Positions 1 to 28,317 of a stretch of 28,317 bases of DNA are shown here, in pieces. Each line of letters opens with the position of its first letter. The first letter of the stretch is position 1. The stretch spans positions 1-28,317 of IMG/VR virus record IMGVR_UViG_3300020477_000102; one strand, written 5' to 3'. The notes under the pieces are model-generated. The model was given only the letters and a program-made list of their open reading frames with translations. It ran no database searches and was not told where the DNA came from. A program made the position numbers and the translations under genes. The stretch comes from a virus.

Positions 1-2
1 AT

Positions 3-194
3 CTAGAAGAAACATCTAAGTATATTGTTTCCAAAAATCCACACGACAAGAAGTGGTATGTTATGGGTCACGTTGGGAACAACAAATGGATGCCAGTTTC
101 TAATGGATTTAAAAACAAAACTCAAGCACAGAAGTGGGCGAAGAGCCAAGATAATGTGGACGCCGCTGCCCGTGGAGAAGTAGGTGCTGTATGA
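3..194 (+). CDS. Hypothetical protein, C-terminal fragment
   Basis: An open frame enters from the left edge and ends at TGA 192-194, giving 63 visible residues; the start lies outside the window. The fragment is basic and rich in Trp, Lys and Asn, with a compact core (KWYVMGHVG, then KWMPVSNGF) that reads like a small beta-rich domain followed by a helix (TQAQKWAKS). I do not recognise a function. Its stop overlaps the ATG of the next gene (ATGA at 191-194), so the two are probably translationally coupled. Confidence 0.75.
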   Translation, partial: LEETSKYIVSKNPHDKKWYVMGHVGNNKWMPVSNGFKNKTQAQKWAKSQDNVDAAARGEVGAV

Positions 195-1456
195 AAAAAT
201 TTAGCACATACTTGAAAGAGCCTACCAATGTAGGTCGTTATCTCATAGAGGTAAAACTCAAGCATTTAGAGCATTTGGAAGATGCTTTGTTTAATGCTGG
301 TTACGAAGGTGGAGTTGAGGCTCTACGTATGCTAGAAGAGATAATAGAAGCATTACAAGGAAATGCTACGAAGGGTATTAATATTCAGAGCAAAGTTGAT
401 GGTGCCCCATCAATCATTGCCGGAACCAATCCAGAAAATGGAAAATTCTTTGTAGCTACAAAAGCCTTATTCAACAAGACTCCAAAGATCAATTATACAG
501 ATGAGGATGTTGATGCTAATCACGGTCACGCCGCAGCCTTAGCCTCGAAGATGAAACTTGCTCTAAAGTATTTTCCTAAGCTGAAAATACCAGGAATATG
601 GCAGGGTGACTTTATGTTTGATTCTTCTGATTTAAGAAAAGAGACTATTGATGGAGAAAAGATGGTATCGTTTACTCCGAATACTATCACCTATGCGGTC
701 CCATTAGATCAACCTCTAGCTAAAAAAATTCTAAAAGCGAAAGTCGGTGTTATCTGGCACACTTCATATAATGGAAATACTATTGCGGATCTATCCGCAG
801 TATTCAAAGTAAATGTTCCGAGTCTAGCTAAAACGAGTGATGTGTGGGCCGGAGACACAGATTTTAACGATGTATCAGGTACCGCCACATTTACTCAAGC
901 AGAACATAAAGCGGTTTTGAAACGAATTGTGGACGCACGAGCATTTCTAAATCGATTGTCCAAGAAAGGAATGAAAATTCTTTTTGGAGATACCGATATA
1001 GCATATAACTTAAACATCTACATTAATGACTTGACCAGACAAGGTAATAAATTCTCAGGAAATAAACAAAAGGCTCTTGCTGGATACATCGATTTCACAA
1101 GAGCAAGATATAAAAAGATGGCGGATAAATTGAAATCTGCTAAAGCTAAAGAGAAGAAAATGGCTGAAGCGGAAGCGATAGTCAAAACACTCAATTCGGA
1201 CAGAAAAATTGGTGGTACTCTTGCGTGGGCGATGGAGTGGCACGATGTTGTTTCTGATATCAAATTAATGTTAATTAAGAAGATGGAACAAGTTAACAGT
1301 ATTCCAGCGTTTATGAAAACAGCAAGTGGATATGAAGTGACTGGTCCTGAGGGATTTGTTGCTGTAGATCATATGAGCAATAGTGCAATCAAGTTAGTAA
1401 ATAGATTGGAATTCAGTAGAAATAATTTTAACGCAATTAAGAGTTGGGGAAAATGA
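191..1456 (+). CDS. Ligase-type nucleotidyltransferase-like protein (KxDG family)
   Basis: This 421-residue protein has the landmarks of the covalent nucleotidyltransferase fold shared by ATP-dependent DNA and RNA ligases. A KVDG motif at 68-71 would hold the nucleotidyl-lysine (K68). A GIWQGDF segment at 135-141 sits where motif III belongs. Near the C-terminus, EGFV at 387-390 and AIKLVNR at 399-405 resemble motifs IV and V. About 245 residues, partly a Lys/Ala-rich helix (300-335), separate III from IV, far more than in ordinary ligases. The motif I arginine of DNA ligases is absent (KVDGAPS), so RNA-ligase-like chemistry or a degenerate enzyme is possible. It resembles marine-phage proteins annotated DUF6267, from memory. 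The N-terminus MKKFSTYLKEP resembles the T4 capsid-targeting sequence. The substrate is unknown. Confidence 0.75.
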   Translation: MKKFSTYLKEPTNVGRYLIEVKLKHLEHLEDALFNAGYEGGVEALRMLEEIIEALQGNATKGINIQSKVDGAPSIIAGTNPENGKFFVATKALFNKTPKINYTDEDVDANHGHAAALASKMKLALKYFPKLKIPGIWQGDFMFDSSDLRKETIDGEKMVSFTPNTITYAVPLDQPLAKKILKAKVGVIWHTSYNGNTIADLSAVFKVNVPSLAKTSDVWAGDTDFNDVSGTATFTQAEHKAVLKRIVDARAFLNRLSKKGMKILFGDTDIAYNLNIYINDLTRQGNKFSGNKQKALAGYIDFTRARYKKMADKLKSAKAKEKKMAEAEAIVKTLNSDRKIGGTLAWAMEWHDVVSDIKLMLIKKMEQVNSIPAFMKTASGYEVTGPEGFVAVDHMSNSAIKLVNRLEFSRNNFNAIKSWGK

Positions 1457-1659
1457 TTAATCATAAAATAGCTGGTTTAGCATTCGGAATATTAGGAGTC
1501 ATATTTTTGGTTCTAGAGAATTCACATATGGGACATTCAGACGGAATGGCTATGAGTCATTCTACAAGTTTTTTAGGTATGAGTGAAATGAGTTGGATGT
1601 GGTTTTCAATGGCAGTAGTACATTACTTAATTAAAGATTGTTCTTGCAAAGGAAAATAA
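1453..1659 (+). CDS. Small two-helix membrane protein with His/Met-rich loop
   Basis: The protein has 68 residues, starting at the ATG at 1453 that overlaps the upstream stop (ATGA); a start 9 bases earlier at 1444 is less likely. Two hydrophobic segments (about 5-22 and 47-58) flank a loop crowded with histidine and methionine (HMGHSDGMAMSH). The tail ends in CSCKGK. His/Met clusters next to a CxC are typical of copper- or other soft-metal-binding sites, but nothing here proves metal binding. Its stop overlaps the next start (TAATG at 1657-1661), so it belongs to the same operon as the flanking nucleotidyltransferases. Confidence 0.7.
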   Translation: MINHKIAGLAFGILGVIFLVLENSHMGHSDGMAMSHSTSFLGMSEMSWMWFSMAVVHYLIKDCSCKGK

Positions 1660-2681
1660 TGTTAACTTACGAAGAATATCTAGAGGAAGCTAAGAACAAA
1701 CCCGTAGTATTTACGTTCGGACGATTCAATCCCGTGACCAATGGACACGAAATAGCAGTTAATGATATTATCAAAAAAGCAAAGGGTGGAACCCCAATGA
1801 TATTTACTAGTCAGTCCCACGACAAGGACAGAAATCCTCTGACCTATAATGACAAGACAAAATATTTGAAGAAATTTTGGGGTAAAATGGTAGTGAAAGA
1901 TACCTCAATCAAAACTGCTTTTGATGCTCTTAGGTGGTTATCCGACAAAGGATATAAAGACGTAACATTGGTGGTAGGTTCTGACAGAGTAGCTAAATTC
2001 AGACAATATATCACTCCATATATCAAACATAAAGATAAGAGCAAGTCTTACGAATTTGACAAATTTGAGGTCATACAAGCTGGTGCGGCTCGTGGTAAAG
2101 GAAATGCTATGAGTGCTACGCTTATGAGAAAAGCCGCCAAAGATGGAGATTTTGAATTCTTCAGTAAGGGTGTTCCATCAATGTGTTCCAAAAGAGATGC
2201 AAGAGCAATGTATGATGATGTTCGAGATGGTATGGGTATTCGAGAGGAATATCTTGAATTTGGAACAAAGAAAACTACGAAAAAGTATAAAGAATGGACT
2301 CCCGGACAATCGTTTGTCGAGGAGATTACAAGTGTAGACTTAAAACAAGTAGAAGCATTTGCCGACAAGATTTTCGCCAAAGTCGGAATAGATGTGGAAT
2401 TTACTAGACATTTTTTAGAGAGAGTTAACGACAAGCGAAACGGAAAACAAATTAATGTCGCAGAATTGATCAGATTATTCAAGGAGACATACAAGAAACA
2501 CGGAAAGAATATACCTAAACTTGGTACGGATGCTCAAGCGGTGTTAAACGACACTCAAACAGACCTCAATCTTCCGTTTGTATTAAAATGGGATCGAAAA
2601 CTAGAAGTATTTGATCTTGTTTCCAAGACCATAATGCGTAAGAAAGATTTCAAAACCTCTAACCCCAAGTTAAAAGTATAA
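1659..2681 (+). CDS. HxGH-type cytidylyl/adenylyltransferase-like protein
   Basis: This protein has 340 residues from the ATG at 1659, preceded by AAAGGA. The upstream in-frame ATG at 1638 lies inside the previous gene and has no ribosome site. Residues 16-165 form a Rossmann nucleotidyltransferase: FGRFNPVTNGHE at 20-31 carries the HxGH-equivalent, VVGSDR is at 105-110, and MSATLMR at 151-157 matches the ISSTxxR signature. The family includes NMN/nicotinate adenylyltransferase and phosphopantetheine adenylyltransferase; the substrate here cannot be told. Residues about 225-335 form a second domain (TRHFLERVND, then PKLGTDAQAVL) that I recall from marine T4-like phages without a known function. 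The first 11 residues, MLTYEEYLEEA, closely match the capsid-targeting start of T4 internal proteins. Confidence 0.8.
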   Translation: MLTYEEYLEEAKNKPVVFTFGRFNPVTNGHEIAVNDIIKKAKGGTPMIFTSQSHDKDRNPLTYNDKTKYLKKFWGKMVVKDTSIKTAFDALRWLSDKGYKDVTLVVGSDRVAKFRQYITPYIKHKDKSKSYEFDKFEVIQAGAARGKGNAMSATLMRKAAKDGDFEFFSKGVPSMCSKRDARAMYDDVRDGMGIREEYLEFGTKKTTKKYKEWTPGQSFVEEITSVDLKQVEAFADKIFAKVGIDVEFTRHFLERVNDKRNGKQINVAELIRLFKETYKKHGKNIPKLGTDAQAVLNDTQTDLNLPFVLKWDRKLEVFDLVSKTIMRKKDFKTSNPKLKV

Positions 2682-2684
2682 ATA
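2677..2684 (+). promoter_or_regulatory. T4-type late promoter motif TATAAATA
   Basis: An exact TATAAATA overlaps the stop codon of the nucleotidyltransferase gene and lies 15 bases before the lipoprotein ATG at 2700. T4 late promoters consist of this octamer alone, read by gp55 with the sliding clamp. The transcript would begin around 2690, leaving a leader of about 10 bases that just contains the AAAGG ribosome site. The motif is short enough to arise by chance in AT-rich DNA, but four of the exact copies sit directly upstream of genes. Confidence 0.5.
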
Positions 2685-2699
2685 GTAAGTAAAGGTACA

Positions 2700-2915
2700 A
2701 TGCAAAAAATGCTGTTATTTGTTATGATGACGGCGATATGGATGGTTGCTAGTTGCACACCTAGGATGGATAGTAATGGATGTTATGGATACTGGTATGA
2801 CCCAGGCTTAAAACGAGGAACACTATTAAAAAATCAAAATTATATCAGTCCATATAGACAATGCGTGGACGATGATAAAATTCATTTAGATAAAGGACGA
2901 AAACCCTACGGTTGA
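2700..2915 (+). CDS. Small putative lipoprotein
   Basis: The protein has 71 residues. A hydrophobic signal (residues 4-18) ends in VASC, a plausible lipobox with lipidated Cys19, followed by a polar mature region with Cys28 and Cys54 and many Tyr, Asp and Lys. It would be exported and anchored in the Gram-negative envelope. AAAGG lies 5 bases before the ATG, and a TATAAATA late-promoter motif lies just upstream. I do not recognise a family. Lysis accessory or host-surface modification are possible roles, neither supported beyond the signal sequence. Confidence 0.65.
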   Translation: MQKMLLFVMMTAIWMVASCTPRMDSNGCYGYWYDPGLKRGTLLKNQNYISPYRQCVDDDKIHLDKGRKPYG

Positions 2916-2916
2916 T

Positions 2917-3012
2917 ATGTTTACAGGTTGGGAAAAACTTTTTTGGATAGGGATAGCAATACTAGGTATATGTCTAGCGTATACTTGGAGACTAGAAGCA
3001 GTAATGTTATGA
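2917..3012 (+). CDS. 31-residue single-span membrane peptide
   Basis: A short open frame, ATG 2917 to TGA 3010-3012, encodes 31 residues: MFTGWEKLFW, then a hydrophobic stretch (about residues 8-22) and a short tail TWRLEAVML. It begins one base after the upstream lipoprotein stop. It ends in an ATGA overlap with the best start of the kinase gene at 3009, as at the other junctions of this operon. The hydrophobicity and exact junctions argue for a real peptide, although no strong ribosome site precedes it and no family is recognised. Confidence 0.45.
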   Translation: MFTGWEKLFWIGIAILGICLAYTWRLEAVML

Positions 3013-3956
3013 AATTTAAGAATTATGCCCAATTAGATGAGAAGTTAATCTTAATATCTAACGGTAAAAAATACGGACAGGTTGTTTTTCTAGTGGGTGG
3101 TGCTGGATCTGGTAAAGGATTCGCATTATCTAATTTTCTAGAAAAAGAGAAGTTCAAGGTACGTGATGTTGATGAATGGAAGAGATTATTGCTAAAAATA
3201 TCTATGCTGACCCGTGATCCAGAAGGCTGGGCTCAAATGCAGACCCACGCTTCCTTTATTGATCCAGAGAAATATAAACCCCTAAAGAATCTCGATTTGA
3301 GAAAGCCTGAGGATGTGTTTAAATTTCATAAGATTGTCGATGATATGGGAATCAAATCAAAGACTTTGGATGCTTTATTAGACAATGCTACTGGAAAAGA
3401 TAAAGGAACGCTACCCAATATACTCTTTGATATGACGGGTAAAAGTCTCGATGAATTTGCTAAATTTATGCCGAAACTTCTGAATACGGGGTATAATCCT
3501 GCGAATATTCACATTGTATGGGTTTTGACCAATTATTCAATAGCATTATCCAACAACTTAGATCCAAAGAGAGGTCGAGTTGTACCAGAAGACATACTGC
3601 TTAAAACTCATAAGGGGACTTCCGAGACAATGTTTGACTATATACAGAGTAAGGGGAAGAAACTTGCAATTAATGGTCAGATACACGTAATACTAAATAA
3701 TAGAGAGAATACCATATTTTATGGTAGTACAATGAAAAAAGAGCGGATATCTGCTATTACTGGTAAGAAAAATGATGGTGTCATAAAGGATTTCAAATAT
3801 TTGACCCTAAAAGAACGGGGTAAACCTATGATGCCAGCTAAAAAAATTCAGAATCAATTGTATAAGTGGATTGTAGATAACATTCCTACAGGAGATTTAC
3901 TGAAGAGCCTCATAGACAGAGGTGTTAAACAAAGCAAACGTAAACCTAAAAGGTGA
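3009..3956 (+). CDS. P-loop kinase-like ATPase
   Basis: This protein has 315 residues from the ATG at 3009. I prefer this start to 2928 because the extra 27 residues of the longer frame overlap another small gene and read as unstructured, while ATG 3009 overlaps the upstream stop (ATGA). The Walker A loop GGAGSGKG is at 30-37 after a beta strand (QVVFLVG), an acidic Walker B-like segment ILFDMTGK is at 138-145, and an arginine-rich lid-like segment KRGRVVPED is at 187-195. This resembles zeta-toxin/polynucleotide-kinase-type small-molecule or nucleic-acid kinases. The substrate is unknown. Its place behind a ligase-like and an HxGH nucleotidyltransferase gene hints at nucleotide or nucleic-acid end processing (inference). 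Confidence 0.75.
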   Translation: MKFKNYAQLDEKLILISNGKKYGQVVFLVGGAGSGKGFALSNFLEKEKFKVRDVDEWKRLLLKISMLTRDPEGWAQMQTHASFIDPEKYKPLKNLDLRKPEDVFKFHKIVDDMGIKSKTLDALLDNATGKDKGTLPNILFDMTGKSLDEFAKFMPKLLNTGYNPANIHIVWVLTNYSIALSNNLDPKRGRVVPEDILLKTHKGTSETMFDYIQSKGKKLAINGQIHVILNNRENTIFYGSTMKKERISAITGKKNDGVIKDFKYLTLKERGKPMMPAKKIQNQLYKWIVDNIPTGDLLKSLIDRGVKQSKRKPKR

Positions 3957-3958
3957 TT

Positions 3959-4276
3959 ATGACTAAAAAAGAATTAGTAAAGCGATTGGAAGAAGGCCCG
4001 GTTAGAGTAATTATTGATGGAAAACTCCGTCAGTTGACTCGCAAAGCCGCTAATTCCGAACAGAAGGCTAAATACAAATCGTTAGATGAAGGATCTAACA
4101 TTGGTGTCTGGGATATGGGTATCGCAGGTATTACAACAATTACAGCCAAATCAGTTGAAACTATGATTGGATACGGCTTAAATACTGAGCCATCTGGTGG
4201 AACTGTTGAACCTGTAACTGATGGAGATATAGGAGATCCTCAGTCTGGTGAAAATGCAGGTGTAAAAAGTGAATAA
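3959..4276 (+). CDS. Hypothetical protein, 105 residues
   Basis: The ATG at 3959 has AAAAGGTG just upstream; a GTG at 3953 that overlaps the kinase stop would add two residues. A charged N-terminal helix (TKKELVKRLEEG) and a short strand-rich piece (VRVIIDGKLRQL) are followed by a Lys-rich linker. A Gly/Ile-rich segment (GIAGITTITAKS) and an acidic, Gly/Pro-rich tail come last. No family is recognised. It overlaps the following 999-residue gene by 8 bases and is probably co-translated with it. The low-complexity tail suggests a structural or scaffold-associated protein rather than an enzyme. Confidence 0.65.
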   Translation: MTKKELVKRLEEGPVRVIIDGKLRQLTRKAANSEQKAKYKSLDEGSNIGVWDMGIAGITTITAKSVETMIGYGLNTEPSGGTVEPVTDGDIGDPQSGENAGVKSE

Positions 4277-7268
4277 AACACAAAAAGAAATTCTCGCCTC
4301 TTCAGAAGAAGATATAATGACTCCAGAGGAATGGGAATTTGCTACAGACAAATTCAAAGATATTAGGAAGGAACCTAAAATGAAAACCGCTACACGATTC
4401 AAACAATATCGAAATGAAATTCACGAAGGGGTATCTGGACCTACCCGAATGGAAATACAAAAATTTTTCGATAAACAAAAAGGAACTCAGAGAGCCAGAT
4501 TAAACAAAACAGCGGAGCGTTTTAATATTCGTGATGTTATTGTTAATGCTAAAGGTACAGTAGTGGGCTATAAAATATCAGAAGACGAGGTAGACGAAAA
4601 ACACGGTGGTCCCCATTATGCAGGTTCCAGACACAAGAAAATTGAGAGAGACAAATATAGAAAGAGAAAAACTTGGTCAGCAATGCAAGATGATAATGAC
4701 CCAGAACTTGAAGAAGGTACTGTACTTCAAATAACAGATGTTGACAAATGGACTACAGAAATTTACAAAGGATTAAAGGCTGGATGGAAATCAGTCGCAA
4801 AATCTACTCTAGGTGGTGATGAAAATGTAGCCATAATGATAAAGGTTACAGTAGAACCAGAGAAGGACTGGCCGAATAAGATATTACATAATGCAAGTTT
4901 TGGTATGATCCGTATTGCTACGGATGGTACAATGGAAATGTTTGCTTCTGGACATAAGATAAAAAATATGCGAAAGACTAAGGTCAAGTCCGCCAAAGAT
5001 GTAGTAAGTAAAATTAACAAGTGGCTTAGCACAATTGATGTTCAGGAAGTATATTCTGAAGGTAAATCAGCATACGACAAAGAAATCGCCGCATTTCTCG
5101 CAAAAGGTGGAACAATCAAAAAACTCAAAGTTTCCAAAAAAGATGTCGAGAAAGTAGCTAAACAGTTTCGGAAGAAATATAAGACTATGCAACAAAAAGA
5201 AATTGAGTTGGATATAAAAGACAAATTGGAAAGGGAAAAGAATAAAGAGAAAGACGAAGATTTAGAAGCCGAAGCTAAATTAAAGAAGAAGAAACAGAAA
5301 GGCGACCGAGAATTTGCATTCGGAATATCAAGAAAAGGTGGATCTGGAGCTGGTAGAGGATATGGTAAAAGAGGTGGAGGTCCTATTGTGATGGGAGAAG
5401 AAGTCACCGAAAAAGATTACGATGCTCTAAAGAAGGGCGATATCATTACAATAGACTTCAAATCCTCTATGTCTTCTGGTAAAGCTACTTTTAAAGTAAC
5501 AGCAAAAAATGTGGTTAATAAGGGTAAAGTAGGAAAGGTCACATTAAAAGATGTTAAAAGACCTGGAGGTGTCAAATTTTACTTGTACAAGAGAGGTAAC
5601 AAAGTATCTCTTGCTCAAGGAGATATGGCGGCATCCGTTGTGAAATACACAGTAGAACACCTTGAACTTACAGAAGCAAAAATATTAAAGACCGGCACAA
5701 AAGTAAGAGTTCCACATCCTGCAAAAGGTAAGGGAATGGTAACAGGGAAAATTGTTAGATATGATAAAGGAGGCGGTGGATACAGTCCATTTTATGTTGT
5801 AGATATCGGTGAATATAAGTCTGAGAAAATTCCTGCTCACAAAATTCAAACAGAAGAAATACAAGGAAATTCGGTTACTATGAGAGAAGGATATGAAAAG
5901 GCTGTGCTACTCAGTCTAGAAGACGAAGGAATTGACGGTTATTTTGATAATGGAAAAGTAGTTGTTTCTAAAAGGGATGTAAAGAGAGCCAAAGCTGTCC
6001 TCGATGATGATCCTGATATTCGCAGAACTCCAAAAATTGTTGGAGAAGCCGTAACAATCTTTGAAGTGCTTAAAACTAAAGACAAGTCCGTAATAGATTC
6101 TTTCTATGACCAGAAACCCAAAGAAGGGAGATTGATGTCTACTGATGGTAAGACCCTAGAGAAAATGGGTATGGGTGGACAAGAAATAGCGAGATGGGTG
6201 AACGGTAAGATTAAGATTACCGCAGTAAGTGATGTTAAATCAACCGAAACTATTCTCAAATATATGAAAGCCTCTATCCCTAAGAATAACTTTGAAGAAT
6301 TTGTAAACGAGAGAGATTATCGAAAAGAATACGATAACTACCAAGGTAAGCCTGAACAAATCGCTAGACGGTCCTCACGTAATCAAGCAAGGAGAATTAT
6401 GGGAGACAAAGCTGAAGAAGGTAAGGATGTAGGTCATAAGGATAACAATCCTATGAATAATGATCCTAAGAATCTACGAAACGAAGATCCATCCAAGAAT
6501 CGAAGAGAACCTCGATTGAGGAAAAAGATGGAATCATTTGTGGGATTTGCTACAGAATCAGTAAGAAATGATATACATAATGGTTCAATTATGGCTGGAA
6601 TTGAATTAGAAAAATATGCAAAGAAGAGTGGCGGAATCGACAAAGCTGATATGCTGGCTACAGCCGCTATTCTGAAGAAGGGAAAATTACCTCCCGTAAG
6701 TAAAATTCCAGATGATACAGATCCAAGAGACAAGGTTTATTCGATAATTGGAAAACATCTTAACAAGAAATATCTCAAAAAATATAAGGGTGATTCTCCT
6801 TCATTCGATTCATATTTGAAAGAACAATGGGAGCTTGATGAACGCAAATTAACTCCTACTGAAATCAAGCGCCGAGAAGAGATTGCTCAGGAACTAGATG
6901 ATGATAAGTTTAAAAAGCGTTATGGAGATGATTGGAAAAGCGTTAAGATGGGTGTCGCCACGAATATGGCTAAAAAGGAGTCATTCGATGTGTGGTTTGA
7001 AGCACGGTATAAATACAAAATAGACCACAAGACTTACACCTCTGCTGTGGAAGAAGCCCTCCTGGTAGCAGATAAAGCAGGTTATGAAGTTGATATGGAT
7101 GATTATTTTAATCAGATAGCAACTGGACCTCGCAAACCGAGCGAAGGTAAGACGAATACCTTTAAGATCGGCTTGGAAAAAGGAGGGAAAGAGCAGAAAA
7201 AGAGACTTCAAATCCAAATTTACGGTAAAGGTAAACACGGATATGAATTGAATTGTTACATCCAATAA
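4269..7268 (+). CDS. 999-residue modular protein with HNH-like segment
   Basis: The start is a GTG overlapping the upstream stop, with AGGTG eight bases before; an in-frame ATG at 4317 is an alternative. The chain is a string of small domains. Residues 83-260 are mixed alpha/beta. Residues 270-345 are a very charged helix or coiled coil. Residues 378-463 and 466-530 are SH3/KOW-like beta units (KTGTKVRVPH). Residues 541-590 resemble a DUF2007-like module (AVLLSLEDEGIDGYF). Residues 683-750 are an HNH-like motif (DVGHKDNNPMNNDPKNLR). Residues 905-999 are a C-terminal module I recall from marine T4-like phages. Linkers between modules repeatedly end in hydrophobic-x-E followed by G, A or S. The motif [FY]xx[FY]xxE occurs at 44, 675, 757 and 846. 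It may be an internal head polyprotein (inference). Confidence 0.75.
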   Translation: MNKTQKEILASSEEDIMTPEEWEFATDKFKDIRKEPKMKTATRFKQYRNEIHEGVSGPTRMEIQKFFDKQKGTQRARLNKTAERFNIRDVIVNAKGTVVGYKISEDEVDEKHGGPHYAGSRHKKIERDKYRKRKTWSAMQDDNDPELEEGTVLQITDVDKWTTEIYKGLKAGWKSVAKSTLGGDENVAIMIKVTVEPEKDWPNKILHNASFGMIRIATDGTMEMFASGHKIKNMRKTKVKSAKDVVSKINKWLSTIDVQEVYSEGKSAYDKEIAAFLAKGGTIKKLKVSKKDVEKVAKQFRKKYKTMQQKEIELDIKDKLEREKNKEKDEDLEAEAKLKKKKQKGDREFAFGISRKGGSGAGRGYGKRGGGPIVMGEEVTEKDYDALKKGDIITIDFKSSMSSGKATFKVTAKNVVNKGKVGKVTLKDVKRPGGVKFYLYKRGNKVSLAQGDMAASVVKYTVEHLELTEAKILKTGTKVRVPHPAKGKGMVTGKIVRYDKGGGGYSPFYVVDIGEYKSEKIPAHKIQTEEIQGNSVTMREGYEKAVLLSLEDEGIDGYFDNGKVVVSKRDVKRAKAVLDDDPDIRRTPKIVGEAVTIFEVLKTKDKSVIDSFYDQKPKEGRLMSTDGKTLEKMGMGGQEIARWVNGKIKITAVSDVKSTETILKYMKASIPKNNFEEFVNERDYRKEYDNYQGKPEQIARRSSRNQARRIMGDKAEEGKDVGHKDNNPMNNDPKNLRNEDPSKNRREPRLRKKMESFVGFATESVRNDIHNGSIMAGIELEKYAKKSGGIDKADMLATAAILKKGKLPPVSKIPDDTDPRDKVYSIIGKHLNKKYLKKYKGDSPSFDSYLKEQWELDERKLTPTEIKRREEIAQELDDDKFKKRYGDDWKSVKMGVATNMAKKESFDVWFEARYKYKIDHKTYTSAVEEALLVADKAGYEVDMDDYFNQIATGPRKPSEGKTNTFKIGLEKGGKEQKKRLQIQIYGKGKHGYELNCYIQ

Positions 7269-7278
7269 GGAGAATACT

Positions 7279-7458
7279 ATGGCTGAGAAAATTGGGACCA
7301 CAGTCGAAATACCAAAACCAGATGAAAAACTGTTAAAGAAGGTAGTCGCAGAAAATACGGCTATTTTGAAGAAAACTACATATAGAAAAGAAGCTCCGAC
7401 ATACGCTAATCATACAGCGGTATCATCGGATGAAAGGGTTAGAGAACTAGCTAAATGA
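7279..7458 (+). CDS. Small hypothetical protein, 59 residues
   Basis: The reading frame runs from ATG 7279 to TGA 7456-7458 and is preceded by AAGGAG at good spacing (AATAAGGAGAATACT). The product is basic and hydrophilic, with a lysine-rich helix (EKLLKKVVAENTAILKK) and a polar tail rich in Tyr, Thr and Ser. It has no membrane segment and no cysteine. Its stop overlaps the next ATG (ATGA at 7455-7458). The strong ribosome site and the clean junctions on both sides make it a confident gene despite its size. Function unknown. Confidence 0.75.
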   Translation: MAEKIGTTVEIPKPDEKLLKKVVAENTAILKKTTYRKEAPTYANHTAVSSDERVRELAK

Positions 7459-7796
7459 GAGATAGTATGAAAGATTTGATTGGAATGAATAAAAAAGCCC
7501 TTGAAGCATATGGGCGAACAGTAGGTATCGAATTAGACCGTCGAGAGTCTAAAGACAACTTAATCACACAATTAGAGGACCATATTATGGGTAAAAAATC
7601 TAAAAAAGGAAAATCAGGACTGAAACACGCTTTTGATGCGGCTAAGGATGCAGTATCAACCGCTACAGAAACAGTTAGTGAAGCGAAAGTTCTTCTACGA
7701 GATGCAAGTACTGGAGTTTTTTACGAAGGTAAAAAGCCTGCAGGCGCTAAAGGAAAAGCCGGTACTAAAGGTGGAGTACCTTTCTGGGAAGTGTAA
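7455..7796 (+). CDS. SAP-like domain protein, 113 residues
   Basis: Residues about 5-45 form two helices with the pattern KKALEAYGRTVGIELDRR then SKDNLITQLEDH. This resembles the SAP/LEM-like helix-extended-loop-helix module found in nucleic-acid-binding proteins. It is followed by a Lys/Gly stretch (48-58), an Ala-rich helix (DAAKDAVSTATETVSEAK) and a basic Gly/Ala/Lys tail ending in GGVPFWEV. DNA or RNA binding is plausible but is inferred from the short motif only. The start overlaps the upstream stop, and the downstream gene begins on the next base after its stop. A head-associated role would suit the neighbourhood. Confidence 0.65.
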   Translation: MRDSMKDLIGMNKKALEAYGRTVGIELDRRESKDNLITQLEDHIMGKKSKKGKSGLKHAFDAAKDAVSTATETVSEAKVLLRDASTGVFYEGKKPAGAKGKAGTKGGVPFWEV

Positions 7797-7979
7797 ATGT
7801 TTATAAAGGTAGTTGACACAATTGTTACTCAAGAAATTGAGCCTGAAGAAGTAAAAACACCGCTTAAAGAATATAATGATAAAGCAACCGATAGAGTCGT
7901 ACTTTCCAAAGTTGACCAACCAAAACATAATGTTTTATATGGCGACTCATTACAACGACCGACAGGGGAGCGTAAGTGA
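7797..7979 (+). CDS. Small hypothetical protein, 60 residues
   Basis: It starts at the ATG directly after the upstream TAA and ends at TGA 7977-7979. The product begins with a short hydrophobic strand (FIKVVDTIV) and continues as a hydrophilic chain rich in Glu, Lys and Asp with a basic end (LQRPTGERK). It overlaps the start of the next gene by about 41 bases in another frame. No motif is recognised. Support comes from the exact abutment and from continuing the gene train; there is no clear ribosome site of its own, so coupling to upstream translation is likely. Confidence 0.5.
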   Translation: MFIKVVDTIVTQEIEPEEVKTPLKEYNDKATDRVVLSKVDQPKHNVLYGDSLQRPTGERK

Positions 7980-8268
7980 AGAATTCTATGAGGACATTAA
8001 TAGAATTAAGTACATTAAGCGCCTGATATCCAAATACGTAGATACAGGAAAACTCAAGAGTCGGCTGTTAATGAATCACTTGTTGGTTCTAATTAATGTT
8101 TTTGGATCATTTGCTTGTACACGTATATTGATGTATAAAATAGATCCGAAAAATCACGAGATTATTGCGACTTTTCTTGATGAGTTAAAAGCATTAACTC
8201 CAGAATTAAAATCTTTATTTACGATAGACAAAAAAGTGAGATCCATCATAAGGGAAGAATTGAAATGA
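7939..8268 (+). CDS. Conserved T4-like marine phage protein, 109 residues
   Basis: The frame is open from 7876, but I choose ATG 7939 (MATHYNDRQG). This N-terminus and the following EEFYEDINRIKYIKRLISKY match a small protein I recall from many marine T4-like myoviruses, where it begins at that methionine. The protein is helical, with a hydrophobic segment LLVLINVFGSFACTRILMYK at about 53-72 that is a buried core or weak membrane segment, and a charged C-terminal helix. It sits in the block of virion-associated genes. The function is unknown to me. The gene lacks an obvious ribosome site and ends in an ATGA overlap with the next. Confidence 0.7.
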   Translation: MATHYNDRQGSVSEEFYEDINRIKYIKRLISKYVDTGKLKSRLLMNHLLVLINVFGSFACTRILMYKIDPKNHEIIATFLDELKALTPELKSLFTIDKKVRSIIREELK

Positions 8269-9023
8269 ACCCAAAATTTAGAAAAACATATCCCGGTAAG
8301 GGTTGGGTATACGGTACCGACGATCAGCCGCCAAACCCTAAGAAGAAAGATATTATATGGATATCACAGGTACATCGTTGGGATTCTGAAGTAAGAAGTC
8401 CCAATACTAGATTTATCATAATGAAAAAGAAAGGTAAATTTAGTATGTATGCTATAGACGATAAAGAGGGACACATATTATTCCATTTCGGGGACAAGAA
8501 AGATTATGAATCTGCAAGAGAGTTTGCGTCCATTAGAAAATGGAGACAATCTACCAGTATGAAAGAAGAGGTCATACTAAACGAAGTTAGTGCCAAGACG
8601 GTTAAAGGTGCGGGCTCCGCCGCGTTGGACTTGTATTTTGTATACAAGTTCGCTAAGTTTATTGCTATGGAATGGACCGACTGGCCGGCTTATAAATTAG
8701 GAATTATCGATGATGAAGGTAAGATCATTGATAAACAACGCAATACGGCAGAAAAGAAATTTGCTTATACATTATTTCATCGCCTTCTTAGAAATTTGAA
8801 AAGATTAATAGAGAAGGTACCTGGAATGAAAAGCAAACTTAGCAAAGCCGTTGCCGCATATTTTCTATTTAAAGAGCATTGTGTACAAAACGGTGCAGAT
8901 GGAGATATGTTAGACGAAGAATTTCGTAAATATATAAATGAAAATATGCCGCTTTATGAATCAATGCAAATTGATGTATTGATGAAACAGCATATATTAT
9001 TGGAGAAGGTGAAATATGAGTAA
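8265..9023 (+). CDS. Conserved T4-like marine phage protein, 252 residues
   Basis: It starts at ATG 8265 overlapping the upstream stop (ATGA), with AGGGAAG ten bases before. Residues 1-95 are a Lys/Trp/Asp-rich domain of probable beta character (RFIIMKKKGKFSMYAID). Residues about 100-230 are helical (AYTLFHRLLRNLKRLIEKVP, then AVAAYFLFKEH). The helical half resembles a protein I recall from cyanophages near the internal or structural genes, with no assigned function. No catalytic motif is seen. The final codons overlap the following gene by 8 bases. Confidence 0.65.
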   Translation: MNPKFRKTYPGKGWVYGTDDQPPNPKKKDIIWISQVHRWDSEVRSPNTRFIIMKKKGKFSMYAIDDKEGHILFHFGDKKDYESAREFASIRKWRQSTSMKEEVILNEVSAKTVKGAGSAALDLYFVYKFAKFIAMEWTDWPAYKLGIIDDEGKIIDKQRNTAEKKFAYTLFHRLLRNLKRLIEKVPGMKSKLSKAVAAYFLFKEHCVQNGADGDMLDEEFRKYINENMPLYESMQIDVLMKQHILLEKVKYE

Positions 9024-9303
9024 TGTAGTAGGTGATGGATCAGGACCAGTAAACGTTCAGAAAGATGTTCCTTTATTTACCAAACCTTGTGGTAAAGCGT
9101 TTGGGTGTGATTATTGGACAGCTCCAGATACAGCAACATATGATAATGTTCGACTTGGGAGACAAAAATATCAACGTTGGAATTCATTTGTTGGTAAGAC
9201 TGACTGGGCTAAGGGAGTGACAGCATTTGCGAAAAAATTCCCCAAAGGTGGTATGCTGATGAAACATCCAACCGATCCAGTATTTCAAGTGATACGAAGA
9301 TAA
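9016..9303 (+). CDS. Hypothetical protein, 95 residues
   Basis: It starts at ATG 9016 inside the end of the upstream gene, with GGAGAAGGTG about 7 bases before. The first 20 residues are Gly/Val/Asp-rich and probably extended. The rest carries Cys25 and Cys31 (KPCGKAFGCDYW), several Trp/Tyr, and a basic Gly-rich end (AKKFPKGGMLMKH). No signal peptide, membrane helix or known motif is visible. It could be a small virion or accessory protein; I cannot say more. Confidence 0.65.
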   Translation: MSNVVGDGSGPVNVQKDVPLFTKPCGKAFGCDYWTAPDTATYDNVRLGRQKYQRWNSFVGKTDWAKGVTAFAKKFPKGGMLMKHPTDPVFQVIRR

Positions 9304-9307
9304 TTAT

Positions 9308-9550
9308 ATGGCTCAAGAGAAGCAAGTAAAATTGTTGTTTTGCAACAATTCTATTGTGCCTGTCTTTTGTCCATTTAGAGATTCGATCCCCAAAGTATGT
9401 TGTTGTACGTGTCCATTAAAATGGGAGTGCCACGCAAAACAAAAGGAAATGGCAGAAGATACTGGCGACTATAGCAATGTCTTACCTTGCGTTCAGTTAA
9501 CGGAAGAAGACGAAAGAGATTATTGTAATGATTGTGACCATTTGACTTGA
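9308..9550 (+). CDS. Cysteine-dense 80-residue protein
   Basis: Ten of 80 residues are cysteine: positions 12, 21, 31, 32, 33, 35, 41, 61, 73 and 76, including a CCCTC run and a C-terminal CNDC pair. There is no signal peptide, so in the reducing cytoplasm these residues more likely bind zinc or an iron-sulfur cluster than form disulfides. No known family is recognised. It is the last gene before the primase promoter, whose -35 element overlaps this gene's stop codon. Its weak ribosome site suggests coupled translation with the upstream gene. Confidence 0.6.
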   Translation: MAQEKQVKLLFCNNSIVPVFCPFRDSIPKVCCCTCPLKWECHAKQKEMAEDTGDYSNVLPCVQLTEEDERDYCNDCDHLT

Positions 9551-9575
9551 CATACATCATCAATTGGTGTATAAT
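9547..9575 (+). promoter_or_regulatory. Consensus sigma70 (early-type) promoter before primase
   Basis: TTGACA at 9547-9552 and TATAAT at 9570-9575 are both perfect and separated by exactly 17 bases. C precedes the -35 box and G precedes the -10 box, as in five other copies in this window. Transcription should begin near 9581-9582, only 3-4 bases before the primase ATG at 9585, so the message would be essentially leaderless. Confidence 0.85.
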
Positions 9576-9584
9576 ACGTAGATT

Positions 9585-10607
9585 ATGGACTATATTGACT
9601 CAAAATACATCGGAATTCTAGGTGTTCGATTAGAACAATTCAAAAAGAAGGGTAAAGCCCTCTGGAACTTCAGATGTCCTTTCTGTGGCGATTCAGCCAA
9701 AGACAAATTAAAATCTCGTGGCTACATCTTTGAAAATAAAGGAGATGTACTGTATAAATGTCATAACTGTGGAATAGCTACTGGATTGACCCAATTAATC
9801 AATCACATAGCACCTACCCTAAAACGAGAGTATATTCTAGAGAAATATAGACACAGCCCATCTTCTAGGAAATCGATAAAAAAGACTGAAGACTTCTTTA
9901 AGACGAATAAGGCTCCAGCAATCAAAGCCAATCCCCTCAAACATCTCACTTGTCTGGATTTATGTGATGTTAATCATCCAGCACGAGCATATATAAGACA
10001 AAGACAAATCCCCTCCCATCAAATTTCGAGACTGTTTTATACAGAGACTTTTAAAGAATGGACTAATACGATTGTCAAAAATAAATTCAAAGACATTAAA
10101 AAAGACGAAGGGAGAATTGTTATTCCGTTCTTTGATAAAGATGATAATTTAATTGCATTTCAGGGCCGGTCACTTGATGAAAATAACCCTTTACGTTATA
10201 TAACCATAAAGGTTACAGAAGACGAATGTAAGATATTTGGATTAGACAAAATAGACGAATCGAAACCTGTATTTGTTGTAGAAGGACCCATAGATTCATT
10301 GTTTCTAGATAATGCAATTGCAATGGCCGGGAGCGACCTGTCTAATTCTTGTAATCTAAATAGTGATACAAAATTTGTTATTGTAATGGATAACGAAAAT
10401 CGAAATAGAGAGATAGTCAAAAAAATTGAAGGGTTTATAAAAAGAGGATATTCGGTATGTATTTGGGATGAGAAAATCCAACAGAAAGATATAAACGATA
10501 TGGTTCTTTCTGGTATGAGTCCAGAAGATATACAGGCTTCTATTGTAGCAAATACATTTGAAGGATTACAAGCGACTTTAGCTTTAAATAATTGGAAACG
10601 TGTATGA
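9585..10607 (+). CDS. 61: DNA primase (T4 gp61-like)
   Basis: This is the primase subunit of the T4-type primosome, which makes RNA primers for lagging-strand synthesis with the gp41 helicase. Its 340 residues match gp61 in length and layout. An N-terminal zinc ribbon has CPFC at 31-34 and CHNC at 59-62. A central RNA-polymerase domain includes RIVIPFFDKDDNLIAFQGR at 177-195. The TOPRIM core has VVEGPID with catalytic-type E233 and a downstream VIVMDNE with D269. No ribosome site precedes ATG 9585, consistent with the near-leaderless transcript predicted from the promoter. Its stop overlaps the next start (ATGA). The assignment is firm. Confidence 0.93.
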   Translation: MDYIDSKYIGILGVRLEQFKKKGKALWNFRCPFCGDSAKDKLKSRGYIFENKGDVLYKCHNCGIATGLTQLINHIAPTLKREYILEKYRHSPSSRKSIKKTEDFFKTNKAPAIKANPLKHLTCLDLCDVNHPARAYIRQRQIPSHQISRLFYTETFKEWTNTIVKNKFKDIKKDEGRIVIPFFDKDDNLIAFQGRSLDENNPLRYITIKVTEDECKIFGLDKIDESKPVFVVEGPIDSLFLDNAIAMAGSDLSNSCNLNSDTKFVIVMDNENRNREIVKKIEGFIKRGYSVCIWDEKIQQKDINDMVLSGMSPEDIQASIVANTFEGLQATLALNNWKRV

Positions 10608-11353
10608 GTGGTGGAAAAAGTGTAGCAACAAAATCAAGATGGAAGTCTCCTGATAAGTTTTTCCCCGTTGCTGTGGATAACTTTTTTGAAAATCCGGAGG
10701 CTATTGTAAAGTATGCGAAAAAATTACCCTTTCAATCGACAGGAAGACATCCAGGTAAGAGAACACGAAATTTATGGGAAATCAATAAGGATCTTCATAC
10801 TGCGATATTATTGAAAACCTTAAGTTGCTACTATGACCTTGATTATCAGAGTATAGAGTGGGAATCCAGCATTATGGAATTTACTGAAATTCCACGATAT
10901 GCTAAGGATAAAAATGATGTTAGAAATAAAGGTTGGATACACCAAGATGTAGCTATACTAGGTAATGATGATTTAGCGGGATTGATATATCTCACACCAG
11001 ATATTGATCCTGATTCTGGTACATCATTATGGACTTTAAAGCCTGATGCGAAAGTGATAATAAACGCAGAAGAAGAGTGGTCCGCACCGGGACAAGGAGA
11101 AGAGTATGCAAAACAGTATTTAAAACAACAGGAAAATCTAGTAGAAAAATTCAGATTTCAGAATTTCTTTAATCGACTAATAATGTATGATACTAATGAA
11201 TTTCACGGTGCAAATAGCTATTGGAATGATGTTAATAAAGATCCGAGATTAACTTTAGTGTTCTTTATAGGAGGAATAGTGTCAAGTGGAGACTATCCTT
11301 TGAGAAGAGTGAAAAGCGGAGAATTTGATAAAATAATTAATACTCTTACATAA
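10604..11353 (+). CDS. 2OG-Fe(II) oxygenase-like protein (DUF6445-like)
   Basis: It has 249 residues from ATG 10604, which overlaps the primase stop; the in-frame ATG at 10592 lies within primase and is less likely. The facial triad of 2-oxoglutarate/Fe(II) dioxygenases is visible as H113-Q-D115 (WIHQDVAILG) and H201 (NEFHGAN). R215 (PRLTLVFF) is the likely 2OG-binding arginine. Strand SGTSLW and the cupin-like spacing fit. The N-terminal FFPVAVDNFFENPEA and the GRHPGKRTRNLW segment are those I associate with DUF6445. It would hydroxylate a protein or small molecule, target unknown. It is followed with a one-base overlap by a DUF6065-like gene, which suggests a working pair. Confidence 0.75.
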   Translation: MSGGKSVATKSRWKSPDKFFPVAVDNFFENPEAIVKYAKKLPFQSTGRHPGKRTRNLWEINKDLHTAILLKTLSCYYDLDYQSIEWESSIMEFTEIPRYAKDKNDVRNKGWIHQDVAILGNDDLAGLIYLTPDIDPDSGTSLWTLKPDAKVIINAEEEWSAPGQGEEYAKQYLKQQENLVEKFRFQNFFNRLIMYDTNEFHGANSYWNDVNKDPRLTLVFFIGGIVSSGDYPLRRVKSGEFDKIINTLT

Positions 11354-12060
11354 TGATTGATATAACATTTTTTACAGAAATAGAAGAACTTAAAATTGCG
11401 AATCCTCCAATATCATCAAGAGATTTTTGGCCGGAGTGGTTCAAAAAACAGAAAAATGATAAGGAAACGAATGACAAGTTAACTGTAAAAAGCTGTCCTG
11501 GAATACTTGATGTTCTTTGTTACGGATATATTATTCCATTGTGGTCAGATTATATGGTGGTACGGCTTCCTATATCTGAAAAATGTCCACAAGGTATTGG
11601 ATGGAGAACGCCACCTAACAATCTAGGTCATTTTTGTGCAGACACACATCCACAAGGTCAAATAGACAGTTATCCTTTTCCTAAAGACACGTTTAAAGGC
11701 TCGTTCAAATTGATAAATCCGTGGTCTATCAGAACGCCTCCTGGGTATAGTTGTTATTTTACAGCACCCCATTACAACAAACATCCGAACTTGACAATCC
11801 TAAGTGGGATTGTAGATACAGACATTTACCACGAGGGGCATATCAATACTTGGTTTACTGCTCCGATGAATGAAGAAATACTTCTTCCCTATGGAATGCC
11901 TGTAGTACAAGTAATTCCTTTCAAACGGGAGGAATTTAAAATGAGAACCGAAGTGGGAGATCATCGTACTACCAGTAGTAAGGTGACCCAATTCATTCAT
12001 CGTTCTATGTTTGCTAAACAGCATTATAGAAATAAGCTACTTATAAACCGATATAAATAA
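11353..12060 (+). CDS. DUF6065-like protein
   Basis: It has 235 residues; the ATG at 11353 shares a base with the upstream stop (TAATG). The sequence pattern fits what I recall of DUF6065: a Trp-rich N-terminus, SCPGILDVLCYGYIIPLWSD, then KLINPWSIRTPPGYSCYF (about 119-136), GIVDTDIYHEGHINTWF, and a C-terminal GMPVVQVIPFKREEF. The fold looks like an all-beta jelly roll. No biochemical role is established that I know of. No metal triad is obvious, although several His residues are conserved-looking. Pairing with the DUF6445-like oxygenase suggests a shared substrate. Confidence 0.7.
   Translation: MIDITFFTEIEELKIANPPISSRDFWPEWFKKQKNDKETNDKLTVKSCPGILDVLCYGYIIPLWSDYMVVRLPISEKCPQGIGWRTPPNNLGHFCADTHPQGQIDSYPFPKDTFKGSFKLINPWSIRTPPGYSCYFTAPHYNKHPNLTILSGIVDTDIYHEGHINTWFTAPMNEEILLPYGMPVVQVIPFKREEFKMRTEVGDHRTTSSKVTQFIHRSMFAKQHYRNKLLINRYK
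12052..12059 (+). promoter_or_regulatory. T4-type late promoter motif TATAAATA
   Basis: The exact octamer overlaps the last codons and stop of the DUF6065-like gene, 11 bases before the ATG at 12071. A transcript starting 6-7 bases downstream would have only about 5 bases before the start codon, so the AAAGGAAAG ribosome site would be partly lost. The motif could therefore be coincidental. Confidence 0.35.
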
Positions 12061-12070
12061 AGGAAAGAAG

Positions 12071-12283
12071 ATGCCGATTTTTGATTTTGAATGTGAGAAA
12101 TGTGGAGAGATCAAAACAGAAATAGTGAAGTATTCTAAAGATATGCACAAGAAACTGGATAAATGTGAATGCGGAGCTAAGAAATATAAACGACTTATGA
12201 CGGTTAGTTGGGGTTATACTCAAGATTTAACAACATACGACCGAAAAGAAATAAGAGAAGCAGAAAAATTGATATCTAAATAA
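12071..12283 (+). CDS. FmdB-type zinc ribbon protein
   Basis: The protein has 70 residues. MPIFDFECEKCG and a second knuckle CEC at 32-34 give four zinc ligands, C8, C11, C32 and C34, in the layout of the FmdB/CxxC_CxxC regulatory-protein family that starts MPxYxFxCxxCG. The second knuckle is CxC rather than CxxC. A charged helical tail (DRKEIREAEKLISK) follows. AAAGGAAAG just upstream is a good ribosome site. The role is likely nucleic-acid or protein binding; family members are poorly characterised. Confidence 0.75.
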   Translation: MPIFDFECEKCGEIKTEIVKYSKDMHKKLDKCECGAKKYKRLMTVSWGYTQDLTTYDRKEIREAEKLISK

Positions 12284-12294
12284 TTGGAGGTAAT

Positions 12295-12654
12295 ATGGAA
12301 GCCCATACGGCAGAAGATATAATATGGATGTTATGTGCAGTTGCAATGGTTGGAGGTGCATTATTCATCGGAAGAAGATTTAGAGATTCCCTGGGAATGA
12401 AAATATTACGAATACTAGTGTATCCGTTAATTATGATAGGAAAAATTCTTGATGGAAATTGGTGGGCAGATAAGATAGGAGAAAAGTCTGGTGCATATGA
12501 GAAAGCACGAAATAATCCAGTAGCAAAATGGTCAAGAGAACTAGCTGGTTGGAAATGGTGGGTATATCAAATAGGAGTAGGAGGAATCGGCTTAATAGCA
12601 ATAGAACTTGTTTTGAACTTAGTGGGATTAAGTCTATTACCGTGGAGATGGTAG
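12295..12654 (+). CDS. Membrane protein, 119 residues
   Basis: ATG 12295 is preceded by GGAGG at ideal spacing (TTGGAGGTAAT), one of the best ribosome sites in the window. Hydrophobic segments lie at about 9-27, 36-52 (weaker, with LRILVYPLIMIGKIL) and 88-112. A Trp/Lys/Arg-rich region (WWADKIGEKSG, then WSRELAGWKWW) lies between the second and third. The size and two to three helices would suit a holin or inner-membrane modulator, but the position next to replication genes and the lack of recognisable family leave the role open. The following gene starts on the next base after its stop. Confidence 0.65.
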   Translation: MEAHTAEDIIWMLCAVAMVGGALFIGRRFRDSLGMKILRILVYPLIMIGKILDGNWWADKIGEKSGAYEKARNNPVAKWSRELAGWKWWVYQIGVGGIGLIAIELVLNLVGLSLLPWRW

Positions 12655-13074
12655 ATGAATAAACAGGAAACTGAATGGGATAGAGTTATGCGGGCTTACC
12701 ATAAAGGTAATGCAATGCGGCTCAAAGAACTCAAAGCTAAAAGAGAACGGCACCGTGAAGTATATGAATCAAAGGGAGAAAAATCGACCTGTGAAGAAAT
12801 TCAAGCTATATTTAAAGCCGGTGGATTTATTATTGATGTAAGAAATCCTGTTGACTATATATCAGGAGGGAAAATACACAATTCAGTTAATGTTCCAATA
12901 CAGGAAATAATAAATTGGTGCAATGCGAATGAAGAAATAAATTATGATACAGAAATTCTTCTGTATTCAAATTCCGGAAATTTAGCCGGATCAGCTAAAC
13001 AAATGTTAGAAGCACATCTATATACCAATGTGACTAATATCGGTACACACAAATGGTATACACTTTGTAGCTAA
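12655..13074 (+). CDS. Rhodanese-like protein lacking the catalytic cysteine
   Basis: The 139 residues comprise a basic helical N-terminus (about 1-40) and a rhodanese fold at 45-135. The characteristic FIIDVRNPVDYISGGKIHNSVNVP is present (58-81), as are the central ILLYSNSGNLAGSA (101-114) and the closing strand VTNIG (126-130). In active rhodaneses the loop reads YCxxGxRS, with cysteine carrying the persulfide; here the equivalent residue is Ser105. Sulfur transfer is therefore unlikely, and a binding or regulatory role is more plausible. Other cysteines (46, 89, 138) are outside the loop. Confidence 0.72.
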   Translation: MNKQETEWDRVMRAYHKGNAMRLKELKAKRERHREVYESKGEKSTCEEIQAIFKAGGFIIDVRNPVDYISGGKIHNSVNVPIQEIINWCNANEEINYDTEILLYSNSGNLAGSAKQMLEAHLYTNVTNIGTHKWYTLCS

Positions 13075-13091
13075 ACTTTTCAATATGTCGT

Positions 13092-13099
13092 TATAAATA
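13092..13099 (+). promoter_or_regulatory. T4-type late promoter motif TATAAATA
   Basis: An exact TATAAATA lies in the 50-base gap after the rhodanese-like gene. The predicted start near 13106 would give a leader of about 19 bases containing the ATAGGAG ribosome site for the miniprotein at 13125. This is the best-placed rightward late promoter in the window and could serve the zinc-ribbon miniprotein, the RuvC-like nuclease and perhaps the large fibre-like gene. Confidence 0.6.
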
Positions 13100-13124
13100 C
13101 GACTTGAAAGATAGGAGTATTTTA

Positions 13125-13268
13125 ATGATAATAGTAAATATGGACTGCGATGACTGTCAAGGAACCTGTACAGTCGAACACGATCTTGAGGAAACATTAT
13201 ATGAAGTAGAATATTGTCCTTTCTGTGGTGCGGAAGATATTCAGATAGAAATAACTGAGGAAGAGTGA
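13125..13268 (+). CDS. Zinc-ribbon miniprotein, 47 residues
   Basis: ATG 13125 to TGA 13266-13268, preceded by ATAGGAG. The protein is very acidic and carries CDDC at 8-11 with an extra Cys15, and CPFCG at 31-35, a two-knuckle zinc ribbon. Similar short acidic zinc ribbons occur in marine T4-like phages (recollection). Its stop overlaps the GTG start of the RuvC-like gene, so the pair is probably co-translated. A role in nuclease binding or regulation is speculation based on that coupling. Confidence 0.7.
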   Translation: MIIVNMDCDDCQGTCTVEHDLEETLYEVEYCPFCGAEDIQIEITEEE

Positions 13269-13840
13269 TAATTGGAATCGACTATTCAATGACATCACCA
13301 GCAGTTTGTCTGGGACCGATTCCTTTTAGATATGATACCTGTAAGTTTATGTTCATCACGAAAAACAAGAAACTTGATGGACCCCACTCCCCAAACATCA
13401 TCGGACACTCTTTATACGAGTATACAGACAATCTAGAAAGATTTACAAAACTTGCTGATATGACCGTAGACTGGATAATCTCTCAGTCTTCAACCATATG
13501 GCAACTAACTGGAGTTACCCCAAATTCTATTGGTATAGAAGGATATGCTTTCGGTGCTAAAGGACAAGTATTTAATATAGGTGAAAACACCGGAATACTA
13601 AAATATAAATTAGCCGAAAGGGTATCTGATGATATTAATGTTCATTCCCCTACTACAATCAAAAAATTCGCAACTGGAAAAGGAAACGCTAATAAAGAAT
13701 TGATGTACAAAGCGTTTGTTGATGAAACTGGAGACGACCTTGCTCAATTATTTGAATTCGATCCTTACACGGGACAATCCCCTGTCTCTGATATTATAGA
13801 TTCTTATTATATAGCCAAATACCAGCATTCAAACTCATAA
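13265..13840 (+). CDS. RuvC-like Holliday-junction resolvase family nuclease
   Basis: The protein has 191 residues from a GTG that overlaps the upstream stop (GTGA), with GAGGAAGA just before. The RNase H-like resolvase fold is indicated by strand 1 IIGIDYS with D6, GIEGYAFGAKGQVFNIGE with E92, and a C-terminal SDIIDSYYIAKY with D176 and D179. The basic HSPTTIKKFATGKGNANK at 127-144 corresponds to the RuvC HSPxxVKKxxxGxGxAxK-type segment. It should cut branched DNA during recombination or before packaging, the job done by endonuclease VII (gp49) in T4. Relatives occur in marine T4-like phages. Catalytic residues appear intact. Confidence 0.82.
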   Translation: MIIGIDYSMTSPAVCLGPIPFRYDTCKFMFITKNKKLDGPHSPNIIGHSLYEYTDNLERFTKLADMTVDWIISQSSTIWQLTGVTPNSIGIEGYAFGAKGQVFNIGENTGILKYKLAERVSDDINVHSPTTIKKFATGKGNANKELMYKAFVDETGDDLAQLFEFDPYTGQSPVSDIIDSYYIAKYQHSNS

Positions 13841-13843
13841 ATA
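13836..13843 (+). promoter_or_regulatory. Near-consensus late promoter motif (CATAAATA)
   Basis: Seven of eight bases match TATAAATA. The site overlaps the stop of the RuvC-like gene and ends 8 bases before the ATG of the large structural gene, which lacks a clear ribosome site. A transcript starting here would be almost leaderless. A virion gene ought to have late expression, but this single-mismatch motif is weak evidence. Confidence 0.3.
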
Positions 13844-13851
13844 TCTATATT

Positions 13852-16800
13852 ATGAGTGAAGAACCCCAACAAGTTATTCAAGAAGACATATTTAAATATG
13901 ATCCGATTACCGAATGGAATAATCTAGTAATCGAATTCGGAATGCCGTCTACGGATGGTAACCTGCGACTTACTGAAATCTGTTTGGCTGCCGAATCTTG
14001 TCTAGAAGCCTCCAATAACGCTACAAAATTATCTTTTACAGATATCGCCTTTGAACCAGCAAGATTCTCTCCTGTTCAAAAAATCATAAGAACTCTTTTT
14101 GGAGAAGAAACTGGTATAGAGATAGAAACTTACGCGGCTGTAGAAGCTGGAGTTGCGTATTTTATGAGTCCTCCCGTTTCAGTTGATATTGCTATATTAG
14201 AAAAACATTGGGCAGTAGAAGTTATCAATCAAAAAATGGATATTGGTTTTCAGCCCGTCTATAAAGATATCTGGACAGATCCTTATGAAGAAAAACTCGT
14301 AAGAAATGCTACCTGGCATCGAAGATGGACAATGAATCCACTTGCAGTCGGAAATGTTGTGAGGGGTAATAGACCTATTACCGGTAATTGGGATACTGAT
14401 GGAGAACCATATTGGGAAATAACTTGGGAAGCAATCGATGTGGGTAAGTGTAGTTATGGTGGAGCTAATGATCAGTTATCTTGTGAATCAACACAGATTC
14501 CAGGAGGTGGATTTTGCAGACAGGCAGACTTTGATCAACCTCGTGTTGCTAGTGGACAATACACAGCCACCTGTACAGATCCTCAATACACGACAAGAAC
14601 AACCTGTATGAATTCCACCATATCATTTTGTTCTGATCCACAATGGGTAACTCAAAATGATTGTGAAAGTCAAATACCACCAGAAACTTGGACAACGACC
14701 AATGCGGGAAATACTTGGCAAGTACATCATCAAGTGTATAATGATGTAGAGGAACTTCTCCCGATAACTGAAAGTCTTTGCGAAGGAATATATGGTGGTG
14801 GAACTTGGTGGTCTTCTCAGAATTATAGTGGTGGTGATTTGATTCCTGGAAAATGCTATTACACTCATCCATCTTACAGTTATCAATGGTATGTCCACTC
14901 CCAGATTGAAACAAGAGAAGAATGTATGGTCACAGCCTCCACTTGGACAAACTGGGATCCATACTATAGAATGTGGATAGAACAAACTAATGCGTGGACA
15001 CAAGAATATGCAAAATGGAGACCATCTCAGTCAACTATGAATTATCATAAACATTATAATATATTAACCCACGATAATCATAGAAAATGGCCAGGAGTTC
15101 ACGTAACAGATATACACAATATGATGGGTACCACGCATCGAATGTATTATTATGATGTTGGTGGTAGTTGGGGTAATGGTCCAGAAGTTGGTCGATCTTC
15201 TATTGCAACTTGGGTTACTAACACATTTGACTGGCCGGACAATGATCATACCTTTGATTATTGTTACGATTCAGGATGGAATCCAATTCCTGAATGGTCT
15301 CCTCCTGCTTATAACGATCAAGGAGCAGCCTGTGAAGCCTCAGGAACTTGTAGTGATGCTACATTTGATAATAGAGAAGCCGAGTGTATCGCTCCACATC
15401 ATTGTTCAGATGGTAGCGGAATGAATGAGAGTGATTGCGTAAATCATCATCATTGTAGTAATTCAGCCTTTAGCGACAGTTCCTCCTGCACAAATGCAGG
15501 TATATGTTCCGTAACTATTTGCTTTGGTAGTTGGGGATGTCACACCTTTCCTGCAAGTAATTACAGTGGCAATCCTTCTGGTTGTGCCGCAATTGGAGGT
15601 TCATACTCCTATCACGGATATACTTGGAATAATTCAGGATATACGTGGGATCAGACACATACTTGGACAGATGATAATTATCAATGGTCGACTCAAGTCC
15701 CGTATATTGAAGTTGATGTTCCACCAGATCCTGAATATTACTGGAATCTTTCATTTCCAGCACACACATTTGTAAATACTAACGACAGTATGATTGGAGC
15801 TGAATATGGATATTCTAATGTATCTTCAGGACAACAACCGAATTTTTCTAAGATTCGATGGAAACCACCTCAATATAATTCCGATGAGTGGGATAAAACT
15901 TATTTCAGACCTGATAAATTTAGAATTTATCGTGCTCCTTATTTTTCTCCACTTAATTTGCAATTAACAGATTCCGATTACGAAGCAGATATGTGGAAAC
16001 TTGCAGGAGAAGTTATATGTACTGATGATTCAGCTTACCATTATTTTTATGATTCTCGGGAAGATATGATGAAAGAAAATTTAGCCGCTTTCCAAGGAGC
16101 ATATTATGCTATTACCGCAGTATGGGAAGATTGGAATTACAAAAGAGGATGGAAACTTGACCGATTTGATGGTCTGTCTGGAGTATCGTGGGATCCTCGA
16201 TATAATCAAAGTTGGTCATCTTATGTTACCTTAACTCATCCGCAAGGTTCACAATATGGTACCTATAGAGTTAATGGAACTTGCTCCAGTTATAATACCA
16301 CATATATGGATCAAGCATCTTGTGAAGCCGCTGGTACTTGTTCTGATAATACTTGGACAGATGAAGCAACCTGTATAGTCAATGGAACCTGTTCTAATAA
16401 TTGGAATACAGGTGGAGGCTGGCCGTGGACTAATCAAACAGATTGTGAAAATGGTGGATATTGTAGTGGAAACTCTAATTATCACAATAATCGATCTGGC
16501 TGTGAATACTGGGGTACCTGTGGGAATGCTACTTATAACAATAATAAAGCGGGATGTCTACAATGGGGAATGTGTTCCGATTCTCAGTATAATAATCAAG
16601 GAGAAGCAATGTGTTTAGGAGCTTCAGGATGGTGTACTAATGGAACGTATGTCACTCTAGAATCTTGTGAAAACGCAGGAGCACAATGGAATTCCAATAA
16701 TAGTTGGAGTGCAACGTATAACTGGTGGCCGAGTTACACTTGGTATCAAGAAACTTGGAGCCTAAATACTTGGAGCAATTCTGGTTATTGGTGGATCACT

Positions 16801-17367
16801 GGATCCTGGAGTGGTAATTATAACAATGTTAGTTTAGGTGAGGTTGAGAATTGGCTAAACGGTGGAGGTCCATCTTGGTCAGATAACGTAAATGCCATTA
16901 AAATAAGTAGTATGGGATCATATAGAACTTATAGAGCATCGGGATATTTCAAAGCACCTGTAACTGGAACATACACTTTTGAAATTAAATCTGATGATGC
17001 TTCTTATATGTGGATGGGTGCTAATGGTCAAGATATGTACTACTTGGTCAACTGGAGAGATGAGCAAAATTATCTATGTGCCGCTCCAGGCCAGCACGGT
17101 GATAGAATTCATTTTGGACAAATCTATCTTACAGAAGGACATATATATCCTATGCTTGCTTATCAAGAAAATACCCAAGGACCAGGCTCTTTTGAACTTG
17201 CAATGAAGATTCCAAGTGGAGCTTGGAATGGTAACTCAGGTGATGAATGGAAATATGTAGCCCCTTATGTAATGCCTGGAGACGAGATTCCGACTGCAAT
17301 AGGAGATGGACAAACAGTAGAGGGTAAATGGGCGGCAACCTCTGTTTATGCTTATTATACTGACTGA
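13852..17367 (+). CDS. Large Cys/Trp-rich structural protein with PA14-like domain (putative fibre/adhesin)
   Basis: The chain has 1171 residues. Residues 1-160 are a unique N-terminal domain, perhaps virion attachment. Residues 200-275 carry the first Cys motifs (CTDPQYTTRTTC; CSDPQWVTQNDC). Residues 490-580 and 811-940 are dense arrays in which Cys pairs alternate between C-x5-C and C-x(10-17)-C spacing, e.g. 824, 830, 841, 847 and 865, 871, 884, 890, 902, 908. Aromatic ladders (YTW/HTW/YQW) occur at 590-612 and 952-982. Residues about 995-1125 match a PA14 domain (YFKAPVTGTYTFEIKSDDAS; IYLTEGHIYPMLAY), a carbohydrate-binding fold. It is likely a tail fibre, baseplate or surface adhesin that contacts the host. 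A near-late motif CATAAATA lies 9 bases upstream. Confidence 0.75.
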   Translation: MSEEPQQVIQEDIFKYDPITEWNNLVIEFGMPSTDGNLRLTEICLAAESCLEASNNATKLSFTDIAFEPARFSPVQKIIRTLFGEETGIEIETYAAVEAGVAYFMSPPVSVDIAILEKHWAVEVINQKMDIGFQPVYKDIWTDPYEEKLVRNATWHRRWTMNPLAVGNVVRGNRPITGNWDTDGEPYWEITWEAIDVGKCSYGGANDQLSCESTQIPGGGFCRQADFDQPRVASGQYTATCTDPQYTTRTTCMNSTISFCSDPQWVTQNDCESQIPPETWTTTNAGNTWQVHHQVYNDVEELLPITESLCEGIYGGGTWWSSQNYSGGDLIPGKCYYTHPSYSYQWYVHSQIETREECMVTASTWTNWDPYYRMWIEQTNAWTQEYAKWRPSQSTMNYHKHYNILTHDNHRKWPGVHVTDIHNMMGTTHRMYYYDVGGSWGNGPEVGRSSIATWVTNTFDWPDNDHTFDYCYDSGWNPIPEWSPPAYNDQGAACEASGTCSDATFDNREAECIAPHHCSDGSGMNESDCVNHHHCSNSAFSDSSSCTNAGICSVTICFGSWGCHTFPASNYSGNPSGCAAIGGSYSYHGYTWNNSGYTWDQTHTWTDDNYQWSTQVPYIEVDVPPDPEYYWNLSFPAHTFVNTNDSMIGAEYGYSNVSSGQQPNFSKIRWKPPQYNSDEWDKTYFRPDKFRIYRAPYFSPLNLQLTDSDYEADMWKLAGEVICTDDSAYHYFYDSREDMMKENLAAFQGAYYAITAVWEDWNYKRGWKLDRFDGLSGVSWDPRYNQSWSSYVTLTHPQGSQYGTYRVNGTCSSYNTTYMDQASCEAAGTCSDNTWTDEATCIVNGTCSNNWNTGGGWPWTNQTDCENGGYCSGNSNYHNNRSGCEYWGTCGNATYNNNKAGCLQWGMCSDSQYNNQGEAMCLGASGWCTNGTYVTLESCENAGAQWNSNNSWSATYNWWPSYTWYQETWSLNTWSNSGYWWITGSWSGNYNNVSLGEVENWLNGGGPSWSDNVNAIKISSMGSYRTYRASGYFKAPVTGTYTFEIKSDDASYMWMGANGQDMYYLVNWRDEQNYLCAAPGQHGDRIHFGQIYLTEGHIYPMLAYQENTQGPGSFELAMKIPSGAWNGNSGDEWKYVAPYVMPGDEIPTAIGDGQTVEGKWAATSVYAYYTD

Positions 17368-17378
17368 TGATAAATGTC

Positions 17379-17407
17379 TTGACAAATCTATTTTATGTCT
17401 GTATAAT
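17379..17407 (+). promoter_or_regulatory. Consensus sigma70 (early-type) promoter
   Basis: TTGACA at 17379-17384 and TATAAT at 17402-17407 with a 17-base spacer, C before the -35 and G before the -10. It begins 12 bases after the end of the structural gene and would start transcription near 17414. This marks the boundary between the structural gene and the replication block. Confidence 0.85.
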
Positions 17408-17418
17408 ACTTACATTAC

Positions 17419-17469
17419 CAACATCAAAAACTATGTTGATTGGACTTTTTTACGCATATATCTATATGC
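17419..17469 (+). promoter_or_regulatory. Structured leader: two small hairpins and a T-run
   Basis: Within the predicted 84-base leader, CAACAT (17419-17424) pairs with ATGTTG (17433-17438) around an 8-base loop. Six T follow at 17446-17451. A second inverted repeat pairs GCATATA (17454-17460) with TATATGC (17463-17469). The stems are short and AT-rich. An attenuator or a protective 5' structure is possible; chance pairing in AT-rich DNA is also possible. Confidence 0.3.
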
Positions 17470-17497
17470 ACCTACTTTTAAATTACTGGTATTAATT

Positions 17498-17707
17498 ATG
17501 GAAAAAACGAAAAAAATGGGAGATGGAGTATGTTGTCCCGTAGGAGAAGAATGCCCACCAGAACCTCCTAAACCCGAAGATATAACTGGATCTGTAAAAC
17601 AATATGTTAATCCTTATGCGATTCCCTATGTTCAGAGTGACCATTTAAAGAATCTCATTAAGAAAAAAGAAGCACTTGACCAGAAACAGAGACCGCCAAA
17701 GTTGTAG
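17498..17707 (+). CDS. Small hypothetical protein, 69 residues
   Basis: The frame is open from 17348, but that start would place the first 50 residues across the promoter and its leader, so I choose ATG 17498 (MEKTKKMGDG). The product has a short CCPVGEEC motif (positions 12-19), a proline-rich stretch (PPEPPKPED) and a Tyr/Pro segment (VNPYAIPYVQ). A basic C-terminal helix (LKNLIKKKEALDQKQ) closes it. No family is recognised and the ribosome site is weak. It is the first gene after the 17379 promoter and lies between two early-type promoters. Confidence 0.55.
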   Translation: MEKTKKMGDGVCCPVGEECPPEPPKPEDITGSVKQYVNPYAIPYVQSDHLKNLIKKKEALDQKQRPPKL

Positions 17708-17719
17708 AGAATTTAAAAC

Positions 17720-17748
17720 TTGACAATGACCAGCAATTAACGTATAAT
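17720..17748 (+). promoter_or_regulatory. Consensus sigma70 (early-type) promoter before WYL_2 and topoisomerase genes
   Basis: TTGACA at 17720-17725 and TATAAT at 17743-17748, spacer 17, with the same flanking C and G as the other copies. The start is expected near 17755, giving a leader of about 37 bases with a strong AAGGAG ribosome site before ATG 17792. Confidence 0.87.
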
Positions 17749-17791
17749 GTCTATATGAAGTGAAAAATCAATCAATTCTTTAAGGAGAAAT

Positions 17792-18262
17792 ATGGCAGAG
17801 ACATATAAGATTTTGATCACGGAGGACAATGCAGAGAAGGAGCTAACCCGTGAGGATGTAGTTGAAATGCTCTACAATGATGTAGCAACCGTTACATTTA
17901 CCAAAAAAGACGGATCTGAAAGAGTGATGGAATGTACATTACTCCAGAAAGTTTTAGATGAACGAGCACCAACAATAGCTAAAAAGGATGATCCAGAAGA
18001 AGTAAAAGAACAATATACAAAAGATTTCAAAGAGTGGTTTAAGCCGATTGCAGGTGCTAATGAAGTAGAAGTCGCACCAGTTGTAGATAATGTACCACAG
18101 GTAAAAGAGCCGAATCCACATACTATTGCAGTATATGATATACCAGCAGACGGCTGGAGATCATTTAGACTAGACTCTATCAAGAGTATAGGGTTTCCCA
18201 CCAGTATTTACACCGACGACGGAATCGTTTATCCAACGGAGTTTGGTAATCCACAATTATAA
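17792..18262 (+). CDS. WYL_2 / Sm-like SH3 beta-barrel protein
   Basis: It has 156 residues after AAGGAG. The N-terminal half contains VVEMLYNDVATVTFTKKDG then RVMECTLL at about 22-51, the pattern of the WYL_2 (formerly DUF2693) family found in many T4-like phages. A Pro/Glu-rich linker is followed by AVYDIPADGWRSFRLDSIK at about 112-130, a second strand cluster typical of the same phage proteins. These small barrels are thought to bind nucleic acid or partner proteins; the phage role is not defined. Its own consensus promoter and strong ribosome site imply abundant early expression. Confidence 0.75.
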   Translation: MAETYKILITEDNAEKELTREDVVEMLYNDVATVTFTKKDGSERVMECTLLQKVLDERAPTIAKKDDPEEVKEQYTKDFKEWFKPIAGANEVEVAPVVDNVPQVKEPNPHTIAVYDIPADGWRSFRLDSIKSIGFPTSIYTDDGIVYPTEFGNPQL

Positions 18263-18274
18263 TAAGGATCGTCT

Positions 18275-20098
18275 ATGACAATGAGAAAGAACGATATTAA
18301 AGTTCTTTCCGAGGTCGAACACGTCCTTCTCCGCCCAGGAATGTATGTCGGGGACACCACTTTGGGGTCCCACGACAAATGGGTGATGAAGGATGGTTCA
18401 ATCGTGAAGGAAAAAGTGAAAATTGTACCAGCTTTTCTCAAGCTATTTGATGAAATTGTGTCAAATAGTATTGATGAGGGATTCAGGACAGATTTCAAAT
18501 TTGCAAACGAGATTAAAATTTACGTAGAAGATAATGGGAAAATAACGGTCATTGATAATGGTCGTGGTATTCCCGTTGTAGATATTCCAGATTTGGGTAA
18601 AACTCAAGCCGAATTAGCATTCACTAATTTACGTGCTGGAGCTAATTTTGAAGATGATGGTCACGTTTCAATCGGAACACACGGACTCGGTTCTACTTTA
18701 GTCAATATTTTATCAAAAAAATTCATAGCCCATACCGATGACGGAAAGAAGCATTTCCGACTACATTGCGGACACAATCTGTCCGAAATTGATACAGAGA
18801 TAACAAAGACCAAAGGTGTTGTTGGGACTAATGTTTCATTTTTCCCAGACTTTGAGAAACTCGGTATGAAAGCAATTGATAATGACCACAAAAACCTGAT
18901 TGAGAAGCGGGTTTATGATTTAGCAGTATGTTTTCCAAAGATACGATTTAAATTTAATGGTCGGGTCGTTCAAGCAAGCACATTCAAGCAATATCTTAAA
19001 AAAATTGGTGACCACTTTGTTGAACTAGAAACAAGTAAGTTTAAAGTGGCTGTTCTTCCAGCCGAAACATACGAACACATATCGTTTATTAACGGTATTG
19101 ATACCTTCGGTGGTGGAGTACATAATGATATAGTTTCCAATGATATTAGCTGGACTCTGAAAGAAGCAATCAAAAAGAAGCATCGGATCGCAGTAAGGGC
19201 TTCGGATATAAAAAATCATCTATGTTTCGTTACTATTACGAATTCTGTGGGTGATCCAAAATTTGATTCTCAGACAAAAGAACGCCTGACGAACAATGCA
19301 AATGATATCAAACCCATATTCGACGGTATTCTTGATGAGAAATTTATCAATAGAATTCTGAGGAATGATGAGTTAATCCAACCCATTATTGAAACTCTTC
19401 TGCTTAAAAAGCAATTGGCTGATGCAAGAGCATTGAAAAAAGCCAATAAGGGAATGAAGAAAAAGAAAGTTGCTTCCCATATATCAGCATCTTCCAAATA
19501 TCCTGAAGATAAGATACTGTTTATAACAGAGGGTCAATCCGCAATTTCCAATCTAATTAATGTAAGAGATACAGAAACCCAAGGTGGATTTCCATTGCGA
19601 GGGAAAGTACGTAATGTAAGAGAATTGAAACCCACCGAGATTATGAAAAACAAAGAATTATCTGAACTGATGTCCATCATAGGACTAGAACTCGGTGAAC
19701 CAGCAGAAGATTTGAATTATGGGACCATTGGAATTCTAGCGGATGCTGATTTCGATGGATTCTCTATAGCCGCCCTTTTAATCAATTTCTTCTCTAACTG
19801 GAAAGAACTGTTTGAGGATGGGCGAATATTGTTGATTAAATCTCCAATTGTCATTGCTAAGAAGGGTAAGGAAGTCAAAAGATTCTATGATCTGGAAGAC
19901 TATGCAAAGGAATCGCTTGACAATAGCTGGTCAATTGAGTATAATAAGGGGTTAGGAAGTTTATCAGTAGAAGAGTACGATTTAATGATTAATGATCCAA
20001 TGACGGAAGTTATTAATTATGACGGTGAAGGAGATATTTCACTGGAAACTGCATTCGGAAAGAATCCTCTTCCGAGAAAACAATGGTTAATGCAATGA
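18275..20098 (+). CDS. 39: DNA topoisomerase II large subunit (gp39 with gp60 region)
   Basis: This is the ATPase-TOPRIM subunit of the T4-type type II topoisomerase. The GHKL ATPase has E60 and N64 (FDEIVSNSIDEG), DNGRG at 94-98 and GTHGLGS at 134-140. A transducer domain follows. The TOPRIM part has FITEGQSA at 416-423, PLRGKV at 440-445 and DADFDG at 490-495. In T4 the TOPRIM region is split between genes 39 and 60; here all motifs lie in one 607-residue frame, as in many relatives. AAGGAT precedes ATG 18275; ATG 18281 is also possible. Its end overlaps gene 52 (ATGA at 20095-20098). An internal consensus promoter lies at 19917. Confidence 0.93.
   Translation: MTMRKNDIKVLSEVEHVLLRPGMYVGDTTLGSHDKWVMKDGSIVKEKVKIVPAFLKLFDEIVSNSIDEGFRTDFKFANEIKIYVEDNGKITVIDNGRGIPVVDIPDLGKTQAELAFTNLRAGANFEDDGHVSIGTHGLGSTLVNILSKKFIAHTDDGKKHFRLHCGHNLSEIDTEITKTKGVVGTNVSFFPDFEKLGMKAIDNDHKNLIEKRVYDLAVCFPKIRFKFNGRVVQASTFKQYLKKIGDHFVELETSKFKVAVLPAETYEHISFINGIDTFGGGVHNDIVSNDISWTLKEAIKKKHRIAVRASDIKNHLCFVTITNSVGDPKFDSQTKERLTNNANDIKPIFDGILDEKFINRILRNDELIQPIIETLLLKKQLADARALKKANKGMKKKKVASHISASSKYPEDKILFITEGQSAISNLINVRDTETQGGFPLRGKVRNVRELKPTEIMKNKELSELMSIIGLELGEPAEDLNYGTIGILADADFDGFSIAALLINFFSNWKELFEDGRILLIKSPIVIAKKGKEVKRFYDLEDYAKESLDNSWSIEYNKGLGSLSVEEYDLMINDPMTEVINYDGEGDISLETAFGKNPLPRKQWLMQ
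19917..19945 (+). promoter_or_regulatory. Consensus sigma70 promoter inside the gp39 gene
   Basis: TTGACA at 19917-19922 and TATAAT at 19940-19945 with a 17-base spacer, preceded by C and with G before the -10. It lies in coding sequence about 150 bases before the gp52 start and would allow separate transcription of the medium subunit. Because the bases are also coding, it could be fortuitous, but identity to the five other copies argues for function. Confidence 0.7.
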
Positions 20099-21384
20099 AC
20101 ATAACTGAACTAATAAACGGACAATATAAAGATTACTCAAAATACGTCCTGTATTCAAGGGCTATTCCTCATATGATTGATGGTCTCAAACCATCTCAGC
20201 GAAAGATACTTTATACGGCACTAAAAACTGCTAAAAATAGTCGTATTAAAACCGCCTCATTGAGTGGGAATACCATCTCACAAGCGAATTATCATCACGG
20301 TGATGCTTCCTTAAATGAAGCAATTACGAAGATGGTTCAAGTACACTCAAATAATATTCCATTACTTGAGGGTGAAGGGAGTTTCGGATCGAGATTAGTA
20401 CCTGATGCCGCCGCACCACGATACACGTATGTCAAAATGAGCAAAAATTTTGATGCTTATTTTGCTGATACAATGGTAGCCGATAAAAGCATTGATCCCG
20501 AAGATCCAGAACCAGCATTCTATTTACCCATTATTCCGTGGGTTCTAGTAAATGGAGTCAAAGGAATTGCAGTCGGATTTGCTACAGAGATACAACCACG
20601 ATGTCCAAAAGAAATTGCAAGATTATGTCAAGCATATCTTAATGGTAAAAATATAGACAATGAACTCCTACTTCCGGAATATCCTGAATTCTCTGGAGTT
20701 GTATGTGAGGAAAATGGTGAAGTGTGGTGTGAAGGAGCATTCAATCTAACAGGACACACCAAACTGGAGATAACTGAAGTTCCTATTGGATATACCAGAG
20801 AAACATATGTTCAAGTCCTTGATAAATTAGAGGACACTGGTAAGATTGTCTCCTATACAGACAAATGTGATAAATCGGGATTCAAGTTTGAAGTAACATT
20901 AAAGCGTGGTAAGCATTTGAAACATCACCAGATTGTCTCCCTATTTAAATTACGAAGAAAGATTAACGAGAATATAACCGTTATTACTCACGAAGGGAAA
21001 CTGAAAGTCTACGATTCTCCTATAGGCATCATTAAGGACTTTTGTGATTATAGGATTCTCAAGTATAATGAACGATATAAGTATTTGATATCAGAAGGAT
21101 CCGAAAATCTTAGGGTCATTCAGGATAAGATTAAATTCATTCAAATGATTATTGATGGGAGATTAGACTTCAAAAACAAAAACCGTCAAGCAATCAAAAA
21201 AGACTTGACAATTCACTTTGAGGAGCGTATAATAGACACACTTATAAAAATGCCTATTTACTCTCTTTGTCAAGATGAAAAAGATAAACTGGTCAAAGAG
21301 GGAGAGGATCTGCATAAACAGATTCAAGACTGGAAAGTAATCGATACGACTAAAGAATTTATTAAAGAACTGAAGAGACTATAA
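20095..21384 (+). CDS. 52: DNA topoisomerase II medium subunit (gp52)
   Basis: This is the DNA cleavage-religation subunit that pairs with gp39. I choose ATG 20095 (MNITELINGQ), which overlaps the gp39 stop; ATG 20083 would add MVNA. Of 429 residues, SRAIPHMIDGLKPSQRKILY at 21-40 is the family's N-terminal signature, and YHHGDASL at 66-73 follows. The catalytic tyrosine is Y110 in DAAAPRYTY. WVLVNGVKGIAVGFAT marks the core, and a long coiled coil with gate region makes up the C-terminal third. The length is close to T4 gp52 (about 440). Catalytic residues look intact. A consensus promoter lies within the gene at 21205. Confidence 0.93.
   Translation: MNITELINGQYKDYSKYVLYSRAIPHMIDGLKPSQRKILYTALKTAKNSRIKTASLSGNTISQANYHHGDASLNEAITKMVQVHSNNIPLLEGEGSFGSRLVPDAAAPRYTYVKMSKNFDAYFADTMVADKSIDPEDPEPAFYLPIIPWVLVNGVKGIAVGFATEIQPRCPKEIARLCQAYLNGKNIDNELLLPEYPEFSGVVCEENGEVWCEGAFNLTGHTKLEITEVPIGYTRETYVQVLDKLEDTGKIVSYTDKCDKSGFKFEVTLKRGKHLKHHQIVSLFKLRRKINENITVITHEGKLKVYDSPIGIIKDFCDYRILKYNERYKYLISEGSENLRVIQDKIKFIQMIIDGRLDFKNKNRQAIKKDLTIHFEERIIDTLIKMPIYSLCQDEKDKLVKEGEDLHKQIQDWKVIDTTKEFIKELKRL
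21205..21233 (+). promoter_or_regulatory. Consensus sigma70 promoter inside the gp52 gene
   Basis: TTGACA at 21205-21210 and TATAAT at 21228-21233, spacer 17, CTTGACA and GTATAAT context intact. It lies in coding sequence 150 bases before the small gene at 21384 and could drive the block of RNase H, ligase, oxygenase and purM genes. Confidence 0.72.
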
Positions 21385-21530
21385 TGGATTTTGTAGATGA
21401 AATACCAGAAGAAGCAGAAAAACCAGAACTTGTTCAAGCTATTAAGGAGCTGATTGTGGAAATTCGAGAACTTAAAGAGGCGATAAGGGAAATAAATGCT
21501 CCGCCATCGGAAAGCGGTGCGATATTGTGA
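21384..21530 (+). CDS. Small acidic helical protein, 48 residues
   Basis: ATG 21384 shares a base with the gp52 stop (TAATG), and the TGA at 21528-21530 overlaps the next GTG start. The protein is mostly one amphipathic, probably coiled-coil helix (PELVQAIKELIVEIRELKEAIREI) between an acidic start and a Pro/Ser tail. It has no cysteine or membrane segment. It could be a small oligomerising accessory protein; no family is recognised. The tight junctions on both sides support it being expressed. Confidence 0.6.
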   Translation: MDFVDEIPEEAEKPELVQAIKELIVEIRELKEAIREINAPPSESGAIL

Positions 21531-21838
21531 AATGGATTCTACTAGTTTATATACTAACACCCAACCCAGGATTTGAAGCATTTGACAGACTTACTGGAGA
21601 ATTCTCACAAAGACGAATGGAATTTGTGATGGAATATGAACATTGTGCTAAAATGCAACTTCACATTAATTATATTCATAATTTCGTAGGAATTACTCCA
21701 TATCCATTTGTGAAATCGTTATACACAACTCATATAACGAATGGCGAAAAGGTATTAGGACGGTGTATATATGCTGATCCAGAAAATGTTCCCGAATGGG
21801 CAGAAGACTTTTTGGGAGTTCCACCAACCGAGAATTAA
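21527..21838 (+). CDS. Hypothetical protein, 103 residues
   Basis: The start is GTG 21527, overlapping the upstream stop (GTGA). The N-terminus is hydrophobic (KWILLVYILTPNPG) and may be a short signal or membrane-associated strand. The rest is mixed, with two cysteines (C40 and C80), several Tyr/Phe and an acidic C-terminus (PENVPEWAEDFLG). The two cysteines plus the hydrophobic start would fit an exported protein with one disulfide, but the signal is short. No family is recognised. The gene lies immediately before RNase H. Confidence 0.6.
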   Translation: MKWILLVYILTPNPGFEAFDRLTGEFSQRRMEFVMEYEHCAKMQLHINYIHNFVGITPYPFVKSLYTTHITNGEKVLGRCIYADPENVPEWAEDFLGVPPTEN

Positions 21839-21840
21839 TT

Positions 21841-22686
21841 ATGATATTGATTGATTTCAATCAGGTAATGATTGGAAATTTGATGATGAATGCAAAAACT
21901 CAGGCTGATGTATCTGAGGACCTACTACGACATATGATTTTGAATACGCTTCGGATGTATAGGAAGCAATTCAATAAACAGTACGGAGAGATAATCATAT
22001 GTAATGACAGCCGACACTACTGGAGAAAGGATGTATTTCCTCTGTATAAAGCAGGCCGGAGTGAAGGTCGAGAAAAATCCCCATTTGACTGGGAAATCAT
22101 CTTTAAAATCTTTGACCAGCTACGGGAAGATTTGAAAGAGCATTTTCCCTATAAATTCATAGAAGTGTTAGGTGCTGAAGCGGATGATGTTATAGGAGTA
22201 ATATGTAAATATCATCACGCCGAAGAAAAAATCCTAATTCTTTCCTCTGATAAAGACTTTATCCAACTACACAAATACAAAGGAGTCCAGCAATATTCTC
22301 CTATGCAGAAGAAATTTGTACGACATCCTTCTCCCCAAGCATATCTCAAAGAGCATATTCTACGAGGAGATAGGGGTGACGGTGTACCAAATTTCCTTTC
22401 TGCGGATGATTGTCTTGTAGAAGGAGTCCGACAAACCCCTATTGCGAAGAAAAAACTAGATGTCTGGTTGACTAAGAAACCAGAGGAGATTTGCGAAAAT
22501 GCCGAACAGACTGAACGTTGGAGAAGAAATGAACAACTCGTGAATCTAGATAAAATTCCCGAAACCCTCGTTAGTGATATAGAAAACGCTTATAATAGAG
22601 TACCTCCAGGTAGTCGAAATAAACTATATAATTATTTTGTTATGAATAGGTTGTCTAAATTAACCGATGTGATTACGGATTTCTGA
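21841..22686 (+). CDS. rnh: RNase H / 5' nuclease (T4 rnh-like)
   Basis: This is the FEN-1-family 5'-to-3' exonuclease that removes RNA primers from Okazaki fragments. I choose ATG 21841 (MILIDFNQV), because the upstream in-frame ATG at 21796 lies inside the previous gene and the family begins at this strand. It has 281 residues. Metal-binding acidic residues lie in order: D5, D56 (CNDSRHYWRKDVFP), the EADD cluster at 113-116, SSDKDF with D137 and D139, and GDRGDGVPN at 176-184 in the helix-three-turn-helix DNA-binding part. T4 RNase H is about 305 residues. The ligase gene begins two bases after its end. Confidence 0.9.
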   Translation: MILIDFNQVMIGNLMMNAKTQADVSEDLLRHMILNTLRMYRKQFNKQYGEIIICNDSRHYWRKDVFPLYKAGRSEGREKSPFDWEIIFKIFDQLREDLKEHFPYKFIEVLGAEADDVIGVICKYHHAEEKILILSSDKDFIQLHKYKGVQQYSPMQKKFVRHPSPQAYLKEHILRGDRGDGVPNFLSADDCLVEGVRQTPIAKKKLDVWLTKKPEEICENAEQTERWRRNEQLVNLDKIPETLVSDIENAYNRVPPGSRNKLYNYFVMNRLSKLTDVITDF

Positions 22687-22687
22687 T

Positions 22688-24064
22688 ATGAATGACCAAG
22701 AAAATGTACGTAAAATTATGGATGATTGGGTTCCAGATATTCTAACGGAACTTGAAAGCGACAATTCACGTTTATTCAAGGAGGAAATCCTCCGAAAGAA
22801 CCTGGATAACGAGACTCTAAAGCGTGTCCTGAAAGCCGCTCTTGATCCCTATACTCAATATTATCAGAGAAAAATTCCTAAATATAGTCGAAAAGAAGAT
22901 CAACCCATTAAGAGTTTGAACTGGGCATTATCAGGACTAAACCAATTGACCAGTAGGGAATATACTGGAAACGCCGCCATTGATCACCTTCAAAAGATTC
23001 TCAGCTTAGTGACTGAAGAAAATGCTGAAGTTATTAAACGAGTGGTAACGAAGGATTTGAAGTGCGGAGTATCTATTGCTACAGTAAACAAGATATTTGG
23101 TAAAGATTTTATCAAGACATATCCTTGTATGCTTGCATCCGCATTCAATCAAAAGGCTTTTGAAGCTATTAAATATCCTGCTCTGGTACAGACAAAAATG
23201 GATGGTATGAGAGCAAATATTATCATTGATTCAGAAGGTGTGGTGGATGTACGGTCCAGAAATGGTAAACAAATCGCATTATCTGGTCATTTCGATGAAT
23301 TTGTAAAAAATGTATTCTACAAATCACCTACCCTAGCAAATTTAGATACATTTCACGGTGCAGTACTGGATGGTGAATTGCTTGTATTAGATGAGAATGA
23401 CCTCTATATCCTTGACAGAAAAACGGGGAATGGAATTCTAAATAAAGCAGTAAAAGAAACTATAACTCCAGAAGAGACTAAACGGGTTAGATTCGTATGT
23501 TGGGATATGATTCCTTTAGAAGACTTCAAGGAAGGGTTATGTAAAATACCTTATTTTGACCGACTAGATGTACTCCGAGAAAGAATGGATGGGGTATATA
23601 ATGCTCAGGAAGATCACCTCATTAGTATCTTGCAGACTGAAACAGTCGGAAATTATGCTGGGTGTGAAGAGATTTTCAATGAAGCATTGGAAGCAGGTGA
23701 AGAAGGAGTTATCGTAAAGAATGGAGATTCCCCTTGGGAAGATAAGCGTTCTAAATATCAAGTGAAGATGAAAGCCGAACTCGAGGCTGATTTACTTGTA
23801 GAAGGAGTCGTAGAGGGTACAGGAAAATACGCTGGACAAGTAGGATCTCTTGTATGTACGACAAAAGACGGAAATCTTAGAGTTAATGTTGGATCAGGCC
23901 TGAGTGATGAACAACGAAAGAAGGATCCAGACGAATATATAGGAAAGATAGTTTCCGTTAAATATAATGAAAAGATCAAGGATAAAAATAGCGATTATTG
24001 GTCGTTATTTTTACCTATATTCCAGGAATTGAGATTAGATAAGACTGTAGCGGATAACTTATGA
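22688..24064 (+). CDS. 30: ATP-dependent DNA ligase (gp30-like)
   Basis: The ligase seals nicks left after primer removal. It has 458 residues. An N-terminal helical DNA-binding domain (1-150) includes TKDLKCGVSIATVNKIFG. The catalytic core has motif I KMDGMR with adenylated K170, motif III LDGEL at 227-231, motif IIIa FVCWD at 269-273, motif IV EGVIVK at 339-344 and motif V YQVKMK at 357-362. An OB-fold end carries EGTGKYAGQVGSLVC. The length is close to T4 gp30 (487). The gene follows RNase H after one base and overlaps the next gene by ATGA, so primer removal and nick sealing are encoded together. Confidence 0.93.
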   Translation: MNDQENVRKIMDDWVPDILTELESDNSRLFKEEILRKNLDNETLKRVLKAALDPYTQYYQRKIPKYSRKEDQPIKSLNWALSGLNQLTSREYTGNAAIDHLQKILSLVTEENAEVIKRVVTKDLKCGVSIATVNKIFGKDFIKTYPCMLASAFNQKAFEAIKYPALVQTKMDGMRANIIIDSEGVVDVRSRNGKQIALSGHFDEFVKNVFYKSPTLANLDTFHGAVLDGELLVLDENDLYILDRKTGNGILNKAVKETITPEETKRVRFVCWDMIPLEDFKEGLCKIPYFDRLDVLRERMDGVYNAQEDHLISILQTETVGNYAGCEEIFNEALEAGEEGVIVKNGDSPWEDKRSKYQVKMKAELEADLLVEGVVEGTGKYAGQVGSLVCTTKDGNLRVNVGSGLSDEQRKKDPDEYIGKIVSVKYNEKIKDKNSDYWSLFLPIFQELRLDKTVADNL

Positions 24065-24573
24065 AATGGCTTTCTACTCAAGAGAATTTTCTAGAACCAG
24101 ATCATTTCCAACATCTGCAAACGATAATGTTTGGGGAAGAACTTCCTTGGTACTATATGGAGAATATAGATTCCCTGGATGATGTGGATAAGTTTCAATT
24201 CGTTCATTGTTTTTATGACCACGAACGTGGAATAACATCTAAATATTATGATTTATTCAGTTTCATTTTCGATAAGGTAAACGCTAAAAAACTCTATAGA
24301 ATAAAAGCAAATTTAATCACAAGAACACCTAGAAAAGAGATAGGTATATTTCATACTGATATTCCATCTAATCTTAAAAGTCCACAAGATGAGTATACCA
24401 CTTCAATTTTGTATATGAATACAAATGATGGATATACTGAATTTGAAAATGGACATAGGGTAGAGAGTGTAGCAAATAGATTCATTACCTTTCCAGAAGT
24501 AACGAATCACCGTGGTACCTCCTGTACAGATAAAAAGACTAGAACTGTAATTAATTTTAATTATTTAACCTGA
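24061..24573 (+). CDS. 2OG-Fe(II) oxygenase family protein
   Basis: The 170 residues have the standard metal triad: H98-T-D100 (GIFHTDIPS) and H150 (VTNHRG), with 2OG-binding R161 (KKTRTVINF). The double-stranded beta-helix strands TTSILYMNTNDGYTEFENG and NRFITFP fit the family. Small proteins of this type are common in marine T4-like phages and are unrelated in detail to the DUF6445-like gene at 10604. It would hydroxylate a protein, nucleic acid or small metabolite; the target is unknown. The start overlaps the ligase stop (ATGA), so it is co-translated with replication genes. Confidence 0.85.
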   Translation: MKWLSTQENFLEPDHFQHLQTIMFGEELPWYYMENIDSLDDVDKFQFVHCFYDHERGITSKYYDLFSFIFDKVNAKKLYRIKANLITRTPRKEIGIFHTDIPSNLKSPQDEYTTSILYMNTNDGYTEFENGHRVESVANRFITFPEVTNHRGTSCTDKKTRTVINFNYLT

Positions 24574-24582
24574 GGACAGACA

Positions 24583-24852
24583 ATGCCTGTATTAGTAGAC
24601 AACGTACCGAGTTTCCCTGGGAAAAACGTGTATAGTGTTAAACATAAGCCCACCAAAAAAGTGGTAGCAGTTGGTTTTGACAATAAAATGGATGCTAAAG
24701 ATAAGCGAAACGACTTGTCTAAAGACATTTGGGAAAAATGGAACAAGAAGGATAAGCAGACCAGAGGTCCTAAACCCTTTCCCTATATCGTGATTAAAGG
24801 AGAAGATCATCCAAGATACAATATCTATAATAGCGATGGGGAAGAAACTTAA
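24583..24852 (+). CDS. Hypothetical protein, 89 residues
   Basis: It starts at ATG 24583, with GAGGACAGACA upstream. It is basic and hydrophilic: a strand-rich beginning (NVYSVKHKPTKKVVAVGFD), a charged helix (DAKDKRNDLSKDIWEKWNKKD), then PKPFPYIVIKGEDH and a polar end. There is no cysteine and no membrane segment. A single small alpha/beta domain is likely. No family is recognised. It overlaps the next gene by 17 bases. Confidence 0.6.
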   Translation: MPVLVDNVPSFPGKNVYSVKHKPTKKVVAVGFDNKMDAKDKRNDLSKDIWEKWNKKDKQTRGPKPFPYIVIKGEDHPRYNIYNSDGEET

Positions 24853-25144
24853 AACAGGAAGAAATCCCTGGACAGGGAAGAAATATATTATCAGAGAAGG
24901 CGAAGAAGAGTGTCCTGATTGTAAAGAGGAATCAGGTGCTTGGGATACCGTTAAATCAGTAGGAGGTTATTTGAAAAGCGAATCAAAAATTCTTTCAGAC
25001 AAAAGACTAGCAATTTGCGAAAAATGTCCTCACTCTAAAGACTTGTATAACCGCGGATGGATCAACTATTGTAATATCTGTGGTTGTATGCTCAAAGTTA
25101 AAACCCGATTAAAATCTAGTAAATGTCCAGACGGAAGGTGGTAA
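24836..25144 (+). CDS. Zinc ribbon protein, 102 residues
   Basis: Cysteines come in pairs: CPDC at 26-29, CEKC at 61-64, CNICGC at 79-84, and a final CP near residue 97. The C-terminal half (ICEKCPH, NYCNICGCMLKVKTRL, KCPDGRW) is a pattern I recall from T4-like phage zinc-ribbon proteins, in which the last cysteine completes a site. Two zinc sites are likely. The role is probably nucleic-acid or protein binding; no enzyme motif is present. It overlaps the upstream gene by 17 bases, and the purM ATG follows immediately after its stop. Confidence 0.7.
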   Translation: MGKKLKTGRNPWTGKKYIIREGEEECPDCKEESGAWDTVKSVGGYLKSESKILSDKRLAICEKCPHSKDLYNRGWINYCNICGCMLKVKTRLKSSKCPDGRW

Positions 25145-26152
25145 ATGGATTATGAATCTGCAGGCGTAAGTCTCCAAGAGCAAAATCTATTCCATTTTAA
25201 ACTGTACAATAAGATGAATTGGCTTGGTGGTCACGTCGGATCATTCGATGTGGGTGCTGATTTTGTTGTATGCAGTACAGACGGAATAGGTTCAAAGATT
25301 AAGTTATATGATGAAAATAAAGACAAGAAAGGGGTATCCATTAAAAACCTCGGTAAAGACCTTGTCTCAAACGTATTCAATGACATTGTTACCTGTGGTG
25401 CAAGACCCCTGTTTATGAATGATTATCTAATGGTACCTAAAATGGATGATCTGTATCTAGAACTGATAGACGGGATCAATGAAGGATTGAAGGAAATACA
25501 GGTTCCTGTCCCTCTCCTAGGAGGTGAAACTGCTTTACAACCCGATGCAAATCCTTTCGATATAGCTGGTTTCGGAATAGGTGCTTGTCCCAAAACAAAA
25601 TACATAGACGGAAGTGCTATCAAGGAAGGGGATATGATGTTAGGTTTAGCATCTAATGGATTCCATTGCAACGGATACACGCTTATTAGAAAGGTCTTTA
25701 ATGAGTATACCTGGGATATTACTAAGGGAGATGACGGAAAACAGCAACTATTAGAGGATCTCCTGAGACCCACAAAGTCGTATGTAAACACAATCCTTGA
25801 TATTACTGACAAATTTACAGGTCTGATTCACGGTATTTCTCATATAGCTGGTTTCGGAAGAGACAATGTCCTTCGTCTCCTTGGAGAAAATCTAAATCTA
25901 AAACCTACCTGGACCAATGATTGGATCAAACCACCCGAATTTGATCGGATTCAAGAGATGGGTAGAATATCAGATCAAGAAATGAGAAAGGTTTTTAATG
26001 ACGGTATCGGGATGGTACTGATTGTGGATCCCAATGGGATCAACGATATTATATCTGAACTTCAGCATTTAGGTGAGGAAGTTTTTGTTTGTGGAAAAAT
26101 TGAACAACGATTCGTACAGGTAAAAAATGAAGAAACAGGAAGATACAACTAA
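25145..26152 (+). CDS. purM: Phosphoribosylformylglycinamidine cyclo-ligase (AIR synthetase)
   Basis: PurM closes the imidazole ring of purines, converting FGAM plus ATP to AIR in the host cytoplasm. Its 335 residues are close to the bacterial length of about 345. Family landmarks are in order: STDGIGSK at 44-51, the nucleotide-binding NDIVTCGARPLF at 79-90, GGETA at 126-130, SNGFHCNGYTLIRK, RPTKSYV and FNDGIGMVL. The usual Gly-rich TGGG near the middle is replaced by HIAGFGRDN, a variation worth noting. Phage-borne purM is a known auxiliary metabolic gene in marine T4-likes, thought to raise purine supply for DNA synthesis. It has no ribosome site of its own and directly follows the zinc-ribbon gene. 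Confidence 0.92.
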   Translation: MDYESAGVSLQEQNLFHFKLYNKMNWLGGHVGSFDVGADFVVCSTDGIGSKIKLYDENKDKKGVSIKNLGKDLVSNVFNDIVTCGARPLFMNDYLMVPKMDDLYLELIDGINEGLKEIQVPVPLLGGETALQPDANPFDIAGFGIGACPKTKYIDGSAIKEGDMMLGLASNGFHCNGYTLIRKVFNEYTWDITKGDDGKQQLLEDLLRPTKSYVNTILDITDKFTGLIHGISHIAGFGRDNVLRLLGENLNLKPTWTNDWIKPPEFDRIQEMGRISDQEMRKVFNDGIGMVLIVDPNGINDIISELQHLGEEVFVCGKIEQRFVQVKNEETGRYN

Positions 26153-26291
26153 ATACCAGAAAGAAGAGAAAAAGGTTCCTCAACACGTTATAGACGAAGC
26201 GGTAGCCGATGCTTCCAGGGAACGTGCTAAAGAACTAAAACAAATGGAGATGTTCGATTCTGAAGATTGGAATTGGAGCGGATTCAGGTAA
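26127..26291 (+). CDS. Small charged helical protein, 54 residues
   Basis: ATG 26127 lies inside the end of purM (26-base overlap) with ACAGGT six bases before, and the frame ends at TAA 26289-26291. The product is highly charged and helical (PQHVIDEAVADASRERAKEL), ending in a Trp-rich acidic patch (DSEDWNWSGFR). The terminal SEDWNW patch could be a protein-interaction tag. No family is recognised. Confidence 0.6.
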   Translation: MKKQEDTTKYQKEEKKVPQHVIDEAVADASRERAKELKQMEMFDSEDWNWSGFR

Positions 26292-26307
26292 TGAGAATGA
26301 GGTAAAA

Positions 26308-26637
26308 ATGAGAATTTTTCTAGCACTAGTAATAGGATTGTGGGCTTTTCCGATACTAGCCCACGATAACGAAACACACAAATTTAATGGAAATTACCCC
26401 ACACTTCAGGTCAGAGAACTGTGGCAAGTATGCAGTATGACATTCCAGGGTAAACATCCAGGACTCCCTCAGCAATTACGCTGGTTAGTATGCGACTGTT
26501 ATACGGACATTATACGAAGAGATTATACCCCGGAACAAGCGGCTAGAAAAGGTGAAGGCTTAGATGAGAAGGAATTGACAGTAACTTTGATCAAAGAATG
26601 TAACGGATTACTCCCTGCACCCGACGACCACATATGA
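26308..26637 (+). CDS. Secreted four-cysteine protein, paralogue of the 28057-27638 lipoprotein
   Basis: It has 109 residues after GAGGT. Residues 1-18 are a signal peptide (IFLALVIGLWAFPILA) with likely cleavage after Ala18. The mature domain has the pattern LQxRxxWxxCSxT, 16 residues, then CDCYxD, RxxY and a final CN: cysteines 42, 62, 64 and 98. The leftward lipoprotein of this window has the same pattern with identical C-to-CDC spacing, so the two are paralogues. Two disulfides in the periplasm are likely. The function is unknown; envelope stress, exclusion or lysis control are possible but unproven. The gene ends in an ATGA overlap with the next. Confidence 0.7.
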   Translation: MRIFLALVIGLWAFPILAHDNETHKFNGNYPTLQVRELWQVCSMTFQGKHPGLPQQLRWLVCDCYTDIIRRDYTPEQAARKGEGLDEKELTVTLIKECNGLLPAPDDHI

Positions 26638-26840
26638 TAAAGAAAATTTTGCAAATCATAGAGAACCTGCTAAAGCCTGTTCCTACTGATAAGAAAGCTG
26701 AAGATAGCTGGAACGAATCGGATATATATGATGATGCCGACGAAGATCCTTTCGATTCTAAGGGACATATGAATCGACTGAAAAAACTCCATCAGGATGC
26801 AAGAAAATCAACTAAACGTAACCCTAACCATCCTAATTAA
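26634..26840 (+). CDS. Small acidic protein, 68 residues
   Basis: ATG 26634 overlaps the upstream stop (ATGA). A short amphipathic helix (IKKILQIIENLLKP) is followed by a very acidic stretch (ESDIYDDADEDPFD) and a basic end (RLKKLHQDARKSTKRNP). The split charge and lack of hydrophobic core suggest a largely disordered protein. No family is recognised. It lies between two envelope-directed proteins. Confidence 0.55.
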   Translation: MIKKILQIIENLLKPVPTDKKAEDSWNESDIYDDADEDPFDSKGHMNRLKKLHQDARKSTKRNPNHPN

Positions 26841-26843
26841 TGA

Positions 26844-27041
26844 ATGAAACCTTGGTTTAATACAGCCCTTATTCTAGCACTTACCCTTATCTGGATAGTG
26901 ATAGGATATCAGCTACACTCAAGATTAAGTAATTTGGAGATGATACAAAAAGTACAGAGACACCAAGAAATTAATACACTAATGCGACAGGAACCAACTA
27001 TAGGGAATCCTGAAAACATTTACCGGAGAAAGGGTTTTTAA
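26844..27041 (+). CDS. Small membrane-anchored protein, 65 residues
   Basis: A single N-terminal membrane segment (about residues 6-23, FNTALILALTLIWIVIGY) is followed by a helical, polar tail (SRLSNLEMIQKVQRHQEIN) facing one side of the membrane, probably the periplasm. This arrangement is seen in inner-membrane spanins but also in many unrelated small proteins, and the tail is short for a spanin. It begins three bases after the upstream stop and lacks a strong ribosome site. Confidence 0.55.
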   Translation: MKPWFNTALILALTLIWIVIGYQLHSRLSNLEMIQKVQRHQEINTLMRQEPTIGNPENIYRRKGF

Positions 27042-27063
27042 AACAATGTATGGAGGACTTGGA

Positions 27064-27252
27064 ATGAAAGCAGGGGATTTAGATTATTATGCTCATCCTG
27101 ATAAACAACAAAAGGAGAAAAAAGTGGAACCTAAATATGTATTATTAGTTGATAACGGAACTTACGCTGAAGATTCCCTCTTGAAATTGATGTGGACTGT
27201 ACTCACCCACCGCTTTCACCATTGGAATAATGGTGAAGGATGGAGAGATTAG
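27064..27252 (+). CDS. Small hypothetical protein, 62 residues
   Basis: I choose ATG 27064 because GGAGG at 27052-27056 lies 7 bases upstream. An in-frame ATG at 27046 would add six residues (MYGGLG) but has no well-spaced ribosome site. The product has a Lys/Glu-rich middle (DKQQKEKKVEPKYV), a strand YVLLVDNGTYAED, and a His/Trp-rich end (THRFHHWNNGEGW). No family is recognised. It is the last rightward gene before the convergent junction. Confidence 0.55.
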   Translation: MKAGDLDYYAHPDKQQKEKKVEPKYVLLVDNGTYAEDSLLKLMWTVLTHRFHHWNNGEGWRD

Positions 27253-27284
27253 ATTTTATCTGTGCGAGGGCAATGTGCCCGGGA

Positions 27285-27319
27285 GAGGGTGGGGACTAAT
27301 GCTAATGATTAGAACCCTC
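27285..27319. terminator. Interrupted hairpin at a convergent junction
   Basis: GAGGGT (27285-27290) pairs with ACCCTC (27314-27319), and inside it CTAAT (27296-27300) pairs with ATTAG (27308-27312) around a 7-base loop. A short separate hairpin GGGCA/TGCCC lies at 27268-27280. The position between converging genes suits a two-way terminator, but there is no T-run on either side and the hairpin overlaps the end of the leftward gene. Confidence 0.3.
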
Positions 27320-27625
27320 GATCCGATGATGTCCAAACCAATATTGAACAGCATCCTTCTGACTAATAACCAACATACCTGTTATTGCTGATACTAGATC
27401 CCTTGAACTGTCAGGGACCACCTGGTAGAATAGCAAGAATAACATTAATATTAATAAACAAAACTGGGATAGGGTTACTACGACCCTAGCGGCGAAATGC
27501 AATCTCCGTTGCAAATCCTGCTCCGTAATCTCCATCTTTTCACCTTCAAATAGTGCATCAAGAATCTTTTCTTTAGCAGTTTCCTCGTGGTGGTCCTTAT
27601 GACCATAATATTTACTATTACTCAT
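27302..27625 (-). CDS. Holin-like membrane protein, 107 residues
   Basis: This leftward gene is second in a two-gene island. A charged, His-rich N-terminus (about 1-45) is followed by a strong membrane helix (47-69, VVVTLSQFCLLILMLFLLF) and a second, weaker one (77-96). It ends in QYWFGHHRIEGSNH. Two helices of which the last ends in YWFG plus a short charged tail is the layout of several phage holins that I recall with YWFGSS-type ends. Holins open the inner membrane at lysis. The late-promoter control of the island fits, but no endolysin gene is in the window, so the call is tentative. Confidence 0.5.
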   Translation of the reverse strand: MSNSKYYGHKDHHEETAKEKILDALFEGEKMEITEQDLQRRLHFAARVVVTLSQFCLLILMLFLLFYQVVPDSSRDLVSAITGMLVISQKDAVQYWFGHHRIEGSNH

Positions 27626-27637
27626 ACAACGACATAC

Positions 27638-28057
27638 TTATAAGAGTTTCGGTATTGTCTTCTGATTGTAGGTAGAATTCTGCTTTAGAGCCTCTCCTCT
27701 ACCCAATTTTTCCATTATTTTAGCGTTACAAGCGGTCATTAACTGATGTCCCATTGCTTCAGCCTGAGGTTTAGTTAATGTACCCAACTCGGATTGTTTA
27801 TAGTTGGTTCGCATCTCATCCACATAACAATCGCATATAGCGGCTACCATATTAGGTGGTATCTGCGGAGCTTTATAAGCGTGGGTTTGAGAGCAAATTG
27901 CCCATATGGACCTGAGTTGGAGAACTTCATAGTCTCCTGCAAACCTAGGTGGTTTTGGAACTACAGGTTCTGGTTTCTTGACAAATTCGTAGTTACATCC
28001 TATGAGAGTCAACCCAGACAGGACCACGAACATTAATTTCAACATATGTTTCATCAT
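27638..28057 (-). CDS. Lipoprotein with conserved four-cysteine domain
   Basis: A leftward gene with a perfect AGGAGGT ribosome site. Starts at 28057 or 28054 (ATGATG) are both possible, the second having better spacing. The signal LKLMFVVLSGLTLIGC has a lipobox LIGC with lipidated Cys21, then a Pro/Lys-rich tether. The domain at 45-112 carries LQLRSIWAICSQT, a 16-residue gap, CDCYVDEMRTNY and a final ACN: cysteines 55, 75, 77 and 110. The same pattern is in the rightward secreted protein at 26308. It is likely anchored in the outer membrane with two disulfides. Function unknown. Confidence 0.7.
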   Translation of the reverse strand: MMKHMLKLMFVVLSGLTLIGCNYEFVKKPEPVVPKPPRFAGDYEVLQLRSIWAICSQTHAYKAPQIPPNMVAAICDCYVDEMRTNYKQSELGTLTKPQAEAMGHQLMTACNAKIMEKLGRGEALKQNSTYNQKTIPKLL

Positions 28058-28060
28058 ATG

Positions 28061-28067
28061 ACCTCCT
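28061..28067 (-). promoter_or_regulatory. Perfect Shine-Dalgarno site for the lipoprotein gene
   Basis: On the minus strand the sequence reads AGGAGGT followed by CAT and then ATGATG. It is the strongest ribosome site in the window. The spacing to the second ATG (28054) is better than to the first (28057), leaving the start uncertain by one codon. Confidence 0.7.
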
Positions 28068-28107
28068 CGACTTAAAATAATGCGAAATAAAACTCTATTC
28101 CGTTATA

Positions 28108-28115
28108 TATTTATA
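28108..28115 (-). promoter_or_regulatory. T4-type late promoter motif TATAAATA, leftward
   Basis: The minus strand reads TATAAATA here, about 50 bases before the lipoprotein start, with a predicted transcript start near 28101 and a leader of about 44 bases ending in AGGAGGT. The neighbouring sequence is AT-rich, but the placement and leader length are what a functional late promoter needs. It would drive the lipoprotein and the holin-like gene late in infection. Confidence 0.62.
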
Positions 28116-28123
28116 TAAAAGAC

Positions 28124-28152
28124 TTGACATTGACCGTCGGAGGACGTATAAT
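28124..28152 (+). promoter_or_regulatory. Consensus sigma70 (early-type) promoter, divergent region
   Basis: TTGACA at 28124-28129 and TATAAT at 28147-28152, spacer 17, with the C and G context of the other five copies. The start near 28159 gives a leader of about 41 bases before ATG 28200, with GAAGGG as ribosome site. A GATAAATA (28171-28178) one base off the late consensus lies in the same leader, so the gene may also be expressed late. Confidence 0.87.
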
Positions 28153-28199
28153 AGAATCTGAAACAAATGAGATAAATACTCTTAACGAAGGGCGATTCT

Positions 28200-28317
28200 A
28201 TGACCAATTTGACAATCAAAGGCGATTTGGACCCGACAATAGACATAGAGAAATTTAAGGACATTGTCGCAAACTACAAGGGAGAAAATTCTTTCATCCT
28301 GGACGTACTATCCAAGG
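28200..28317 (+). CDS. Hypothetical protein, N-terminal fragment
   Basis: The frame starts at ATG 28200, after GAAGGG, and runs off the right edge with 39 codons visible. The residues are polar with a helix (EKFKDIVANYKGEN) and a hydrophobic segment (SFILDVLSK). The last part resembles an N-terminal piece I have seen in replication-associated marine phage proteins, but it is too short to name. It has its own early-type promoter. Confidence 0.65.
   Translation, partial: MTNLTIKGDLDPTIDIEKFKDIVANYKGENSFILDVLSK

Follow-up and report, generated by a model that had tools for sequence, protein, structure and literature searches.

The window that we analysed, the whole stretch of 28,317 nt (28.3 kb), is a virus fragment from a marine T4-like myovirus, and it opens with a run of genes whose products carry the motif [FY]xx[FY]xxE beginning at residue 4, or a degenerate form of it, a short N-terminal element that we call the tag (Table 1). 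A 124-kb IMG/VR contig, IMGVR_UViG_3300020478_000003, referred to here as the sister contig, is near-identical to the window (99-100% for the proteins searched). A 253-residue ORF at 10592-11353 of the window is missing at the matching place in this contig, and because of that absence we regard the two as different strains. A preliminary description of the window had picked out two tagged enzymes, a ligase-like protein and an HxGH transferase. Both stand, but the tagged ORF upstream of them had been overlooked, and a third tagged enzyme, kinase-like, had been missed. Further downstream, at 13852-17367, lies an ORF of 1171 residues in which Cys and Trp are abundant and C-x-x-x-G-x-CSD-like stretches are repeated.

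Table 1. Tagged genes, tags, joins and candidate cut sites in the window and, in the last four lines, tagged genes of the sister contig (a slash marks a join or candidate cut; numbers after residues are protein positions).
Feature	Position	Strand	Remarks
Small tagged ORF, 3' part	3..194	+	complete sister-contig copy starts MKKFSKYLEEASKYIV
DUF6267 protein, 421 aa, KxDG-type nucleotidyltransferase-like, N-terminal tag	191..1456	+	PF19782 E=3e-99
Tag FSTYLKE, residues 4-10 of DUF6267 protein	200..220	+	
YLIE20/V, likelier gp21-type cut, adjoins DUF6267 domain	239..250	+	
Cytidylyltransferase/NMNAT-like protein (HxGH), 340 aa, C-terminal extra domain	1659..2681	+	PF01467 above cut-off; phrog_3041
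Tag YEEYLEE/A, residues 4-10 of transferase	1668..1688	+	
SFVEE junction before transferase C-terminal domain	2310..2324	+	
P-loop/zeta-toxin-like kinase	3009..3956	+	PF06414 E=3e-6; alignment
Degenerate kinase tag FKNYAQLDE/K	3015..3041	+	alignment with relatives
Mosaic protein, 999 aa, about nine small modules	4269..7268	+	
Tag FKQYRNEIHE53/G54	4398..4427	+	N-terminal in a relative (L257)
Join HLELTE469/A	5658..5675	+	
Join and tag FEEFVNE681/R before HNH-like module	6291..6311	+	
FVGFATE763/S at join	6537..6557	+	weak P3 (Ala)
FDSYLKE852, then WELDE858/R before KRYG module	6804..6842	+	
FDVWFE911/A before C-terminal module	6984..7004	+	
252-aa fusion	8265..9023	+	VILNE107 (8571-8585) precedes phrog_2086-type domain
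Tagged sister-contig gene	94454		starts MLKFRSFIPEG
Tagged sister-contig gene	95764		starts MKKFSKYLEEA
Tagged sister-contig genes	95973 and 97420		one small untagged ORF in between
Tagged gene directly upstream of gp21, sister contig	60617		begins MSLIKFGDYLDE

The ligase-like protein belongs to DUF6267, in whose family alignment K68-x-D70-G71 is invariant, and the label "ligase-like" is plausible. Direct proof of a ligase was sought and given up: a sequence search of the PDB returned nothing relevant, and a structure search gave no match with E<0.001, ligases and capping enzymes being frequent among its top matches. Residues 1-26, which include the tag, are predicted to be unstructured (pLDDT<50) and to lie outside the folded domain. 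The preliminary description had placed the cut after LKE10, which is doubtful; because Pro would occupy P1' there, LIE20/V is the likelier site. Close homologs that lack the 10-residue insert read MKRFGKYLTE/VKLKHLEH, and fused DUF6267 genes in four related loci (L026, L050, L097 and L099) retain the tag at the join.

The transferase frame is also opened by an upstream TTG at 1638. We took the ATG at 1659 as the start, the TTG being unlikely because homologs begin at the tag, and the protein would be cut at LEE10/A. Relatives carry a full internal tag (FSDFIKE, FTDYLKE, YKEYIAE or FSDYLVE) before the C-terminal domain, and this domain is found free-standing as Melnitz gene 31, with the tag-like start LKTFLQFEQS. 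A PDB search with the transferase gave no match. The kinase ORF was called as 342 residues from a TTG at 2928; its true start is probably at 3009 (MKFKNYAQLDEKL). Kinase relatives start MERFKNYLVEQ, MKKFSEFITEQ and similar, and the predicted cut of the window protein is LDE11/K. Profile searches with the kinase gave only weak adenylate-kinase P-loop matches.

The capsid-targeting sequence (CTS) of phage T4 is known, reportedly, from the work of Mullaney and Black. The T4 internal proteins IPII and IPIII begin MKTYQEFIAEA (NC_000866), just as the preliminary description had quoted. According to a review of Black's work (PMC9026906), mutagenesis of the IPIII CTS indicates that residues 4 and 7 mainly decide targeting and residues 8 and 10 processing, and the gp21 protease cuts after L/I-x-E. 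These four key positions are also those of the marine tag, so that the claimed register of the T4 internal proteins is borne out: both window enzymes have F or Y at positions 4 and 7, with LKE (DUF6267) and LEE (transferase) as the processing residues. Like the CTS of IPII and IPIII, the marine tag is a ten-residue N-terminal element.

In a non-redundant set of 1,260 ORFs taken from related IMG/VR loci, 72 (5.7%) have the motif starting at residue 4, a share that is not a genome average because the loci were collected via tagged families. Internal positions of the same ORFs carry it at 0.051%, giving a ~113-fold enrichment at residue 4, and few ORFs have it at neighbouring positions. Where both residues 4 and 7 are F or Y, Glu follows at residue 10 in 76% of cases and I, L, V, M or F at residue 8 in 83%; the corresponding figures for internal F..F pairs are 8% and 30%. 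The tag is conserved among homologs that have little else in common at the N-terminus. When T4 and T4-like genomes were scanned in the same way the motif was present near the N-terminus, in ~1-4% of ORFs for the T4-like genomes, while none of the 213 ORFs of three T7-like podoviruses (HTVC025P, P-RSP2 and KM23C739) and lambda had it there. To our knowledge, none of these four control phages has a T4-type gp21. The motif is thus strongly N-terminus-specific in these marine T4-like phages, and it co-occurs with gp21. The chance rate is ~5e-4 per residue, and since the window holds two extra internal copies (at 220 in the 252-residue ORF and at 148 in a 191-residue ORF), the bare motif can also arise elsewhere.

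The modules of the 999-residue mosaic protein are found again, differently arranged, in related contigs. Four motif copies reported within it (FKQYRNE at 44-50, FEEFVNE at 675-681, FVGFATE at 757-763 and FDSYLKE at 846-852) are indeed there, where shuffling gives an expectation of 0.38 (p about 2e-4); with those of the two enzymes, all six copies claimed for the window lie at the residues given. Doubt attaches to the exact cut sites in three cases, namely LKE10 with its Pro, FKQYRNE with Arg and FVGFATE with Ala. Because the Arg of FKQYRNE falls at P3, IHE53/G54 is the likelier cut; the module beginning at G54 follows IHE53 in the window and EVEE in a relative (L258) in which homology begins at G54. 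The HNH-like module (682-751) matches free-standing proteins of 71-74 residues from T7-like phages, which are untagged and start, with MTRNYRKEY or MRDYRSEY, exactly at 682. In two T7-like marine podoviruses, the gene for the small HNH-like protein comes immediately after that for the scaffolding protein (L268, 1507-1731; L269, 598-816). Other mosaics have LTEA, LAEA or VDEA before the C-terminal module. The best candidates for cuts in the 999-residue protein would be E53, E469, E681, E858 and E911, with E763 a weak one.

A signal shorter than the motif is more general at such joins. We looked for [LIVMF]xE from -14 to +3 of non-redundant internal module starts in relatives, with the expectation taken from the same proteins as per-family sums, and found it at 77 of 90 against about 20 expected, a count to be read with the caveat that the Glu before a module could in some families be part of the domain. 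The preliminary description had the motif recurring inside the 999-residue protein. The full motif marks some joins only; we take the gp21 consensus [LIV]xE to be the more general join signal. The phrog_2086-type domain of the 252-residue fusion is likewise free-standing elsewhere, in Melnitz and HTVC008M.

A gp21-type prohead protease (S77) is encoded in the sister contig (PF03420, E=9e-43; phrog_207), from which we read it; the window fragment ends short of the gp21 region. Of the 135 ORFs of the sister contig, five have the N-terminal motif: four lie in one block, and the fifth immediately precedes gp21. The block (92996-106386) lies between a gp41-type helicase and the gp61 primase, a placement common to the methylotroph phage Melnitz and the Pelagibacter phage HTVC008M and found also in S-SM1 and S-SZBM1. 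T4 has in the same interval, between genes 41 and 61, gene 61.1 (L272, 18966-19130), whose product begins with the CTS-like MKTFKEFIKED. The T4-like late promoter TATAAATA was considered as support for late expression and dropped, as it shows no enrichment in the window.

Tagged homologs were detected in virions of three cyanophages, S-CREM2, S-SZBM1 and S-SM1, by published proteomics. The virion list of S-CREM2 holds 52 of 219 proteins (PMC10665884, Table 3). Four S-CREM2 proteins have the motif at residue 4, namely gp6 (a SAM hydrolase), gp14 (an APH-like kinase), gp136 and gp154 (a cytidylyltransferase homologous to the window transferase), and all four are in that list (4/4 against 52/219, p=0.003). 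Mass spectrometry favours long proteins, and a length-matched comparison makes the association weaker: it gives p=0.10 among proteins of at least 200 residues and p=0.12 among those of at least 230, or 0.03 and 0.05, respectively, without annotated structural proteins. A relaxed tag pattern was rejected: with it, four proteins that were short or unlikely came in and the association became weaker (five of nine in the virion list, p=0.04). The listed virion protein gp13 is near-tagged (MKDLHSFLTEQ). The list also includes gp12 (L261, 7704-10313), annotated as Cas9-like, whose near-tag is FASFMAE/A at 19-25. The adjacent gp13 and gp14 were likewise detected in virions.

In S-SM1 the cytidylyltransferase T4-GC190, detected in virions (PMC3037559), is tagged (MKKFSAFLNEA), as is the virion-detected one of S-SZBM1 (gene 140, MRFRQFIIEA; PMC9146016). 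The short S-SZBM1 virion list, of 30 proteins, holds one of the three tagged proteins of this phage; the small tagged proteins 191 and 192 are not in it. The untagged DUF6267 homologs S-CREM2 gp87 and S-SZBM1 gene 141 are absent from the respective lists. The earlier proposal that tagged proteins are packaged finds support, as far as these lists extend, for tagged homologs, among them homologs of the window transferase; for the DUF6267 protein it is the tag that suggests packaging, because the homologs in the phages with virion lists are untagged and undetected.

Our conclusion, which we hold to be likely, is that the motif is a T4-type signal for capsid targeting and processing, and that these phages have extended the CTS/gp21 cargo system to enzymes and probably to cleavable mosaics. 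In every feature that can be judged from sequence, the system is the same as that of T4. While the head is being assembled, the F/Y-x-x-F/Y patch (residues 4 and 7) would dock the protein on the prohead core; on head maturation the phage's gp21 would cut the adjoining hydrophobic-x-E site. In this way the tagged enzymes (DUF6267, NMNAT/cytidylyltransferase-like and kinase-like) would become internal virion proteins, and would most likely enter the cell together with the DNA. Packaging of the tagged enzymes is well supported by homology; we infer that it holds in the window's own phage, that a gp21-type protease performs the cleavage, and that the tagged proteins are injected into the host. Since the signals persist at module joins, gp21 would be expected to cut a packaged mosaic precursor there and so release separate small proteins. 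The fuller proposal, that the mosaics are cargo polyproteins loaded by a tag, cut at [LIV]xE by the protease and injected, with modules shuffled together with their own cut sites, we consider evenly balanced.

A serious competitor for the mosaics, to which we would give rather less than an even chance, is that the enzymes bear a true CTS while the internal hydrophobic-x-E sites are acidic linkers or relics of fusion, so that the 999-residue protein stays whole. Acidic linkers such as EEVELDE are indeed common in mosaics, several joins are without the F..F part, and two of the four sites listed in the preliminary description have Ala or Arg at P3. The excess of [LIVMF]xE at joins argues against this, as does the fact that full tags are retained at some joins and that the same modules occur free-standing elsewhere with N-terminal tags. 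That the motif could be an amphipathic helix docking on the membrane, the polymerase or the replisome, with detection in virions due to contamination, seems to us improbable. The S-CREM2 authors themselves (PMC10665884) raise possible carry-over in CsCl preparations, and the tagged genes do lie between the replication genes gp41 and gp61; yet the register and key residues equal those of the T4 CTS, the S-CREM2 virion list contains no replication proteins, the gene beside gp21 is tagged, and the cut region of T4 gp23, around residue 65, itself reads FGSFLTE/A (within AFGSFLTEA in NC_000866). As for chance, a loose motif chosen by eye might be suspected from the two further internal copies in the window, but the positional enrichment, the empty control phages and the conservation of the tag where N-termini of homologs otherwise differ leave this explanation refuted.

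Like the T4 internal proteins, the proposed marine cargo is associated with a gp21-family protease (in the sister contig) and includes unrelated small proteins with only the tag in common. Unlike them, it includes large enzymes (nucleotidyltransferase-, cytidylyltransferase- and kinase-like), long mosaic proteins contain the tag or cut site internally as well, and most tagged genes lie in the one gp41-gp61 block. A further parallel comes from phiKZ and SPN3US, whose ejection proteins are cut by gp175-type proteases at S/A-x-E; as described in the available text of PMC5694885 and PMC9026906, these phages likewise have virion cargo, a gp21-related protease, short x-E motifs and multiple cut sites, but several of their propeptides are more than 100 residues long, unlike short F..F tags, and no modular polyprotein cargo is described there. 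Virion-associated NMNAT/cytidylyltransferases and kinases are reported for S-CREM2, S-SZBM1, S-SCSM1 and S-SM1, in the portions of these papers available, homologs of the window transferase having been found by mass spectrometry; those portions mention no targeting tag and leave contamination possible. A literature search that took in few subscription papers found neither a marine CTS nor a prohead-cut polyprotein.

Some of the T4 internal proteins are counter-defence factors (PMC9391042): IPI blocks a restriction system, and there is a natural E. coli host in which IPIII is required. By analogy, the marine cargo might possibly serve early take-over or counter-defence, which is a guess. If the mosaics are cut in the head, they would represent a polyprotein strategy of which the literature that we found makes no mention, and a naturally occurring collection of packaging signals. 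Reading a ten-residue tag in the sequence would be enough to predict the proteins that a marine T4-like phage brings into its host, a testable rule that bears on why NAD-type transferases, kinases and SAM hydrolases turn up in cyanophage virions. If the rule holds, many uncharacterised genes of abundant ocean phages could be given a location in the virion.
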